Shown piece by piece: positions 1 to 64,000 of a DNA stretch of 64,000 nt. Under the pieces are notes generated by a model. That model was not told the DNA's origin and did no database searches. It was given only the letters and a program-made list of their open reading frames with translations. Every line of letters starts with the position of its first letter. The first letter of the stretch is position 1. Source of the stretch: Aquisphaera giovannonii (GTDB lineage: Bacteria > Planctomycetota > Planctomycetia > Isosphaerales > Isosphaeraceae); the NCBI RefSeq assembly GCF_008087625.1, contig NZ_CP042997.1, forward strand, positions 3,782,001 through 3,846,000. The letters are read 5' to 3'. A program made the position numbers and the translations under genes.

Positions 1-304
1 CGGGCCGTCTCGATGGCCCGCGACGATGCCCCGAGCGGTGGACTCGGGCCATCGCGGGGCTCCCAAATAGGCCTCCACCTCCGGCAGGCATTCGCTTGCC
101 ACCAGGAGCGTGAGCCCGAGGGCTCGGGCCTGGAATCGCGGGGGCCGGGAGCCAGGTTGGTGAGCCTGCGAACAACCGGCCCTGGCTCAGCACGGGCCGA
201 GGGGCGGATGGGACCTTGCGGGCCGGACGTGCGCCGAGTTCGAGGAGGACATGCGCGGACGCGCGGCGACCTCGCGGGGACGAGCGACGCTCGCCAGCTC
301 GACC
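1..304. other. No gene recognised (left edge)
   Basis: No frame here has a convincing start, ribosome binding site or recognisable product. The only open frame on the plus strand is arginine- and glycine-rich, as expected for a shadow in GC-rich DNA. The stretch lies downstream of the glycosyltransferase gene on the minus strand and could hold its terminator, but I see no clear hairpin with a T-run. Confidence 0.5.
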
Positions 305-2722
305 TCAGGCCGCCGTGATCTCCGCACGGAGCGGGCCGCTCCGATAGCCGGGCGTCGCGGCGACGTCCCGAGCGAATCGCTCGGGCGAGTGCTGGTCGAG
401 GAGCCGTCGGTATCCCTCCCAGACCATCCGCGCCGCGCCGGCGCGGTCCCGGTCGACTTCTCGGAGTGCCGCCCGGTAGGCTTGCACATCGTCGAACGGA
501 TCGATGAGGTAGCCCGTCTCGCCCGGGCGGATCAGCTCCTTGACGCCGCCGGCGCTGGAGGCGACGACGACCAGGCCGCGGGACATGGCCTCCTGGAGGA
601 CGTTGGGCAGGCCGTCCCATTGCGACGTGTAGAGGAAGACGTCGAACTCGTGCGCCGGCAGGCTCTCGAAGCCGTTGTAGGGCCCGTGGTAGGTCAGGTT
701 AGGGCCCTGAGGGAAGGGCGTATCCCGGTCGAGCACGTGGCTGCCGTAGGCGTGGATCTCGAAATCCTCCCCGGCGCAGGCGTCGGCGATGGCGTTGAGG
801 ACGTCGACGCGCTTCTGATAATCGAGCCGGCCGGCCCACAGGATCTTGAGCGGCCCGGTCGACGAGGCGACCCGCGGCGGACGCCTCTCCTTCAGGACGA
901 CGGGCTGATAGTGGGCCAGCAGACGGGCCGGGTCCAGCCCGTAGATCTCCTGCATCTCGTCGAGCAGCGTCTGATTGTCGCTGATCACCGCCGAGGCGAC
1001 GTCGAAGTATCGCGGCGCGTGGTTGACGGGATAGCCGACGCGTTGCCCCTCGCGCGTCATGTCGTAGCAGAAGACGTGCCCCACGAGGTGCGAGTTCTGG
1101 GAAAGGGCCTTCCCGTGGCTGATGAACGCCTCGTTCCCGACCCATGAGTTCAGGTTGTGGATCATCCGCGGCTTCATCTGGAGGAGCAGGCGCACCAGCA
1201 GCGCCTTGCGCTCGGGGAAGCTCAGGTCGCGATAGAGCTGCCCGATCGGCAGGAAGTCCACGCCGGGGGGCAGGCGATCGGCCCAGGTCGAGTCCCGGTC
1301 CTCGGTCGCCAGCATCGCGATGCGGGCGGCCTGCCGCTGGTCGTGCAGCGCATGGACGTAATTCAGGGCCGTGAGATCCGACCCGCCGGTCGTGAGCCAG
1401 GGCACGAGGAAGACGTGGCTGGGCCAGGGTTCGCCCAGGCGGCGGCACGCATCGGCATAGGCCGCACCCACGGGCGACTCGGCGGCCTCGAGGCCCCACC
1501 GGGCGCCCCCGAGTTGCTCCCTGGAGGGGAACAGGTGAGGTTCGACCGAATGGATGTCCTTCCAGTCCTCGACCAGCCACCCGGGCAGGTGGTCGGCCGG
1601 ATGCGGGAACGTCGGATTCGCGGGCGCCTGATCCGACGCGGGAGCGGGATGGGACTGCGGGAGCTCCTGAGGCCAGGACGGGACGATCCCCCCTTCGGCC
1701 TCCCCCGATCGACCCGCCGCCCGACGCGCGAGAGCGCCGGCGCCAGACCTGATGGCCCGCGCCTTCCCGCGGGCCCACTGCTTGCCACCCATCGGGAACG
1801 TGGAGAGGTACAGGCGTCGCAGGGCCGAATCAAAAGATGCCGGCACGTACGGTTTGACCAATGACCGATACGCCACCTTCAGGGAGGAACGAGGCCGGGC
1901 GGGCGCGGGCTCGGTCGGGGGCTGTTCCTCGATCGGCATCACCCGCTCGACTTCATGGGCCTCTTCGGCGGCGGTACGTGCGAGTCGAATTTCGGGCAGG
2001 ACCATCCCCTGAGGGTCGAAGAGCCGGGTGGGCGGATGGATCGCGTCGCCCCGGCTGTGGATCTCCGATCGCGAGGTGGGGCAGCGACGACGGAAGAAGG
2101 TCGTGCCCTCGACCGCCCTGATCGCCACCCCGGCGGCCAGCAACTCGCAGTGCCAGTGCCAGTCTTCCGAGCCGAAGCCGGAATCGAGGGGGCATTCCGC
2201 GAAAGGGATCCGCAGCGCGATCTCGCGGGGCACCAGGAGGCTGGGCAGCCACTGGCGATCGTCGACGAGTCGTTCGGGCCGGAAGTCCGGATCGTCCGAG
2301 GAGGGATGCCTCCAGACGACGATCTGATCTTCGAAGATCACGCTGATCTCCGGCGTCCAGGCGGCGGGGTGGCCGGCCCGCTCCGCGCCGCAGAACGCCT
2401 TCCACAACCAGGTGCGGCCGAGCAGGTCCTCACCGTCGAGGGGATTGATGTATCGACCCGTCGACTGCCGGACGCCGAAGTTCCGGGCCGCCCCGCGATC
2501 GCCGAGGTCAACCTCGTGGCACCTCACGTCGGCCTGATCCCGGAAAAAGGATCGCGTGAGGGCGTCGGGCCGATCCAGGACCGCCACGACCTCCGCGTTC
2601 ACCCCTCGCTCGGCCGCGAATGCCACCGCCCGGCGTACGCTCCGGAGGGTGCGGTGGGAGAACCAGCCCTCGCGATGCGCGGTGATCACGACGGACGTGT
2701 CGAGGTCGGTTCGATTCGGCAT
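305..2722 (-). CDS. Two-domain glycosyltransferase (GT2 + GT4)
   Basis: This 805-residue protein probably transfers sugars onto a cell-surface glycan or glycoconjugate. Residues 1 to about 260 resemble a family 2 (GT-A) enzyme: it opens with TSVVITAHREGW, and the nucleotide-sugar region has DLGDRGAARNFGV and NPLDGEDLL. After a linker rich in Arg, Ala and Pro (about 270-400) comes a family 4 (GT-B) enzyme, with KILWAGRLDYQKR at the start of the second Rossmann fold and SQWDGLPNVLQEAMSRG followed by GGVKELI near the end. The start is ATG at 2722. No partner gene is visible in the window, and the gene lies just outside the integrated element. The two-domain architecture is clear; acceptor and donor cannot be told from sequence. 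Confidence 0.8.
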   Translation of the reverse strand: MPNRTDLDTSVVITAHREGWFSHRTLRSVRRAVAFAAERGVNAEVVAVLDRPDALTRSFFRDQADVRCHEVDLGDRGAARNFGVRQSTGRYINPLDGEDLLGRTWLWKAFCGAERAGHPAAWTPEISVIFEDQIVVWRHPSSDDPDFRPERLVDDRQWLPSLLVPREIALRIPFAECPLDSGFGSEDWHWHCELLAAGVAIRAVEGTTFFRRRCPTSRSEIHSRGDAIHPPTRLFDPQGMVLPEIRLARTAAEEAHEVERVMPIEEQPPTEPAPARPRSSLKVAYRSLVKPYVPASFDSALRRLYLSTFPMGGKQWARGKARAIRSGAGALARRAAGRSGEAEGGIVPSWPQELPQSHPAPASDQAPANPTFPHPADHLPGWLVEDWKDIHSVEPHLFPSREQLGGARWGLEAAESPVGAAYADACRRLGEPWPSHVFLVPWLTTGGSDLTALNYVHALHDQRQAARIAMLATEDRDSTWADRLPPGVDFLPIGQLYRDLSFPERKALLVRLLLQMKPRMIHNLNSWVGNEAFISHGKALSQNSHLVGHVFCYDMTREGQRVGYPVNHAPRYFDVASAVISDNQTLLDEMQEIYGLDPARLLAHYQPVVLKERRPPRVASSTGPLKILWAGRLDYQKRVDVLNAIADACAGEDFEIHAYGSHVLDRDTPFPQGPNLTYHGPYNGFESLPAHEFDVFLYTSQWDGLPNVLQEAMSRGLVVVASSAGGVKELIRPGETGYLIDPFDDVQAYRAALREVDRDRAGAARMVWEGYRRLLDQHSPERFARDVAATPGYRSGPLRAEITAA

Positions 2723-3031
2723 CCTTGCAATCCCCTCACGAGTCCATCCCGAGATCGCCGGATCCGTCGGCCTCCGGGAATGGGACCGCCCCCGTGTAGC
2801 GGATCACCCGGTTGGTGTCAACGCGAACCCCGAGCCGCGAGGCCGCCCGCCGCCCGGCCCAAGCGACGATCCCTCGGAAGATCCGGCGCCACCGGATCGG
2901 GACCAGATCGGGACGTATCGCCTCAGGGCCAGAGGGTGCAATTTCGCCGCGGATTCGCGGTCTGCCCCATCCGTCTTCCGGCCGATCGAGCCGCGGACGA
3001 CCCTTCCGACATGATTCCGCGCCCCGCACAA
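2723..3031. other. Intergenic, host side of the left att junction
   Basis: About 310 bp between the glycosyltransferase start and the displaced tRNA-Leu half. It should hold the glycosyltransferase promoter on the minus strand. The open frames here have no ribosome binding site or recognisable product. Confidence 0.5.
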
Positions 3032-3087
3032 TACCGAAGGTGGGACTCGAACCCACACGGGTGTTACCCCACCGGATTTTGAGTCCG
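3032..3087 (-). repeat. Displaced 3' half of tRNA-Leu(CAA) with attachment core
   Basis: On the minus strand these 56 bp hold the 3' part of a leucine tRNA gene: anticodon loop CTCAAAA, variable arm, T-arm with GGTTCGAGTCC and acceptor 3' strand CTTCGGT. The 5' half is missing. It aligns without gaps to the 3' part of the intact tRNA-Leu at 28467-28522. The 17 bp at 3071-3087 are identical to 28506-28522; the main difference is in the variable arm. Because the intact 5' half sits at the far end, this is the original host 3' half, pushed 25 kb away by integration. It also encodes the last residues and the stop codon of the integrase. Confidence 0.9.
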
Positions 3088-4428
3088 CGCGCCCTCGATC
3101 GGAAGTAACTTGCCAGTCAATCGGTTGCGCTTCGGGGCGAGGTCGTCGGTAGCATTTTCGGTAGCAGGTAGCACGGAGGACGGGCCCGGGAGCGGCCTCG
3201 AGTCGGTGCCGGTTAGGGCGGCGGTCTCGGTTCCCGGGGTGCTCGGTTTCAGCGACGGCAGCAGGGAGGCGGCGGCCTCGATGTCCACCGCCCGGGGGCG
3301 GGTGTAGCGCCCGGTCAACTCCAGGGTGCTGTGCCGCATCATACGCTGGACGACGCGGGGGCTGATGCCGGCCTGATCCGCCAACGTGGCCGTTTCGCAG
3401 CGGAGCGAGTGGAAGTCAAAAACCAGGCCCGCGGCATCGCGGTAGGGGATGCCGGCGGCGGCCAAGTCCACGCGCAACATCTCGGCTCCGCGGCCGCGGC
3501 GGGGGAAGGGGAAGATGGGCTCGCCCGGGGGCAGGGACGCGACGTAGGCGGCCAGATCGTGTGCGAGGTCGCGGGGCAGGGGGAGCGTCGCGGCCTCGCC
3601 GTTCTTGGTGTACCCGGCCGTCACGGTCACGGTCTGTGCGTGCCAGTCGAACGAGCCCGGCGTGATACTACCGATCTCCGAGAACCTCAGCCCGGTTGCC
3701 ACGGCCAGCCGATAGCAGATCGCCCGCATCGGGCCCGTCATCCGGTTATGCCGGCGGCCGAGCTCGGCGGCCTGGATCAGACGGTGAAGTTCCTCGAGAC
3801 TGATCGTGCGGCGGTCGTGGCGGCGGTCTTCTTCCGCGTTGAACCGCTCGACACCGCGCAGTGGATGCTCCCGCAATCGATGGGTGTCGTGGCACCACTT
3901 GGCGAATCCGCTGATGGCGGTCGCGTGGTGGTTGCAGGTAGCCAGGGACCGGCCCTTTTCCCTGAGGGTCGCCAATGCGGCCTGGACGCGCTCCACGGTC
4001 AGGTCGGAGAGGCGGGCCTTTGCAGTCCAGGCCATCAGCCGGTCGGCGGCGCGGGCCAGCTCCTTAGTCGCGGAATTCCCGGCCTCGATCTCCGCCAGCG
4101 GTGCGCCACGGAAGAGCGCCACGACTCGGCGGGCCCGGCTGACCGTCAGGGAGATATGCGCCCGCGTCCGCCCCTTGTCGGCTAGGTGGGCCGCGTAGGC
4201 GTCCAGGTGCTCCGCCAGCGGCCGCGCCTCGTGGTCGCGGTACGCTTCGGCCTTGGGGTCGATGATGCCCTCACGCCGGAGCGCCACGCGGTTCTCGATC
4301 TCCCGGGCGATCCGCTCCGTCACTACTTTGTCGGCTGTCCCGGTCTTCTTCCGGCGCTTGCCGTTGTGGTCGAAGTACAGGATCGTGTACTTCTTCGCGC
4401 GGGGGCTGGATTTGAAGATACTGGCCAC
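3064..4428 (-). CDS. Tyrosine-type integrase, truncated in the integrated state
   Basis: This site-specific recombinase should carry out integration and excision at tRNA-Leu. Of 454 residues, about 65-180 form a core-binding, SAM-like domain and about 205-385 the catalytic domain. The full set of catalytic residues is present: R248 (ATGLRFSE), K275, H340 and R343 (HSLR), H366 and nucleophile Y375 (GRYTRP). The start is GTG with AGGAG seven bases upstream. The tail is unusual: the last residues, RTQNPVG, are read from the tRNA-Leu fragment, and the TAA stop lies in the host tRNA variable arm. The same frame continues past the identical core at the other end of the element (28506 down to 28184), giving a predicted 559-residue protein in the excised circle. 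Catalysis should not need the missing tail; its role is unknown. Confidence 0.93.
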   Translation of the reverse strand: MASIFKSSPRAKKYTILYFDHNGKRRKKTGTADKVVTERIAREIENRVALRREGIIDPKAEAYRDHEARPLAEHLDAYAAHLADKGRTRAHISLTVSRARRVVALFRGAPLAEIEAGNSATKELARAADRLMAWTAKARLSDLTVERVQAALATLREKGRSLATCNHHATAISGFAKWCHDTHRLREHPLRGVERFNAEEDRRHDRRTISLEELHRLIQAAELGRRHNRMTGPMRAICYRLAVATGLRFSEIGSITPGSFDWHAQTVTVTAGYTKNGEAATLPLPRDLAHDLAAYVASLPPGEPIFPFPRRGRGAEMLRVDLAAAGIPYRDAAGLVFDFHSLRCETATLADQAGISPRVVQRMMRHSTLELTGRYTRPRAVDIEAAASLLPSLKPSTPGTETAALTGTDSRPLPGPSSVLPATENATDDLAPKRNRLTGKLLPIEGARTQNPVG

Positions 4429-4645
4429 GGTTCGTCTCCTATCGTGAGTAGGGGCGAATCAGGGGCGGCCTCGTTGGCGCGGGGCCGCCCCAACTCTCCC
4501 CGGATGATGCCTCGTTCTTCGAAATACGTCAATAGGTTGATTCGTTTTCAACGCCTCGGGCCGTGAAGGCGGTCGGAAACCCGGGGGTGGCCGCATCTAC
4601 GCTGTCCGAACAGCAGGGCCTATGCTGGCCCATGGAGGCATGGTG

Positions 4646-5104
4646 ATGGCGACGATCGAAGAGCTAGAGGCAAGGATCGCGGCGACGGAACGGCAGCTCG
4701 CGGCGTGGCGGCGTCGGGCGATCGCGGCGGCGGTAGCCGGTGCCGCCCTGCTGGCGTGCGGTTGGCAAGCCGGGCAGCGTGACTTGAAGGTGCGGTCCAT
4801 CGTGGTGGGGGACGAAGACGGCCCAATGGCGCGTCTAGGCGCCAACAGCTCCGGAGGGTTCGGCATCAGCGTCTTCAAACGGGGCGAAGAACTCGCAGGC
4901 ACGTTCGGCGTCACGGAGAAGGGCTCGCCCTTCCTAGGTCTGTACGATCGGAAGGACGACAAGCCGAACGTGCGGCCGTACATGCTGCTGGGCGACAACG
5001 GACCGACGATGTCCCTACTCGATAGCAACGGCGAGACAGTCTTCAGGGCGCCGCAGTCGTCTGGGCGAGAACAACCAGCCGTGCGCCCTGGCAGGCGTAG
5101 ATAG
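4646..5104 (+). CDS. Hypothetical membrane-anchored coiled-coil protein
   Basis: I do not recognise this 152-residue protein. The N-terminus is a charged heptad-like helix (ATIEELEARIAATERQLAAW), then a hydrophobic segment around residues 27-42 that could be a membrane anchor. After it comes a soluble domain rich in Gly and Asp with GDEDGPMARLGANSSGG and LLGDNGPTMSLLDSNG, suggesting short beta repeats. The ATG at 4646 is chosen over 4622 and 4640 because GGAGG sits seven bases upstream. It is transcribed away from the integrase and convergently to the replication-type operon, so it is probably its own unit. Confidence 0.6.
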   Translation: MATIEELEARIAATERQLAAWRRRAIAAAVAGAALLACGWQAGQRDLKVRSIVVGDEDGPMARLGANSSGGFGISVFKRGEELAGTFGVTEKGSPFLGLYDRKDDKPNVRPYMLLGDNGPTMSLLDSNGETVFRAPQSSGREQPAVRPGRRR

Positions 5105-5123
5105 TAAGCGACGTGGACGGGTC

Positions 5124-5396
5124 TCACGTTTGATCCTCCGTCTGTATCGCCACCCTCTCCTCGGCTTCGTAGCGGTCCTCGACCGTAGGCGGCCGGAGGG
5201 CCGGCCCCCATCGTTGCGTGGACAGTGCTTCCCACTGCGCCTCCCTCCCGAGGCAGGCCAGCAGGTGCGGTTTGTGGATCGCCAGGGCGGCGCGTAGCTC
5301 GTCCGTGACAGCTCCACGGGGGGCGTCCACCACCAGCCGCAGCGACAACTCGATCCCCCTTGCGGCCAGCGCCTCCGTCAGTTCGTAGAGCGTCAT
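5124..5396 (-). CDS. TubC-like docking-domain protein
   Basis: The first 50 or so residues of this 90-residue protein match the pattern of the TubC N-terminal docking domain: a helix (LYELTEALAARGIELSL), a strand segment LRLVVDAPRGAVTDELRAAL, then IHKPHLLACL. In polyketide and non-ribosomal peptide synthetases this fold links subunits, but none is present here. The ATG overlaps the stop of the primase-polymerase gene (ATGA), so the two are translationally coupled. A role in docking to the replication protein is an inference from that coupling. Confidence 0.65.
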   Translation of the reverse strand: MTLYELTEALAARGIELSLRLVVDAPRGAVTDELRAALAIHKPHLLACLGREAQWEALSTQRWGPALRPPTVEDRYEAEERVAIQTEDQT

Positions 5397-7873
5397 AGCT
5401 CGAAAGCCTCCCGCCCGAGGGACTGGTCCCGATCATCCTCCGCGCGCCGGAGAATACCGGAATTACCGGGATTCGGATCGGGCGCGGCATCGGGCTGTGG
5501 ATTGGCGGTAATCGCGGTATTTCCGGGCGCGTCCAGCAGGTCGGGATGGATTTCGTAGGCGGGGCTCGGTTTCCTCCCCGGCTTGGACGGGTCGGGGGGT
5601 TCCGGCCTGGGTCGGATGGCTCCCTGGCGTCGCAATTCGTCAATGGCGGCGGCCAGTGCCCCCTGATCGTCGCGGAACCGGCGTAGGTCCGAGGTAAGGT
5701 CGGCCAGCCGGAACCACTCCTGCCCCCGACGCACGATCCATCCCAGCAGGGCCGGCACATCGGCGTTGGCGGGCCCCCGGGCAATCGCGGCGTGCGTTCT
5801 GCGGGCGTGGGACTTGAAGTACCCGACCAGTCGCCACGCGGCGTCCACCACGCGCTCCCCGGCCTCGGGCACCACGGCGGGGTCGGCGGTGGGGTCGGCG
5901 GCGTGCTCCATCAGGACCAGCACCAGGGCCAGCCGCCCGGCCAACTCGCGGAACTTGCCCCATGCGCCGCGGAGCGAGGCGGGCAGGCCGGGATCGCCCA
6001 TCTCCGCGGCGTGGAGGTCGTAGTGCTCGCGCCAGCGAGCCTTGCCGACGGCGGAAAACCGGACGACATGGGGCACGGATTGTCCCTCTTTCACAGCCAT
6101 CGGCCGGGACCAGAGGCGGGCCACGAGGACGCACCAATCGTCCAGCACATCGTCCGCGATCCCCCGCTCCGACCACTCGGGCACGGGCAGAGAGTCGGGA
6201 TAGGCGAAGAGGAACCGATCCAAGAATCCGTCCGAGCGGCCCTTGGCGTCGGCCATCTCGCGGAGCATGTCCGGCTGGATGCCCCCCACCAGTGACAGGC
6301 AAGGGTGGGGGCAACGCACGGGCACCCGGTCCTCGTGGTTGACTCGATCCTTCTTGATTGCGTCGCCGGCCCAGAGCTTGAGCGCGACGGCGCGATCGCT
6401 GCCCTTCCCCCCGGCCTTGTACTGGTTCATGCCCAACACGAACGCGGTCAATTCGTCGCGGACCATCAGCAGCCCGCGAGGGTTGTCGGCCAGGAGCAGA
6501 GGGATCGCTTCCATCGTCGCGTCGTCTATATCGATGCGACGAGGCTTCGGCTTGGGGGGCGGCACCGCTTTTTTCCCGTCGGTGCCACGCTGGCTCGCCT
6601 CTTGTTCCCAACGCTCCATCGCCGCGGCGTGCTCGGCGGCCAAAGCCTCGTCGATGCGCCGCACGGCGCGGGTCGCTGCCTTCAGCGCGGGCGTCTTACC
6701 GTCTGAGGGTGGGCCGACGCACGCGGCGAAGAGCGTAGTGCTGGCGAAGTAGCCGTGCTTGAGCAGCAGGCTGGCGGATCGGCCAATCGCCCCGGCAGCG
6801 GCCACCAGGGCGGGCACGGCCAGGAAGTCGGGGGGGCAGCCGATGGCGTCGGCGCCGTCGCGGACCAGCCGGGCAACGGGCGGGGGCAGCAGGTCCACCG
6901 GGAACGACTCCACGGAGGGCAGCGCGGATGATCGCAGCGGGGGCCAGGCGGTCGGCACGGCCTGCTCCGGCCCGGGTCGGGGACCGTGCCAACCGTTGCG
7001 GCCGGCGGCGATGCGGGAAGGGTCTCGAGGCTGATTCTGGCCCGCGTCAAGCCCGGAGCGGATTGTCTTCAGCGCCGCGGCCTCGCCGTCGTCCCGGACG
7101 TAGCCGGCGGCGGCGGCCAGCAGGCGCTGCTCGACCGTGGGACGGTCCAGCAGCCCGGCACCTACCAGTTGCCCGAGGCTGAAGGCGGCGGCGTTGAGGG
7201 TCGCGTTCCGCGCCCCGTCCCGGGCCTGTCCCACGGCTCGGCATTCAGAGTCCAGGGCCGACGAGGCGTAGCCATTCCCGACGGACGGCGCGGTCGTGGT
7301 CCAGGTGCCAGCGGCGGCCGGCTTGCCCCCCGGCGGGGCCAGGAGGACGCGGTCCAGCAAATCGAACGCGGCCTGGGGCAAGTCGGCCACGACCCAATTG
7401 CCGTTCCACTCGCGAGGCCTACCATCGGTGCCGGTCGTCGGCGGGCAGTTCGATTGCAGTTGCTTCCCGTCGCCACCGATGCGGATCTCGAGGTCGGGCA
7501 GCGAGGGCAGCTTGACGATGCCCTTCCCGTACTTCGCGAGGCGGTCATCGTAGCGGAAGACACGATGCGGCCCCCGGGCGCTCGACCACCCTAGCGTGTC
7601 GATCACTTCTCCCCCCAGCAGCTCGGCCAGTGAGTCTTCCCCTCGGGGCCCGTCGCACTCGATGTCCACGATGCCGCCCTCGGGCCCCAGCAGGAGCCCC
7701 ACGCCGGCCCTGGGGAATCGCTTGTAGGTCTCTCCGATGGTCCGCTCGGTCGGCCGCTCTGCGCCCCAGGACTTGCCTATAGGGGCCTTCTCCCCGGGCT
7801 TGATGGCAACGGGCCAGAGGTTGAGCCGTCTTAGCAGCTCTAGCGCGGTGTCGCGGGCGCTGTTGCCTCTCAT
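5393..7873 (-). CDS. Primase-polymerase with DUF3987 helicase-like region
   Basis: This 826-residue protein is the likely replication initiator of the element. Residues 8-190 form a bifunctional primase-polymerase domain: metal site IVDIECDGP (D70, E72), SSARGPHRVF with H103, and DLEIRIGGDGKQ. Residues about 320-720 match DUF3987, with a P-loop GPPSDGKT (387-394) and an acidic GLLMVRDELTAF, and a basic C-terminal region follows. The start is ATG at 7873 rather than the longer frame to 8569, because it overlaps the HTH gene stop as ATGA and the domain begins there. It is the third gene of a four-gene coupled operon. Such proteins are typical of phages, plasmids and satellites. Confidence 0.82.
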   Translation of the reverse strand: MRGNSARDTALELLRRLNLWPVAIKPGEKAPIGKSWGAERPTERTIGETYKRFPRAGVGLLLGPEGGIVDIECDGPRGEDSLAELLGGEVIDTLGWSSARGPHRVFRYDDRLAKYGKGIVKLPSLPDLEIRIGGDGKQLQSNCPPTTGTDGRPREWNGNWVVADLPQAAFDLLDRVLLAPPGGKPAAAGTWTTTAPSVGNGYASSALDSECRAVGQARDGARNATLNAAAFSLGQLVGAGLLDRPTVEQRLLAAAAGYVRDDGEAAALKTIRSGLDAGQNQPRDPSRIAAGRNGWHGPRPGPEQAVPTAWPPLRSSALPSVESFPVDLLPPPVARLVRDGADAIGCPPDFLAVPALVAAAGAIGRSASLLLKHGYFASTTLFAACVGPPSDGKTPALKAATRAVRRIDEALAAEHAAAMERWEQEASQRGTDGKKAVPPPKPKPRRIDIDDATMEAIPLLLADNPRGLLMVRDELTAFVLGMNQYKAGGKGSDRAVALKLWAGDAIKKDRVNHEDRVPVRCPHPCLSLVGGIQPDMLREMADAKGRSDGFLDRFLFAYPDSLPVPEWSERGIADDVLDDWCVLVARLWSRPMAVKEGQSVPHVVRFSAVGKARWREHYDLHAAEMGDPGLPASLRGAWGKFRELAGRLALVLVLMEHAADPTADPAVVPEAGERVVDAAWRLVGYFKSHARRTHAAIARGPANADVPALLGWIVRRGQEWFRLADLTSDLRRFRDDQGALAAAIDELRRQGAIRPRPEPPDPSKPGRKPSPAYEIHPDLLDAPGNTAITANPQPDAAPDPNPGNSGILRRAEDDRDQSLGREAFEL

Positions 7874-8130
7874 GCGCGGCCTCCAGTCTCGATCCATCGT
7901 CGGATCGTCTCGGCGCGCCAGCGGGGGCATCGCCCCATTTGCAGGTCGGGGCGGGGCAACCGACCGGCGGCCCGCTCGCGCTCGATGAGCCGGCGGGATA
8001 CGGCCAGCACGCGGGCCAAGTCCGCGATGGAAAGCATCGGCTCGATGCCGTGCGGGGCCTCGGGCGGAATGGCCGGTCTGGTGGAGGCAGGATCCGCCAG
8101 GATGGGCCGGCGGGGGCGGGTGGGAGTCAT
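7870..8130 (-). CDS. Excisionase-like helix-turn-helix protein
   Basis: An 86-residue protein whose C-terminal half has the MerR/excisionase-type winged helix: SIADLARVLAVSRRLIERE, then GRCPRWRAETIRRWIE. Proteins like this bind DNA as recombination directionality factors or small repressors. The N-terminal 30 residues are Pro-rich and probably disordered. The ATG overlaps the preceding stop (ATGA), and its own stop overlaps the primase-polymerase start, so one message likely makes all four proteins. It is the best candidate for the factor that directs excision. Confidence 0.72.
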   Translation of the reverse strand: MTPTRPRRPILADPASTRPAIPPEAPHGIEPMLSIADLARVLAVSRRLIERERAAGRLPRPDLQMGRCPRWRAETIRRWIETGGRA

Positions 8131-8330
8131 TGGCCACGCTCCGCCCGACGGGGCATCTGGCGGGGCCTACGGGTCTCGAGGGCGGACGCTCGCGTGACTC
8201 GCCAGCCCAACTCATGCAGACGCTTCTGAGCCGCGGCGGCAGCTTCGTAATCACCACGACGCAGCGCATCAAAAAATGCGTTTGATTCCACAGCCGCACG
8301 TACTTCAGGCGGTATGCCTTGATCTTCCAT
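8127..8330 (-). CDS. Small helical protein, first gene of the replication operon
   Basis: A 67-residue protein I do not recognise. It is mostly helical (VRAAVESNAFFDALRRGDYE, then AAAAAQKRLHELGWRV) with a basic tail. The ATG at 8330 is preferred to the longer frame because GAGGAG lies seven bases upstream. Its stop overlaps the next start (ATGA), and the 160 bp upstream are the probable operon promoter region. Confidence 0.6.
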   Translation of the reverse strand: MEDQGIPPEVRAAVESNAFFDALRRGDYEAAAAAQKRLHELGWRVTRASALETRRPRQMPRRAERGQ

Positions 8331-8492
8331 TGGTCTACTCCTCTCCCGTCCCGCGACCCGCGGGGCGTCACAGAGGCAGGAGAAGTCCAATGGACAATCA
8401 GCGGACTCTGCGCAAGTCGTTCTCCGGCATAGGTGTAAGCGGCGTCGGAATGTCTATTCGGGGATTGGACACAATGGACACCTCGCGACGAA

Positions 8493-9248
8493 TCAAATGT
8501 CTCGCGATCGAACGGGGCCACTTCCAAGGCGTCGGTCGTGGTAACGCTCCATGGCCTTCTGGACAGCATCGTCGCGGTTCAAACACTTGTAATAGGTGGA
8601 TCGCTTCACGCCAGCACGATGGATAATCGCTGCCTCCGCAACATTCCATTCCCCGGCCTGCGCCAGCGAATCCAAGGCAGCTATGATCTTCATCGCAGCC
8701 TCGCCCGGCTTCAGCCGCCGTTCGCGTTTCGGGGCATCAGACGGGGCGGGTATCGGCGAATCCGAGTGGAAGCGTGTATCGCGGTCCCGAGTAGCGGGCC
8801 GGCTCGCGTAGAACCTTAAGTCCGGCATGATGTTCAGGATCGCGTTGCATTCGGAGATGGTCTCCGGCGTGGAGACAAGGTCCGCGAATTCGGGGTCTGT
8901 TAACTCCCCTTTACCATTGAAGTCGATTCTCCTGACTAACCGTTCAAGGCGAATTCGCACTTGGGAAAGCGTGGGCCATCGCCGATGAGAGATGTCATCG
9001 AGGCTGAAATTCCATGCCTCGAAGTAACGTGAGAGACCTGTTGTGGTTTCTCTCACGGCCCACGCCATGAGCTGCGGCCGGTTGAATTCATGAGCCACTG
9101 TCAGCCACTGATCGGCGTGAAAGGCGAGATGCGCCAGCTCCGCCCGCATGATGGTCAGGTAAAGGCCCGTGGCGACCGGGGGCTCAATAGGACCTCCCGG
9201 ATAACGTGCGGGCAGACCGGCGGGGCAGCCGTCCGGATTGATAGCCAT
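8493..9248 (-). CDS. Hypothetical protein with C-terminal helix-turn-helix
   Basis: Function unknown; about 251 residues from ATG 9248. The middle is helical, with LERLVRRIDFNGKGELTDPEF, which loosely resembles an acidic loop. After a Pro- and Arg-rich linker the C-terminus has GEWNVAEAAIIHRAGVKRST followed by YYKCLNRDD, which reads as a helix-turn-helix that could bind DNA. The gene lies upstream of the replication operon on the same strand, 160 bp away, where element repressors or activators are often found. The start is uncertain: GTG or ATG codons up to 9323 are open but without a better ribosome binding site. Confidence 0.55.
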   Translation of the reverse strand: MAINPDGCPAGLPARYPGGPIEPPVATGLYLTIMRAELAHLAFHADQWLTVAHEFNRPQLMAWAVRETTTGLSRYFEAWNFSLDDISHRRWPTLSQVRIRLERLVRRIDFNGKGELTDPEFADLVSTPETISECNAILNIMPDLRFYASRPATRDRDTRFHSDSPIPAPSDAPKRERRLKPGEAAMKIIAALDSLAQAGEWNVAEAAIIHRAGVKRSTYYKCLNRDDAVQKAMERYHDRRLGSGPVRSRDI

Positions 9249-9794
9249 GACATGCTCTGTGTGTATCGGGCCGGACGGGGCGGAGCGCCCACACACAGAA
9301 GAACGCCCCGCCCGCGTCCGCATCGGGCCATCCGGTTTCGAACCCGTCTGGCCACCCGTCCACTCAAGGATACAGGCGTCCCGTTGGTCGGGTCAACTTG
9401 AAGGGCGGCCGTACAGGGGGCGTTGGAAGGCCCTAGAAGTTTCCGCCGCGGGTCGCGCCGAAAATCCTACTATTCGCCACCTCCAGCCACGGTCCGACCT
9501 TGCCAGTTCATCGACCGAAGACCTGCAATCAGACGCGCGGATTTGCGGCGTCGGCACCGCACACATGCGGCGTCGAATGTCCCGTCGCTGGGACAAATTC
9601 GCGCGGCGTCCGGGGCATGCCCGGCCATGAGCCGGGTTTTCCATGGTCGCGCCAACTCACGTTGATTCATAACTGCACGGTGATAGTATGAAGAAAAAGT
9701 GGTATCAACTGATGAGTTTCGCCGCCCCGGAATCTGCGTAACGTGGCATCAACCGCTTATTTACGGGCCCCTGAATAGCAGGCAATAACAGGCG
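9249..9794. other. Gene-free region between divergent blocks of the element
   Basis: About 545 bp with no convincing gene, between the minus-strand block and the plus-strand DUF5681 gene. Around 9661-9690 it is less GC-rich. TTGATT followed 16 bases later by TAGTAT looks like a sigma-70-type promoter pointing at the DUF5681 gene, and GTTGAT and ATCAAC flank it as an imperfect inverted repeat. It could be an operator or origin region. Confidence 0.35.
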
Positions 9795-10259
9795 ATGCGA
9801 AACACGACGAGTTGGAAGCCCGGACAGAGCGGAAACCCGCGGGGGCGGCCCAAGGCACTGAACGGCCGGTCCGCACTGCGGGCTGTCCTGCTGGAGCCCG
9901 CGGACCCCGCCGCCGAGTCGCCCGTCTCGAGGCTGGAGCAGTGGGCCCGGGGCATCGTCGAGGCGGCCGTGACGTTCGAGGATCGGCTGGCCGTGCTCCG
10001 TTTCCTGGAAGGCAACCAGCCCCCGCCCGCCTTCCGTGTGGGCGACTGGCAGCACGACGAGGAGACGCAACGTCCCCGGATCGCCATCCCGGGGGCCGAC
10101 GTGCGGCCGCGGTTGTCGCACGAGGCCGACGAGACCCGGGACGACGAGGCCGACGACTCCGACCGCATCATCGTCCCAATGGCCGACGAACGCTACCTGA
10201 GCGGCGACGAGGGCGACCAAGACGAGGGCACCGAAGCGGAGGACGCCGGCGATGCCTGA
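9795..10259 (+). CDS. DUF5681 domain protein
   Basis: A 154-residue protein that opens with the DUF5681 signature SWKPGQSGNPRGRPKALNG, a basic segment followed by a helical part to about residue 85. The second half is very acidic (Asp/Glu-rich around residues 108-154). DUF5681 proteins are commonly encoded near phage packaging genes, but no terminase is present here. The start is ATG at 9795. A 43-codon frame begins four bases before its end. Confidence 0.72.
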   Translation: MRNTTSWKPGQSGNPRGRPKALNGRSALRAVLLEPADPAAESPVSRLEQWARGIVEAAVTFEDRLAVLRFLEGNQPPPAFRVGDWQHDEETQRPRIAIPGADVRPRLSHEADETRDDEADDSDRIIVPMADERYLSGDEGDQDEGTEAEDAGDA

Positions 10260-10383
10260 CGATCCTCGCATCCTGACCGGCGAGCCCATCGTGGAGGTCA
10301 TCGACGAGTCCCCGCCGGCCCACCCGCCGCCCGTCGCCGCGCGGCCTCGGCCGGCCTCTAGTCCCGACGGGCGGCGATCCTGA
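10252..10383 (+). CDS. Possible 43-residue peptide overlapping DUF5681
   Basis: An ATG eight bases before the end of the DUF5681 gene opens a 43-codon frame beginning MPDDPRILTGEPIVEVIDES, with a Pro-rich tail. The overlap suggests translational coupling. The frame overlaps the convergent gene at 10358 by about 26 bp, and the composition is not decisive. Confidence 0.3.
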   Translation: MPDDPRILTGEPIVEVIDESPPAHPPPVAARPRPASSPDGRRS

Positions 10384-10627
10384 GGTCGGAGTCGCTCGGA
10401 TCGGCCATGACCACGAACCCGTCCAATGCCTCGGCCGCCAGCCGCAATTGCCGCTCGCGACCCCGGCCGTCATGCCCTCGCTCGCCGGCCGCGCGGAAGA
10501 GGTAGCCGAATGTGACGGCGGCCCCCCTGTCGCAGGGGCATCCGGGGGTGTCGACCTCCCAGGTCCCGTCGTCGTATAGCCGGGCCGTTACGTCGGCCGA
10601 CGATACGGTCCCGACCAATCTCTTCAT
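10358..10627 (-). CDS. Hypothetical protein, 89 residues
   Basis: I do not recognise this protein. It begins MKRLVGTVSSADVTARLYDD, with alternating hydrophobic residues that suggest a small beta-sheet, followed by GCPCDRG and a helical C-terminus ending in FVVMADPSDSDLRIAARRD. An AAGAAGG sequence sits nine bases upstream of ATG 10627. It is convergent with the DUF5681 gene. Confidence 0.45.
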   Translation of the reverse strand: MKRLVGTVSSADVTARLYDDGTWEVDTPGCPCDRGAAVTFGYLFRAAGERGHDGRGRERQLRLAAEALDGFVVMADPSDSDLRIAARRD

Positions 10628-11093
10628 CGAGATGACCTTCTTCTAATACCTGATGATGCCGGGATGCAACGGCCCGCTCGCGCGGCGTGCCTTGGAATGC
10701 TAGCGTATCGTTTCGAGCGTTCAAGATCCGAGTTTCCCATCGGCGACGGCTTTCGATCGCCTGTCCCATGCGAGAACTTAGTCCGAACCGCCGGACTTTC
10801 GCGGCCGGGCCGGCCTGTTTTCTTAAAATATATTAATAAACAGAAAGATTCTCGAAAGATCCCTTGCAATGTCTAAGTAAACGGTAGACGATCTCAGTCA
10901 TGATGCGAGCCAACAACGCATGCGACAGCGATCCATGCATTCGGGACATGCTCTCCAGAGGCCCTTTGCAGTCCGAAGCCGGACCTCATCGCTACGCCTG
11001 CTGATCTCGTGATGCCGGCCGCTCGACGCCACGCCGGGGGGCCTTGTCGCCACCCCTGTGAGGGGCCGCATCGGGACATCTCAGCATTCGGAG
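10628..11093. other. Gene-free region with an AT-rich island upstream of sigma gene A
   Basis: About 465 bp without a supported gene. At 10818-10850 there is an AT-rich stretch (TTTTCTTAAAATATATTAAT) that stands out in GC-rich DNA and could be a promoter or an unwinding element. The sequence immediately upstream of sigma gene A is not related to that upstream of sigma gene B beyond the last few bases, so the two sigma genes probably have different promoters. Confidence 0.4.
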
Positions 11094-12034
11094 TACACAG
11101 ATGTACTGCGCAGGGACGATGACCGCCCCCGATCCGGGACGCACCTATTGCCGCGACATGAGCCGGCACGAGATCCTCTCCGCCGAGCAGGAGCGGCGCC
11201 TGGCCGAGGCCGCCGCCGCCGGCGACCGCGACGCCCGGGCCCGCCTGATCGGGGCCAACCTCCGCCTGGTCGCCAAGATCGCCGCCCGGTTCCGCAACCG
11301 GGGCATGGACTACGACGACCTGATCTGCGAGGGGAACCTCGGGCTGACCCGGGCCGCCGACCGCTTCGACCCCGGCCGGGGATGCCGGTTCGCCACGTAC
11401 GCCAAGCACTGGATCCTCGAGGCGATCCGGTCCGCCCTCAGGGACACGACCGCCACCATCCGCCTGCCCGCCCACGTGTACGTCCTGGCCCGGAAGTGGC
11501 GGCGGGCCGAGCAGCGCCTCTCCCGGGGGCTGGGCCGGATGCCGACCTCCGACGAGGTCGCGGCGCACCTGGGGCTCAGCGAGTCCCAACTGGCGATGGT
11601 GGAGAAGGCGCAGTGGGCCGGCCGGCTCCGGCTCGAGGGCGCCCTCTCCGACGGCGGCGAGGGCTGGTCCCTGGACGAGGCGGTGGACGGCTCCGAGGCC
11701 CCGGGGTGCGACCTGGAGCGGGCCGACGAGCGGGCCGAGGTGCTGCGGCGGATGGGCCGGCTGGAAGACTGCGAGCGGGCGGTCGTCACCCTGCGGTACG
11801 GGCTGGGGGGCGAGGCCCCGCGGACGCTGGCGGAGGTCGGGCGGAGGCTGGGGGTCACCTCCGAGTGGGCCCGCCAGATCGAGCAACGAGCCGTCCGCAA
11901 GCTCGTGCTCGGAGCGGCCGCGCCGGCCCCGCGTGCCGCCAGGCGCTTCGCCTGACCGCCCGCGGACCGCGAGGTCGGCGTGGCGTCCCACGGCGGCCCG
12001 TCGCCGCCGGCCGTGCCGCCCTCGGCGTCGCCCG
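11094..12034 (+). repeat. 941-bp direct repeat, copy A (sigma gene)
   Basis: This stretch aligns without gaps to 20760-21700 at an offset of 9666 bp. It covers the whole sigma gene and about 80 bp after the stop. By eye the only differences are a few bases just before the start codon and 16 substitutions within 11451-11517. The repeats are in the same orientation, so recombination between them could delete the 9.7 kb in between. Confidence 0.93.
11101..11955 (+). CDS. Sigma-70 family sigma factor A
   Basis: This 284-residue RNA polymerase sigma factor has regions 1.2 to 4 but no long N-terminal extension. Region 1.2 starts near SRHEILSAEQERRLAEAA, region 2 has GANLRLVAKIAARFRNRGMD and GRGCRFATYAKHWILEAIR, region 3.0 has TIRLPAHVYVLARKWRR, and region 4 ends with GVTSEWARQIEQRAVRKL, the -35-binding helix-turn-helix. 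The listed ATG at 11101 may not be the real start; later ATGs at codons 7 and 20 are possible. The protein is identical to sigma B except for seven residues between 118 and 139. The residue matching E. coli sigma-70 E458, which reads the extended -10, is V128 here. Two small genes that also recur after sigma B follow. Confidence 0.88.
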   Translation: MYCAGTMTAPDPGRTYCRDMSRHEILSAEQERRLAEAAAAGDRDARARLIGANLRLVAKIAARFRNRGMDYDDLICEGNLGLTRAADRFDPGRGCRFATYAKHWILEAIRSALRDTTATIRLPAHVYVLARKWRRAEQRLSRGLGRMPTSDEVAAHLGLSESQLAMVEKAQWAGRLRLEGALSDGGEGWSLDEAVDGSEAPGCDLERADERAEVLRRMGRLEDCERAVVTLRYGLGGEAPRTLAEVGRRLGVTSEWARQIEQRAVRKLVLGAAAPAPRAARRFA

Positions 12035-12139
12035 TGTCGACCTGCCGGGCTCGGCCGGGGCATTGCGAGGGCAAGGGCAACGGGACGGCCCATCAACCTA
12101 TCACATGGACCTATCACATCAGGACTGGAGGAGAGGGCA

Positions 12140-12406
12140 ATGGGTGTGAGTTTGCGGAGGATCATCGCGCTCGGCGTCCGGATCGCGGACGACCTCGCCG
12201 CTACCTCGGCGGCCGAAGCCGCCGCCCCGGGCTGGCCCGGGTTCAGAGAAGAGGACTGGGGCAGCCTGTCGCGGGTCGGCATCGAGCGCTGGTCGGCGGA
12301 TGCGATTTTCGTCGAGGCCCTGGCACGCCACGCATTCGAGGTAATCGTGAGCAGGGAGCGGGCCGGGGGGGCGGGCCGCGTCGCACCCGGTCGGGCAACG
12401 GTCTGA
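12140..12406 (+). CDS. Sigma-cassette second gene, copy A
   Basis: An 88-residue protein of unknown function. It begins with an amphipathic helix (SLRRIIALGVRIADDLAA), a Pro/Trp turn WPGFREEDW and a second helical part SADAIFVEALARHAFEVIVS. About 60% of residues match the copy at 21759. It is preceded by GGAGGAGAGGG and always follows the sigma gene, so it may bind or regulate sigma; that is inference only. It has diverged far more than the adjacent sigma genes. Confidence 0.55.
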   Translation: MGVSLRRIIALGVRIADDLAATSAAEAAAPGWPGFREEDWGSLSRVGIERWSADAIFVEALARHAFEVIVSRERAGGAGRVAPGRATV

Positions 12407-12570
12407 GCAGGAGCACAGGAGTCGGCTCCATGCCACCCGATGTCCCAACCGGCCCCCTCGCGTGGCGAGGCTCGGGACCAAATCACCTAATAGTCCAATA
12501 GTTTATTTATGATCCGCCCTATGGGGGGCGGGGTCGCGAGGTGGCGGCCACGGCCCCCGGAGGAGAATCG

Positions 12571-12816
12571 ATGCCGCAGAGCCCGCAAGTCGAAGTCGTC
12601 CTGTGCCAGGCACTGTGGAAGATCCTGAGCTGCCGGTCTCGGGAGCTGGGCGTGCCGTTGGAGTTGCTGGTGGCCGGCCTGGTCTGCGACACCATCCAGC
12701 CGCAGACGGTCGTGGATTCTGGGTCGCCGACGTGTGTCCGGCCGCGGCCGGGCCGGCCGTCGCCCGCGCGGCGCCGCACCGAGTCACATCGCCCTGTCCG
12801 GGCCGCGCGACACTGA
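12571..12816 (+). CDS. Ribbon-helix-helix-like protein, copy A
   Basis: An 81-residue protein with the ribbon-helix-helix pattern: a short strand PQVEVVLCQALW, helix KILSCRSRELGVP, then helix LELLVAGLVCDTI. Such dimeric proteins bind operators as repressors or antitoxins. GGAGGA stands in front of ATG 12571. Upstream is an AT-rich patch (12495-12512) that also occurs, with different sequence, before copy B, so each gene may have its own promoter. The Cys/Ser replacements in helix 1, compared with SLDRRAREL in copy B, may weaken the fold. The C-terminal 35 residues are Arg/Pro-rich. Confidence 0.55.
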   Translation: MPQSPQVEVVLCQALWKILSCRSRELGVPLELLVAGLVCDTIQPQTVVDSGSPTCVRPRPGRPSPARRRTESHRPVRAARH

Positions 12817-12862
12817 CACGTCCGCTGAGGCAGACCCGCGCCTCAGCCACCCGCTCGACTTA

Positions 12863-14183
12863 GGGCCCGGGCAAAAATAACCTGAGCAACTGGAGTATCG
12901 CTGGACGGCCAGTGACGTTATCCTCTGGCCGTGCAGGATGCCACTCGCATTGAACGGATTCGGGCGAAGTTCTGCGCCCTGGACGCAGTCCTGGATGAGA
13001 GGTCCAGGCGGCAGTGGGCGGCCGCGGAGGCGCGCGAATACGGGTACGGCGGTGTGACTGCCCTATCCCTCGCCACGGGGTTGGCTCGCAACACGATCGC
13101 GGCCGGAATGCGGGAGCTCGAGTATCGCGAACTCCACCCCGACGAACCGGTCTCGACCCGGCTGCGACACAGCGGCGCGGGGCGGAAGCGCCGGACCGAG
13201 GCCGATCCCGACCTGGCCGCGGCGCTGGAGGCGCTGCTGGAGCCGCTGACGCGGGGCGACCCGATGTCGCCGTTGCGCTGGACGTGCAAGAGCACGCGAC
13301 GGTTGGCGGCAGAGTTGAGCGGGCAGGGGCATCGGGTCGGCTACCGCACGGTGGCGTGGCTGCTCCACGAGGCCGGCTACAGCCTGCAGGCCAACCGCAA
13401 GACCCGCGAGGGGAACCAGCACCCCGACCGGAACGCCCAGTTCGAGTTCATCAACGCACAGGCGGCGCGGTTCCAGAAGCGGCGCCAGCCGGTGATCTCG
13501 GTGGACACGAAGAAGAAGGAGTTGATCGGGGATTTCAAGAACGGCGGCCGCGAGTGGCGCCCCGAGGGGCGGCCGGAGCCGGTGCGCGTCCACGACTTCC
13601 GGGACAAGGAGCTGGGCAAGGCGATCCCCTACGGCGTGTACGACGTGACCAACAACCAGGGCTGGGTCAGCGTGGGGATCGATCATGACACCGCCTACTT
13701 CGCGGCCGCGAGCATCGGCCGATGGTGGCGAGAGATGGGGGCCCCCCGCTTCCCCCGCGCGACCGAGTTGTTCATCACCGCGGACGGCGGGGGCAGCAAC
13801 GGTTACCGCACCCGGTTGTGGAAGGTGGCGTTGCAGGGCCTGGCCGATCAGATCGGCCTGAAGCTAACGGTGAGCCACTTCCCGCCGGGCACGAGCAAGT
13901 GGAACAAGGTGGAGCACCGGCTGTTCAGCTTCATCACACAGAACTGGCGAGGCAAGCCGCTGGTGAGCGTCCAGGTCATCGTCAACTTGATCGCCGCCAC
14001 GCGAACCAAGAAGGGCCTGGTTGTGAGAGCCGCGCTCGATGAAGGCAAGTACGAGACGGGCATCATTGTGACCGACGAGCAAATGGCCGGGCTCCAGTTG
14101 AAGCCCGCGAGCTTCCACGGCGAATGGAATTACACCATCAAGCCGCGCTCGAGAACTTGATCAGTTTATTTTTGCCCGGTCCC
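12863..14183 (+). mobile_element. ISAzo13-like insertion sequence, 1321 bp
   Basis: The ends form 25-bp terminal inverted repeats: 12863-12887 matches the reverse complement of 14159-14183 at 22 of 25 positions, with CCGGGCAAAAATAA shared. A TTA on each side (12860-12862 and 14184-14186) looks like a 3-bp target duplication. One full-length transposase gene fills the element. It inserted just after the ribbon-helix-helix gene of cassette A, separating it from a decayed Crp-type fragment. Confidence 0.85.
12931..14160 (+). CDS. ISAzo13 family transposase
   Basis: A 409-residue transposase, complete and apparently functional. The N-terminal 130 residues hold a helix-turn-helix (GGVTALSLATGLARNTIAAG), followed by RWTCKSTRRLAAEL. 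The DDE catalytic core is marked by VISVDTKKKELIGDF, ELFITADGGGSNGYRT and SHFPPGTSKWNKVEHRLFS, the last giving the glutamate. The start is GTG at 12931, 68 bp inside the left inverted repeat, and the stop lies in the right one. No frameshift is seen. Confidence 0.87.
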   Translation: MQDATRIERIRAKFCALDAVLDERSRRQWAAAEAREYGYGGVTALSLATGLARNTIAAGMRELEYRELHPDEPVSTRLRHSGAGRKRRTEADPDLAAALEALLEPLTRGDPMSPLRWTCKSTRRLAAELSGQGHRVGYRTVAWLLHEAGYSLQANRKTREGNQHPDRNAQFEFINAQAARFQKRRQPVISVDTKKKELIGDFKNGGREWRPEGRPEPVRVHDFRDKELGKAIPYGVYDVTNNQGWVSVGIDHDTAYFAAASIGRWWREMGAPRFPRATELFITADGGGSNGYRTRLWKVALQGLADQIGLKLTVSHFPPGTSKWNKVEHRLFSFITQNWRGKPLVSVQVIVNLIAATRTKKGLVVRAALDEGKYETGIIVTDEQMAGLQLKPASFHGEWNYTIKPRSRT

Positions 14184-14209
14184 TTAAGCGGCGCCATGCA
14201 ACGCGTCCA

Positions 14210-14396
14210 TCGGGGCCGCCGAGCAGGGCGGCGTGCCTGACCCGCAAGACGGAATGGAACTCACAAGCCCAGGGCCTCCAGGCCCGTCGTGTCGAGGATG
14301 GCGATGTCGCCCTGATGCGAGTGGACCAGCTTCCCCGTCCTGGAGCAGCCTGAACGCCCCAGTGCTCCATCGGCCTGATCCCTCGGTGTAGACCGG
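14210..14396 (-). pseudogene. Decayed C-terminus of a Crp/Fnr-type regulator
   Basis: On the minus strand, reading from about 14396, one frame gives AFRLLQDGKLVHSHQGDIAI followed by LDTTGLEALGL and a TGA at 14261-14263. This resembles the end of the Crp/Fnr winged helix (LxxGLIxYSRGxITILDRxGLEA). Just past the stop another frame continues ACEFHSVLR, which matches the usual ending ACECYRVVR. A frameshift and loss of the N-terminal part would explain this. It lies directly beside the insertion sequence. The match is by eye only. Confidence 0.45.
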
Positions 14397-15175
14397 CCTC
14401 TCTCCAATGGGACAAAAGGCCGACGAACTTTCATGGAGTGGAAGAGACTCTCTTAGGAGGACCTACCCATGGTCGAGTCGCCGGGATTCGCAACTTAGCC
14501 CGCGAAAGTCCCGTCCCCGACGACGCGGGCGGCTCGCGGCATGCGAAGGGCGATCCTCGCAGCTTCGATTGCGCCGGCCCTGTACGTGGCGGTCGGGCTC
14601 CTCTCCCGACCTCCGTCCGGCGGCATGAGGGGATTCGCCTCTGTGACGCGATGGGCGTGGCGGCCGGCTTCGTCCTGAGGGGGGGGCCGGAGGCCAGGCC
14701 CGCCCCGGGTCTTTGGCGGCGGGATGGAGGAGGTCTTGGCCGCCGTCCCCCGATAACTCATCCGCCCAGGTCACGAGTTCGAATAGGGGACGCTTTCACC
14801 AGCCCGTCGAGGATCTGTCGCGATCCACGGCTCTCCCGACGATCGACCCTTTCTCGATCGGCAACCGGTTCGGAGACCATCCCCACAGCCATCAGGGACG
14901 GCGGCTCGCGGCCGACGGGCGGTCCCGTCGCCCACTCCGACGGCGAGCGGCGGACGCGCCACGTTCAAGGCGGAGGGTTGGCCGGAAACGATGAGCCAAC
15001 TTGACCGGGCGCGGGCGCCGGCCTATTGTCCCGGTAGAACTCAAGCGAAGCGACCGCCCCGCCTTGCCGAATGCCGCCGCGCACACGAGCCCGGACGCCG
15101 CAATCCTTCCCCCCGCTGAAGCCGCGTTCTTCGACGCTGAGGAACCGGCGCATTCGGCCGCCCGAGAGGACGCCC
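14397..15175. other. Region without a supported gene before the diguanylate cyclase
   Basis: About 780 bp. Several open frames exist on both strands, but all are rich in Arg, Pro and Gly and have neither a family signature nor a ribosome binding site. GAGAGGA just before ATG 15176 belongs to the downstream gene. I see nothing else that can be named. Confidence 0.4.
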
Positions 15176-16093
15176 ATGGAGATCCTGATCGTCGACGATC
15201 AACGCTTCACCCGGATGACCCTGGCCAGTAGCCTGGCCGGGATGGGGCACCTCCCCCACTCGGTCGATTCTGCCGAAGAGGCCTGGAGGTTCCTCGGGGA
15301 GCGGGATGTTAGGGCTGTGATCACCGACTGGGTCATGCCCGGGATGTCCGGCCCGGACCTTTGCCGGCTGATCCGATCCCGCGTCGACCGGCCCTATGTC
15401 TACACGATCCTGATGACGAGCCTCCAAGGGCGGGAGAACCGGCTGGAGGGCCTGGCGTCGGGGGCGGACGACTTCCTCAGCAAGCCCGTCGACCTCGCCG
15501 AGCTGGGCATCCGCCTATCCATCGCGGGCCGCCTCCTGGCGGTCCAGTCTGATCTGGAGGCGAAGAACTCGCTGCTCAGAGCTATCGCCGGCACCGACCC
15601 GCTGACCGGGCTGGCAAACCGTAGGGGGCTCGACATGGCCGTCGAGCGCCTCGCCACGCGGGCCATCCCAACCTCGCCCCGGTCCCTGGTGATGCTGGAC
15701 GTGGACCACTTCAAGTCCTTCAACGACGCCTACGGCCACCCCGCCGGCGACGAGGCCCTGCGGGCCGTAGCGGCGTTCATCCGCGGCTCGGTCCGCCCGG
15801 ATGACCTGGCGGCCCGCGTCGGCGGCGAGGAGTTCCTCGTGTACCTCCCGGAGACCGGTGGCAGCACGGCCGGCCGGGTCGCGGAGCGCATCCGCTCCGC
15901 GGTCGCTTCTCATCGCTGGCCCTCCCGACAGATCACTGTCAGCATGGGGGTCGCCACGACCCATTCGGCGTCGGGGCAAGAGGACGTGATGGACCTGATG
16001 GGGCGAGCGGATCGGGCGCTGTATGCCTCGAAGCATGGCGGCCGCAATCGCGTGACGCAGGCGAGCGATATCTCGCACTCCGCGTGCGCTTGA
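15176..16093 (+). CDS. Response regulator with diguanylate cyclase (GGDEF) domain
   Basis: This 305-residue cytoplasmic protein should make cyclic di-GMP when its receiver domain is phosphorylated. Receiver domain 1-120: acidic pocket D7/D8, phosphate acceptor D51 in ITDWVMPGMSG, and K103 in LSKP. GGDEF domain about 138-300: DPLTGLANRRG, DVDHFKSFNDAYGH and active-site GGEEF at 216-220. An inhibitory I-site RxxD (R207-D210) lies five residues before it, so product inhibition is expected. GAGAGGA precedes ATG 15176. No histidine kinase partner is in the window. As cargo on a mobile element it could alter the host's sessile or motile choice. Confidence 0.9.
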   Translation: MEILIVDDQRFTRMTLASSLAGMGHLPHSVDSAEEAWRFLGERDVRAVITDWVMPGMSGPDLCRLIRSRVDRPYVYTILMTSLQGRENRLEGLASGADDFLSKPVDLAELGIRLSIAGRLLAVQSDLEAKNSLLRAIAGTDPLTGLANRRGLDMAVERLATRAIPTSPRSLVMLDVDHFKSFNDAYGHPAGDEALRAVAAFIRGSVRPDDLAARVGGEEFLVYLPETGGSTAGRVAERIRSAVASHRWPSRQITVSMGVATTHSASGQEDVMDLMGRADRALYASKHGGRNRVTQASDISHSACA

Positions 16094-16343
16094 TCCGAGG
16101 TGTCCGCCGCTGCCAATTGTGGGGCTGCTCTGTATCGACTTTCCCGGGCCCTCGGGATGACCGGCTTCCCGACGGACTCGGCTGTGCACGGTCTAAGCGA
16201 GAGCATATCCCTTTGGCTGAGCCATCCGGATGCCACCTCGCCGAACAATTGTAGCCGCCACGGCTCTGCCCCCCTCCGCGGGGAGCGGCGCAACTCCACC
16301 TTGCTCGGTTGCCGGGAAGGATTCTCGAATTCGCCAGGGCGGA

Positions 16344-17810
16344 TCAGGACTCGGAGGGTTCGAGCAGGCCGTGGGCCCTCCAGGACGCGATCGCAGCGTA
16401 GTTCGCCGCCGGGGAGGTGCGCAGATCCCAGCGGTGGCCAGAAACGCGGGCCGTCGTCGAACCCGCAAGCAGGATTGGGCGAGCCCGGCTCAACCTCGGC
16501 GGGTCGCTCGGCATCCGGAAGCGCGAATCGATCACCGCGGTCGAGGTCGTGCTCCGATCCGTGATCCAGGGCGCTAGCTCCGAACGCGTTGTCACTCGAA
16601 GGCGCCCGCGCAGCTCGGAGACCTCCAGGGCGTCTCCCCGGGCCGTGTAGTCGCCCATCGTGGCCGTCTCCGCCTCCATGCTCGAGCTCCCGCCCCCCAG
16701 GTCCGCCTGCTCCGAGACCGCGGTGTACGGCGGGCTGATGAGAGGCTGGGTCGCGGAGCCGAAGTTGAGCAGCAGCCCATATCCGCCGAACGCGCTGCCC
16801 GCGGTATTGCCGGCGACGCGGATCAGGTACGTCGTGCCGGCGCTGACGCCGGTCAGCGTGACGCCCACCGTGTCCCCGAAGTTCGCGGAGGCCACGCTCC
16901 CGAGGAGCGTGAGCGAGGGCGTGAGGACCTGGAGCTTGGGGCTCAGGACGCTGAGGCCCGTGGACTGGACCGTGGCCACGAACGTGCCGGTCGTGTTCGA
17001 GGGGACCGTGACGCTGAACCACTCCGACTGCCCGGTCTTGCCGATGGTCAGGTTCGGGATCGCGGCCTGGCCGCTGGAGCCGATGTAGGCGTTGAGGTTC
17101 GCCGCGGTGGTGTTGAGCCCATTGCTCTGGCCATTGCTGTTAAAGATGTCCGACTTCGCGGGGCCCCAGATGGACTGGATGCCGCTCACGTCGTCCGTGT
17201 TCAGGGACTGCTTGCCGCCGTTGTAGTAGGCGTACAGGCAGGCGGCCTGGATCGCCGAGTGGCCGAGCCCCAACGCGTGGCCGAGCTCGTGGATCGCCAC
17301 GGTCTCCAGGTCGTAGCTCGTGTTGATCCCCCAGTTCGAGGTCGAGTTGAGGATGATGTCGCCCGCGTCGGTCCCGCCGTTGACCGGCGGGGGAGTCAGG
17401 CAGACCGCCAGCGTGCCCGATCCCTGCGGGACTGCGCTGATGCGGATGTCCCCGAAGCGGGGGTCGCCCTGCTGGTTCCCGTCCACGCCCAGCGCGCTGC
17501 CGTCGTCCCCCACCTGGCAGAGGTTTATGCCCGCGACGGCCTGCCAGACGGAGGCGGCCTTCTGGAACTGGAGCTGCCAGGTGGCCGTCGGATACTTCGC
17601 GTTCAGGGTCGCGAAGAGGGAGTTGGAGTAGCCCCCGATGTTGGCGCCGTCCGGGACGAAGCTGTACGTGATCCGGCTGGCGTAGGGCCACTTGGCCCCC
17701 AGCGTGGAGTACAGCACGAGGCGATCCTCGAGTCCCTCGACCCGCGGCCGGGCGTGGCGCCTCGGCGCCGGCTTCCTCGGGGATCGGGACCGGACGACAT
17801 CTCTGAGCAT
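16344..17810 (-). CDS. Matrixin-family secreted metalloprotease
   Basis: A 488-residue zinc protease. The N-terminus carries the planctomycete motif RVEGLEDRLVL (residues 23-33) after a basic stretch, a type of leader common on exported proteins of this group. The catalytic domain, about 40-225, has HELGHALGLGHS: H174, H178 and H184 bind zinc and E175 is the base. Residues about 265-385 look like a beta-sandwich prepeptidase C-type domain (SEWFSVTVPSNTTGTFVATV, then GTTYLIRVAGN). The C-terminal 100 residues are Arg/Ser-rich and of lower quality, so the end may be altered. ATG 17810 has AGGAGG six bases upstream. It is cargo of the element. Confidence 0.85.
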   Translation of the reverse strand: MLRDVVRSRSPRKPAPRRHARPRVEGLEDRLVLYSTLGAKWPYASRITYSFVPDGANIGGYSNSLFATLNAKYPTATWQLQFQKAASVWQAVAGINLCQVGDDGSALGVDGNQQGDPRFGDIRISAVPQGSGTLAVCLTPPPVNGGTDAGDIILNSTSNWGINTSYDLETVAIHELGHALGLGHSAIQAACLYAYYNGGKQSLNTDDVSGIQSIWGPAKSDIFNSNGQSNGLNTTAANLNAYIGSSGQAAIPNLTIGKTGQSEWFSVTVPSNTTGTFVATVQSTGLSVLSPKLQVLTPSLTLLGSVASANFGDTVGVTLTGVSAGTTYLIRVAGNTAGSAFGGYGLLLNFGSATQPLISPPYTAVSEQADLGGGSSSMEAETATMGDYTARGDALEVSELRGRLRVTTRSELAPWITDRSTTSTAVIDSRFRMPSDPPRLSRARPILLAGSTTARVSGHRWDLRTSPAANYAAIASWRAHGLLEPSES

Positions 17811-18374
17811 CGGTGGCCTCCTTGTGCGACGTGCCGATCGCGCTTCGTGCGTCTCGCCGACGCCCGGAGAGCGCCGTCGCGACCAAGCATCGGGCATCCG
17901 GCGAAATCAAATGCGATGACACTCACCTCGGAGCAACTTAGGACATGAAGGAGGCAGGCCGTGGGCATGATGAATTTAATCAACGTGAAGGCGAACTCCG
18001 TAACATCGTCGCCGCCCCCGAGTGGACCGTACGGGGCGAACTCCCGCCGCTGAAACTGCAGCGGCCGGCCCTTCGGATTCACCGCGGATCGAGACGACCG
18101 CGTGCCGGAGTTGCTCCCCCACGATCACCTCCGCCGGCATGGACGGGTCGACGTTCCGCAACCTCGCCACGACGGACGGCCTCGCATCTGTCTCGGCCGA
18201 CAGTCGCAGCGTCACCTTTCGGCCCGTCGCCGTGTCGCCTTGCCGGACTTCCGTCGTACCTCGGGCACGGTCGACCACTTTTCCGGTCGGTCGGTTGGTC
18301 GGTTCATCGGCCGCGTTGTTACGCCGCCTTGGACCCTGCCGGACCTACCTCCCGGGAGGACCCCTGACGGACAA
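17811..18374. other. Mostly gene-free; possible 100-residue frame at 17976-18278 (-)
   Basis: A minus-strand frame 17976-18278 (GTG start) reads KVTLRLSAETDARPSVVARL and NVDPSMPAEVIVGEQLRHAV, compositionally plausible but with no ribosome binding site or family match. At 17970-18000 the plus strand resembles a segment at 23005-23040 (AGGCGAAC..CCG.AACATCGT) with one base shifted. This may be a remnant of the same repeated module. Nothing firmer can be said. Confidence 0.3.
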
Positions 18375-18755
18375 TCATCGCAGCTCCCTAGTCGGCGACG
18401 GGTCGTAATAGATTAGCTCGCCCCGCGGTATCATCCGGGCCCGTCCGTCGAGGACGAGCGACGAGAGCGCGTCGATGATCTGGGCCCCGCGGAGTCCGTC
18501 GATCCCCTCGAACGCGTCGACGACCTCACTTGCCGCCGCCGGCCGCCCGACGAAACTGAGGGCCGCGGCGACCAGCTTGACGGCCTTGGCATCTCTCACT
18601 CGCCACCTCCCGGCCCCGCCGGGGCCCTGAACCCGACCGCCCTCGGGCTTAACTTCGAACCACGGGACTGCGACGTACCGGGTCGATGCGGACTCCGGAT
18701 CCGGGGCCGAGTCGCGACGCCGCACCGAGTGATACCAGGCCAGCACCCTGCCCAC
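18375..18755 (-). CDS. Hypothetical protein of a repeated family
   Basis: A 126-residue frame from GTG 18755; the first part may not be translated. The C-terminal 70 residues look like a small winged-helix or helical domain: VRDAKAVKLVAAALSFVGR, then GAQIIDALSSLVLDGRAR and MIPRGELIYYDPSPTRELR. A shorter related copy lies at 19060-19236, which supports it being a real coding family. There is no clear ribosome binding site. Confidence 0.42.
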   Translation of the reverse strand: MGRVLAWYHSVRRRDSAPDPESASTRYVAVPWFEVKPEGGRVQGPGGAGRWRVRDAKAVKLVAAALSFVGRPAAASEVVDAFEGIDGLRGAQIIDALSSLVLDGRARMIPRGELIYYDPSPTRELR

Positions 18756-18833
18756 GCGAGCCTAATAGCAGCATCGTCGATCCGGATCGCCCTGCCAGGA
18801 GAACAGGTGGCGGACGTTACCGACGAGGATCTC

Positions 18834-18947
18834 CTAGCGACTCGTCGCGCGAAACTCCTGGTACATCGTCCAGAACTTGAGCCAGATCCCGACGGTGGCG
18901 ACGAGCAACTCATAGGGCCTGAGCACGCGATGCTCGGTGTAGCGCAT
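18834..18947 (-). CDS. Small 37-residue protein, probably membrane-associated
   Basis: The peptide begins MRYTEHRVLRPYELLVATVG and continues IWLKFWTMYQEFR, a hydrophobic helix rich in aromatic residues. GGGGGAGG lies five bases before ATG 18947, which is strong support for translation. After the TAG stop at 18834 the same frame continues with EILVGNVRHLFSWQGDPD, so the stop could be a recent nonsense change in a longer gene of about 60 codons. Confidence 0.45.
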   Translation of the reverse strand: MRYTEHRVLRPYELLVATVGIWLKFWTMYQEFRATSR

Positions 18948-19059
18948 TGGGCCTCCCCCGCTAACGTAGAACATGAGCCGCCGGGCGCGGCGTGTCCCGC
19001 AACTTCATCCGCCGACGAGGTCGATCGACCTCCCGTGGCGCTCCGATCGTCGCGGCCGG

Positions 19060-19236
19060 CCATCGAAGCTCTCCCATCGGCACCGGGTCGTAATGGATCA
19101 GCTCGTTCCTCCGAGTCATTCCGGCCCGACCGTCGATGAGGAGCATCGTCAGCGCGTCGAGGAACTGACCGCATACCTCGAGCGGGCCCTGCAGCTCGTT
19201 GCCCTCACTGGGCCCCGACCCTCTTCGATCTTGCAA
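19060..19236 (-). pseudogene. Second, degraded copy of the 18375 family
   Basis: The frame reads FLDALTMLLIDGRAGMTRRN and then ELIHYDPVPMGELR. About half of these positions are identical to IIDALSSLVLDGRARMIPRG and ELIYYDPSPTRELR of the gene at 18375. The upstream half of that gene has no counterpart here, and this copy lacks a stop at the equivalent position. It seems to be a truncated duplicate. Confidence 0.45.
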
Positions 19237-19405
19237 GCCGTCTCGACGCCTGGGAGAGGGGCATCAAGGACCGCGAATGCGATAGGGGCTACAAGGACGG
19301 CCGTTGCCGCTGTCTCTCCCAGTGGTGATCACGCCAGCACCGGCCAGTACGTCCGGCCGTGGCCTATGCTTGCGTGTAGCCATCGGCAGGCAGTTCGTCT
19401 ACGAC

Positions 19406-19660
19406 ATGACCACTTACAATGCGACCACGTACAACATCGCGGAGGCCGGTGACGCCCCCGACGAGGGCGCCCGATGGATATTGATCGCTACCGTCGAGCG
19501 GACGATGCATCTCCGTCCGATCATCCGCGAATCGCAGTGACGAGGACACAGCGAAGTATCCGTCTCGATCCGGGCGACGGAGATTGGCCCGTCCTTCGTC
19601 GCGTCGGGCCTCTACGACCCGCACGACGGTCCGGCCTACGACGACCAGTTCGGCTACTGA
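19406..19660 (+). pseudogene. Small gene interrupted by an in-frame TGA
   Basis: From ATG 19406 the frame reads MTTYNATTYNIAEAGDAPDE and GARWILIATVERTMHLRP to a TGA at 19538-19540. The same frame then continues SEVSVSIRATEIGPSFVASG and LYDPHDGPAYDDQFGY to a TGA at 19658. Both halves look like protein, so one nonsense change in an 84-codon gene is the simplest reading. I know no family for it. Confidence 0.35.
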
Positions 19661-19717
19661 GCTATCCCGCCAGTCTCCTTCGTGCCTCTGTGGTTATTCC
19701 CATCCGGAGAGCCGCCC

Positions 19718-20068
19718 ATGAACATGCCCATCGATCGGTTCCCGACCGTGCCCGTTGATCTCCAGGAGTCCGTCTGCAGCCGCCTCGCCTTGCTGGCCCG
19801 CCTCGACCTCGACGAGCTGACCACCTGGGCCGCCGCCGCCCGCGAGGGCCTGGAGGCCGCGCGGGCCCTCCGCGACTCGGGGTGGCCCGATCCGGCGGTC
19901 GAGGAGTGCCTTCTCATCCTCTCCTTCGCCGGCGGCTTCCCAGGCGGTCCAGAGGCCTGCCTCGAGTCCCTCCGCTTAGCCGCCGGAAAGCTCGGCCTCC
20001 CCTCCCACGATTCGCCCTCCCTTCAGGTCGAGGAGGGACTGAGATTGGAGTCACCATCGGCCGCTTGA
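19718..20068 (+). CDS. Hypothetical helical protein, 116 residues
   Basis: The protein is almost entirely alpha-helical: DLQESVCSRLALLARLDLDE, LTTWAAAAREGLEAARALRD, then PAVEECLLILSFAGG. It has no Cys-based motif or signal peptide. CGGAGAG stands seven bases before ATG 19718. It lies in the cargo region upstream of sigma cassette B and may be its own unit. A GTG directly after its stop opens a frame (MTFDPGRYADRDYG) that is later broken by a frameshift. Confidence 0.5.
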   Translation: MNMPIDRFPTVPVDLQESVCSRLALLARLDLDELTTWAAAAREGLEAARALRDSGWPDPAVEECLLILSFAGGFPGGPEACLESLRLAAGKLGLPSHDSPSLQVEEGLRLESPSAA

Positions 20069-20759
20069 GTGACCTTCGACCCGGGGCGGTACGCCGATCG
20101 CGACTACGGTACCGCTCTCGGCCTGTCCTTCCTGGCAGCCAACGTGGGAAACGTCCTCTCCGTCACCACGAGGCCGCCCACCTGCTCGAGATTTCGAGAT
20201 TCGACCACGGGCGGGGCAGTGACTACGCCAAGGAGGTCGGTGGCGGCACCGAGGAGATCTCGGCGGCGGTCGCGAGGCAGTTTGGCCACCGGTTCGACGC
20301 CGCGTGGCACCGCCTCGCGGTCGATGATGCCACCCAGGGCCGCCGGCCGCGATGGTAGCCGACTCCAATGCCGAATCCGGACATGCCAGAGTTTCCACCA
20401 GGCAGGGCAAAAGCGACATGCATGTCGGTTTTGAGGATCGCCCTCCGCGGCGGGCTTTTCTTTCGACTCCAAGGCCGCTAGATTACGCTGGAACAAATTT
20501 CTTTTTTAAGCTTGGCGCCCTGTCCACACTCGGTTACATTCACCCGCCATGAGCCTCTTGAGACGATGATGCCTCCTGGTTGGTTCATCTCTGCACGATC
20601 TTAGGTGATGCCGCCCTCTCGCGGCCGAAGGACTCGGCCCGGCTCCCCACGGATCGTCCTCCGATCGCAGGGCCCGTGCTCGCTTGCCGGGCCGACGACG
20701 CCTCAACGGCCTGACTCACCATCCAATTGACGGCCACCTTACCGCCGCTCCACACGGAG
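20069..20759. other. Probable remnant plus non-coding DNA upstream of sigma gene B
   Basis: The first 290 bp hold two frames that look like pieces of one protein: MTFDPGRYADRDYGTALGLS from GTG 20069, and, in another frame, LLEISRFDHGRGSDYAKEVG to RFDAAWHRLAVDDATQG, ending at 20358. A frameshift near 20180 would join them. The remaining 400 bp hold no gene. Around 20500 there is an AT-rich patch (AAATTTCTTTTTTAAGC). Confidence 0.35.
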
Positions 20760-21700
20760 TACGTCGATGTACTGCGCAGGGACGATGACCGCCCCCGATC
20801 CGGGACGCACCTATTGCCGCGACATGAGCCGGCACGAGATCCTCTCCGCCGAGCAGGAGCGGCGCCTGGCCGAGGCCGCCGCCGCCGGCGACCGCGACGC
20901 CCGGGCCCGCCTGATCGGGGCCAACCTCCGCCTGGTCGCCAAGATCGCCGCCCGGTTCCGCAACCGGGGCATGGACTACGACGACCTGATCTGCGAGGGG
21001 AACCTCGGGCTGACCCGGGCCGCCGACCGCTTCGACCCCGGCCGGGGATGCCGGTTCGCCACGTACGCCAAGCACTGGATCCTCGAGGCGATCCGGTCCG
21101 CCCTCAGGGACACGACACCCACGATCCGGGTGCCGAACCACGTGTACCGCCTACTCTGGAAGTGGCGGCGGGCCGAGCAGTACCTCTCCCGGGGGCTGGG
21201 CCGGATGCCGACCTCCGACGAGGTCGCGGCGCACCTGGGGCTCAGCGAGTCCCAACTGGCGATGGTGGAGAAGGCGCAGTGGGCCGGCCGGCTCCGGCTC
21301 GAGGGCGCCCTCTCCGACGGCGGCGAGGGCTGGTCCCTGGACGAGGCGGTGGACGGCTCCGAGGCCCCGGGGTGCGACCTGGAGCGGGCCGACGAGCGGG
21401 CCGAGGTGCTGCGGCGGATGGGCCGGCTGGAAGACTGCGAGCGGGCGGTCGTCACCCTGCGGTACGGGCTGGGGGGCGAGGCCCCGCGGACGCTGGCGGA
21501 GGTCGGGCGGAGGCTGGGGGTCACCTCCGAGTGGGCCCGCCAGATCGAGCAACGAGCCGTCCGCAAGCTCGTGCTCGGAGCGGCCGCGCCGGCCCCGCGT
21601 GCCGCCAGGCGCTTCGCCTGACCGCCCGCGGACCGCGAGGTCGGCGTGGCGTCCCACGGCGGCCCGTCGCCGCCGGCCGTGCCGCCCTCGGCGTCGCCCG
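20760..21700 (+). repeat. 941-bp direct repeat, copy B (sigma gene)
   Basis: Partner of 11094-12034, same orientation and no gaps. Identity continues about 80 bp past the stop codon and ends abruptly at GCGTCGCCCG. All coding differences lie within 21117-21183. Confidence 0.93.
20767..21621 (+). CDS. Sigma-70 family sigma factor B
   Basis: A 284-residue sigma factor, identical to sigma A outside residues 118-139. The variable segment here is TIRVPNHVYRLLWKWRRAEQ with Y at position 139. Compared with sigma A the changes are A118P, L122V, A124N, V128R, A130L, R131W and R139Y; five further codons differ silently. In known sigma factors this is region 3.0 (2.5), whose helix contacts the extended -10 element and the -10 upstream edge; position 128 aligns with E. 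coli E458. The rest of regions 2 and 4 is unchanged, so core binding and -35 reading should be the same. It heads cassette B. Confidence 0.88.
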   Translation: MYCAGTMTAPDPGRTYCRDMSRHEILSAEQERRLAEAAAAGDRDARARLIGANLRLVAKIAARFRNRGMDYDDLICEGNLGLTRAADRFDPGRGCRFATYAKHWILEAIRSALRDTTPTIRVPNHVYRLLWKWRRAEQYLSRGLGRMPTSDEVAAHLGLSESQLAMVEKAQWAGRLRLEGALSDGGEGWSLDEAVDGSEAPGCDLERADERAEVLRRMGRLEDCERAVVTLRYGLGGEAPRTLAEVGRRLGVTSEWARQIEQRAVRKLVLGAAAPAPRAARRFA

Positions 21701-21758
21701 AGCGCAAGGGCGACGGGACGGAGATCGGCGTTTCCCATGAGGGTTCGGGGACAGGGCA

Positions 21759-22097
21759 ATGACTCCGAAACTGCGGCGGATCATCGGGCTCGGTCTCCAA
21801 ATCGCGGAGGACATCGCCGCTGGCCTGCCAGCCGACGGCCCCACCTCGAACTGGCCGGGGTTCGGCGAAGGAGACTGGATCCGGCTGTCGCTGGCCGGCG
21901 TCGAGCGCGGGTCGGCGGATGCGATATTCGTCGAGGCCCTGGCGGGCCACGCTTACGAGGTGCTCGTGAGCAGGGGGCGGGCCGGGGAGGGCAAGCCGAG
22001 TGGGACGAGGCCGGGCAACGGTCCGAGCGAGAGCACGGGGATCGTGGGGCCGATGCCACCCGATGGCCAACCGTCCCCATCGCGCAGTTGTGATTGA
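21759..22097 (+). CDS. Sigma-cassette second gene, copy B
   Basis: A 112-residue protein related to the one at 12140: KLRRIIGLGLQIAEDIAAGL, WPGFGEGDW, then SADAIFVEALAGHAYEVLVS. The C-terminal 35 residues are extra and Pro/Ser-rich. ACAGGG precedes ATG 21759. It lies about 140 bp after sigma B. The conserved spacing to sigma in both cassettes suggests a working partnership, for example an anti-sigma or co-regulator, but no known fold is evident. Confidence 0.58.
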   Translation: MTPKLRRIIGLGLQIAEDIAAGLPADGPTSNWPGFGEGDWIRLSLAGVERGSADAIFVEALAGHAYEVLVSRGRAGEGKPSGTRPGNGPSESTGIVGPMPPDGQPSPSRSCD

Positions 22098-22161
22098 TAT
22101 AAATAATATGAATAGGCGTCGGTGTTGCGAGGTAGCGACCCCGGCCTCCGGAGGAACGCCG

Positions 22162-22368
22162 ATGCCGGCGAACCCGCAACTCGAGATCGTCCTGTCCGAG
22201 GCGCTGTGGAAGTCCCTGGACCGCCGGGCCCGGGAGCTGGGCGTGCCGCTGGAACTGCTGGCAGCCAGCCTGGTCCGCGACGCGATCCAGCCGCCGGAGG
22301 GCTCCCCGCCGCGTGAGTGTAGGGCCCGCACGGAGTCTCATAACCCCGTCTGGGCCGTCCGGCACTGA
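22162..22368 (+). CDS. Ribbon-helix-helix-like protein, copy B
   Basis: A 68-residue protein with the cleanest version of this family: strand NPQLEIVLSEALW, helix KSLDRRARELGVP, helix LELLAASLVRDAIQPP. GGAGGA precedes ATG 22162. An AT-rich stretch at 22096-22114 (TGATATAAATAATATGAATA) directly upstream could be its promoter and operator. Related copies are at 12571 (intact) and 25797 (broken). A repressor of its own cassette is the simplest guess. Confidence 0.62.
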   Translation: MPANPQLEIVLSEALWKSLDRRARELGVPLELLAASLVRDAIQPPEGSPPRECRARTESHNPVWAVRH

Positions 22369-22443
22369 CCCGACTCGCCCCGGCGGGCACGTGCCTCTGC
22401 CGCCCGCCCGGCCCAAAGTGGATCGCTCCACGAGGACGGGGAC

Positions 22444-22749
22444 GTGCCAATCGAGATGGAAGCGAGCATCCGGCAGGCGATCGTCGATCACAACCTGCTC
22501 CGGGTCGTAAGTCGGTGGAGAGAGCATGTCGTCGAGCCATACCTGCTCTACAGGGGCGAGGCCGGCTTCGCGCTGCTCGCCTACGAGATCGAGCGCCCCT
22601 CCCATCCGAGCGCCCCGCCGGGGTGGGTCGAGATGCGACTTTCCTGTATTCAGGTGGTCCGCCCCCTGCCCGAGCACTTCGAGCCGAATCGGCCGGGGTA
22701 CGAGCCGGGGCATCGCAGGTACTGGGGGCGGATCATCTGCCAGTGCTGA
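22444..22749 (+). CDS. WYL-like domain protein
   Basis: A 101-residue protein that looks like a single WYL domain: SIRQAIVDHNLLRVVSRWRE, HVVEPYLLYRGEAGFALLAY, and a final strand with FEPNRPGY. WYL domains sense ligands, often nucleotides or nucleic-acid fragments, and usually sit behind a DNA-binding domain in regulators of mobile or defence loci; here no such domain is attached. The start is GTG 22444 (GAGGA upstream) or ATG 22456. It follows the ribbon-helix-helix gene of cassette B by 75 bp and may be part of it; the matching position in cassette A holds the insertion sequence. Confidence 0.58.
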   Translation: MPIEMEASIRQAIVDHNLLRVVSRWREHVVEPYLLYRGEAGFALLAYEIERPSHPSAPPGWVEMRLSCIQVVRPLPEHFEPNRPGYEPGHRRYWGRIICQC

Positions 22750-23117
22750 TGGACGGCTCGCATCGCCGTAGCGGGCGTCGTCCGTGGGAGACGCTGGCCG
22801 CAGAAACCTTGCAGGTAGGCCGCGTGGACGACGGTACGATCGAGCCCGCGAGCGACCCCGGCCCATGGCCGATGCCATCAAGTGCCTTCGACCAGGCCCG
22901 GGCACCTTGATCGCAGCCGTGGCGTCACATCACAACAATACCTATCTCGTCGCTATCGGACAGGAGGCCCGGGGGGCGTGCGGCGGCCCGGCACGTCCGC
23001 CCTATCGAGGCGAACCTCCGCAACATCGTGGCGCCCCTCCTGGCGTGCCGAATGGGCGCTGTCATCCCGGTCGTGATGGGGTGGAGGACCCACGGGTCAC
23101 TACGCCCCCATCGCGGA

Positions 23118-23306
23118 TCAGCAGCCGATCCACGACGCCAGCCATCGGACGAGCCGGTGCAGGTTGCCGGAGCTCGGCGGCTCCGCGGCGTACAGATGGC
23201 GGATGTAGTCGACGGCCCAGATCCAGACCGCGATCGCGACGATGCCCGCCAGCATGGCGCGCAGGTCCGTGGCCAGCTCGCGGAAGGCCTGGCGGAGCCG
23301 ATTCAT
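23118..23306 (-). CDS. Small membrane protein, 62 residues
   Basis: It starts MNRLRQAFRELATDLRAMLA, followed by the membrane helix GIVAIAVWIWAVDYIRHLY and an amphipathic tail RLVRWLASWIGC. A GACGAGGCG sequence lies upstream of ATG 23306. Function is unknown; it resembles single-span small proteins often found on mobile elements. Confidence 0.5.
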   Translation of the reverse strand: MNRLRQAFRELATDLRAMLAGIVAIAVWIWAVDYIRHLYAAEPPSSGNLHRLVRWLASWIGC

Positions 23307-23429
23307 CGTCGCCTCGTCGTGGACCCCGGGGGGTCATCTCTCTCCCCCGATGCTATCGCGCGTCAGCCCATGGTGTTCGGTAGAGCTTAAAAAATCGTTC
23401 ATTGGCCCCTGCGATTCACGATCTACATC

Positions 23430-23447
23430 CTACATTCTTGAATGTAG
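23430..23447. promoter_or_regulatory. Palindromic operator-like site
   Basis: CTACATT-CTTG-AATGTAG, seven-base perfect arms with a four-base spacer, in an AT-richer intergenic stretch between 23306 and 23658. Another CTACAT lies just before it (23423-23428). It could bind a dimeric repressor such as the ribbon-helix-helix proteins, but no copy was noticed elsewhere. Confidence 0.3.
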
Positions 23448-23657
23448 CCGTTCACCAAACCTACCCAGCATGGTGTGACGCCCGATGCGGCCGCTCACGG
23501 CGGCCGGCCCGTCGACGACGACGGGGTCCTATCGGGCGACGCCGATAATCCGCGGCCTCGTAGGCCGCCCGCTTGCGCCCCCAGGCGAAGCCGCGAGACG
23601 CCGCAGCGGCTCCCGCGCCCTTTCCCCGCGCATTCGACGATGATGTCGGAGGTCACC

Positions 23658-23906
23658 TTGAAGCGACAGCTCGCGTTCGAGTCCCTGGAAGGGAAGCTGC
23701 TCCAGAGCGTCACCATCTCCGGTGCCGCCCCGCTCGCGGCAGCCTACGCCCGCATCGACCGCCCCGCCCCGGACGACGACCCGACGCCGAGGCCGGAGTC
23801 CGATCCGGGACCGCTGCCGACCGGCGAGCCGCCCATCATCATACCGCCGCTCCCGCCCTCGGGCCCCGCGGGCCCCGGATGCGTCGCCCCCGGGGCCCCG
23901 CGGTGA
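23658..23906 (+). CDS. Small secreted-type protein with planctomycete leader
   Basis: From TTG 23658, five bases after GGAGG, the protein reads KRQLAFESLEGKLLQSV, the pattern (KRxLxFExLExRxLLS) that many exported planctomycete proteins carry at the N-terminus. The 82-residue protein is then dominated by Pro, Asp and Gly, with PDDDPTPRPESDPGPLPTGE and IIIPPLPPSG. Longer frames reaching back to 23475 lack a comparable start. Function unknown. Confidence 0.48.
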   Translation: MKRQLAFESLEGKLLQSVTISGAAPLAAAYARIDRPAPDDDPTPRPESDPGPLPTGEPPIIIPPLPPSGPAGPGCVAPGAPR

Positions 23907-23945
23907 CCGGAGAGCCGCGGGCCTGTCGGGCCGAGCGAAAAGAAG

Positions 23946-23973
23946 AAGCCCCCGGTCTTGACCCCGGGGGCTT
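23946..23973. terminator. Strong hairpin between convergent genes
   Basis: Ten-base perfect stem AAGCCCCCGG / CCGGGGGCTT with an eight-base loop, between the genes ending at 23906 (+) and 24060 (-). The A-rich run at 23939-23947 gives a T-run for minus-strand transcripts, so it is probably a terminator acting at least on the minus strand. Confidence 0.65.
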
Positions 23974-24059
23974 CCCACCAATCGCGCCGGCCGACCGGCC
24001 AGCCCTCCCGACGCGCGGCGGCGGTCCCGGCCGCCTCGGCGACACGCGATGCCGCCCGG

Positions 24060-24431
24060 TCAGCGGGGGTGGTGGCCTTGCGCGGGCTCCCCGCCGACAA
24101 TGTCCGTCGCCGTCAGCTGGGCCTTCTCGTATCCCAGGTCCTGGAGGACCTCCAGCACCTCGCTCCAGGTCGGGAACATCCGGCCGCTACGCTCCTTGTA
24201 CTCCTGCATCGCCCGCATGAACTCCACCTCGGCGGCCGAGTAGTCGCGATCGCAGGTAGTCGGGTCGATGGCCCTCCTGCGGGTGTTGGCGACGCGGGCC
24301 CGGGCGGCACGGCGGGCCCGCTCGTCGTGGAACGCCCAGGGGGGCATCTCATCGGTCTCTTCGGCGGGAGCGGCGGGGGCGAGCTTTCGGCCTTCGGCGG
24401 CCTCGCGTCGAGGGGTTGGGGAACGTCGCAT
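24060..24431 (-). CDS. Small planctomycete protein, '[12 protein letters not shown]' family, copy 1
   Basis: A 123-residue protein. The N-terminal 50 residues are Arg/Ala-rich and variable; the conserved core is [20 protein letters not shown] and [20 protein letters not shown], then LQDLGYEK. The core is known to me as a recurrent short protein of planctomycetes without assigned function. ATG 24431 has GAGAGGA eight bases upstream. A close relative is at 25872-26201 on the same strand with the same leader. Confidence 0.65.
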
Positions 24432-24755
24432 GAGGGTTCCTCTCTACGGCGGTGTAGTCAACGGCGACAACGTCATCATTGAGGCCCTGCCCGATGCTCC
24501 TCCCGGGCGCACGGCCTCGCCGGGATCCTCCCGACGATAGCAGCATAGAACCACATTCCCTAACTAAGGGGTGAATGCCGTAAATTTTGGGTCGTCTCAA
24601 TCACGCATATTTATGACGATGTGGTCGGATACGGGGCCGCCGTGAGGTGGGCATGACGAGCGGGGCCGAGATGCCGCCGCGAGCTTACCGGGCGGCACGG
24701 AGAGATGGGTGGCGTTCGGCCGCGTCGTCCGCGACCAGGGCGACCTCGGCAGGCC
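24432..24755. other. Gene-free, promoter-type region
   Basis: About 320 bp between two minus-strand small genes. It contains AT-richer DNA around 24555-24620 (including CACGCATATTTATGACG). No gene is supported. Confidence 0.4.
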
Positions 24756-24977
24756 TTACTCCATCGGCTCGACGCGGACGGCCCCAACGTACCCCAGGCC
24801 CGGGGCGTGGACGTACCGCATCGGCCGGTCCGATGCGGGCAGGGCGAGCCACTCGCCTTCGGTCCAGGTCCGCAGCCGGCACAGGACGCCATCGGCGAAG
24901 ATGAGGGGGCTGGCTCCCCGGGGAGGCGTCGCGCTTGCCTTGAATATGGCGTCCAGGCGGAGGGGGTAACTCATCAT
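24756..24977 (-). CDS. Hypothetical protein, 73 residues
   Basis: It reads MMSYPLRLDAIFKASATPPR, then GASPLIFADGVLCRLRTWTE and GYVGAVRVEPME. The alternating pattern suggests a small beta-rich fold. GAAGAGGG precedes the ATG ATG at 24977; longer versions to 25070 lack a binding site. No family is recognised. Confidence 0.48.
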   Translation of the reverse strand: MMSYPLRLDAIFKASATPPRGASPLIFADGVLCRLRTWTEGEWLALPASDRPMRYVHAPGLGYVGAVRVEPME

Positions 24978-25473
24978 GCCGGCCCTCTTCATGCGACGAT
25001 CGTCGCGCCCGAGTGGAAGGTCGAGGGTCTTCCCGGTCCTCGTCCCTGGAGGATTGGTGTGCGGCCTCAATCAGGAGCCGCCGATCGTACCCTAGGTCGG
25101 GATCGGCGTCCCGTCAAATCGACAAGTCCCGGCAATCACGCCGCGTCGTCGCCTGCCGCAGCGGAACGAACCACAGTGCGGTGGTTCGGTACGTGCCGGT
25201 CCAGGGTCTAGAGGGCCCCATCGCCCGTCGGCCGGCGATGGGGCATGTGCCTTCTCTCGAGCCTGGAGCCCGGAGAGCTGGACACGAGGACCTGGCCCGC
25301 GAGCTCGAACTGGCACCCCTGCCCTTCGGCGCGACCGACGAGGGTGTGGAGTAAGATCCCGCGCAAACTGGTGGAGTCCCGGTCATCCTGGCCGACCTCC
25401 ACCCGCGATCGACGACGGCCGACGGCAACCTTGCCCGATCCGAGGTGTCGATCACTGGGGTTGCCTGATACGT
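24978..25473. other. No gene recognised
   Basis: About 500 bp where the open frames on both strands are short and compositionally like shadows. Nothing can be named. Confidence 0.4.
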
Positions 25474-25797
25474 TTAGCATCCGCCGTGTCGGTCCGCCAG
25501 GAGGCTCCCGGGACGGCCCGGGGGTTCGGGTCTGCAAAAGGGAATACCCGGTCGGTGGCGGGTGGTGAGGATGGGGCGATGGCACTCGGTGCGGGGCAGA
25601 CGCCTACGCGACGGCTCGCCCACCCGCCGGTGGCCGGCCGGCAGCCCGGCATCCTCGCCGGCGACCGACTCGGCCGTGTCGCAAACCAGGCCGCCTGCGA
25701 GCAGGGCTATCGGCACGCCCAGCTACCGGGCCCGGCGGTCTAGGGATCTCCAGAGGTCGTCGGACAGGACCACTTCGACTTGCGAGTTCGCCGACAT
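25474..25797 (-). pseudogene. Third ribbon-helix-helix copy, broken by TAG
   Basis: From ATG 25797, with AGGAGG nine bases upstream, the frame reads MSANSQVEVVLSDDLWRSLD and RRAR, then TAG at 25723-25725, then continues LGVPIALLAGGLVCDTAESV. Intact relatives have RRARELGVP, so one GAG-to-TAG change between the two helices explains the break. No sigma gene or second-gene homologue remains nearby. It is evidence of a third, dead cassette or a lone duplicate. Confidence 0.7.
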
Positions 25798-25871
25798 CGG
25801 CTTCCTCCTGCGACCGAGGCCGCCACGTAGAGGCCTCGGCAGTCCTCGAGATGTGAGCGGAGCGGGGGGCT

Positions 25872-26201
25872 TCACGCCGGCGGTGCGACCTTCTGGTACC
25901 CCAGGCCCTGGAGGACTTCAAGCACCTCGCTCCAGGTCGGGAACATGCGGCCGCTCCGCTGCTTGTATTCCTGCATCGCCTGCATGAACTCCGTCTCGGC
26001 GGCCGAGTAGTCCCGCTCGCAGGTGGTGGGGTCGACGAATCTCCTGCGGCCGCTGGCGTTGCGGGCCTGGGCGGCCCGACCGGCCTGCTCGTGGGCACGC
26101 CGACTGGAGTACGCCCACGAGGGGACCTCCACGGCGGACGGGGCGGGGGCGCTCCCTCGGCCTTCGGCGGCCGCAGACGGAGCGATGGTGGAAGGGCGCA
26201 T
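25872..26201 (-). CDS. Small planctomycete protein, '[12 protein letters not shown]' family, copy 2
   Basis: A 109-residue paralogue of the protein at 24060: core [20 protein letters not shown] and [20 protein letters not shown], ending LQGLGYQK. The N-terminal half is Ala/Ser-rich and unrelated in detail. GGAGAGAGG stands eight bases before ATG 26201. At protein level the cores are about 85% identical, showing duplication of the core with a fast-changing N-terminus. Confidence 0.65.
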
Positions 26202-26666
26202 GATAATGCCTCTCTCCAGCGGTGAACGCGGCGTCGTCACCGCGGGGACTATTGGGCGGCGCTGCGGTCGTGTAGTCACGCCGGACCTTTACTCCTGGTC
26301 CGACGAGATCACTGTAAGATATCGCGTCCTAATTAGGGCTTGGCTGGTTAAAATCCCGCATGCGTGCAATCGTCGCGAGGCTCGGACGCGGGATTTAGGT
26401 CTCGCCGAGCAGCCTGCTACGGCAACCCCACGTGGCGGTTCGGGCGCGCCGCCGATCTCTTCGACGGATGCCGGGGACCGCTGTGGAGCCCATCGCGGCC
26501 GCCCATGATTGCCGTCAAGTCGACGGCGGATGAGGCCCGTGGCCTTTTCGACTGGCTTCGATTAATGAATGTTATATCATGATTCCGTTCATGCTTGATT
26601 CCCGGCGTGGACCTGTCACACTGTTTGCCTGTCGCAAGACAGCGGACCTCGTCCCAGGAGCCATCG
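26202..26666. other. Intergenic region upstream of the PEP-CTERM gene
   Basis: About 465 bp without a gene. AT-rich stretches occur near 26318-26350 (AGATATCGCG to GGTTAAAATCC) and 26560-26583 (TTAATGAATGTTATATCATG). The latter contains -10-like hexamers and is the probable promoter of the PEP-CTERM gene. Confidence 0.4.
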
Positions 26667-27374
26667 ATGAAGCCCCTCGCACTCGCCCTGCTCGCCTGCC
26701 TCGTCGCACAAGCCCGGGCCGACACGCTCTACTTCCTCGGTGGCCCGGAGCCGTCGGGATCGCTGGCCTACGGCGGCTACAGGACGGTGGCGACGGGCAC
26801 GGGCTTCGCCGTCACGTCCGTGATATACATGGGTGACGACGGCTCGACGGCGTGGACCCAGCCGCTCGACGCCTCGTTCAGCTTCACCACGGGTCCCTCG
26901 CTGCGGGGCGGATCGAACTCGCTGGTGAGCTTTGCCGACGGCGGCTCGCTTACGCTGATGGGCTCGGGCGACGCTGGGACGCCGGCCGCGGAGCTGTTTT
27001 CGGGCGATCTCTTCTCCCCCGACATCCAGATGGTCGGGGGCGGCTACGCCTTCGGGGCCGGCGGGACGGGGCGGTACACTCAGGCCATGCTCGACCTGTT
27101 CCCCTCGCTCTCGGGCGGCCTCGTGCTGGCGGACCGGACGTACCAGTTCTCGGTGTTCGTCGCGTTCGATGCGGCGACGGTCGCGGGCGGTTTCGCGAGC
27201 ACGGGCACTTATCGCCAGGTGGCCGTCGGCGCGTCGTCGGGGCAGGCACCCGAGCCCTCGTCCGTGGCGCTGCTCGGGCTGGGCCTGGCGGGGGCCATCG
27301 GCTGGGGTGCCCGCCGCGAGTGCAACCGCGCCGGCCTGGGGCTCGGGTCCGTCGGGCCCGAGGACGAGGGCTGA
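26667..27374 (+). CDS. PEP-CTERM sorting-domain protein
   Basis: A 235-residue exported protein. The signal peptide is MKPLALALLACLVAQARA; the body is rich in Gly, Ser and Thr with beta character. The C-terminus has the sorting signal PEPSSVALLGLGLAGAIGWG followed by ARRE: the PEP motif, a membrane helix and basic residues, cut by an exosortase in organisms that have one. CAGGAG precedes ATG 26667 by seven bases. A 9-bp hairpin at 27404 may end its transcript. It lies near the right end of the element as cargo. Confidence 0.8.
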   Translation: MKPLALALLACLVAQARADTLYFLGGPEPSGSLAYGGYRTVATGTGFAVTSVIYMGDDGSTAWTQPLDASFSFTTGPSLRGGSNSLVSFADGGSLTLMGSGDAGTPAAELFSGDLFSPDIQMVGGGYAFGAGGTGRYTQAMLDLFPSLSGGLVLADRTYQFSVFVAFDAATVAGGFASTGTYRQVAVGASSGQAPEPSSVALLGLGLAGAIGWGARRECNRAGLGLGSVGPEDEG

Positions 27375-27403
27375 GTCACGGCCACATCTTCCATCCCGCG
27401 GGG

Positions 27404-27427
27404 AACCCCGGCCTCGTCGCCGGGGTT
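27404..27427 (+). terminator. Hairpin after the PEP-CTERM gene
   Basis: Perfect nine-base stem AACCCCGGC / GCCGGGGTT with a six-base loop, 30 bp past the stop codon at 27374. There is no strong T-run, so it may act as a weak or Rho-assisted terminator. Confidence 0.45.
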
Positions 27428-27537
27428 GCTGAGTGTCGAGGGAGCGTCACTCAAGGCACGCGGCCGACGCGGCCGGACTCATTCGCCGCGACAGTCGATT
27501 CCAGGAGAGTGCGGAATCGCGGCTGCGGCCTGCGTGC

Positions 27538-28125
27538 TCAGGCCACGGCACGCCCGCGGGCGTGCCGGACCCTGCGCACGACCAGCAGGGCCGTGGGGGC
27601 GCCTATCGCCAGCAGCAGAACGCCGGAGGGCTCGGGGACTGCCTGGAGATTCAGCTGAGTCTTGCCGCCGAAGACGACATCGGGACACGTAGCCCCGGTC
27701 GCGCCGCCGATCGTCAGGACGATCTGGCTAGTCAGCGAGAAGCTCGAGCTGCCGGGTAGGCCACCCAGCGTTGCCTTGCCGCCGAGGGCGTCCGTGCCCG
27801 CCAGGGGCAGGACGAGCAGGGGTGCCGGGATGCCGAAAGGGGCCGGAGGCGTGGCCGGGCTGGTATTGTTATACCAGCTCTGGAACGACTGGGTCGATCC
27901 CCCCGGTATGTCACTGAAGATGCTCGATGTCACGCTGGTCAAGCCGGCGACGGAGCCGGAGGGAAGCGTGAAATCGGTCTGGAACGCCGTGATCGTCAGC
28001 GTCTTAGGGCCGCCGCCGGTGATGCGCTGGACGTGACCGCTGAGCGTCAGCAAGGAGCCATCAGGATCGCTCGCCCCCGTGCTCACATCGTCCTGTCTGT
28101 GAAGAACGGGCAACCGAACCTCCAA
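27538..28125 (-). CDS. PEP-CTERM protein, apparently lacking its signal peptide
   Basis: A 195-residue frame from a TTG at 28125. The body has GPKTLTITAFQTDFTLPSGS and SLTSQIVLTIGGATGATCPD, and the end carries PEPSGVLLLAIGAPTALLVV plus RRVRHARGR, a sorting signal. The N-terminus (MEVRLPVLHRQDDVSTGA) is not a signal peptide, and no better start is seen upstream before the integrase fragment. It is probably truncated at its 5' end, perhaps when the element's right end was assembled. Confidence 0.6.
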   Translation of the reverse strand: MEVRLPVLHRQDDVSTGASDPDGSLLTLSGHVQRITGGGPKTLTITAFQTDFTLPSGSVAGLTSVTSSIFSDIPGGSTQSFQSWYNNTSPATPPAPFGIPAPLLVLPLAGTDALGGKATLGGLPGSSSFSLTSQIVLTIGGATGATCPDVVFGGKTQLNLQAVPEPSGVLLLAIGAPTALLVVRRVRHARGRAVA

Positions 28126-28183
28126 ATGTTCGGCAGGGACGGAGAAGTCCTATTCGACGCCCTGCGGTAGCTGATTGCGTCCG

Positions 28184-28522
28184 TTATTCATGCACCTTCC
28201 CGGCTGCCTCGATCATGGCCAAGATGCCTGCCCGGATCGCCCCGGGCAGGTCCGGCCAGGCGGAGACGACGGCGGCCAGGTCGGGGTCATTGGGTAGCAC
28301 GCGGGTAGCAGAATCGGTAGCAGTCGTGGGACGGACGGGTTCGGGGCCAGTCGGATACTGGCGTGATGTCGAAGTCAGATGAGCAGACGATGAGGAAGTG
28401 TTTCGCCCGGGGAAAGACGGGGTTTTGTCGCTCTCAGTCGGCTTGATGCGGGTCGATTCGGGAGAGTACCGAAGGTGGGACTTGAACCCACACCCCCTTG
28501 CGGGGACCGGATTTTGAGTCCG
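28184..28522 (-). CDS. Displaced C-terminal segment of the integrase
   Basis: This is not an independent gene: the frame has no start of its own after the tRNA. It is in frame with the integrase at 3064 across the identical 17-bp core (codon at 28511 matches codon 451 at 3076). After NP it reads VPARGCGFKSHLRYSP, translated from the tRNA half, then a Ser/Thr/Pro linker, and ends PNDPDLAAVVSAWPDLPGAI and RAGILAMIEAAGKVHE. That last stretch resembles the helical tail I know from planctomycete tyrosine recombinases. In the excised circle it would be joined to the catalytic part. Confidence 0.85.
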   Translation of the reverse strand, partial: RTQNPVPARGCGFKSHLRYSPESTRIKPTESDKTPSFPGRNTSSSSAHLTSTSRQYPTGPEPVRPTTATDSATRVLPNDPDLAAVVSAWPDLPGAIRAGILAMIEAAGKVHE

Positions 28523-28549
28523 GCGCGTCTGCCATTCCGCCACTTCGGC
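28467..28549 (-). tRNA. tRNA-Leu (CAA), intact
   Basis: An 83-nt class II tRNA: acceptor GCCGAAG, D-arm, anticodon arm CCGGACTCAAAATCCGG with anticodon CAA, long variable arm CCCCGCAAGGGGG, T-arm GTGGGTTCAAGTCCCAC, acceptor CTTCGGT and discriminator A. CCA is not encoded. The first acceptor pair is G1-U72, a wobble. The 5' part belongs to the host; everything from the anticodon arm to the 3' end was supplied by the element. Confidence 0.93.
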
Positions 28550-28652
28550 AATTCGGACGTTCTCAAGATGTCGGACGACGAGGGGGCTGTCAACCCCGGG
28601 GCGAGGCTTGCGCGGCACGCGGGCGATGGGACACGGGAGGCGGCGGCGAGGT

Positions 28653-28997
28653 TCACCTCCGCAGGAGGAGCATGGAGCCCGCCATGACGACCGCGGCGGC
28701 GGGCAGCACCATCTTCGGGTCCCAGGGGACACGCTGGAACCAGGGCTCCACCTGGACCCGGAACTGGACGCGGAGGTCGTCCACCTCGTCGCGGACGGAA
28801 TCGAGGATCGGGGTGCTGACGGAGGTCGAGACGCCGAAGACCTCCCGCCAACCTCCCAGGCAGAGGCTCATACCCTCAAGCATCAGCGGCGAGAGGGCCG
28901 CCAGCACGACGACCGCGGCGAGGGCCCGCGGCCAGCGGCGGCGCGGCCGATCGTCCGGGCTCGCCTCCTCCATCGCATCGTACGCGAGGCCCCTCAT
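28653..28997 (-). CDS. Small two-helix membrane protein at the end of the Tad locus
   Basis: A 114-residue protein with two membrane helices: ALAAVVVLAALSPLMLEGMS near residue 30, and MVLPAAAVVMAGSMLLL at the C-terminus. Between them lies a charged, helical periplasmic segment with ILDSVRDEVDDLRVQFRVQV. GGAGG lies just before ATG 28997. It follows tadC by about 28 bp on the same strand and so is probably the last gene of the pilus operon. No family is recognised. Confidence 0.58.
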   Translation of the reverse strand: MRGLAYDAMEEASPDDRPRRRWPRALAAVVVLAALSPLMLEGMSLCLGGWREVFGVSTSVSTPILDSVRDEVDDLRVQFRVQVEPWFQRVPWDPKMVLPAAAVVMAGSMLLLRR

Positions 28998-29025
28998 GCC
29001 ACCTCCCCTCGCCACGCCCCGAGCC

Positions 29026-29979
29026 TCACTTGGCCATGATGGTATTGGCGATCTGGATCCCGGCCGGGCCCACGAGGACCACGAAGACGCCCGGGAAGAT
29101 GAAAAGGATCAGCGGGATCATGATCTTCACGGCGGTCTTCGCGGCCCGCTCCTCCGCGAACTGGCGGCGGCGCAGCCGCAGCGCGTCGGACTGGACCCGA
29201 AGCGCGGCGCCGATGCTGGAGCCGAACTTCTCGGCCTGGATGATCACGGCGGCCAGCGACCGCATGTCGTCCACGCCCGTCCGCACCCCCAGGTCGCGGA
29301 GGACGTCCTTCCTCGGCCGCCCCATCTGGAGCTGGAAATTCGCGATGGCGAACTCCTCGCAGAGCGTCTTGCACGACGTCGCCAGCTCGGCGGTCACGCG
29401 CCGCATGGCCGCGTCGAGCCCGAGGCCCGCCTCGACGCAGACGACCATCAGGTCGAGCGCGTCGGGGAGGCCCAGGAAGATGTCCTCGGACCGCTTCTTC
29501 TTCCGGCTGCCGACCACCAGGCCGGGGATGTAGAAGCCCAGGCCGCCGGCCGCCACCGTGTAGGTGAAGGCGTTGAGCGTCACGCCTTCCTTGAGGGCCA
29601 CGACCGGGAAGACGATCGCCGCGAACAGCGACATCAGGATCATCTTCACGCCGAAGAACACCGCCACGGCGTTCTCGCTGCGGAACCCGGCGTTGAGCAG
29701 TTCCACGCGGACCTTGCCCAGCTCCTGCTCGTCGGTCGGGCGGAGCGACTGGCCGAGCTTGTTCGCCGCCCGGGCCACCTGCTCCTGGAACTTCTCCTGC
29801 TTCTGCGCCAGGGAGTGCTCGGCGCCCTTGCGGTCGGTCCCCGGGCTCATGATGCGGCGGAGCCGGTCCTCGGCCCCGCGATTGCGGTCGCCCAGGACGA
29901 TCGTCATGACGGCCCAGACGGCCATGCTGATCGAGCAGAAGACCAGCAGCGGCAGCAGCGCCTGCAGGGAGATTGTCAC
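29026..29979 (-). CDS. Tad pilus inner-membrane platform protein TadC
   Basis: This 317-residue protein belongs to the type II secretion F family. Together with TadB it should form the inner-membrane platform on which Flp pilins are assembled. A membrane helix at the N-terminus (ALLPLLVFCSISMAVWAV) is followed by a cytoplasmic helical domain, the F-domain signature DALDLMVVCVEAGLGLDAAM and two C-terminal helices ending PLILFIFPGVFVVLVGP. The start is GTG 29979, six bases after the tadB stop. Confidence 0.85.
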   Translation of the reverse strand: MTISLQALLPLLVFCSISMAVWAVMTIVLGDRNRGAEDRLRRIMSPGTDRKGAEHSLAQKQEKFQEQVARAANKLGQSLRPTDEQELGKVRVELLNAGFRSENAVAVFFGVKMILMSLFAAIVFPVVALKEGVTLNAFTYTVAAGGLGFYIPGLVVGSRKKKRSEDIFLGLPDALDLMVVCVEAGLGLDAAMRRVTAELATSCKTLCEEFAIANFQLQMGRPRKDVLRDLGVRTGVDDMRSLAAVIIQAEKFGSSIGAALRVQSDALRLRRRQFAEERAAKTAVKIMIPLILFIFPGVFVVLVGPAGIQIANTIMAK

Positions 29980-29985
29980 GGCGTT

Positions 29986-30963
29986 TCACACCTTGATGGC
30001 TACGATCTTGTTGATCATCCACGCGCCGACCACCTGGAAGACGGCCGTGACCACGAGCATCTTCGTGCCGATCGCGGTCGTGAACAGCGGGCTGATGTAG
30101 GGGTAGTTGGAGAACGAGAGGAAGGCCAGCAGCGCGGGCGGCAGGGCCAGCAGCACGATGCCGGACAGCCTGCCCTCGGCGGTGAGCGCCTTGACGTGGC
30201 CCAGCAGCTCGAATCGCTGGCGGATCAGCCTGCCGATCTTGTCCAGCACCTCGGCCAGGTCGCCGCCGGTGGCCCGCTGGATGATGATCGCGATCACGAA
30301 GAACCGCACGTCCATCACGGGGATCCGGTCGGCCATGTTGCGCAGCGAGATCTCGATGGGGACGCCGAAGTTCTGCTCCTCGAACACCCGGTTGAATTCG
30401 TCCGCCAGGGGCCCCCTCATCTCCTCGGCGACCAGGTGCAGCCCGGAGGCCAGTCCGTGGCCCGCGCGGAGGGCCCGGCTGATCAGCTCGACGGCCTCCG
30501 GCATGGCCTCCACGAACTTGCGGATCCGCTTCTGCTTGCGCTTCAGGAGCCAGAGGAACGGCAGCGCCGCCAGGAAGGCCGAGGCCGCGGGGATGGCCAT
30601 CACCGGGACCTGCAGGAAGACCCCGACCACGGCGCCCAGGGCCGCCAGCCCTAGCACCATCGCCATGAACGAGTTGAACGTCAGGTTCACGTCGGCCTGC
30701 TCGTAGAGCAGGTTGAGGTTGTCCGGGTTGGGGATGAGGCGTGCCCAGACCGAGCCCCCGCCGAGGTTGATGGCCGCGGGGCGGAGGAGTATGCCCGAGG
30801 AGAGGGCCTCGCGCCCCCGCTTCGTGCCGGCCCCCGTGAGGCCCTCGAGCCGCTCCTCGGCGAGCTTGTCGAACGACCCCGTCATGACGAGGCCGAGGCC
30901 CGCGACGAGCACGATCACGCCGACGCCGACCAAGATTGAGAGGACGATGGGATCCTGGAGCAT
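29986..30963 (-). CDS. Tad pilus inner-membrane platform protein TadB
   Basis: A 325-residue F-family protein and partner of TadC. Features are an N-terminal helix SILVGVGVIVLVAGLGLVMT, two central helices with FMAMVLGLAALGAVVGVFLQ, the F-domain AVELISRALRAGHGLASGLH and a C-terminal helix. The gene lies 58 bp after the ATPase gene on the same strand. Order and size match tadB in other Tad loci. Confidence 0.85.
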   Translation of the reverse strand: MLQDPIVLSILVGVGVIVLVAGLGLVMTGSFDKLAEERLEGLTGAGTKRGREALSSGILLRPAAINLGGGSVWARLIPNPDNLNLLYEQADVNLTFNSFMAMVLGLAALGAVVGVFLQVPVMAIPAASAFLAALPFLWLLKRKQKRIRKFVEAMPEAVELISRALRAGHGLASGLHLVAEEMRGPLADEFNRVFEEQNFGVPIEISLRNMADRIPVMDVRFFVIAIIIQRATGGDLAEVLDKIGRLIRQRFELLGHVKALTAEGRLSGIVLLALPPALLAFLSFSNYPYISPLFTTAIGTKMLVVTAVFQVVGAWMINKIVAIKV

Positions 30964-31021
30964 CGATCGCCGCTCCGATTGGTTCCCGCCCTCGGGCGGG
31001 GGGTGCGGGGCCCTGGCGGTT

Positions 31022-32473
31022 TCAGTCCTTCAGCAGCACGCGCTGGCGGAAGATGTCGGGGCTCAGGTGGAAGCCGGCAGACTCGAGCCGCTCCATGAAC
31101 GTGGGGCGGATGCCGCTGGCGACGAACTCGCCGTGCGCGCGGCCGTTCTGGTCCACGCCGAGCTGACGGAACCCGAAGATCTCCTGCATGATGATCGTGT
31201 CGCCTTCCATGCCGACGACCTCCGAGATGCTCGTCACCTTGCGGGGCCCGCCCTGGAGGCGGCTCGCCTGGATGATCAGGTCGATGGCCGAGGCGAACTG
31301 GGCGCGGAGGGCCCGGATCGGCAGCTCCAGGCCGGCCATGCTGATCATGGTCTCGAGGCGGCACATGGCGTCGCGCGGGGTGTTGGCATGGACGGTCGTC
31401 ATGGAGCCCTCGTGGCCGGTGTTCATGGCCTGGACCATGTCCAGGGTCTCGGCGCCGCGGCACTCGCCGATGATGATGCGGTCGGGCCGCATCCGGAGGG
31501 CATTCTTGACGAGGTCCGTGGCCGTGATGGCGCCGCGGCCCTCGATGTTGGCCGGCCGGGTCTCGAGGCGGACCACGTGGTCCTGCTGCAGCTGGAGCTC
31601 GGCGGCGTCCTCGATCGTGATCACGCGGTGATCCGGCTGTATGAAGCTGGAGAGCGTGTTCAGGAGCGTCGTCTTGCCCGAGCCCGTGCCGCCGGAGATC
31701 ACGATGTTCAGCCGGGCCTTCATCGCGCCCTCCATCAGGGCCAGCATCTCCGGCGTGAAGGCCTTGAAGCGGAGCAGGTCGTCCTTGGAGAGCGGCCGCG
31801 AGCCGAACATGCGGATCGTGACGACCGGGCCGTCGAGGGCCAGGGGCGGGATGATGGCGTTGAACCGCGAGCCGTTGGGGAGCCGGGCGTCGACCATCGG
31901 CGAGGTCTCGTCCACCCGGCGGCCGACCCGGGAGACGATCCGGTCGATGATCTGGAGGAGGTGCTCGCTGTCGCGGAAGACGACCTCCGACTTCTGGATC
32001 CTCCCCTCCTTCTCGATGAAGATCTTGCGCGGCCCGTTGATCATGATGTCGCCGATCTTGTCGTCCTTGAGCAGGAGCTCCAGCGGGCCGAAGCCGAAGG
32101 TCTCGTCGAGGATCTCGTTGACGAGCCGCTGCCGCTCGTTGCGGTTGAGCAGCGGGTTCTCGGTGTCGCAGAGGTGCTCGACGATCTGGCGGATCTCGTC
32201 GCGGAGCGTCTTGGGATCCATCTCGCCGACCCGGTTCATGTCCAGCCGGTCGACGAGCTGCATGTGGATGTGACGCTTCAGCGTCTCGTACTGAATGACG
32301 GCCGGGTCGGTCTCCTTGGCGGGCTCGGCCCGCCGGGGGGGCGGCGTCGGAGCGGCGGGGGCGGCGGGCGCGGCGGCCTCGGCCGGCGGCCCGGCCTCGG
32401 AGGGCTGGGGCGCGGCGCCCGGCCCGAAGGGGGACCTGGGGCCGAACGGGCTTCGTGAGAGTCCTCGCAGCAT
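31022..32473 (-). CDS. Tad pilus assembly ATPase CpaF/TadA
   Basis: A 483-residue hexameric secretion ATPase that powers pilus assembly. The first 75 residues are a Pro/Ala-rich linker; then comes the N-terminal CpaF domain (LVNEILDETFGFGPLELLLK) and the RecA-like domain with Walker A GGTGSGKTTLLN, a Walker B region (MRPDRIIIGECRGAETLDMV) and the His-box GHEGSMTTVHANTPRDAM. All key residues are present. It is followed by tadB. Confidence 0.92.
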   Translation of the reverse strand: MLRGLSRSPFGPRSPFGPGAAPQPSEAGPPAEAAAPAAPAAPTPPPRRAEPAKETDPAVIQYETLKRHIHMQLVDRLDMNRVGEMDPKTLRDEIRQIVEHLCDTENPLLNRNERQRLVNEILDETFGFGPLELLLKDDKIGDIMINGPRKIFIEKEGRIQKSEVVFRDSEHLLQIIDRIVSRVGRRVDETSPMVDARLPNGSRFNAIIPPLALDGPVVTIRMFGSRPLSKDDLLRFKAFTPEMLALMEGAMKARLNIVISGGTGSGKTTLLNTLSSFIQPDHRVITIEDAAELQLQQDHVVRLETRPANIEGRGAITATDLVKNALRMRPDRIIIGECRGAETLDMVQAMNTGHEGSMTTVHANTPRDAMCRLETMISMAGLELPIRALRAQFASAIDLIIQASRLQGGPRKVTSISEVVGMEGDTIIMQEIFGFRQLGVDQNGRAHGEFVASGIRPTFMERLESAGFHLSPDIFRQRVLLKD

Positions 32474-32508
32474 GTCGGCTTGCTCCTTCGACGATCTGCC
32501 ATCCCGGG

Positions 32509-33693
32509 TCAGAAGAATGCGGCGAAGAGGCCCTTCCGCGGCTTCTCGGCGCCGGCCGCCTCGTCGCCCCGGAGGGACCGGGCGATCTCGAGGATCGCCT
32601 GGTGGGCCCGCGAGCCGGCGGCCACGTCCGCGAGCGGCACCCCGCGAACCCTCGCGGCCTGGAACGCCTTGGACGCGATCGGCACCTGGAACGAGATCGG
32701 CATCTTGAGCGTCTCCTCCGCCTTCTTCAGGCCGATCTCCGACTCCGCGGAGCCCGCCCGATTGACGACGAGCTTGACCCGGTCGGCCATGCCCTCGAAC
32801 TGGTGGAACAGGTTCAGCAGCCGCGCCGTGTTCCGCAGGCAGGTCAGGTCCAGGGAGATCACTACGAGGATCACGTCGGCCATCTCGAAGGCGACGAAGT
32901 CCGACGACTGGAGCCCCTTGCTCGTGTCGATCACCAGGTTGGGGAAGGCCGCCTTGAGCAGGCCGAGCAGGCGCCTGAGGGCCTCCGGGTCGATCCTCGC
33001 GGAGTCCTCCAGGGCGACCGGGTGGGGGAGCACGTAGAGGCCCGAGGCGTGGCGGGTCATCGAGCGCTTGAGGAGGGTCAGGTCCAGGCGGTCGAGGTTC
33101 TGGATGACGTTGGAGAGCGTGTTGTCGGGGATGATGTCCAGGCAGGCGTCCACGGAGCCGAACATCAGGTCGAAGTCGAGGAGGATCGTCTCGCCGTGCC
33201 CCCCGGAGGCCAGCGTGGTGGCCAGGTTCACGGCGGTGGACGTGCAGCCGACGCCGCCGGAGGCGCCCGTGATGGTGACGAGCTGCGGCCCCTTCGCCCC
33301 GGGGCCGCCGGCCTCCCCGCGGCCCCGGAAGAGCCGCGACACGATGTCGCTGACCTCGGCGGCCTCGGTCGGCAGGGTGAGGAATTCCCTGGCCCCCGCG
33401 CGGATGGCCTTGAGGATGAGCCCGCTGTCGCAGGTCGCGCTGGCGGGCAGGAGGACGGTTCCCGGGCTCGCGTGGGAGAGGCCGGCGATCAGCTCGACGG
33501 CCTGGGCCGGGTCGGCGTCGAGGGCGACGAGGCAGAGGTCCGGGGCGATCTCGGCGACGCGGGACGCCGCGGCCTTGTAGCTGTCGAAGGCCTCCGCGAG
33601 CCAGAGCACGGCGAGCGAGCCGAGCAGGCGCTGGAGCGCCCGCCGCGACTCCTCGTTCGGATCGACCAGGACGACTCGGATCACATCCCTCAT
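32509..33693 (-). CDS. Tad locus protein CpaE/TadZ
   Basis: A 394-residue localisation protein. The N-terminal 125 residues have a receiver-like fold (VIRVVLVDPNEESRRALQRL) without a full phosphorylation site. The rest is a MinD/ParA-like ATPase domain. Its deviant Walker A reads GASGGVGCTSTAVNLA, with cysteine where the active family has lysine, so ATP hydrolysis is doubtful; other CpaE/TadZ proteins also vary here. DFDLMFGSVD marks the switch region. It stands between cpaB and cpaF and probably places the pilus machine at its site. Confidence 0.85.
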   Translation of the reverse strand: MRDVIRVVLVDPNEESRRALQRLLGSLAVLWLAEAFDSYKAAASRVAEIAPDLCLVALDADPAQAVELIAGLSHASPGTVLLPASATCDSGLILKAIRAGAREFLTLPTEAAEVSDIVSRLFRGRGEAGGPGAKGPQLVTITGASGGVGCTSTAVNLATTLASGGHGETILLDFDLMFGSVDACLDIIPDNTLSNVIQNLDRLDLTLLKRSMTRHASGLYVLPHPVALEDSARIDPEALRRLLGLLKAAFPNLVIDTSKGLQSSDFVAFEMADVILVVISLDLTCLRNTARLLNLFHQFEGMADRVKLVVNRAGSAESEIGLKKAEETLKMPISFQVPIASKAFQAARVRGVPLADVAAGSRAHQAILEIARSLRGDEAAGAEKPRKGLFAAFF

Positions 33694-33787
33694 GGGTCGG
33701 CTACTCGTGCGCTAGGGGCCTCGTCTGTCCGGCCCCCCCGGGCGGGGCGGCGGATCTCCGACGGTGTTGGGCGGGACGCCCGGAGGG

Positions 33788-34942
33788 CTAGGGGTAGGCC
33801 TGGTCCCCCGCCGGGGCGCCGGGGCCCTCGGGCGCCGGCCCGGCGCCGAAGCCCTGGGGCCGGCCGGCGAGGACGTCGGGCAGGCGCGTCTCGGCCTCCC
33901 TGTCCTTCGTCTTCGCCAGCGCCCTGGCGGCGTGCCGGTTGAGGGGCACCCTGCTCGGCCCCTGATCGCTCCTGGCGTTGTTCTCCTGGAGCGGGCGGTA
34001 GACGTACGCGTATCGGGCGAGCCTCTCTTCCGGCGGATTCTCGGCGACGTACTTCTGCCAGGCGAGCTTCATCGACCGGAGGTCCTTCTCCCGCTCCAGG
34101 CCCTTCTGCCTCTCCTTCTCCAGCGAGTCCCTGACCGCGGCGAGCTCCTCGGGCGTCGGCCCGGACCGGGTCTTCGCCAGCGCCTGGCGGATCTCCTCGT
34201 TGTCCTTCTCCAGCCTGGCCCGGGCCTGGCGCTCCTTCTCGAGGTCGTCCCGCAGCGACTTCACCTCCGGCGCCTCCTTGGGCCTGGCGACCACCTCCTG
34301 GTCGTTGACGCCGCGGAGCGAGAGCGACAGGGGGCCGTTGGCCTTGGCGGCGACCAGGACGGAGGCCTGCTCGGGCGTCACGGCCAGGGTGACGGTGTGG
34401 TTCTGCAGGGCCTTCTCCTCGGGGCGGGTGAAGACCTGCCCGGAGGCCAGCACGAGCACGTTCTGGAGGATCATCTCCGCGTGGGACGGCTTGCCGGACT
34501 GCGGGGCCTCGTAGCGGATGACGTCCACGCGATGCCCGGGGAGCACGAAGCCGGAGACCCCCGACTGCTCGTTCACCTCGACGGCGAAGGCCCGCATGCC
34601 CTTGGGGATGTTGGCGACGAGGCCCGGCGGCGTCCCCTTGGGCCCGAGCTTCTTGTCGACGATCAGGTCCCCCTCGAGCATCGCGGTCCTCACCCAGCGG
34701 TCCTCGACGTCCTTGAACGCGGCGAAGGCGCCGGGGGGGATCGACTTCTTCGACATCCTCTCGACCTTCACCATGTCCGCCTTCAGGAGCTCCTCCTCCT
34801 TGAAGTCGCGCGCGGCGACGAGGACCTCCTGAGTCTCCTCGACGGCTTCGGGGGGCCTGCCCATGTACTTCATCGTGACGACCATGGCGCCCAGTCCGAG
34901 CACGACGGCCAGGCCGAGCACCATCAGCGATCTGCCGTTCAT
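33788..34942 (-). CDS. Tad pilus protein CpaB/RcpC
   Basis: A 384-residue periplasmic protein with one N-terminal membrane helix (SLMVLGLAVVLGLGAMVVTM). A SAF-like domain follows: EVLVAARDFKEEELLKADMV and GMRAFAVEVNEQSGVSGFV, then GHRVDVIRY. Residues about 225-310 form a long charged coiled coil (LRDDLEKERQARARLEKDNE), not usual for CpaB, followed by a Pro/Gly-rich tail. CpaB normally works with an outer-membrane secretin, for which no gene is seen here. Confidence 0.83.
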   Translation of the reverse strand: MNGRSLMVLGLAVVLGLGAMVVTMKYMGRPPEAVEETQEVLVAARDFKEEELLKADMVKVERMSKKSIPPGAFAAFKDVEDRWVRTAMLEGDLIVDKKLGPKGTPPGLVANIPKGMRAFAVEVNEQSGVSGFVLPGHRVDVIRYEAPQSGKPSHAEMILQNVLVLASGQVFTRPEEKALQNHTVTLAVTPEQASVLVAAKANGPLSLSLRGVNDQEVVARPKEAPEVKSLRDDLEKERQARARLEKDNEEIRQALAKTRSGPTPEELAAVRDSLEKERQKGLEREKDLRSMKLAWQKYVAENPPEERLARYAYVYRPLQENNARSDQGPSRVPLNRHAARALAKTKDREAETRLPDVLAGRPQGFGAGPAPEGPGAPAGDQAYP

Positions 34943-35005
34943 GCGTGCCGCTCGCTTTCTCGCAATCGCGGTGCCCCGGGGAGGCGGGGGTGCATCGGTC
35001 CGGCC

Positions 35006-35551
35006 TCACCAGGATCCCAGCAGGCCCCAGCAGGCGAAGTAGGTGATCGATCCGAGGGCGATCGGGATGCCGTAGGGCAGGAGGCGCATCGAGGGCTTCC
35101 GCCGCGCGGCACGCTCGGAGAGCACGTCGGGGTTCCGGATCGCCAGGATCTCATGGCCGATGACCTGCATCATCGCCAGGTGGCGGATCCATTCTCCCGA
35201 GGCGGCGATCATCGCCACGCCCAGGACGCCGCCGGCCAGCACGGTCCCGGCGAAGGCCATCAGGGTGTGGTAGGCGCCGACCCAGGCCCCCATCCCCATC
35301 ATCAGCTTGACGTCCCCCTCGCCCATCCCGCCGATGAGGTTGAGGGGCAGCAGGCAGAGCAGGCCGACGACGGCCCCGGCCAGCGACCACCCGAGCCCCC
35401 ACGCGCCGCCGGTCCCCGCGGCGAATCCCAGCCCCGCGAAGAGGAGGGGGAAGGTCAACCAGTTGGGCACGCGGAGCTGCCTGCCGTCGATGATCGCGGC
35501 CACGACCAGCACCGCCGACACGAACCAAGCCACCGCGGGGACCACCGTCAT
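35006..35551 (-). CDS. Prepilin peptidase CpaA/TadV
   Basis: A 181-residue membrane aspartic protease that processes Flp prepilins. The two catalytic aspartates are D22 in AIIDGRQLRVPNW and D80 in the GGMGEGD motif. Membrane helices cover most of the rest. The start is ATG 35551 with GGAGGAG six bases upstream; the longer frame to 35755 is rejected because it would add a non-hydrophobic Arg/Gly-rich stretch. A strong hairpin separates it from the pilin gene upstream. Confidence 0.87.
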   Translation of the reverse strand: MTVVPAVAWFVSAVLVVAAIIDGRQLRVPNWLTFPLLFAGLGFAAGTGGAWGLGWSLAGAVVGLLCLLPLNLIGGMGEGDVKLMMGMGAWVGAYHTLMAFAGTVLAGGVLGVAMIAASGEWIRHLAMMQVIGHEILAIRNPDVLSERAARRKPSMRLLPYGIPIALGSITYFACWGLLGSW

Positions 35552-35725
35552 CGCCGTCTCCTCCAGGAGCAATTCGCCGGGCTCACATCCGAAGGGGTCC
35601 GCGACGCCACGGCCGCCGGCCCATTCCTCCACCAGAAACGTGGGTCGCGTCGTCCCCCCTGTCAAATCGCCATCCGCGACGGCGCAAGGGCCGGGGGCGG
35701 CTCGCGCCGGCTCGCAAAACGAGCG

Positions 35726-35749
35726 GGGCCGGCGAGGATTCGCCGGCCC
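35726..35749 (-). terminator. Hairpin between Flp pilin and the rest of the Tad operon
   Basis: Perfect ten-base stem GGGCCGGCGA / TCGCCGGCCC with loop GGAT. On the minus strand it follows the pilin gene and is followed shortly by CGTTTTG. It probably stops most transcripts after the pilin, letting the abundant pilin be made in excess over the machine. Confidence 0.55.
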
Positions 35750-35824
35750 GGGCATTCACTCCGTGCCAATCTCGGTCGACCTGGAGGCCGGCTCGGGTCG
35801 CGGCCCGACTGGCCGGCGGGCCGA

Positions 35825-36007
35825 TCAGGAGCTGCTGCCCATGGTGCTGTTGACCGTCGTGAACGTGCCGCTGATGCTCGTGCCCAGCGACTTGACGATG
35901 CCGATGCAGGCCACGAGGATCAGGGCCAGCATGACCGCATACTCGACGGCCGTCGGGCCGTCCTCGCTGACCAGGAACCGTTCGACTCGCTTCATCAACG
36001 CGCTCAT
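35825..36007 (-). CDS. Flp-type pilin, copy 1
   Basis: This 60-residue prepilin is the pilus subunit. The short basic leader MSALMKRVERFLVSEDG ends at glycine, the peptidase site, and the mature start PTAVEYAVMLALILVACIGI has the conserved Glu-Tyr at positions 5-6. AGGAGATC precedes ATG 36007. It differs from copy 2 by one residue (Asn for Asp near the end). The sequence upstream shares a motif with copy 2 at 36150. Confidence 0.92.
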   Translation of the reverse strand: MSALMKRVERFLVSEDGPTAVEYAVMLALILVACIGIVKSLGTSISGTFTTVNSTMGSSS

Positions 36008-36149
36008 GCGGATCTCCTAGGTGGGTGTCGGAAACGGGGGTAGGTTTCGATGCCGGGGTCGCGTTCGGGGTCATCGAGCCGGGGCCGCCTCTCCCATCGC
36101 GGCCCGCCTCTCCCAGGGGAACGGGCCGAAGCCTTTCGCTCTCGGCCTC

Positions 36150-36172
36150 ATCAATCCAACCCTAGGTCACGT
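36150..36172 (-). promoter_or_regulatory. Conserved motif upstream of pilin copy 1
   Basis: On the minus strand ACGTGACCTAGGGTTGGATT, about 145 bp before the pilin start. A very similar block stands at the same distance before copy 2 while the DNA between is largely different. That makes it a likely promoter or activator site. Confidence 0.5.
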
Positions 36173-36423
36173 CCCCCGCCGCGGTCAAATTGCAAGTCGT
36201 CCTCGGGGCGTCGTCGCGGGCCGGCGTCCCACACGCAGCACGGGGCGGCACGTCATGCGTGAGGCCACCTCCTCCCCGAGGTCGCGCTCATCCCGCCCGC
36301 AGAGGGCGACGACCGCACGCGAAGCGAAGGCGGGCGGCTTCGGCGACGTGGCAGCCCGCACCACGCCTGCCGCTCCGTTTCACCGACGCGCAGCGGCCCG
36401 GGTGACGGCCGGCATTCCCGCGG

Positions 36424-36606
36424 TCAGGAGCTGCTGCCCATGGTGCTGTCGACGGTCGTGAACGTGCCGCTGATGCTCGTGCCCAGCGACTTGACGATGC
36501 CGATGCAGGCCACGAGGATCAGGGCCAGCATGACCGCATACTCGACGGCCGTCGGGCCGTCCTCGCTGACCAGGAACCGTTCGACTCGCTTCATCAACGC
36601 GCTCAT
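36424..36606 (-). CDS. Flp-type pilin, copy 2
   Basis: A 60-residue prepilin, identical to copy 1 except for Asp instead of Asn in TTVDSTMGSSS. It has the same leader, cleavage site and AGGAGATC binding site. It lies 416 bp upstream of copy 1 on the same strand with its own upstream motif, so the two are separately expressed tandem duplicates. Confidence 0.92.
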   Translation of the reverse strand: MSALMKRVERFLVSEDGPTAVEYAVMLALILVACIGIVKSLGTSISGTFTTVDSTMGSSS

Positions 36607-36736
36607 GCGGATCTCCTAGGTGGGTGTCGGAACGGAGGGTTGACGTGCGGGGAGCCAGGGACCGGGCGCCGGGCGGGGTTCCACGTCGTCGGGGCTGTTG
36701 GCCGGTCCTGGACCGATCGAGCCTCAAACAAATCCC

Positions 36737-36760
36737 ATCGATCCAACCTTATGTCACGAT
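36737..36760 (-). promoter_or_regulatory. Conserved motif upstream of pilin copy 2
   Basis: On the minus strand ATCGTGACATAAGGTTGGAT, about 130-150 bp before the pilin start. It matches the motif at 36150-36172 at about 17 of 20 positions. The shared core is CGTGAC-TA-GGTTGGAT. Confidence 0.5.
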
Positions 36761-36959
36761 CGGCGAGTCGTCCAAAGATCCGATGAGCGGCCCGCAATCG
36801 CCGAGCACCGGCGCCCCGACGCCGGACCGTTCGCGTTGATTCGCGCGCCCCCGGATCGATGATCGGGGGGGAGACGGTTTGGCGCACTAGACTTGAAGGG
36901 GATGGGGCCCGGCGAGGAACCCGCTAGATCGGCCCGCCTCTTGTGAGGCAAAGTCGAAC

Positions 36960-37865
36960 ATGAGTGCGGACTGGACGGCGGAGGCGACCTCCATCCTGGA
37001 AGGGAGGCGCGACGGGACCGGGGCATGGGCCTACCGCCCCGGCCTCGGGCCGGCCGCCGAGGCGACCGCGCTGGCCGGGCTGGGCGTGTTGGCCGCCGGC
37101 GGCCCGGACTCCGGAAGTGCCGGGGCGAGGCCGGCCGCGGGATGGCTGCGGCGTCATCAGCGGCCCGACGGTGCCGTCGCGGTCTCCGACGGGACGCCCG
37201 GCGCCTGCTGGGCCACGCCGCACGCGCTCCTCCTCTGGCATGCCCTGGGGTTCGATCCCGCCCCGAGGAGGGCCGCCGTCGAGTGGCTACTCCGGTCCCG
37301 AGGCGAGCCCCTGGCCCCCCCGCCTGAAGAGCGCGTCGAGATCGTCGGCCACGACACGAGCCTCGTCGGCTGGCCGTGGATCGACGGCACGCATTCCTGG
37401 CTGGAGCCCACGGCCATGGCCGTGCTGGCGCTCTGCCGTGAGGGTCAGCGGGGGCACCCTCGCGTGGTCGAAGGCCGGAGGTTGATCGTCGACCGTGCCC
37501 TGCACCACGGCGGCTGGAACTACGGGAATCGCTCCGTCTTCGGGCGCGAGCTGAGGCCGCAGCCGGGCCCGACGGGCCAGGCGCTGCTCGCCCTGGCGGC
37601 GACCGATCCCGGCGGCCGCCTGCACTGCGTCGATCTCGCCGTCTCCTATCTCTCCCGGGTGCTGCCCGAGATCCTGGCCCCGATCTCGCTCGCCTGGGGC
37701 GTGCTCGGGCTGCACGCGTGGGGCGCGTGCCCGGGCGTCGCCGAATCCTGGCTTGCCCGATCCTACGAGGCCCACCGCGCCGATCGGGATGCGACGGTGG
37801 GCCTGGGATTGCTGCTCGTCGCCCGGGCCGGGAAGCTGCCAACCCTTTCGGGGGCCTCGACATGA
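36960..37865 (+). CDS. Cyclase-fold (prenyltransferase/squalene-oxidocyclase repeat) protein
   Basis: A 301-residue protein of the alpha/alpha-toroid type seen in terpene cyclases and prenyltransferases. Repeated helical hairpins and QW-like pieces occur: TGAWAYRPGLGPAAEATALA, GWLRRHQRPDGAV, HSWLEPTAMAVLAL and HGGWNYGNRS. No DxDD or DCTAE cyclase acid motif is seen, so enzymatic cyclisation is doubtful. The stop overlaps the start of the DUF362 gene (ATGA), meaning the two products are made together. Confidence 0.68.
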   Translation: MSADWTAEATSILEGRRDGTGAWAYRPGLGPAAEATALAGLGVLAAGGPDSGSAGARPAAGWLRRHQRPDGAVAVSDGTPGACWATPHALLLWHALGFDPAPRRAAVEWLLRSRGEPLAPPPEERVEIVGHDTSLVGWPWIDGTHSWLEPTAMAVLALCREGQRGHPRVVEGRRLIVDRALHHGGWNYGNRSVFGRELRPQPGPTGQALLALAATDPGGRLHCVDLAVSYLSRVLPEILAPISLAWGVLGLHAWGACPGVAESWLARSYEAHRADRDATVGLGLLLVARAGKLPTLSGAST

Positions 37866-38863
37866 AGCGCCGCTCCTTCCTGACCGCGGCCGGGGCGGTC
37901 GCCGCCGGCGGCATGGGGCTCCGGCTCGCCCGATCGCACGACGAATGCGGCATGCGTGCCCCGGTCTTCGTCGGCCGCGCCGGTTCCTATTCCGAGGACC
38001 TCGAACGGATCATACGGGACGGGTTGGCGGAGCTGGGGTTGGGCCGGCCGGCCGTCGAGGGCAGGACGGTCCTGCTCAAGCCCAACCTGGTCGAGCCGAT
38101 CCGGACCGAGCCCCACGTCAACACCCACCCGGCGGTCGTGCGTGCCGCCGCCCAGGTCTTCCGGCGCTGGGGGGCGAGGGACGTTCTCGTTGCGGAGGGG
38201 CAGGGGCATTGCCGCGACTCGCGGCTCGTCCTCGACGAGTCCGGGCTCGGTCCCGTGCTCGCGGAGTCCGGCCTCCAGTTCCTCGACCTGAACCACGACG
38301 ACGTCGTCCGCGTGCCGAACGCCTCGCGATACACGAAGCTCCCGGAGTTGATGCTCCCGGCCACACTCGGCCGCGCCGACCTGATCGTCTCGATGCCCAA
38401 GATGAAGACCCACCACTGGGCCGGGGTGACTCTCTCGATGAAGAACCTCTTCGGCGTCATGCCGGGGGTCTGCTACGGCTGGCCGAAGAACGTCCTGCAC
38501 CATTCCGGCATCGCCGAGTCGATCCTCGACATCAACGCCGCCGTCCGCCCCCACCTGGCGATCGTGGACGGCATCATCGGCATGGAGGGCGACGGCCCGA
38601 TCATGGGGACGCCCAAGGCGGCGGGCCTCCTCGTCATGGGCACCAACCTCCCGGCCGTGGATGCCACCTGCGCCCGCCTGATGGGCATCGACCCGCTGCG
38701 GGTGGCGTACCTAGCCGGCTCCTCGGGCTTCCTCGGCCCGATCCAGTCCCGCCACATCGCCCAGCGCGGGGAGGCCGTCGCCCCGCTCGTCCAGCCGTTC
38801 CGGCTCCTCGACCATCCCTCGCTGGCCTACCTCCGCGACGTGCCGGGGCCGGTAGGGACGTGA
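37862..38863 (+). CDS. DUF362 protein with Tat signal
   Basis: A 333-residue exported protein. MKRRSFLTAAGAVAAGGMG is a twin-arginine-type leader. The body matches DUF362: VLLKPNLVEP, NTHPAVVRAA, DVLVAEGQGH, PKMKTHHWAGVTLSMKNLFG and GIIGMEGDGPIMGTP. The cysteine-rich ferredoxin part found in some members is absent. Folded export by Tat suggests a cofactor, but none is identified. ATG 37862 overlaps the previous stop. Confidence 0.8.
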   Translation: MKRRSFLTAAGAVAAGGMGLRLARSHDECGMRAPVFVGRAGSYSEDLERIIRDGLAELGLGRPAVEGRTVLLKPNLVEPIRTEPHVNTHPAVVRAAAQVFRRWGARDVLVAEGQGHCRDSRLVLDESGLGPVLAESGLQFLDLNHDDVVRVPNASRYTKLPELMLPATLGRADLIVSMPKMKTHHWAGVTLSMKNLFGVMPGVCYGWPKNVLHHSGIAESILDINAAVRPHLAIVDGIIGMEGDGPIMGTPKAAGLLVMGTNLPAVDATCARLMGIDPLRVAYLAGSSGFLGPIQSRHIAQRGEAVAPLVQPFRLLDHPSLAYLRDVPGPVGT

Positions 38864-39241
38864 GACCGCTCGCGATCTACGGGCCTCAACGCCCGCATCC
38901 GCCGGCGTGAGCGACCACGGACGGACGCCCCCGATGACGCCCTCCGCCGGTGCCGCGGGATGATCCGGGGGCACGTCGCCAACGGGCCGAACACCGCGTC
39001 CGAGCGCGGAGGGACGATCCGCGCCGCGGTCGGCACGTCGAGGCGTTGCACGTGACCATCCTCCTCTTGGTTCGGGCGGCGGCGATCCCCGCGAGTCGCC
39101 TGCCCTGACGAACCCGCGCGGCGAAGGTCGGCCATTGGGCCGGGTGGTGGATCCGGGCGGCGTTTCGATCAATACTCGCGGGCCGGGAGCGAAGACACGC
39201 TCGTAAACCCTCAGAATCACAAGGCAAAGGAGATTCCAACG
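38864..39241. other. Intergenic region upstream of the SPFH gene
   Basis: About 375 bp without a gene. The last 70 bp contain less GC-rich DNA (AACCCTCAGAATCACAAGGC) and the AAAGGAG site for the SPFH gene. The promoter must lie here, but no clear hexamers are seen. Confidence 0.45.
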
Positions 39242-40150
39242 ATGCAGCTGGAAGCAGACTGGGACGGCAAGCCGAAGCCGACGATTCAGATGCGCGAGGT
39301 CCTCATCGTGCCGAAGTCCGGCGGGACGATGCTGGCGTACGCCCTGGGCGCGATCGCGGGCGGGTTCCTGCTGTTCGTCGCCGCCGTCGCGAGCCATAGC
39401 CCGATCTGGATCCTCCCGGCGGTGATCCTGGGGATCGGGGCGATCATCGTCCTGTCCGGCCTCTTCACTGTCGGGCCGAACGACGCGAAGGTGCTGCAAC
39501 TCTTCGGAGACTACAGCGGGACGGTGCGGGAGCCGGGCCTGCGTTGGGTCAATCCGCTCTACACGAAGAAACGCGTCTCGCTCCGCGTGCGGAACTTCGA
39601 GAGCGAGAGGCTGAAGGTCAACGACCTCTCCGGCAACCCGATCGAGATCGCCGCGGTCGTGGTCTGGCGGGTCGTGGACACGGCCGAGGCCCTCTTCCAC
39701 GTGGACGACTTCACCGACTTCGTCCACGTCCAGAGCGAGGCGGCCATCCGGAACCTGGCGCTGAGCTACCCGTACGACCCGCACAACGAGGGGGAGATCG
39801 CCCTGCGGAGCCACACGGCGGAGGTCGCCGAGCACCTCAAGACCGAGATCCAGGAGCGGCTGCACCAGGCGGGCGTGGACGTGATCGAAGCCCGGATCAG
39901 CCACCTGGCCTACGCGCCGGAGATCGCGCACGCGATGCTCCAGCGGCAGCAGGCCTCGGCGGTCATCGCCGCCCGGCAGAAGATCGTCGAGGGGGCCGTC
40001 GGCATGGTCGAGATGGCGCTCGATCGCCTCTCGCACCAGAAGATCGTGGAGCTGGACAACGACAAGAAGGCCGCCATGATCGGCAACCTCCTCGTCGTGC
40101 TCTGCTCCGACCGCGGCACCCAGCCGGTCGTCAACGCGAGCAAGGGATGA
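39242..40150 (+). CDS. SPFH/Band 7 membrane protein
   Basis: A 302-residue protein that should scaffold or organise membrane microdomains. Two adjacent N-terminal membrane helices (residues about 31-75) are followed by the Band 7 domain: [50 protein letters not shown], then a helical part [20 protein letters not shown], ending [26 protein letters not shown] precedes ATG 39242. No NfeD-type protease partner is adjacent. Confidence 0.85.
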
Positions 40151-40213
40151 GGCGGAGGGGCAGGGGGGGCCGGCCGTGACCCGGCCCCGTCCGCTCGAGC
40201 CGTCGCGACCGGG

Positions 40214-43200
40214 TCACGGCCGCGGCGGCGAGATCCGCCTCGCGGCCGTCGCCGCCTCGACCAGCTCGTAGGCGGCGTCGGCCTTCAGGCCTTCGAACCG
40301 ATCCTCGCGGCCGGACGGCCACCGCACGGTCACCTTCTCCGCCGTCGCGGCGGCGCCCAGGCCGAAATGGAGCCGCCCGTCGCTCGCGGACGCGTAGCTG
40401 CCGCCGCCCGGCCGCGTCGCCGACCATCGCCGGCCGCCGGCCTCGACCGTCACCAGCGCGCCCACGCCGTCGCGGTTCGACCTGACGCCCCGCAGGCGGA
40501 TGCTCAGGTAGTGCGCGTCCGGGAGGCGCGACTCGTTCTTCAGGAGCACCGGGGGCTCATTCTGGGCGACGATCAGGGCGTCCACGAGCCCGTCGTCGTC
40601 GAGGTCGCCGACGGCGAGGCCCCGGCCGACGTGCGGCACCCGGAACGGCGAGTCGGATTCCGCCGGGATCTCGGCGAACCGGCCCAGCGAGTCGCCGAGG
40701 AAGAGCTGGATCGGCATGGCGAACGGGAAGAGCGGGCGGATGTCGCTGACGTGGCCGTTGGCGATCAGGAGGTCGAGGCGGCCGTCGTTGTTCGCGTCCA
40801 GGAATGAGATCCCGAAGCCGAGCCGGTAGCGGGTCGGCGCGGCGAGCCCCGCCGCCGGCCCGCGGTCGGCGAAGAAGCCGTCGCCGAGGTTGCCGTACAG
40901 GGTCGTCGATTCGTCGTAGAAGTTCGTGACGGCCACGTCGGGCCGGCCGTCGCCGTCGGCGTCCCCGCAAGCGACCCCCATGCCGGCCTGGAAGCCGCCG
41001 GCCGCGTTGGCGGCCAGCCCAGCCAGGTGGGCGCGTTCCTCGAAGCGGAAGCCCCCCATGTTCCGCCAGAAGTAATTGGCGGTGGTGTCGTTCGCGACGA
41101 AGAGGTCGATGAGGCCGTCGCCGTCGAGGTCGGCGGCGACGACGCCCAGGCCGCGGCCTTCCCGCTCCTCCATCCCGGCCTCGCGGGTGACGTCGACGAA
41201 TCGGCCCGCGTCGTTCCGGAAGACGTGATCGGGCATGGCGTCGATCTCGCGGGGGTTGCACGCCATGACGATCGCCCCGGAGGGGTCCTTGCAGACTTTC
41301 GGATGCTCCGGGTCCCAGACGCCGTAGTGGCAGACGTACAGGTCGAGGTCGCCGTCGTTGTCCAGGTCGGCGAAGGCGGCCGAAGTCGGCCAGTCGCGGT
41401 CGCCGTCGAGCCCGGCCTGCCCGGTCGCGTCCTCGAAGGTGCCGTCGCCCCGATTGTGGTAGAGGGCGTAGGATCGCCATCGGGTCACGAAGAGGTCCGG
41501 GTGGCCGTCGTTGTCGTAGTCGCCGACGGCCGCGGCGTGGCCGTACCCGCCGGGCATCTCGGCGAGGCGGCTCCGGGCGGTCGCGTCCTCGAACGTGCCG
41601 TCGCCGCGATTGCGGTAGAGGCGGTCCGCCGAGCGTCCCCGGCCCGGGCCCGGCGGGAAGGCCCCCCCCTGGACGAGGTAGATGTCCAGGCGGCCGTCCC
41701 CGTCGTGGTCGAGCAGGGCCACGCCGCCGCTCGCCATCTCCGGGAGCTGGTGCATCGGCGTGGTCCCATTGTCAAACACGAAGCCGCCGAGGTTCGCGTC
41801 CCGCGACCGCTCGACGAACGCGGGGAGCCCGCGCCAGGTCCGGTCGTCCGGGATCCAGGGGGACGTGCCCGCCCCGGCCTCCCGCTCGGTCATACCGAGG
41901 GCCTCGGCGAGGGTGACGCCCGGCGGACGGTTCGCCGGCACGTCCGGGGAAGAGGCGGACGGCGCCGGGGCCCCGCCCGGTTGCCGCGAGGCGGAAATCT
42001 CCCGGAAGGCGCGGGCCTCGAAGCGCCGGCCCAGGCGCCCGGCAAGCTCCGCCATCTCGTCGAGGTGGTCGGCCAGGGCCTGCTCCCGGTAGAGGGCCAG
42101 GTAGCGGTCCCTGGCCCGGTCCAGCTCATCCTTCCTGGCTCGATAGCGGTCGGCCGCCGCCCGGTCGCCCTGCTCCCTGGCCAGGACCGAAAGGCGGAGG
42201 AGGGCCTCCTCCCGCCCCGGGTCGAGCTCGATCAGCCGCTCGAGCGCGCGGCGCTCCGCGGCGTGATCCCGCCGGCCGGCGGCGAACCAGGCCTGGAGCG
42301 AGGCCAGCTCCGCGGCCCCGAAGGACGAGGCGGGGAGCTCGGCGGCGGCCCGCCGCGCCTCGTCGGGGCGGGCCGCCGCCACGGCCCAGCGGAGCCAGGC
42401 CTTCCAGGCGTCGAGGTCGCCCTGCGGGCGGGCCAGCAGCGGCTCGAGGGCCGACCTGGCCTCGTCGAACGCGCCCGATCGGGTGGCGAGGTGGGCCCTG
42501 GCGAGGGTCAGCAGGACCTCGTCGGCCCCGTCGGGAGCCCGCCCCCCGGCCTTGAGGATGCTCAGGTTCATCTGCAGCGGGAACGGCTCCAGGTCCAGGC
42601 CGATGTGGTCCCTGAGGATCCCGAGCCGGACGGCCTCGGCCGCGGGCGGCGGGCCGGCGGCGAGCCGCCAGCGAGCCTCCAGCAGCCGCGCGGCCTCGTC
42701 GGTGCGGCCCAGCTGGCCGAGGAGGATCACGCGGGTCCGGCAGAGGGCATCTCCGTCGGGCCCGGGCAGGTCCTCCACCGTGGCCAGGATCCGTTCGGCC
42801 TCCCCGATCCGCCCGAGCCCGATGGCCGCCTGCGACATCGGCCCCGCGGCCCTGGCGTAGAGCCGAGAGACGGTCGGGATCCTGGAGAGTGTGGATAGGG
42901 TCGCGGCGGCATTGCCCCTCGCGGCCTCGCAGAGCCCCAGTTGGAGCCAGACCTCGTCACGCCCCGGCCATCGTTCCGACAGGCTCACGAGCCTCTGCCT
43001 CGCGGTGCTCAGGCGTCCGGCCTCCATGTCCGCGGCCGCGAGGCGGAGCTCGCCTTCGAGGCGCTGGGCGTTCCAGGCCGCCACGCCCAGGTATCCGGCG
43101 AGGGCCAGGCTGGCGACGGCCATGCCCCACACCACCGCCCGGGCCGGACGTCCGAGGCGGGATCGGGCCTGACCGCCCCGGGTGCCGCCCCGTCGGCCCC

Positions 43201-43228
43201 TCGCGGCCGCGCTCGCTTCGAGTTCCAC
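40214..43228 (-). CDS. CRTAC1-type protein: TPR, FG-GAP repeats and ASPIC/UnbV domain (copy 1)
   Basis: A 1004-residue exported protein. One membrane helix near residues 33-50 anchors it. Residues about 55-400 are TPR-like helices ([20 protein letters not shown]). Residues about 470-880 hold calcium-binding FG-GAP/VCBS repeats such as [34 protein letters not shown] and [16 protein letters not shown]. The C-terminus is ASPIC/UnbV ([20 protein letters not shown]). The start is GTG 43228. It follows the TPR gene at 43280 by about 50 bp and belongs to the set lipoprotein-TPR-CRTAC1. A paralogue lies at 46549. Function is unknown; adhesion or a large extracellular complex is plausible. Confidence 0.82.
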
Positions 43229-43279
43229 GTGATTCGCTCGCTCGTGTCCGATCGGTCCGGAGTTGTCGAATGCGATGGC

Positions 43280-44563
43280 TCAGGGCCCGGCCTGGGCGGT
43301 CTCGCCGAGGAGGCGATAGTGGTTCGCCAGGCCGAGCTCCCCGCGACGCTCGTGATAATCGGCCATGAGGCGGGACGCCTTCGGATGGCGGGGCTGGCTG
43401 GCGAGGATGTTGCGGAGCCAGCGGATGGCCTGGTCGTCCCGACCGTGCTGGAGCATCCAGGAGGCCATCTCGAGGCGGAGCTCGACGTTGCTCGGGTCGG
43501 CCAGCAGGTGGTCCCGGAGCTTGACGACGGCGACCTGGTCGGCCCTCAGCGCGTCGAGCCTGCGCCTGTCGTCCTCGGCCTCGCTCCTGCGGCCGAGCCG
43601 GGAGTAGGTCAGCATCCGCTGATAGAGGGCGTCCACGTCGAGCGGGTCGCCCTTGATGGCGGCGGTCAGGTGCTCCAGCGCCGCGGGGAGGTCGCCCCGG
43701 CGGACCTCCAGGGCCGCGAGCTGCTTCGCGGCGACCGGGTTGGCGGGCTCGATCTCGAGCGCGCGGCCGACCAGCGAGCGGGCCTGGTCGAGCTCGCCGC
43801 GATTGAGGCGGATCTCGCCGAGGCCCAGCAGCCCGGCCGGGTCGCTCGGATTCGCGGCGAGGTAGGCCTCGTACTCGGCGATGGCCTCCTCGTCGCGGTG
43901 GAGCTTGGCGAGGGATCGCGCCAGGCCCAGCCTCGCCTTGTCCAGGCCCGGATCCAGGGCGAGCGCGTCGCGGTAGTGCCGCTCCTCCACGCCCGGGTTG
44001 TCGACCTCCAGCCTCGAATCGACCTCGGTCAGCCAGAGGTAGGGCTTGGCATCCTTCGGCGCGTCGAGCATCCAGCGGCGGATCACCTTGGCGGCGAGCT
44101 CGAGCCGGTAGGTCTCCAGGTAGACCCGCGTCAGGGCCTCGTCGAGCTCCGGGTCCGGCTCGTCGGATTCGTTGAGGAGATTGAGCAGGATGGGCTCGGC
44201 CTCCGCGAACATCCCCGCTCGCGTGAGGAGGAGGGCCTTGAGCCGGTAGACCGGCCTCGCCGGATAGCCCAGGTCCTCCGCACGATCCAGCGAGCGGCGG
44301 GCCTCCGCGACGCGGCCGGCCGCGAATCGCGAACGGGCCATCAGGAAGTTCGCCTCGGCGGAATTCGGGCGCAGGTCGAGCCACCTCTGGAGGGGTCCCG
44401 CGGCGTCCTCCGACCGGCCGGCGGCGAACGCGGCCCGCGCGGCCCTGGCGGCGAGGAAGGCCCAAGGCTCGCCCCGCGCGACAAGGACGCCGGCGATGCC
44501 CATCGCGGCGAGGCAAGCGGCCGCGAGGATTCGACGGGACGAGATGGGTTTGCGGTTCACCAT
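43280..44563 (-). CDS. Tetratricopeptide-repeat protein
   Basis: A 427-residue exported protein: signal or anchor RRILAAACLAAMGIAGVLVA, then about ten TPR motifs across the whole length, e.g. APLQRWLDLRPNSAEANFLM, GLGEIRLNRGELDQARSLVG and ELRLEMASWMLQHGRDDQAI. ATG 44563 is preferred because the signal peptide starts there; the frame to 44674 adds an Arg-rich shadow. It probably works with the CRTAC1 protein encoded downstream. Confidence 0.8.
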   Translation of the reverse strand: MVNRKPISSRRILAAACLAAMGIAGVLVARGEPWAFLAARAARAAFAAGRSEDAAGPLQRWLDLRPNSAEANFLMARSRFAAGRVAEARRSLDRAEDLGYPARPVYRLKALLLTRAGMFAEAEPILLNLLNESDEPDPELDEALTRVYLETYRLELAAKVIRRWMLDAPKDAKPYLWLTEVDSRLEVDNPGVEERHYRDALALDPGLDKARLGLARSLAKLHRDEEAIAEYEAYLAANPSDPAGLLGLGEIRLNRGELDQARSLVGRALEIEPANPVAAKQLAALEVRRGDLPAALEHLTAAIKGDPLDVDALYQRMLTYSRLGRRSEAEDDRRRLDALRADQVAVVKLRDHLLADPSNVELRLEMASWMLQHGRDDQAIRWLRNILASQPRHPKASRLMADYHERRGELGLANHYRLLGETAQAGP

Positions 44564-44689
44564 TCGACGAACGGCCGGGCTGGCCCGATCCTGTCGGGAT
44601 CCGTGTCGGGTCCATGCCGCCCGCGCGTGACGACCCCGGGCGGAGGCCGGCCATCGCCGGCGCGCCCGGGGCATTCGCGGGGGATACGA

Positions 44690-44905
44690 TCACTTCGCCG
44701 GCGCGGGGTTGTCCGAGGGCGCCTTGGGCTTGGCGTTCAGGATGGGCTTGGACTTCATGCTCATCGTCCCCGGCTGCTCCATGACGGGGACGAAGCCGGT
44801 GTCCTTGGGGACGCCCTCCTCGATCGAGGAGCCGCCGCAGCCGGGGAACGCGAGGAACGCGAGGAGGCCGAGCGAGGCCAGGCAGGCGCGGGATGTCTTG
44901 GGCAC
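44690..44905 (-). CDS. Small lipoprotein
   Basis: A 71-residue protein with a lipoprotein signal peptide: CLASLGLLAFLAFPGCGGSS, with the lipid-carrying cysteine at position 23. The mature part is short, Pro/Lys-rich and probably unfolded, with GFVPVMEQPGTMSMKSKPIL. The start is GTG 44905 with GGAGAG eight bases upstream. It stands between the DUF1559 and TPR genes, a common position for such lipoproteins in planctomycetes. Confidence 0.75.
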   Translation of the reverse strand: MPKTSRACLASLGLLAFLAFPGCGGSSIEEGVPKDTGFVPVMEQPGTMSMKSKPILNAKPKAPSDNPAPAK

Positions 44906-45053
44906 GTTTGGCGCTCTCCAAAGCGGGCCGCCGGGGATGCCGACGGCCGGGGACTGGATCGGTGTGTCGGACGTCGTTGAGGACGGCCGCCGGCCCCCCG
45001 GCGGGGGCCCGACGGCCGGCCATCGGGATTCCTCGAATGGGGCGGGGAGCCGA

Positions 45054-46166
45054 TCAATAGGCGTCGGCGCTGACCACCTCGCCGTTGTTGCGGGTGCCGA
45101 TCGCCCACCACGTCTGGACCGAGACGGAGTCCTTGACGAACTTCACCGACCCATCGGCCATCCCCATGTTCACGCCTCCCGGATGGTTGCTCGTCGCCGT
45201 GATGAGGCCGGTCACGCCGCCCCAGCTCCCGCCCTGATCGCTGGTGCTCAGGCAGCTCAGCTTGTTGGGCGTGTTGTAGTGGTTGTAGCCGTTGACGAGG
45301 AAGTTCCAGGGGTTGGCGAGCGCCCAGGAGAAGCCGTTGCCCCATCCGTTGTCGATGCCCTGCGTCGTGCCGGGCAGCGACTGGCACTGGGTCAGGAGTT
45401 GCTGGGCATAGGTGGTATTCCCGCTGTTCTGAGTGTTCCAGTCGCCGTTATGAGGGAAGGCCGTTCGCCGATTCATGCCGGCGCCGGAGTTGACGAAGAT
45501 CGTCTGCCCGCTGACCCCGATCAGCTTCTCGCTGAACAGCGCGGTGTTGCTGCTGCCGTCGGTGATGCCCTCGAGCCCGAAGTAGGCCAGGTTCGAATCC
45601 GAGCCCCACCATTCCTGCGGGGTCCGGGTGTAGTTCGGGACGATGGTGCCGGTCCACAGGCGGATGGAGCCGGGGGTGCCGTAATTGCCCCGATAGCTGA
45701 TGGGGGCCCAGGGGCTGGACGGCCTGGCCTTGATGCCGTCGGAGGGGCAGAGGAAGCCGGGGAGTGCGTTGTAGGTGACGGTCGTGTTCTGGGGGCCGTC
45801 CGCGGAGATGCTGAAGTTAAAGGAGTTGTACAGGGGGCCCTGCTCGAGGTTCGGCAGGAGGGCCACCGCCCAGCTCGCGTCCCAGCCCCAGCCGTTGCCG
45901 CCATTGTCGGCCGGGCAACACTTGGCCCCGCCCGCCGGCCCGAGGAAGATCACGTAGGCGGGGAGCGAGTTGTACGTCGAGTGGTAATTGTGGACCGCGA
46001 GGCCGAGCTGCTTCAACTGATTGGTACACTGGGCCCTGCGGGCCGCCTCGCGCGCCGACTGCACGGCGGGCAGCAGCAGGGCGATCAGCACCGCGATGAT
46101 GGCGATGACGACGAGGAGTTCAATCAGCGTGAACCCTCGACGGAAGCGGGAGTGGTATCGACGCAT
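45054..46166 (-). CDS. DUF1559 protein with type IV pilin-like N-terminus
   Basis: A 370-residue protein with the prepilin-type N-terminus RRGFTLIELLVVIAIIAVLI followed by ALLLPAVQSAREAARRAQCT, and the DUF1559 body: NQLKQLGLAVHNYHSTYNSL, FLCPSD, ISYRGNYG, and the C-terminal HPGGVNMGMADGSVKFV motif. The family is massively expanded in planctomycetes; its molecular role is not established. The start is ATG 46166 (GGAG ten bases upstream). A -35/-10 pair lies about 130 bp upstream. Confidence 0.92.
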   Translation of the reverse strand: MRRYHSRFRRGFTLIELLVVIAIIAVLIALLLPAVQSAREAARRAQCTNQLKQLGLAVHNYHSTYNSLPAYVIFLGPAGGAKCCPADNGGNGWGWDASWAVALLPNLEQGPLYNSFNFSISADGPQNTTVTYNALPGFLCPSDGIKARPSSPWAPISYRGNYGTPGSIRLWTGTIVPNYTRTPQEWWGSDSNLAYFGLEGITDGSSNTALFSEKLIGVSGQTIFVNSGAGMNRRTAFPHNGDWNTQNSGNTTYAQQLLTQCQSLPGTTQGIDNGWGNGFSWALANPWNFLVNGYNHYNTPNKLSCLSTSDQGGSWGGVTGLITATSNHPGGVNMGMADGSVKFVKDSVSVQTWWAIGTRNNGEVVSADAY

Positions 46167-46548
46167 CGACGATGGACTCCGAAGGCATTCGGGGCGGCAG
46201 GGGATTCGAAAATGAGACACGACCCACGGAGAAGTGGGAGATCAAAAAGGCTGGAACACCGACGACCGCGAGACATCCGAAGCGATGATTGGGTCCTTAT
46301 ACTACAGCCGCTAAAGATTGCAAGGGGCGGGGCGCCAATTTTTAAACATTCGTTTGATTCGGAACATAACATTTGTCGATCTCGGTCCCGCCATGCGGCG
46401 CGGCGGGCCCGCCGGCGGGATGGGGCCGGGCGAAGGCGGCGGGCCCTTGCCGGCGGCAATCGCGATCGGTGATGATGTGCGGGGCAGGGCGGGCACCTTC
46501 CCGGGGGCGTCATCGGCCGCCCGGTCCACCTCGTGCGAGGCCTAAGGA
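46167..46548. other. Divergent promoter region between DUF1559 and CRTAC1 genes
   Basis: About 380 bp separating two divergent genes, less GC-rich around 46295-46380. It holds a clear minus-strand promoter (46296-46323). For the plus strand, the AT-rich AATTTTTAAACATTCGTTTG region is the likely promoter of the CRTAC1 gene, without a clear consensus. Confidence 0.5.
46296..46323 (-). promoter_or_regulatory. Sigma-70-type promoter for the DUF1559 operon
   Basis: On the minus strand TTGCAA, a 16-base spacer, then TATAAG. Transcription would start near 46289, leaving a leader of about 120 bases before ATG 46166. It could serve the DUF1559, lipoprotein, TPR and CRTAC1 genes. Confidence 0.5.
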
Positions 46549-49500
46549 ATGCGGCGTCGGAGAATGGGGTGGGCGGTCGCCGTTGCGCTCCTCGCGGCGG
46601 TCGCCGTCGGGGTGAGTGCGGCGGGCCTCGCCCGGCAGCGAAGGGCCTGGAGGGCGGAGCTGGAGGCGGCCCGCCTCGCGATCGCCGAGGGCCGGCACTC
46701 GACGGCCCGGCAGAAGCTCGCGGGCCTGGCCGACCGCTGGAGCAACGAGGGCGAAGTCTACCTGCTCCTCGGCGAATGCGAGCTGGCCCGCGGCCGCCGC
46801 GACGAGGCGCTGTCGGCGTGGTCCCGCGTGCCCCGGGAGAGCCCGCATCACGCCCGCGCGGCGCTGCTCCGCGCCACCCAATTGATCAATACCGGGCGGT
46901 ACGGCCCGGCGGAGCAGGTCCTCCTTGAAGCAGCCGGCACGCCCGGCGAAGCGCGCACCGACGGATTGGACCGGGCCCTGGACCGCCTCTATCGCTTCGA
47001 GGGGCGGTTCGAGGACGTCCGGGCACTCCTCCGCCGGGGCTGGTGGCGGAGCGGCGACCCCGCCGCGGCGCTCCGGGAGCTCTGGCTGCTCGACACCTCC
47101 CCGATGCCCGTGGAGTCGTGGGGGCTGGCCCTGGACCGGGCCGACGCCTCGGATGACCGGGTCTGGCTGGGCCGGGCGCGGAACGCGACGATGACGGGAC
47201 GCTACGAGGAAGCGGGCCGCTGGCTCGGCCGCTGCCGTCAGGCAAGGCCCGACGATCCCGCGGTCCTCCAGGCGGAGCTCGACCTCGCCGTCGCGGCGGA
47301 CGATCCGGCCCGGTTCTGGGCGGCCGCGGAGCGCATCCAGGCGGATCGACCGGGCCCCGCCGACGTCGTCCTCATGCGCGCGTGGCTGGCCAGGACCCGA
47401 CGCGACCGCGACGCGGAGCGTCGCGAGCTCGAGGCCCTGGCACGCGACTTCCCCGGGAACATCCCGGCCCTGGAGCGGCTCGCCACCCTGTCGCTGGAGG
47501 CCGGCCAACACGCGGAGGCCGAGCGGCTCCACCGGCGGAAGGCCGAGGCCGACAAGGCCAGGGACCGCTTCCGCAAGCTCCTGCTGGACGAGAGCCGCCT
47601 GCTCGACCACGCCGGGGAGCTCGCCACGCTCTCCGCGTCGCTCCATCGCGACTTCGACGCGGCGGCGTGGTCCTTGCTCTCCCGAGCGACGGCCTCGGCC
47701 TCCGATCCGGCGCCCGTCCGGTTCGGGGCCGGTGCGACGGTCCCGGCCGACGTCGTCGCCGCGGCGAGGGAGATTTCCGCACGTTTCGGGCCCCCGGCCG
47801 TGGTGCCCGGCCCGGGCCCCGCCAGCCTCGCGGCCCGCCTGGCGGACGTCAGGCCCGATTCGGGGCAGGGGGTCGCCGGCGGGGCCGGCCCGGGCCTCGA
47901 TGGTCGCGCGAGCCTCCCCGAATCGCCCCCGCCCAGCTTCCGCGACGACGCCGAGGCGGCCGGCCTCCGCTTCGTCTTCGACAACGGCAAGACGCCGCAA
48001 TTCTTGCTGCCGGAGACCATGTCCGGCGGGGTCGGCCTGGTCGACTTCGATGGCGACGGCTGGCTCGACGTCTACTTTGTCCAGGGAGGCCCCCTCGCAT
48101 CCGGTCCCGGGGCCAAGGGCTCACCCGTCGAGCCGACCGACCAGCTCTTCCGCAACAAGGGCGACGGGACTTTCGAGGACGTCACCGACGCGACGGGGCT
48201 GCGGGGCCTCCTCAGGGGGAGGGGATACGGCCTGGGGGTGGCCATCGGCGATTATGACAATGACGGCCGCCCGGACCTCTTCCTGACCCGACTGGCCACG
48301 TACGTCCTCCTCCGCAACCGGGACGGGCATGCCTTCGAGGACGTCACCGATCGCGCCGGGCTTGCCGGCCGCCGCGACAACCCGACCTCCGCGGCCTTCG
48401 CCGACCTGGACAACGACGGCGACCTGGACCTGTACGTCTGCCACTACATGATCTGGGACCCGGCGGATCCCAGGCTCTGCAAGAACGAGAAGGGGGAGTA
48501 CTTCTACTGCGACCCCAGCAAGGTCGAGCCCGCGGCCGATCACGCCTTCCGCAACGACGACGGCCGGTTCGCGGACGTCACCGCCGAGGCCGGCCTCGCG
48601 GAGGCGGGGGGGCGCGGGCTGGGCGTGGTGGCCGCGGACGTCAACGGGGACGGCCGGGCGGACCTGTTCGTGGCCAACGACGGGACGGCGAATTACCTGT
48701 TCCTGAACCGGGGCGGCTTCCGCTTCGAGGAATCCGCGCTCGTCGCGGGGGTCGCGGGGAACGCCGCGGGCGGATACCAGGCGGGCATGGGCGTCGCCTG
48801 CGGCGACCTCGACGGCGACGGCCGGCCCGACCTGATGGTGACGAATTTCTACGGCGAGGGCACCAGCCTGTACCGCAACCTGGGCCAGGAGCTCTTCGCC
48901 GACGAGAGCGCGACGACCGGCCTGGGGGTCGCGACCCGCTACCTGCTCGGCTTCGGCATCGGCCTCCTCGACTCCGGCAACCGGGGCCGGCTCGACGTCC
49001 TGATCACGAACGGGCACGTGAACGACAACCGGCCTTATTATCCGTATGCCATGCCGGCGCGGCTCTACGAGAACCGGCCGACCCCCGGGTCGTTCCGGCT
49101 GGTGGACGTATCCGACCGGGCCGGGCCGCCCTTCCAGGTCAAGCGGGTGGGCCGCGGCCTGGCGCCGGGCGACCTGGACAACGACGGCCGCGTGGACGCG
49201 ATCCTCCTCCCCCAGAACGAGCCGGTCGCGTACCTCCGCAACACCACCCCGTCCGCCGGGCACTTCGTCACCTTCCGGCTGGAAGGGACGAAATCGAATC
49301 GCGACGGCGTCGGGGCGATCGTCACCGTGACCGCCGGGCCGTCCCGCCGGGCGGCGCAGAGGATGGGAGGGGGGAGCTACCAGTCGGCCGGCGACCCGCG
49401 GCTCCATTTCGGCCTCGGCGACCGGCCTCGCGTGGGGGCCGTCGAGGTCCGCTGGCCGTCCGGACGGTCCGATCGCTATGAGGACCTCCCGGCCGACGCG

Positions 49501-49611
49501 GGATATCTCCTTAAGGAAGGCGGAACGAAGGCGGGACGCCTGCCCGGCTACCGCGACGTGCGGCGTGCGGGCGGCGAGGGGGCGGGGACGAAGGCGACCG
49601 GTCGCCGATGA
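46549..49611 (+). CDS. CRTAC1-type protein: TPR, FG-GAP repeats and ASPIC/UnbV domain (copy 2)
   Basis: A 1020-residue paralogue of the protein at 40214 with the same order of parts. It has an anchor AVAVALLAAVAVGVSAAGLA, TPR-like helices to about 390, a Pro/Gly linker, and FG-GAP/VCBS repeats ([48 protein letters not shown]), then ASPIC/UnbV ([20 protein letters not shown]). The CRTAC part is much closer between the copies than the TPR part. It is transcribed away from copy 1; the DUF1559, lipoprotein and TPR genes lie between. Confidence 0.82.
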   Translation: MRRRRMGWAVAVALLAAVAVGVSAAGLARQRRAWRAELEAARLAIAEGRHSTARQKLAGLADRWSNEGEVYLLLGECELARGRRDEALSAWSRVPRESPHHARAALLRATQLINTGRYGPAEQVLLEAAGTPGEARTDGLDRALDRLYRFEGRFEDVRALLRRGWWRSGDPAAALRELWLLDTSPMPVESWGLALDRADASDDRVWLGRARNATMTGRYEEAGRWLGRCRQARPDDPAVLQAELDLAVAADDPARFWAAAERIQADRPGPADVVLMRAWLARTRRDRDAERRELEALARDFPGNIPALERLATLSLEAGQHAEAERLHRRKAEADKARDRFRKLLLDESRLLDHAGELATLSASLHRDFDAAAWSLLSRATASASDPAPVRFGAGATVPADVVAAAREISARFGPPAVVPGPGPASLAARLADVRPDSGQGVAGGAGPGLDGRASLPESPPPSFRDDAEAAGLRFVFDNGKTPQFLLPETMSGGVGLVDFDGDGWLDVYFVQGGPLASGPGAKGSPVEPTDQLFRNKGDGTFEDVTDATGLRGLLRGRGYGLGVAIGDYDNDGRPDLFLTRLATYVLLRNRDGHAFEDVTDRAGLAGRRDNPTSAAFADLDNDGDLDLYVCHYMIWDPADPRLCKNEKGEYFYCDPSKVEPAADHAFRNDDGRFADVTAEAGLAEAGGRGLGVVAADVNGDGRADLFVANDGTANYLFLNRGGFRFEESALVAGVAGNAAGGYQAGMGVACGDLDGDGRPDLMVTNFYGEGTSLYRNLGQELFADESATTGLGVATRYLLGFGIGLLDSGNRGRLDVLITNGHVNDNRPYYPYAMPARLYENRPTPGSFRLVDVSDRAGPPFQVKRVGRGLAPGDLDNDGRVDAILLPQNEPVAYLRNTTPSAGHFVTFRLEGTKSNRDGVGAIVTVTAGPSRRAAQRMGGGSYQSAGDPRLHFGLGDRPRVGAVEVRWPSGRSDRYEDLPADAGYLLKEGGTKAGRLPGYRDVRRAGGEGAGTKATGRR

Positions 49612-49753
49612 ACGCACGTCCGGGGGGCCACGACTCGGCACTGGCTTCCCGTGGGCGGCGTCTGCTAGGATGAATCCGCTCTGTGGACCATGCCCCCCTT
49701 CCTGGTTTCTTCACCGCCGCATGAGCCAGGATTCCCCTCCGGACAGGTGAAGC

Positions 49754-50230
49754 ATGCTCAAGCCCTCGGTTCAGCTCCACGAACAGGACGGGATCCTGAT
49801 CGCGGAGTTCTGGGATTGCTGGCGGCTGGACCCCGCCCCGATCCAGGAGCTGCGCGCCCGCTACGACGCCCACCTCCGGAAGAAGGGGCGGCCGGAGGTC
49901 GTGATCGACCTCAGCGGCGTGGGTTTCGCCGGCTCGGCGGCCCTGGGCAACTTCGTCACGCTCCACCGGGATGCCCGCAAGAACGGGGGCAGGCTCGTCT
50001 TCTGCAACGTCGAGCCGACCGTGGTCGAGGTCTTCCGCGCCAGCAAGCTCGAGCCCCTCTTCGACTTCGTGGAGGGCCGCCAGGCGGCGCTCGACCTGAT
50101 CGCGAAGGGGCCGTCGGCCGAGAAGTCCGCCGCCGAGCCCGGCCCGACGCCCTCGGCCCGGCCGCCCCTGGGGAGCCGGCCGCCCTCGAGCCCGCTGCGG
50201 CGCAGGCGCCCCGAAGCCGAATCCCAATGA
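49754..50230 (+). CDS. STAS-domain protein (anti-anti-sigma type) 1
   Basis: A 158-residue protein: STAS domain to about residue 112 (GILIAEFWDCWRLD, EVVIDLSGVGFAGSAALGNF, GGRLVFCNVEPTVVEVFRAS), then a Pro/Ala-rich tail. In switching anti-sigma antagonists the loop is usually DSSGLG; here it is GSAALG, so one serine remains but the acidic residue is gone. AGGTGA precedes ATG 49754. It forms a pair with the next STAS gene; no anti-sigma kinase is nearby. Confidence 0.78.
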   Translation: MLKPSVQLHEQDGILIAEFWDCWRLDPAPIQELRARYDAHLRKKGRPEVVIDLSGVGFAGSAALGNFVTLHRDARKNGGRLVFCNVEPTVVEVFRASKLEPLFDFVEGRQAALDLIAKGPSAEKSAAEPGPTPSARPPLGSRPPSSPLRRRRPEAESQ

Positions 50231-50296
50231 TGTCCCGGGCCTCCGGATGCGCACCGGAAGCCCGACAGGCCGGCGTCCCCCCCAGGATCATCTGAC

Positions 50297-50656
50297 ATGG
50301 CCACAACCGCCCGGATCCAGGTCCAAGATCACGATGGCATCAAGGTCGTCCGCTTCACCGACAACCAGCTCTTCGACGAGCGGACGGTCCGCGAGGTGGC
50401 GGAGCAGATCGCCGTCAGCCTCCCGGCCGACGGCTCGCCGATCCGCCTCGTCCTGGACTTCTCCGAGGTGAGCATGCTCTCCAGCAGCGCCCTCTCGAAG
50501 TTCATCCTCCTGCAGCGCAGGGTGGACGCCACCAAGGGGAAGCTGAGGCTCTGCGAGCTCTCGCCGGTGCTCCACCAGGTCTTCCGCACCTCGAACCTGG
50601 ACCGGCTCTTCACCATCGATCGCGACCTGCGGTCCTCGCTCGAGGCGCTCCGCTGA
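50297..50656 (+). CDS. STAS-domain protein 2
   Basis: A 119-residue single STAS domain: GIKVVRFTDNQLFDERTVRE, LVLDFSEVSMLSSSALSKFI, LRLCELSPVLHQVFRTSNLD. The switch loop LSSSALS has three serines, so phosphorylation control is possible. It follows the first STAS gene by 66 bp, same strand, probably one operon. Together they may relay a stress signal to an unlinked anti-sigma factor. Confidence 0.82.
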   Translation: MATTARIQVQDHDGIKVVRFTDNQLFDERTVREVAEQIAVSLPADGSPIRLVLDFSEVSMLSSSALSKFILLQRRVDATKGKLRLCELSPVLHQVFRTSNLDRLFTIDRDLRSSLEALR

Positions 50657-50665
50657 CCGGGGCGT

Positions 50666-52105
50666 TCAGACCCGGGCCTTCAGCCAGCCGCCGCCGAGGA
50701 AGCGTCCGCCCACCAGCAGCGCCCGGACGTGCAGGTCCGCGAACATCGCGATCCAGGCGCCCCGCAGCCCCATCTCGAATCCCCCTCCCGCCGCCGGCAG
50801 GGTCAGCAGGTAGGTCATCGGGATCCGGACGAGCAGGTACCCGGCGAGCGTGATGGCCCAGGGCCAGCGGGTGTCCCCCGAGCCGTTGAGGGTGCCGTTG
50901 AGCACGTTGATGGTCGCCAGGGCGGGCATGGCCAGGGCCACGATCCGGAGCACGTCCACGCCCTCGACCAGCACCTCCGGCTGCCTCCCCGCCAGGAAGA
51001 CCTGGAACATGGCCTCGCCCCGGGTGTAGAGCGCAACGCCCAGGAGGGAGAGGAAGGCCATCCCCATCACCCAGGCCGTCGCCGCCGCGCGTGCCGCCCG
51101 GCGCGGCCGCCGGGCCCCGAGGTACTGGCCGGCCAGGGTGCTCGCCGCCACCGCGAAGGCCGAGATCGTCAGGAAGGCGATCGCCTCGCAGCGGATCGCC
51201 ACGCCGTGCGCGGCGGTCGCGATCGGCCCCAGCCGATTGATGAGCCCGAGGAACCAGAGCTGACAGCCGACGTTGGTGATGCTGTCCCCCGCGGCCGGGA
51301 GGCTGATCCGGAGCAGCCGGGCGACCGCCGCCCGCTCCGGCCGGAGATTCGCCGCCCCCAGGCGGAGGCCGGATCGGCCCCGGGCCAGGAGCATCAGCAT
51401 GACGAGCCCGCCGATCCCCTCCCCGAAGGCCGTGCCGATCGCGATGCCCGCCAGCCCGAGCGCCGGGACCGGCCCCCAGCCGACGGCGAGAAGCCAGGTC
51501 AGGCCGACATTCACCGCGTTCATCAGGACCATGACCTTCATGCCCGTCCGGGTATCCCCGGCGCCCCGCAGGCAGGCGTTGCCGACGGCCGTGCAGGCCA
51601 GGAGCGGCGACACGGCGGCCACGATCCGCAGGAAGAGGACGGCCGCGGCCGCCGACGGGCCGGACAGGTTCATCGTCGAGACGAGCGGGCGCGCGAAGGC
51701 CTGGATCAGCGCGAGCGCCGCCGCGCCCAGGCCGAGCCCGACCGCGAAGGCCTGGCCGCAGTAGCGGACCGCCTCGTCCCACCGCCCGGCGCCGACGGAC
51801 CGGGCGACCAGGGCCGTCCCGCCGACGGACGCGATCGTGAATAGGGTCCCGAGCGCCCAGAGGAGATAGTTGGCGACGGTGACGCCCGCCAGGTCGTCGG
51901 CGCCCAGGTAGCGGCCGGCGACGACCGTGTCGGACAGGCCGATCAGGTAGAGCAGGGACTGCTCGACGAAGACGGGCCCGGCCAGCCAGAGGACCTGGCC
52001 GGCGATCGATCGCCCGGGGATGCCCAGGGCGCCGCGACCCTCCGGACCGTCCTCGGGCCCGGCGTCGGACGGCTCGCCGATGCTTGGGACGACCTCCCCG
52101 CTCAA
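50666..52105 (-). CDS. MATE-family multidrug efflux transporter
   Basis: A 479-residue transporter with 12 predicted membrane helices in two related halves: LWLAGPVFVEQSLLYLIGLS and DTVVAGRYLGADDLAGVTVA open the first, ISLPAAGDSITNVGCQLWFL the second. MATE pumps exchange drugs or metabolites for sodium or protons. The start is a TTG overlapping the trpD stop (TTGA). It is the last gene of the htrA-trpD-MATE operon; the soluble N-terminal 30 residues are Glu/Pro-rich. Confidence 0.87.
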   Translation of the reverse strand: MSGEVVPSIGEPSDAGPEDGPEGRGALGIPGRSIAGQVLWLAGPVFVEQSLLYLIGLSDTVVAGRYLGADDLAGVTVANYLLWALGTLFTIASVGGTALVARSVGAGRWDEAVRYCGQAFAVGLGLGAAALALIQAFARPLVSTMNLSGPSAAAAVLFLRIVAAVSPLLACTAVGNACLRGAGDTRTGMKVMVLMNAVNVGLTWLLAVGWGPVPALGLAGIAIGTAFGEGIGGLVMLMLLARGRSGLRLGAANLRPERAAVARLLRISLPAAGDSITNVGCQLWFLGLINRLGPIATAAHGVAIRCEAIAFLTISAFAVAASTLAGQYLGARRPRRAARAAATAWVMGMAFLSLLGVALYTRGEAMFQVFLAGRQPEVLVEGVDVLRIVALAMPALATINVLNGTLNGSGDTRWPWAITLAGYLLVRIPMTYLLTLPAAGGGFEMGLRGAWIAMFADLHVRALLVGGRFLGGGWLKARV

Positions 52106-53136
52106 CGCCCGCCCCCGGTCAGCTCCGCCCAGCGGCCGACGCGACGGGCCACGGTCCCGTCATCGATGGCGGCGGCGGCCCTGGCCACGTAGCCCGCCAG
52201 CGGGCCCGGCTCGATCGTCCACAAGGCCGCCGCGGCGTTGGCCAGGACCACGTCGCGCACCGGCCCGGGCTCCCCGGCGAACAGCCGGCGGAGCCGCTCC
52301 GCGCTCTCCTGCGGCCCCGAGACCCTGAGCGCCGCCGCGGGCGTGCGCGGGAGGCCGAAATCCGCGGCGGTCCACGAGGTCGCCCGGACGGAACCGCCCT
52401 CCACCACGAGCGCCCGGGTCGTCCCGTCCAGCGTCACCTCGTCCAGGCCGTCGGAGCCGTGGACCACGACGGCCCGGCGGATGGTCGACGACCTCGCGAG
52501 CGCCCCGGCCATCGTCGCGCCGTGGCCCTCGGACGGGACGCCGACGAGCTGGTGGGTCGGCGAGGCCGGGTTGCAGAGCGGCCCCACCAGGTTGAACACC
52601 GTCCGGTGCGGCAGGCGACGCCGGACCTCGGCGACCCCCTTCAGGCCGGGATGGAAGCGTGGCGCGAAGAGGAAGACGAGGCCGATCTCGTCGAAGCAGC
52701 GGCGGAGGACGGGGAGCTCGGCGTCGATCGCGACGCCGAGGTGCCCCAGGACGTCGGAGCTGCCGGAGCTGCCGCTGGCGGCCCGGTTTCCGTGCTTGGC
52801 CACGCGGACCCCGCACGAGGCGACGACCGCGGCCGTCGCGGTCGAGATGTTCACCGTGTGGGCCCCGTCGCCGCCCGTGCCGCAGGTGTCCAGGCAGGGC
52901 TCCGAGGGGGCGATCGCGTCGAAGGGGATCATCCGCTCGCGGACCGCGACGACGGCCCCGTGGAGCTCCTCCGCGGTCTCCCCCTTGCGGTGAAGCGCCG
53001 CCAGGAATCGCTCCGTGAGGGGCTCCGGGACCTCGCCGCCGAGGATCGCCCGCACGACGTCGCGGCAGAGCTCGGCCGGCAGGGAGGCGCCGGCCTCGAG
53101 CGTTTCGGTCGCCTCGGCGACGGGGCGAGGGGCCAT
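52102..53136 (-). CDS. trpD: Anthranilate phosphoribosyltransferase
   Basis: A 344-residue enzyme of tryptophan synthesis that transfers phosphoribose from PRPP to anthranilate. All signature motifs are present: DTCGTGGDGAHTVNISTATA, GVRVAKHGNRAASGSSGSSD, the HPGLKGVAEVRRRL region, FNLVGPLCNPA and VVHGSDGLDEV. Its ATG shares a base with the htrA stop (TGATG) and its stop overlaps the MATE start. No other trp gene is in the window. Confidence 0.93.
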   Translation of the reverse strand: MAPRPVAEATETLEAGASLPAELCRDVVRAILGGEVPEPLTERFLAALHRKGETAEELHGAVVAVRERMIPFDAIAPSEPCLDTCGTGGDGAHTVNISTATAAVVASCGVRVAKHGNRAASGSSGSSDVLGHLGVAIDAELPVLRRCFDEIGLVFLFAPRFHPGLKGVAEVRRRLPHRTVFNLVGPLCNPASPTHQLVGVPSEGHGATMAGALARSSTIRRAVVVHGSDGLDEVTLDGTTRALVVEGGSVRATSWTAADFGLPRTPAAALRVSGPQESAERLRRLFAGEPGPVRDVVLANAAAALWTIEPGPLAGYVARAAAAIDDGTVARRVGRWAELTGGGR

Positions 53137-54713
53137 CAGGGCACCTTTATCGTGTAGCGCTCCATCCCCTCGCGGCCCCGGCGGTCCACGGTCAGGATGA
53201 GGATCTCGTGGTCGGCACGCTCGCGGATCGTGCTGACGGCCTCCTCGGCCGACCGGACGGCATGGTCGTTGACCTTCGAGACCACGTCGTTGAGTTGGCA
53301 GACCATGGAGAGCGGGCTGTCCGGCTGGATGCCGACGACGACCGCGCCCTGGAGGGTCTCGGGGAGTCGATAGCGGAGCGCCATCTGGCGATTGAGCGTG
53401 GTCAGATCCAGCCCCAGCGCCGTCGCGGTCGTCGGGATCTCGGGGCCGCGGCCGCCGTGGACAAGGTCCGGGGGCTCGGGCCGGCGCTCGGTCGGCATCG
53501 TCGGGGGGCCCGTGATCGTCCGGTCGCGATCCCCGACCATGATCTGCATCGACACCTCCCGGCGATCGCGCCAGACGACCACGTCGGCCGGGCGGCCGAC
53601 GGGGGTCATCGAGACGGTGTTGATCAGGTGGTTCAGGTCGTGGATCGGCACCCCCCCGAACTTGAGGACGACGTCGCCGTCGCGGAGCCCGGCGCGGGCC
53701 GCCGGCGAGTCGGGGTTCACCCTGTCCACCCAGGCCCCGACGGGGCGGTCGAGCCCCAGGTTGGTCGCGTCCTCCTGGTTGAAATTGGGCTGGAGCTCGA
53801 CCCCGAGCGCCCCTCGGGTCACCCGGCCGTGGTCGATCAGCTCGTTCATGATCCAGCGGGCCAGGTTGATCGGGATGCTGAAGCCCACCCCCTCGTTGCC
53901 GCCGCCGTTGGAGGCGATCGAGTTGTTGATGCCGACCACCTCCCCCTTCATGTTGACCAGCGGCCCGCCCGAGTTGCCCGGGTTGATCGCCGCGTCGGTC
54001 TGGAGGAAGTCCTGGTTCTTGACGTCCTCGAGCTCGTCCATGTGCCGGCTGCGGGCGCTGATGATCCCCTGGCTCACCGAGTGCATCAGGCCGAACGGGC
54101 TGCCCATCGCCAGCACCCAGGTCCCCACGGTCGCGGTGTCGCTGTTCCCCATGCGGGCCGCCGGCAGGTCGTCGCGGTCGAGCTTCAGCACGGCGATGTC
54201 GGCCTCGGGGTCGCTCCAGACGCGCTCCGGCGCGATCGTGCGCCCGTCGTGGAGGAAGATCTTGATCTTCGCGGCCTTCCCCCCCTCGACCACGTGGTTG
54301 TTGGTCAGGACGTAGAGCCCCGACCCGTGGTCGCTGCGGACGATGACGCCCGAGCCGGTCTCCTCGATCCTCCGGGTGCGCTGGCCCTCCTCGTGCCGGG
54401 TCGTCTTGGTGGCCACGATGTGAACGACGCTCGGCGAGATGGCGCGGGAGACGAGCGCGAAGATCCGGTTCACGTGGTCGAACTTGTCGTACTCGCGGGC
54501 CAGCTCCGCGTAGACGGCCTCGTCATTGCGACGACCGGCCGCCTCGCCGGCCGCGGGCCGCTCCGCCGCCACCGGCCGGCCGAGCTTCGGGCCCACGGGC
54601 TCCCCCGCGACCTGCGCGAGGACCGGGCGACCGCCCCGGCCCAGGGAGAGCCCCAGCACCAGCCCCGCCGCCAGCGACAGGCCGGCCAGGGCGATCGACG
54701 ATGAGCGCGACAT
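53136..54713 (-). CDS. HtrA/DegP-type serine protease with two PDZ domains
   Basis: A 525-residue envelope protease for misfolded proteins. The signal or anchor is IALAGLSLAAGLVLGLSLG. The trypsin-like domain, about 85-295, has the triad H140 (LTNNHVV), D172 (EADIAVLKL) and S248 (NPGNSGGPL). PDZ1 starts at GVELQPNFNQED and PDZ2 after a Pro-rich linker (LQGAVVVGIQPDSP). ATG 54713 fits the signal peptide; the longer frame is not supported. It is driven by a strong promoter at 54805. Confidence 0.9.
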   Translation of the reverse strand: MSRSSSIALAGLSLAAGLVLGLSLGRGGRPVLAQVAGEPVGPKLGRPVAAERPAAGEAAGRRNDEAVYAELAREYDKFDHVNRIFALVSRAISPSVVHIVATKTTRHEEGQRTRRIEETGSGVIVRSDHGSGLYVLTNNHVVEGGKAAKIKIFLHDGRTIAPERVWSDPEADIAVLKLDRDDLPAARMGNSDTATVGTWVLAMGSPFGLMHSVSQGIISARSRHMDELEDVKNQDFLQTDAAINPGNSGGPLVNMKGEVVGINNSIASNGGGNEGVGFSIPINLARWIMNELIDHGRVTRGALGVELQPNFNQEDATNLGLDRPVGAWVDRVNPDSPAARAGLRDGDVVLKFGGVPIHDLNHLINTVSMTPVGRPADVVVWRDRREVSMQIMVGDRDRTITGPPTMPTERRPEPPDLVHGGRGPEIPTTATALGLDLTTLNRQMALRYRLPETLQGAVVVGIQPDSPLSMVCQLNDVVSKVNDHAVRSAEEAVSTIRERADHEILILTVDRRGREGMERYTIKVP

Positions 54714-55045
54714 CGGATAGCGACTCCAACGCCGAGAGGAGAGGTGCGGCAACGATCTCGGCCACCGAGGGTTGTTACGCCCTTGCCCGCGAGGATCCCA
54801 GGTCAATATACAGCCGCCCCGAAGGGGGTGTCAAAACATGCCCCGCACGCACGCCACTGTCAACAATCCTTATCCATATTAACAGCCGCCATCCCGCCGT
54901 CTCCTTCCACCCCACCGCCTTGCGCGCTAATCTGGAGCCTGGAACGCCGGGGCCACGGACGCAGGCGTCCGCCGGCCGCGAGGGATCCCGACGGGGTGCT
55001 CCCTCGAATTTCCGGCCAGGAAATCAGGTCGAGGCGGCGTCCGCG
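54714..55045. other. Divergent region between htrA and the radical SAM gene
   Basis: About 330 bp holding the htrA promoter on the minus strand. On the plus strand TTATCCATATTAACAGCC at 54878-54895 is less GC-rich and may belong to the promoter of the radical SAM gene. No gene is supported. Confidence 0.5.
54805..54834 (-). promoter_or_regulatory. Promoter of the htrA operon
   Basis: On the minus strand a consensus -35 TTGACA, an 18-base spacer and -10 TATATT. The spacer contains a small inverted repeat, CCCC-TTC-GGGG. Transcription should begin near 54798, about 85 bases before ATG 54713. Confidence 0.62.
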
Positions 55046-56401
55046 ATGGCCACGAGAGTCGACGGAGATCCGGCCTTAAATGGCCCTACCGAGGAATGGA
55101 TTCGGCGAATTGGCGATCATCCGGAGATGCGGCTCAGGCTGCTCGCGGAGGTTACGCGGGTCCTGGGAGATGCGTCCGCGGTGGCGGCAGGGGAACGCAG
55201 GACGCTCGCGGGGAAGGTCGAGCGATGGCGTTACCAGCTCCTGAATCACAACGCGGGCCACCTCGACGAGCACCAGGCCGAGCTCGCTGGGCGGCTCGAT
55301 CTCCTGGCGAGGGAGCTGGAGGGGGTGGCGCCCCGCCCGCGTCGCTCGTTCCGGCAGCGACTCGCCTCCACCCGCGACCGGGACCGCGAAGAGCGGGACC
55401 TGGAGTCGTGCCTCGACGCGGCCCGGCCCATCGAGGACGTGGAGCGTCAGGCCGCCCGGGCGACCGACCTGAACTTCGGGTCACGCGCCTCCGTGGCCCG
55501 CCGGATCCTCCTCTACGCACCCCTCTACCTTTCAAATCACTGCATCAATCACTGCCTCTACTGTGGCTTCCGGTACTCGAACCCGATGGAGCGGGACCAT
55601 CTCGACCTGCCGAGGGCCCTGGCGGAGTCCGAGATCCTCGGCCGCCGGGGCTTCCGCCACATCCTGCTCGTGGCCGGCGAGCATCCGGGTATGGTCTCGG
55701 TCGACTACCTCGCGGGCATGATCGCGCCGTTGGCGGGGCGTGGCTTCCGGATCGGGATCGAGATCGCTCCGCAGTCCACCTCGGGATATCGCCGCCTCGC
55801 CGAGGCCGGGGCGACGAGCGTGACCCTCTACCAGGAGACGTACGACCGCGCTCGCTACGCGGCGTACCATCCGAAGGGGACGAAGGCGTGGTATGACTGG
55901 CGCGTCGAAGGGCCGGAGCGTGCCGCGGACGCGGGCTTGCGCCGCATCGGCCTGGGCATCCTCCTGGGTTTGGGGGGCCCGGTCGAGGAGCTGCACGCCC
56001 TGATCGCCCACGGCCGGTATCTCCTGGACCGGTATCCGGGCCTCAGGCTCTCCCTGAGCCTGCCGCGGATCCACGAGGCGCCGCAGGGCTTCCGGCCGCC
56101 GCATGTCGTCGATAACGATACGTTCATCCGCTTCTACTGCGCGCTGCGTGCGGCGTTCCCCACCGCCAACCTCGTCCTGTCCACCCGGGAGCCGGCCCCC
56201 CTCCGCGATCGCCTGGCGCGGGCCTGCATCACCCAGCTGAGCGCCGGCAGCTCCACCTCGCCGGGCGGCTATAGGGGGCGGGCAGGCGACGGGACGAGCC
56301 GCCAGCAATTCCCGGTGTTCGATCCCCGGACGGTCGACGAGGTGGCCTCCCACCTCGAGTCCGACGGCTTCCGGCCCATCTGGGAGCCGGACGAGGCCTG
56401 A
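55046..56401 (+). CDS. Radical SAM protein of the ThiH/HydG family
   Basis: A 451-residue enzyme. The radical SAM cluster is C166, C170, C173 in SNHCINHCLYCGFRYSN, preceded by LLYAPLYLSN as in HydG and ThiH, both tyrosine lyases. Other family parts are GFRHILLVAGEHPGMVSVDY, VTLYQETYDRARYAAYHPKG, LLGLGGPVEE and SAGSSTSPGGY. It ends DEVASHLESDGFRPIWEPDE like ThiH and lacks the second cysteine-rich cluster of HydG. The first 100 residues form a helical extension that I do not recognise. No thiamine or hydrogenase gene is nearby, so its product use is open. ATG 55046 is the best start, though the ribosome site is weak. Confidence 0.82.
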   Translation: MATRVDGDPALNGPTEEWIRRIGDHPEMRLRLLAEVTRVLGDASAVAAGERRTLAGKVERWRYQLLNHNAGHLDEHQAELAGRLDLLARELEGVAPRPRRSFRQRLASTRDRDREERDLESCLDAARPIEDVERQAARATDLNFGSRASVARRILLYAPLYLSNHCINHCLYCGFRYSNPMERDHLDLPRALAESEILGRRGFRHILLVAGEHPGMVSVDYLAGMIAPLAGRGFRIGIEIAPQSTSGYRRLAEAGATSVTLYQETYDRARYAAYHPKGTKAWYDWRVEGPERAADAGLRRIGLGILLGLGGPVEELHALIAHGRYLLDRYPGLRLSLSLPRIHEAPQGFRPPHVVDNDTFIRFYCALRAAFPTANLVLSTREPAPLRDRLARACITQLSAGSSTSPGGYRGRAGDGTSRQQFPVFDPRTVDEVASHLESDGFRPIWEPDEA

Positions 56402-56550
56402 CGGGCGGCAGGCCTCGTCCCGACCGTTGACCGGCCGCGGTGGTTCCCCGATAATTCAGACACCTGTCACTTCCGGGCCGGCCCGACACCGGCGATGCCC
56501 GGGGCCGGGGGGATGCCCGGTCGTTCACACGCGGGCGAGGAGGGGGAGGA

Positions 56551-57891
56551 TTGGATCTGCTCGGCCGAGCGCGGAGTTTCCTGAAGGGCGTCGCGACGCC
56601 CCCGGTCTCGCGGGTCCAGTACTACAGCGTCGTCTGCCCGCTCGGCCACCGGGTCCGCGGCCAGCGGACCGAGGGCTACCAGGCCCTGAGATGCCCGGCC
56701 TGCGGCGAGGGCGTGTTCGTCCTGCCCGCCAGCCCGCTGCCGGAGCCGATCCCCCCCGCTCGGTCCTCGACGCGCCGGCCGGTCCGCCAGCGCGAGCGGA
56801 TGCCGGTGGACGAAGGGCCCGTCCAGCTCGAGGATCCGGGCGAGGCAACCGTCGACTTCGACGAGCCCCGGCCGCCGGGAGACGAGGTCGAGATCGTCTG
56901 GGACGACGAGCCCCAGGCCCCTCCCGCGGCCCCGTCGCGGCCCTCGCCCGCACCCGCCGCCGAAATCCCCGCACCCGAATCGCCCCCGGCCAGGACTGCC
57001 GCGGCCCCGGGGCCGAGCCCGCGGAAGCCGGCCCACCCGGCCCCCGCCGCCGACCGGGCGCGACGCGGCGACCGCCCCGAGCGGCCTCGCGCGCCCGGGC
57101 GCGTCGCGCCGGCGGACGAGGCCCTGGTCGCCGCCGAGCTCCGGACCGGGCGGCCGACGAGGGCCCGCGATCGGCGACCCGCCCTGATCGCGGCCGCCGT
57201 CATCCTGCTGATCGCCGGGGCCTTCGTCATCCGGAGCTGGCGAGCCCGTCGCGGCGAGCTGCCCCAGATCGCCAGGCTGGGGGTCGACGAGGGGATCCCC
57301 GCGCTGAAGTCGGGCAAGTTCGACATGGCGAACCAGATCCTGGGGGCGGCCAAGGAGGCGGTCGATTCGCTGGGCGGCGCCGTCGATCAGGCGGAGGACA
57401 TCCGCAAGGCGGCCGGCGAGGCGGCCATCTTCGCCGACCTGAGCACGGACCCCCTCGAGGCCATCCTCGACGAGGCCGCGCGCTCGACCCCCCAGGCGTG
57501 GGCGGCTCGCTTCGATCAGGTCTACAAGGGCCGCGCCGTGGTCATCGACGCCACGATCTCGGCCGCCCCGGAGGCAAGCCCCGACGGCCGCTATGAGATC
57601 GATTACGTGGTCGTTCCCGTCGGGGAAGGCTCCTCCGGCCGCGATCGGTACGCGCGGTTCGACCTGGGGGACTTCGAGCTCCTGAAGGGCTCCGGCCACC
57701 GCGTCGGCGATCACGTGCTGTTCGGGGCTCGCCTCGAATCCTTCGCCTATGACGTGGCGTCCAACTGCTGGATGGTCCGGTTCGAGCCCCGGAGCGGCGT
57801 CACCATCACGATCGTCGAGGCGCTCGAGGCCCTCGGCTGGTCGGGCACGTTCGACCTCGACCGGCTCCAGAAGGAGGACGAGGCCCAATGA
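56551..57891 (+). CDS. Zinc-ribbon membrane protein of unknown function
   Basis: A 446-residue protein from TTG 56551, directly after GGGGGAGGA. Residues 29-51 form a zinc ribbon: CPLGHRVRG then LRCPACGEGVFVLP. A long Pro/Ala/Glu-rich linker follows (about 65-215), then a membrane helix ALIAAAVILLIAGAFVI (about 211-227). The extracytoplasmic domain, about 230-446, has RFDQVYKGRAVVIDATISAA and RYEIDYVVVPVG. The stop overlaps the next gene (ATGA), so both act together. No family name is known to me. Confidence 0.65.
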   Translation: MDLLGRARSFLKGVATPPVSRVQYYSVVCPLGHRVRGQRTEGYQALRCPACGEGVFVLPASPLPEPIPPARSSTRRPVRQRERMPVDEGPVQLEDPGEATVDFDEPRPPGDEVEIVWDDEPQAPPAAPSRPSPAPAAEIPAPESPPARTAAAPGPSPRKPAHPAPAADRARRGDRPERPRAPGRVAPADEALVAAELRTGRPTRARDRRPALIAAAVILLIAGAFVIRSWRARRGELPQIARLGVDEGIPALKSGKFDMANQILGAAKEAVDSLGGAVDQAEDIRKAAGEAAIFADLSTDPLEAILDEAARSTPQAWAARFDQVYKGRAVVIDATISAAPEASPDGRYEIDYVVVPVGEGSSGRDRYARFDLGDFELLKGSGHRVGDHVLFGARLESFAYDVASNCWMVRFEPRSGVTITIVEALEALGWSGTFDLDRLQKEDEAQ

Positions 57892-59483
57892 TGAGGGCGC
57901 CGGCAAGCTGGGCGATGGCCTCCCTGCTGATGGTCGTCGCCGCCTCGCACCCGGCCCGCGGCCAGGAGGCGGCCATCCCCGTGGAGCCCGCCGAGCTGGC
58001 CCGCCGCGCCGACCTCGTGGGCAAGCTGGTCTCGGTGGATGACCGGGTCGTGTACTACCGCCTGGACCCTTCCGGGCCGTTCGACGAGATCCGCCTGAAG
58101 CGGACGACCGTGCCCGTCCGGCTACGCGGCGCGCTCCGGCCACGGAACCCGCCCCGGCCCATGCCGGTGATCGCCCAGGGTCGGCTCGCCCGCGAGGAGG
58201 GCCAGCTCGTGTTCGAGGTGTCCTCGCTGGCGGTCCAGGCGGACGACGTCGAGCGGCTGGAGAAGGGGGTCGCCGCTCTTCCCCCCGGCGACTTCGAGAA
58301 CCGCAAGGCGTGGGCCGCCTGGGCCGAGAGGCGAGGGAAAGAATTGAAGGACGGTCCGCTGGAGCGGAAGGGCCGCGCCCTGCTCGCCGAGGCGGTGCAG
58401 ATCGAGGCGGACTCGCGACGGGGCACCGTGGATGCCCCCCGGGAATGGCTCGCCCTGGCCGAGGACGCGCGGCGGAAAGGCGTGGCGGAGCCCGGGCCCT
58501 CGGCCCTGGCGCACCGCGCGTTCCGCGCCCAGCTCCGCGCGGCGAGCGACGTGGCCGCGCTCGAATCGCTCAAGAAAGCCGTCGAGGGCTTCTTCCCGAG
58601 CGTCGCCACGGACCGGGCGGCCGGCTCGACGAACCTGGCCAGGTGGGAGGAGCCCTACCGCAATGACCCGGCAGGCGCCTACCGCGAGGCCCCCGCCGAC
58701 CAGCGGAAGGGGTTGGATCGCCGGCTCTGGGGGGACGTGCTGGAGAAGCTCCTGGAGGCGAAGGCCGCCGCCGATCCCGTCTCGGCGATCGAGCTCTCGG
58801 GCATCGTCGAGCGCGAGCTCCCCGAGCGTGCGGACCAGCTGGGCCGTCGACTCCTGGCGCGCGGCCTGGACGCAGCCCGGCAGAACCTGGGATCGCTCCG
58901 CAAGGACGAGGTGCGCTCCATGGCCGAGGTCTACCGCGAGAAGCTCAAGGATCCGCAGGCCGCGCAGGACCTCCTGCGTTCCTGGCTGAAGATCCGGAGG
59001 GATCGCCTCAGCGACACCGACGCGGAGGGGCCGGTCGACCTGGCCGGCCTCTACGACGAGATGCTGCAAGACCGGGCCGGGGCCAAGGAGCTGCTCGACC
59101 GGGCCTGGAAGATCGCCCCCGGCTCCCAGGCCATCGCCGAGGCGTTCCGGACGAGGGGTTACCAGCTCGAAAAGGACCGCTGGGTGGACCTCCCGTCCGC
59201 CACGACCGCCCCGACCCAGGCCGAGCCGGCCCCCGCGCCGGTCCTGGGCGGCGGCCTCCGGGGCAAGACGACCGACGAGGTCAGCCGCCAGATCGGCTCC
59301 AGGCCGGACCGCAAGGCGCGATGCGCCACCAAGGGCCAGATCGTCGAGCAATGGATCTTCCACCTGCCGGGGCAGGAGAAGGATCGCTACGTGAACTTCC
59401 TGCGGTCCGCCGGCGACCTCCAGCCCCGCGTCATCTCCGACTACACGCTCCCGCGAGGGCCCGGCGGCATTCGCAAGCGATGA
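57888..59483 (+). CDS. Secreted helical-repeat protein of unknown function
   Basis: A 531-residue exported protein: signal peptide ASWAMASLLMVVAASHPARG, a small beta domain to about residue 125 (LVGKLVSVDDRVVYYRLDPS), then TPR-like helices to about 430 (RKAWAAWAERRGKELKD; LYDEMLQDRAGAKELLDRAW). A C-terminal domain follows with GLRGKTTDEVSRQIGSRPDR and QIVEQWIFHLPGQEKDRYVN. It is coupled to the zinc-ribbon protein through ATGATG. The two beta parts look alike in style, as if both proteins handle the same ligand. Confidence 0.65.
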   Translation: MMRAPASWAMASLLMVVAASHPARGQEAAIPVEPAELARRADLVGKLVSVDDRVVYYRLDPSGPFDEIRLKRTTVPVRLRGALRPRNPPRPMPVIAQGRLAREEGQLVFEVSSLAVQADDVERLEKGVAALPPGDFENRKAWAAWAERRGKELKDGPLERKGRALLAEAVQIEADSRRGTVDAPREWLALAEDARRKGVAEPGPSALAHRAFRAQLRAASDVAALESLKKAVEGFFPSVATDRAAGSTNLARWEEPYRNDPAGAYREAPADQRKGLDRRLWGDVLEKLLEAKAAADPVSAIELSGIVERELPERADQLGRRLLARGLDAARQNLGSLRKDEVRSMAEVYREKLKDPQAAQDLLRSWLKIRRDRLSDTDAEGPVDLAGLYDEMLQDRAGAKELLDRAWKIAPGSQAIAEAFRTRGYQLEKDRWVDLPSATTAPTQAEPAPAPVLGGGLRGKTTDEVSRQIGSRPDRKARCATKGQIVEQWIFHLPGQEKDRYVNFLRSAGDLQPRVISDYTLPRGPGGIRKR

Positions 59484-60044
59484 CGGTTGGCGATCCTCGC
59501 CCGGAGATCGGGACGAATTCGCGCGGGCGGGGATTTTTTCGTTGATTTTTCGCGATTGGACCCCACAATACGGGGGATTTCCCTCCCCTCCTGCCCTCCT
59601 GATTTCCGATCAGGGTGAGCACGCACCCGGCCTCGAAGAGTGATCCTGCCGCTGCCCCACCGGCGAGAGACGGCAACGCGAGCCGTGACATCCGGGCGTA
59701 CCGGAAAGGTGTCGCGAGAATCCGAGGGAATTCGTCAAACCTTTGTGCAGGCTGAACGTATTAGGTCAGGAGGCGGACTCGGAAGGCTCCACACCCTTGC
59801 CGACGGCGCATAATGTGCCTGGACAAGGTCACTCCCATCCGATGGACCTGCGGATGACCTGTCCGGCCGCCCAGCTCGAGAAATTCGCCCGGCAGTCACG
59901 AGCGAACCGAGCGTGAGCTATCATCGTAGTGAATCTGACGCTGCTAGATGAATCATCCGGTTGCCCGGGGCCATCCTGGTCGTGACATCGCCGATCGGAA
60001 CCCCGTGACCTGTGATGCGATAGAAACACACCAGGAGGTGTCCA
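59484..60044. other. Intergenic region upstream of the DksA-like gene
   Basis: About 560 bp. The first 60 bp contain T-rich DNA (GGGATTTTTTCGTTGATTTT) that may end the upstream operon. No gene is supported. The last 20 bp contain the strong AGGAGGTG site of the DksA-like gene, and its promoter must lie in the 150 bp before it. Confidence 0.5.
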
Positions 60045-60530
60045 ATGGCCCGCAAAGATGCTCTACTCCGCCTCACGACCCGTCTGATGGCTCGCCGTGA
60101 CGCGCTCCGGAAGGCCATCAACGGCGACCTGGATAGTTTCCGGAAATTCTCTCAGGTCAGCGGTGTCGGTGATAATGTCGACGCGGCCGTGGACTCCGCG
60201 AATGACGAGATCAGCTCCCAGCTCGTCGAGATCGAGAGCCGCGAGCTCGGCCACATCGAGCATGCCCTCCGGCGGATCGCCGCCGGCGTGTATGGCCGTT
60301 GCGAGTTCTGCGGCGGGAAGATCTCCGAAGCCCGCCTGAATGCCCTGCCGTACACCAATAGCTGCATCGACTGCCAGCGCGAGAACGAGCGGCTGGGCCA
60401 GCATCGCGGCATGGACGGCGAGCCCCAGCGGTGGGCCAAGGTCTTCGAGAAGCCGATCGACGACAGCGAGGGCGACGCCCAGATCAATCTGAGCGACTTC
60501 GAGATGGACTTCAGCGAGACCGGCCGCTGA
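60045..60530 (+). CDS. DksA/TraR-type zinc-finger regulator
   Basis: A 161-residue protein that likely binds RNA polymerase through its secondary channel. The N-terminal 80 residues form the helical hairpin (LLRLTTRLMARRDALRKAIN and ELGHIEHALRRIAAG), and the C4 zinc finger is C86-C89 (CEFCGGKIS) with C107-C110 (CIDC). An acidic tail of 30 residues follows. AGGAGGTG before ATG 60045 predicts strong translation, and a perfect terminator follows. Residues of the DksA coiled-coil tip are not conserved, so the effect may differ. Confidence 0.85.
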   Translation: MARKDALLRLTTRLMARRDALRKAINGDLDSFRKFSQVSGVGDNVDAAVDSANDEISSQLVEIESRELGHIEHALRRIAAGVYGRCEFCGGKISEARLNALPYTNSCIDCQRENERLGQHRGMDGEPQRWAKVFEKPIDDSEGDAQINLSDFEMDFSETGR

Positions 60531-60558
60531 TTCGCCGCTACGAACTGATCCATACCAG

Positions 60559-60599
60559 GCTGCCGGCCATGGAGCGATTCCATGGCCGGCAGCTTTTTT
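60559..60599 (+). terminator. Rho-independent terminator of the DksA-like gene
   Basis: Perfect 15-base stem GCTGCCGGCCATGGA / TCCATGGCCGGCAGC with loop GCGAT, followed by TTTTTT, 28 bp after the stop codon. Confidence 0.92.
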
Positions 60600-60719
60600 G
60601 GTTGTCGGCGGCCGCCCCGGGCGTCATTCGACGCCGCGGATGACCGAGGCTGCGGCGGGCATGCCGCGCCGAGATCTGGGTTGGCCGACATCGGGCAGGA
60701 TCGCTGCCGACTTCATCGC

Positions 60720-61103
60720 TCAATAACGGCCGCGACCGCCGCCACCGCCGCCGTAGCCACCGCTCCCGCCGCCGTAGCCGCCACCGCCGCCACCATAACC
60801 CCCGCCGCCACCGCCGCCGTAGCCGCCACGGCCGCCGCCGCCGCCGGGCCGATCTTCTCGGGGGCGGGCCTCGTTCACGGTCAGTCGACGGCCGCCATGA
60901 TCCTGGTCGTGGAGGGCCCGGATCGCCTCTTGTGCTTCCGCCTCGGTGTCCATCTCGACGAACCCGAAGCCCTTGCTGCGGCCCGTGTCACGGTCGGTGA
61001 TGACCTGGGCGCTCTGGACGGTGCCGAACTGGGAGAAGAGCTGCTCAAGCTCCGAACTCGTGACCTTGTAGGTCAGGTTCCCCACATACAGTTTCTTGCC
61101 CAC
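60720..61103 (-). CDS. Glycine-rich RNA-binding protein (RRM)
   Basis: A 127-residue protein with one RNA recognition motif at residues 3-80: RNP2 KLYVGNL and RNP1 KGFGFVEM. The tail is almost pure Gly with Tyr and Arg (blocks of YGGGGGG). Such proteins bind single-stranded RNA and are often cold-induced in bacteria. The start is GTG 61103, seven bases after AGGAG and directly before the RRM; the longer ATG frame to 61133 would add ten basic residues and lacks a site. Confidence 0.88.
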   Translation of the reverse strand: MGKKLYVGNLTYKVTSSELEQLFSQFGTVQSAQVITDRDTGRSKGFGFVEMDTEAEAQEAIRALHDQDHGGRRLTVNEARPREDRPGGGGGRGGYGGGGGGGYGGGGGGYGGGSGGYGGGGGGRGRY

Positions 61104-61754
61104 CTGCGATCTCCTGAGCGGAAACGGATTCACGACGGCCCACGGTTGGATCTCCGGGCCGAGTGGAGATGGGTTGCGTCACAACCCGAAGAGCGGAAGG
61201 GCGACAGTGGAGGCGAGAGGAGATTCCGGCAAGGATCTGCGTCCCGGGCTCAATGCGTTCCCAACCAATCAGGAACTATATCATAATCGGCGAGCCGGGC
61301 TAGATGAGTCTTTTGTAATTTGGTAAAAAGTAGGGTTACGATCTCCTGACTCGAGATTCACCTCCTCGCTGATTCCGGGCGGGCTCGCCCCGTAGATTTT
61401 TTTCTTCCTCCACCCCCCACCCTTGCACCCGCTCCGGCCCTCAACACTGCCCATCGACTGTGCCCCGCATATGCCATAAGAAGCGCGATTCGACCGCTGC
61501 CTCCTCCGCGATGAATTCCCGACGCCAGGTCGCCCGCGGATCAATCCACCTGCCTACCTCCTGTGCTCCCGCGAGCCGTATCGCCCGTCGATCCACATCC
61601 TCGACGCCCGGGCCGTTGGCCGGCCTGCAAGGCCCCGACGCGGGAATCCATCCCCGGCCATCTGGAAGGGGCCAGGCCGCGAGGAGCTTGATCGCGCCGA
61701 GTCGATCGCGCCATAATCCGGAGCGATCGAGGAATCTTCCCAACGAGGAGCCCG
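61104..61754. other. Long divergent region between RRM and GH127 genes
   Basis: About 650 bp without a gene. It includes AT-rich DNA at 61265-61330 (AACTATATCATAATCGG and TTTTGTAATTTGGTAAAAAG) and GTAGATTTTTTTCTTCC near 61393. On the minus strand TATGAT is a possible -10 for the RRM gene, giving a leader of about 170 bases, long enough for a structured, perhaps temperature-sensitive, 5' region. Open frames here are shadows. Confidence 0.45.
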
Positions 61755-64000
61755 ATGATGATTGCCCTCCTCGCCGCCGCCTGCCTGGGTCAACTTTCCC
61801 CGGGAGGTGCGAGCCCCCCGCCGCCGGTCGCGTACGTCGTTCAACCCGGCCTTGCCGACCGGATGGAAGTGCTCTCGCCCTCGCAGATCGGCGTCGGGGG
61901 CTGGCTCGGAGCCCGGATCGCCCTCAATCAGAAGCAGCGGCTTTTGAATGTGGACACCGAGCCCCTGCTCGCCGGATATCGGCGGAAGCCCGGGAGTCAT
62001 CCGTGGATCGGCGAGCACGTCGGGAAGTGGCTGCACGCCGCGACGCTCGCCTGGGCCAACACGGGCGACCTCGGGCTCAAGGCCAAGCTGGACCGAGTCG
62101 CCGCGGACCTGATCGCCTGCCAGGAGCCGGACGGATACCTCGGCACCTACGTGCCCGAGAAGCGGTTCGGCCTGTTCGAGGGTGCCGACTGGGATGTCTG
62201 GTCGCACAAGTACAACCTCATCGGGCTCCTGACCTATTACCAGCACACCGGCAACGCCCCCGCGCTCTCCTGCTGCCGGAAGATGGCGGACCTCCTCGTC
62301 GCGACGTTCCCCGCCAGGAAGAGCATCCGGGAGGCCGGCACCCACGTGGGGATGGCGGCGACGAGCGTCCTGGAGCCGATCGTGCTCCTCTATCGCTTCA
62401 CCGGGGATCCGCGCTATCTGGATTTCGCGCGGTATATCGTCAAGTCGTGGGACGAGCCCGGCGGGGCGGGGATCATCGCGTCGATCCGGGCGGGGAAGGG
62501 GCTCAACGAGACGGCCAACGGCAAGGCCTACGAGATGCTCTCGAACCTCGTGGGGCTCTGCGAGCTCGCCAGGGCGACGGGGGATGACGAGCTCGTGCAT
62601 GGCGTCCTGATCCGCGCCTGGCACGACGTCGTCGCCAATCGCCTCTACGTCACCGGGAGCACGAGCTCCCGAGAGCATTTCCAGCCGAACCGGGTCCTCC
62701 CCGACCGGCCCTCCGCCAACGTGGGCGAGACCTGCGTGACGACGACCTGGATCCAGTTCAACCTCCAGTTGCTCCGGCTCACGGGGGACGTGCGCTTCGC
62801 GAACGAGCTGGATCGATCGATCTACAATCACCTGGCCGCGGCCCAGCATCCCGGCGGGGACGACTGGTGCTACTACACGTCCCTCGAGGGGAAGAAGCCC
62901 TACGACGCGGGGATCACCTGCTGCCACTCGAGCGGGCCGCGGGGCATGGCCCTCGCCGTGCAGGCGGCCTACTTCCGGGCGGTTCGCGACGGCGGCGACG
63001 CCCTGGTCGTGAACACGCTCGAAGACTCGCGGGCGACGGCGACGCTCGGCGGGGTCGAGACCACCGTCACGCAGTCGAGCGGCTTCCCCGAAGAGGGGGT
63101 CTCCGTGCTGACGATCCACGCGGCCCGTCCCGCCCGCTTCGGGATCCGGGTCCGCGTACCGACCTGGCTGGGCGGCATCTCGGCCACCGCGGGCGGGCAG
63201 GCCGTCGAGGCCACACCCTCCCAGGGTTGGGTCGAACTCCCGGCCAGGGAATGGAAGGACGGGGATCGGGTCACCCTGAGCTTCCCCTTCTCCCCGAAGC
63301 TCGGATATCAAGGTCGGGCCTCCACCCCGGGCGGGGCCTTCCTTTCCTACGGCCCGTTCGTGCTGGCCTACGACGAGGCGAACAACCCCGGGCTGCCCCC
63401 CGCCTCGACGCTCGGCCTTGTCGAGCCGACACCGAAGTTGACGCGGGCCCTCGGCCCCGACCTGGCCTTCCTCGGCCCCGTCGCCGACCGCCGGGGGACG
63501 ATCCACCGGGCGGTCTTCGTCCCGTTCGCCGACGCGGGCGCGACGGGCGGCCGGTATCGGGTCTGGCTCCGCATGCCGGGCGAGCCGGCGAAGGCGGCGA
63601 ACTCCCTCCTGGGAGACGGGGAGGAGGCGAGGTCCCGGCCGGGCAATCAGGACGGCTCGATCGTGGACGGCGACCCGAACAGCTTCGTCGTCACCTTCGA
63701 CCGGACCCCGTCCGCGGAAGATTGGTATTCCGTCGCGCTGCCCTCGCCCGCGAGAATTACCCGGGTCGTCTTCCGCCACGGGCACAGCTTCCACGACGGC
63801 GGTTGGTTCGACGCGAGCAAGGGCCGGCCGAAGGTGCAGGTCCGCCGCTCGACTGAGGGCCCGTGGGAGACGGTCGGCGAGCTGGCCACCTATCCCGCGA
63901 CGACCGCGGCCGACCACGCCGGCCTGAAGGACGGCCAGGCCTTCGAATGCAAGCTCGTGGCGCCGGTGGCCGCCTCGGCCGTCCGCGTCATCGGCACGCC
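61755..64000 (+). CDS. GH127/DUF1680-type glycoside hydrolase (partial, runs off the window)
   Basis: At least 748 residues with no stop before the window ends. A signal peptide MMIALLAAACLG is followed by the DUF1680 (GH127, beta-L-arabinofuranosidase) barrel: LLNVDTEPLLAGYRRKPGSH, DGYLGTYVPEKRFG, SHKYNLIGLLTYYQHTG, GETCVTTTWIQFNLQLLRLT and the zinc-cysteine region ITCCHSSGPRGMAL. After about residue 560 the protein continues with beta-sandwich parts and VVFRHGHSFHDGGWFD, perhaps a carbohydrate-binding domain. AGGAG precedes the start; 61758 is an alternative ATG. Confidence 0.85.
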   Translation, partial: MMIALLAAACLGQLSPGGASPPPPVAYVVQPGLADRMEVLSPSQIGVGGWLGARIALNQKQRLLNVDTEPLLAGYRRKPGSHPWIGEHVGKWLHAATLAWANTGDLGLKAKLDRVAADLIACQEPDGYLGTYVPEKRFGLFEGADWDVWSHKYNLIGLLTYYQHTGNAPALSCCRKMADLLVATFPARKSIREAGTHVGMAATSVLEPIVLLYRFTGDPRYLDFARYIVKSWDEPGGAGIIASIRAGKGLNETANGKAYEMLSNLVGLCELARATGDDELVHGVLIRAWHDVVANRLYVTGSTSSREHFQPNRVLPDRPSANVGETCVTTTWIQFNLQLLRLTGDVRFANELDRSIYNHLAAAQHPGGDDWCYYTSLEGKKPYDAGITCCHSSGPRGMALAVQAAYFRAVRDGGDALVVNTLEDSRATATLGGVETTVTQSSGFPEEGVSVLTIHAARPARFGIRVRVPTWLGGISATAGGQAVEATPSQGWVELPAREWKDGDRVTLSFPFSPKLGYQGRASTPGGAFLSYGPFVLAYDEANNPGLPPASTLGLVEPTPKLTRALGPDLAFLGPVADRRGTIHRAVFVPFADAGATGGRYRVWLRMPGEPAKAANSLLGDGEEARSRPGNQDGSIVDGDPNSFVVTFDRTPSAEDWYSVALPSPARITRVVFRHGHSFHDGGWFDASKGRPKVQVRRSTEGPWETVGELATYPATTAADHAGLKDGQAFECKLVAPVAASAVRVIGT

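Follow-up and report, generated by a model that had tools for sequence, protein, structure and literature searches.

A standalone TubC-like docking protein as a putative adaptor subunit of a mobile-element primase-helicase in Aquisphaera giovannonii

In the 64,000-nucleotide stretch of Aquisphaera giovannonii DNA analyzed here (the window), the last gene of a four-gene operon encodes a 90-residue protein with a beta-hairpin docking (bHD) domain; it is probably an adaptor subunit of the primase-helicase encoded by the same element, docked on the GREAFEL tail of that enzyme. Proteins with a standalone TubC_N domain recur directly behind replication enzymes in many bacterial mobile elements, and these enzymes carry peg-like C-terminal tails; the domain therefore probably attaches a helper protein to the replication machinery. 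The best reading is that bHD-SLiM docking serves as an adaptor that puts small, often zinc-ribbon, subunits on the helicase-primases of mobile elements.

An overlapping operon ending in a docking domain

The four ORFs lie on the minus strand and, as the first-pass annotation had observed, each overlaps the next by four bases: the sequence reads ATGA at all three junctions (8130-8127, 7873-7870, and 5396-5393), with TGA ending one ORF and ATG opening the next. The set opens with a 67-aa protein (8330-8127) for which profile searches returned no family over cut-off. It is followed by an 86-aa helix-turn-helix, excisionase-like protein (8130-7870), which matches DNA-binding/excisionase families in PHROGs (phrog_597, 8.4e-9; phrog_66, 1.2e-7) and reaches 23.5 bits for HTH_17 in Pfam, under the cut-off of 27; ORFs resembling it are present at other DUF3987 loci. 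The third and longest product, of 826 aa (7873-5393), belongs to both the Prim-Pol family (PF09250, 43.3 bits, cut-off 22.8) and the DUF3987 family (PF13148, 218.5 bits, cut-off 27) and matches DNA helicase/primase in PHROGs. It is a predicted primase-helicase, the helicase assignment of DUF3987 being given as a prediction in the main text of the source (PMC5862659). Its last seven codons (5416-5396) encode the SLiM-like tail GREAFEL.

The final gene (5396-5124) encodes the 90-aa protein. The earlier suggestion of TubC similarity is borne out by a profile match over the curated Pfam cut-off (TubC_N, PF18563; E 6.6e-8, 33 bits versus 26), which covers residues 5-49; the 10.5-Mb genome has no other TubC_N match. 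TubC_N is a bHD domain, which in NRPS/PKS systems grips the last ~5 residues of the upstream subunit, a SLiM (PMC6195595, PMC9113145). After residue 49, the protein continues as a short helical C-terminal part carrying the motif EERVAIQTE, common to it and two relatives (L019 and L029). Alignment places the window domain three residues short at the hairpin turn, and its predicted model (72.9 pLDDT) consists of helices with no strands; a Foldseek search with this model gave no significant match, with two bHD structures ranked at the top (E 0.55 and 2.1). The bHD fold is present in a relative (L083), which models as alpha-beta-beta-alpha-alpha and superimposes on the bHD domains of AerJ (Z 10.5, 1.4 Å over 56 residues) and EpoB (Z 10.2).

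The protein is not a member of an NRPS/PKS megasynthetase: it is only 90 aa long, and no synthetase catalytic domain follows the docking domain. Pfam finds no synthetase domain in the operon, in agreement with the initial remark that no synthetase is present. A broken synthetase is ruled out by this synthetase-free operon together with the domain being the sole TubC_N of the genome.

Further down the element, also on the minus strand, are a tyrosine integrase (3064-4428; PF00589, 58.8 bits; phrog_1, 4e-42) and an att-like 27-bp fragment (3032-3058) that copies the 3' end of an intact tRNA-Leu(CAA) at 28466-28549 (ARAGORN; blastn, 96% over 27 bp). Integrases similar to that of the window are found at other DUF3987 loci. 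The relatives of the window DUF3987 protein in phage and plasmid records are distant only, and a profile built from 12 such distant proteins yielded no searchable stretch. A tblastn search of 50,697 phage records with two standalone TubC_N proteins as queries gave no match; queries against plasmids reached synthetase-like or unrelated places (the frames at L193 and L199 being about 1,400 aa), and the DUF3987 loci of four annotated plasmids (L194-L197) have no TubC_N neighbor.

Recurrence of the gene pair and the tails of the partners

Four-base overlaps alone are frequent in bacterial operons. What goes beyond chance is not the overlaps themselves but how repeatedly a standalone TubC_N and a replication protein occur as a pair. 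We examined 48 of 56 places in one survey, the remaining eight carrying frames of 695 to 5,198 aa, and 30 of 36 in a second; 25 domains from these surveys, trimmed by hand, went into a local TubC HMM. These surveys yielded 50 standalone TubC_N proteins from Planctomycetota and Acidobacteriota (36/48 and 14/30 loci, respectively). A recognizable helicase/primase lies upstream of 35 of the 50: the partner is DUF3987 in 13 of the 50; among 30 tested, 20 have DUF3631, AAA_25, D5_N/DUF5906, DUF927, DnaB, or UvrD; and two further cases have a primase (PHROGs) and one more DUF3631. In 44/50 the start codon falls within 20 bases of the upstream stop, and in 36/50 the junction is an exact ATGA. The parts attached to TubC_N are very diverse, and 16 of the 50 proteins have paired CxxC motifs that suggest zinc ribbons. 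The co-occurrence in other elements on which the original proposal depended is thus found in two phyla, and the helicase/primase partners come from several unrelated families. This recurring linkage also rules out a chance profile match.

Where TubC_N follows, the upstream protein usually ends in an NRPS-like SLiM, and where it is absent usually not, by two scoring methods. The window tail ends in REAFEL, and tails elsewhere in WGEL or REVFEL. On a PSSM built solely from NRPS tails, GREAFEL scores 4.3, a level of 4 being reached by 10 of 606 background ORF tails. A PSSM trained on partners other than DUF3987 separates DUF3987 tails with TubC_N (33 unique) from those without (41) with an AUC of 0.91 (p 8e-10), and the PSSM from 13 NRPS tails alone gives an AUC of 0.81 for the same contrast (p 3e-6). 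Scores of at least 4 occur in 23/33 DUF3987 tails with TubC_N versus 0/41 without and 2/74 ATGA controls, leaving 10/33 TubC-linked tails below 4; among all long ORFs, TubC-linked ones included, 47/606 tails reach this level on the non-DUF3987-partner PSSM. The contrast repeats in DUF3631 (9 tails with TubC_N versus 33 without; AUC 0.89, p 2e-4), where a simple tail rule holds for 7/9 versus 3/33. The same rule fails for 12 of 32 training partners, of which some are perhaps wrongly chosen upstream ORFs. Among close DUF3987 relatives, the tail differs as the presence of TubC_N differs (for example, L116 versus L127 and L146). An independent-pairs test on the DUF3987 tree, in which few branches are well supported, comprised only 4 pairs and was not significant.

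Tails with identical last seven residues were counted once. The 32 training tails of the non-DUF3987 PSSM include one from a truncated NRPS (L165), omitted for the tree analysis, and the 13 NRPS tails retain three that look like wrongly chosen upstream ORFs (L166, L171, and L192). One DUF3631 tail (L180, which is the same place as L217) was part of the PSSM applied to DUF3631; its low score works against the result. The DUF3987 contrast excludes three loci at contig ends (L109, L131, and L150), and the tree excludes the distant L082 and L128, in which DUF3987 is interrupted by a stop; the DUF3631 contrast excludes two fragments (L245 and L246) as well as L205 and L235. One tail from a locus with a frame-broken TubC_N (L085) was removed from the ATGA controls, and one preceding a weak TubC_N (L077) was kept in the Shine-Dalgarno controls.

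Proposed docking and alternative explanations

In the arrangement we propose, the N-terminal TubC_N would grip the C-terminal end of the 826-aa Prim-Pol/DUF3987 protein by its final five to seven residues (...GREAFEL), the tail adding a beta-strand to the hairpin as the C-terminal SLiMs of NRPS/PKS do. The ATGA overlap would allow both chains to be made together, tail first and receptor second, as in synthetase operons. The remainder of the small protein would thereby be held on the helicase, where it probably binds DNA or recruits another replication factor; in about one-third of relatives this part has paired CxxC motifs suggestive of zinc ribbons, and in the window protein it is a helical end with EERxAIQxE. 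Of the first-pass idea that the domain has been adopted as an adaptor for the primase-polymerase or helicase-like protein, the domain identity and the recurring linkage hold up, and the tails are evidence that this idea did not yet include; the binding, how strong it is for the window copy, and the role of the attached part we infer.

The tail itself might be read differently. The GGAG-type sequence of a Shine-Dalgarno site encodes Gly/Glu near the end of the upstream protein, and an SD-like stretch is present in 24 of 39 TubC pairs, so the motif could arise as a side effect of the Shine-Dalgarno sequence and the ATGA overlap that the downstream gene requires. However, the rule is satisfied by only 2/32 control ATGA pairs with such a site versus 18/24 TubC pairs with one, TubC pairs lacking it still satisfy it (11/15), and the motif also appears at non-ATGA junctions (L096, L135, and L026); this origin is exceedingly improbable, and on the control pairs we reject the artifact as the source of the motif. 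SSB proteins have acidic tails that end in a hydrophobic residue, and an acidic-hydrophobic tail could similarly serve another purpose, such as an SSB-like tip recruiting host replication factors, with TubC_N merely co-traveling. The tie between tail and TubC_N in two helicase families, and a likeness to NRPS SLiMs that extends to EEFGEI (L165) versus EEWGEL (L136), make this improbable.

Two further alternatives accept a docking domain and concern what it does. The small protein could dock but work as a brake, regulating copy number or induction by keeping the helicase-primase inactive until it is required, and not as a helper subunit. Some of the elements carry an integrase and an excisionase-like HTH gene and may be quiescent, and the diversity of the attached parts would suit such a role; yet paired CxxC motifs are more typical of nucleic-acid binding, and translational coupling would supply both proteins simultaneously, so that we regard a brake as unlikely. 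Slightly less unlikely is that the window copy is degenerate and has lost docking, as the three residues missing from its hairpin turn and its strandless model would suggest, even though its ORF is intact, TubC_N still scores above the Pfam cut-off, the partner has a canonical tail, and the EERVAIQTE motif is retained. We retain the docked adaptor as our preferred explanation.

Relation to known systems

TubC_N-type docking domains have been described for NRPS and hybrid PKS-NRPS assembly lines (PMC9113145), and our literature search found no published account of bHD-SLiM docking on mobile-element helicase-primases. The bHD-SLiM pairs of those assembly lines (TubC, EpoB, Kj12ABC, enacyloxin, and AerJ) share with the present case the domain, by profile and by fold in a relative, the acidic-hydrophobic C-terminal tail of the upstream protein, and the gene order, often ATGA coupled. 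They differ in that the domain here has no synthetase domains attached, occurring by itself or joined to zinc ribbons or helices, and in that its partner is a mobile-element helicase-primase instead of a carrier protein. On balance, we lean toward viewing bHD-SLiM as a portable assembly code outside natural-product synthesis, which in at least two phyla would place interchangeable small subunits on unrelated helicases/primases (DUF3987, DUF3631, AAA_25, D5, DUF927, DnaB, and UvrD) via one shared C-terminal peg. Such a code would have been exchanged between replication modules and NRPS/PKS, so that the pegs may still cross-bind.

If this domain and its peg do operate on mobile-element replication proteins, a class of small unannotated proteins would gain a function, the uncharacterized helicase families DUF3987, DUF3631, and DUF927 would be predicted to have a stable subunit, and the acidity of their C-terminal tails would be explained. 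Synthetase engineering would also have a wider choice of natural peg-and-socket pairs.

In the SCCmec CCPol-MP/Cch2 operon, a small partner is likewise encoded with a primase-polymerase, in a complex that is known for SCCmec and inferred here; that partner, MP, supplies single-strand DNA binding and priming and, in the available text of the source, is not described as a docking domain (PMC7581432). The likeness is one of arrangement, with no homology claimed. The main text on PrimQH/all3500 primase-helicases makes no mention of docking, TubC, or a small protein; these enzymes resemble the 826-aa protein as fusions of a primase with a putative helicase from the same families, DUF3987 or DUF927 (PMC5862659).

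A four-gene operon ending in a docking-domain protein

As the first-pass annotation had read them, the four minus-strand ORFs are coupled throughout, with an ATGA overlap at each junction in the window sequence. The first (8330-8127) encodes a 67-aa product assigned to no family, the second (8130-7870) an 86-aa product similar to phage DNA-binding/excisionase proteins, and the third (7873-5393) an 826-aa product with Prim-Pol and DUF3987 domains, both well above Pfam cut-offs. The TubC-like character claimed for the last gene (5396-5124) was likewise borne out: its 90-aa product matches TubC_N at 33 bits against a Pfam cut-off of 26, and by profile it is a member of the beta-hairpin docking (bHD) domain family. 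Some such proteins presumably carry the NCBI name 'TubC N-terminal docking domain-related protein'. The protein is not classed as a synthetase subunit, and a same-genome search returned no further TubC_N match in A. giovannonii.

The structural model of the 90-aa protein, obtained with 22 relatives, displays helices at residues 3-12 and 32-59 (mean pLDDT 72.9) and no predicted strands; in the alignment, its hairpin is three residues shorter than those of its relatives. The top two Foldseek matches to this model are bHD structures, at non-significant E values. A relative from another locus (L083) is modeled with pLDDT 93-96 across its first 50 residues and has the order alpha 3-12, beta 16-20, beta 23-27, alpha 35-43, and alpha 45-55. 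It superposes on the bHD domains of AerJ (Z 10.5, 1.4 A, 56 residues), EpoB (Z 10.2, 1.9 A, 60 residues; Foldseek E 1.4e-3, probability 1.00), and enacyloxin (Z 8.9, 1.1 A, 56 residues).

Standalone TubC_N proteins behind helicase and primase genes

TubC_N matches were present in 41 of 392 Planctomycetota genomes (48 of 56 places examined) and in 27 of 297 genomes from the phylum to which G392, a genome with an Acidobacteria contig, belongs (30 of 36 places examined). Counting as standalone those with fewer than 300 residues from the start of the domain, these places yielded 36 and 14 proteins, 50 in all, of which 36 overlap the upstream ORF by ATGA and 44 start at most 20 bases from its stop. 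The upstream partner is a DUF3987 protein in 13 cases, 12 assigned by position and one in genome G674. Pfam placed 20 of 30 other upstream ORFs above cut-off (AAA_25, 8; DUF3631, 6; D5_N/DUF5906, 2; DUF927, 2; DnaB, 1; UvrD, 1); eight had no Pfam match, and sub-threshold matches were to DUF927 (L072) and to two HTH families (L188). A PHROGs search matched the L020 upstream ORF to a DNA polymerase/primase, and the L180 protein sits behind a DUF3631 gene. The first-pass annotation had called for a survey of this co-occurrence; a recognized helicase or primase partner stands upstream of 35 of the 50.

Beyond the shared domain, the standalone proteins differ. At least two CxxC pairs occur in 16 of the 50, which suggests zinc ribbons. 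The EERVAIQTE end of the window protein recurs at L019 (EERAAIQAE; no identified partner) and L029 (ERVCIQAE; DUF3987 partner), and another type ends GYVLGERLGIADxLGxxTHPGSPAWLVAVGES. One receptor domain with varied cargo looks like an adaptor pattern. A literature search, with subscription papers mostly outside its coverage, found no paper that links TubC_N or bHD domains to helicases or primases.

Non-standalone copies in both surveys lie on large proteins, mostly NRPS-type synthetases. By sequence reading, TubC_N is also N-terminal on large proteins of other kinds: one glycosyltransferase-like (L016), one aminotransferase-like (L024), and three of coiled or repeat character (L170, L173, L181). 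Upstream of several of these stand SLiM-like tails, DQWGSV and REVFEL among them; bHD docking would therefore reach past synthetases in further ways. The module seems to occur in phages as well. On viral contigs L081 and L200, the TubC_N ORF lies just upstream of genes that read as terminase- and portal-like.

C-terminal tails of the replication partners

PMC6195595 and PMC9113145 describe how bHD domains of NRPS/PKS systems bind the upstream subunit's five C-terminal residues through an added beta-strand and two salt bridges. Tails of the replication partners (REAFEL in the window; REVEYL, REVGEL, TEVIEL, REVFEL, REHFEL, WGEL, and WGEV elsewhere) are the same kind of peptide as the synthetase SLiMs from these surveys (REEIDI, VEEFTI, REELRL, EEFGEI).

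To lessen circularity, loci (80 in genomes, 2 viral) were fetched by DUF3987 similarity alone, using seeds that were themselves TubC-linked; 37 have a TubC_N ORF downstream and 45 do not. A position-specific score (PSSM), trained with the tails of partners outside DUF3987, told 33 unique TubC_N-linked tails apart from 41 unlinked ones (AUC 0.91, p 8e-10), with scores of at least 4 in 23/33, 0/41, and 2/74 control ATGA pairs, respectively. Trained on 13 synthetase tails alone, the score still distinguished the two groups (AUC 0.81, p 3e-6), with few tails reaching 4 (5/33 versus 0/41). DUF3631 was a second family giving the same outcome (42 of 46 places usable; 9 with TubC_N, 33 without; AUC 0.89, p 2e-4), and a simple rule, a hydrophobic last residue plus at least two acids in the six preceding, held for 7/9 versus 3/33. 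One of those three (L242) has a weak TubC_N-like stretch downstream, and the ORFs directly behind the DUF3631 genes at L221, L226, and L242 begin with TubC_N-like sequence below threshold. PF18563 probably misses part of the family.

Such tails could instead be a by-product of a ribosome-binding site upstream of the ATGA start. This is very improbable: the simple rule held in 2 of 32 control ATGA pairs with a Shine-Dalgarno-like stretch, whereas among TubC_N pairs it held in 18 of 24 with such a stretch and 11 of 15 without. The DUF3987 tree (77 domains, few well-supported branches) requires 20 changes of the TubC_N label and 19 of the tail label. For TubC_N, 6 of 500 label shuffles were as low (mean 25.8 changes), so clustering of this label is only moderate. 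A strict independent-pairs test yielded four pairs, too few to reach significance, with the tail in the same direction in 2.8 of 4 on average and opposite in 0.4. Among close relatives, L116 has TubC_N and ends ...GWGTL; L127 (...ESDRE) and L146 (...AGHEM) lack it.

The proposal that the domain serves as an adaptor for the replication protein is thus supported and extended by the recurrent linkage and the tail contrast in DUF3987 and DUF3631. At the family level, TubC_N proteins quite likely dock onto their helicase/primase partners; the short hairpin makes us less confident for the copy in the window. By analogy, we infer that the 90-aa protein would function in the manner of a bHD-SLiM pair placed in a new context.

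A presumed integrated island

On the same strand as the operon lies a tyrosine integrase gene (3064-4428, minus), its 3' end adjoining a 27-bp copy of the tRNA-Leu(CAA) 3' end (3032-3058). This fragment and the intact tRNA-Leu(CAA) (28466-28549) share one orientation and are 25.4 kb apart, a pattern that suggests an element of at most 25.4 kb integrating into this tRNA gene. The interval, which may be composite, also contains a transposase-like gene and a pair of sigma-factor duplicates. The former (12931-14160) encodes a 409-aa protein matching phrog_34518 at 434 bits, which reads as a transposase, perhaps ISAzo13-like; the latter are a nearly identical sigma-70-type pair of 284 aa each (11101-11955 and 20767-21621), about 9.7 kb apart. 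In a loose pairwise comparison, HTH ORFs and integrases like those of the window occur at 17 and 19 of the 80 DUF3987 loci elsewhere, respectively.
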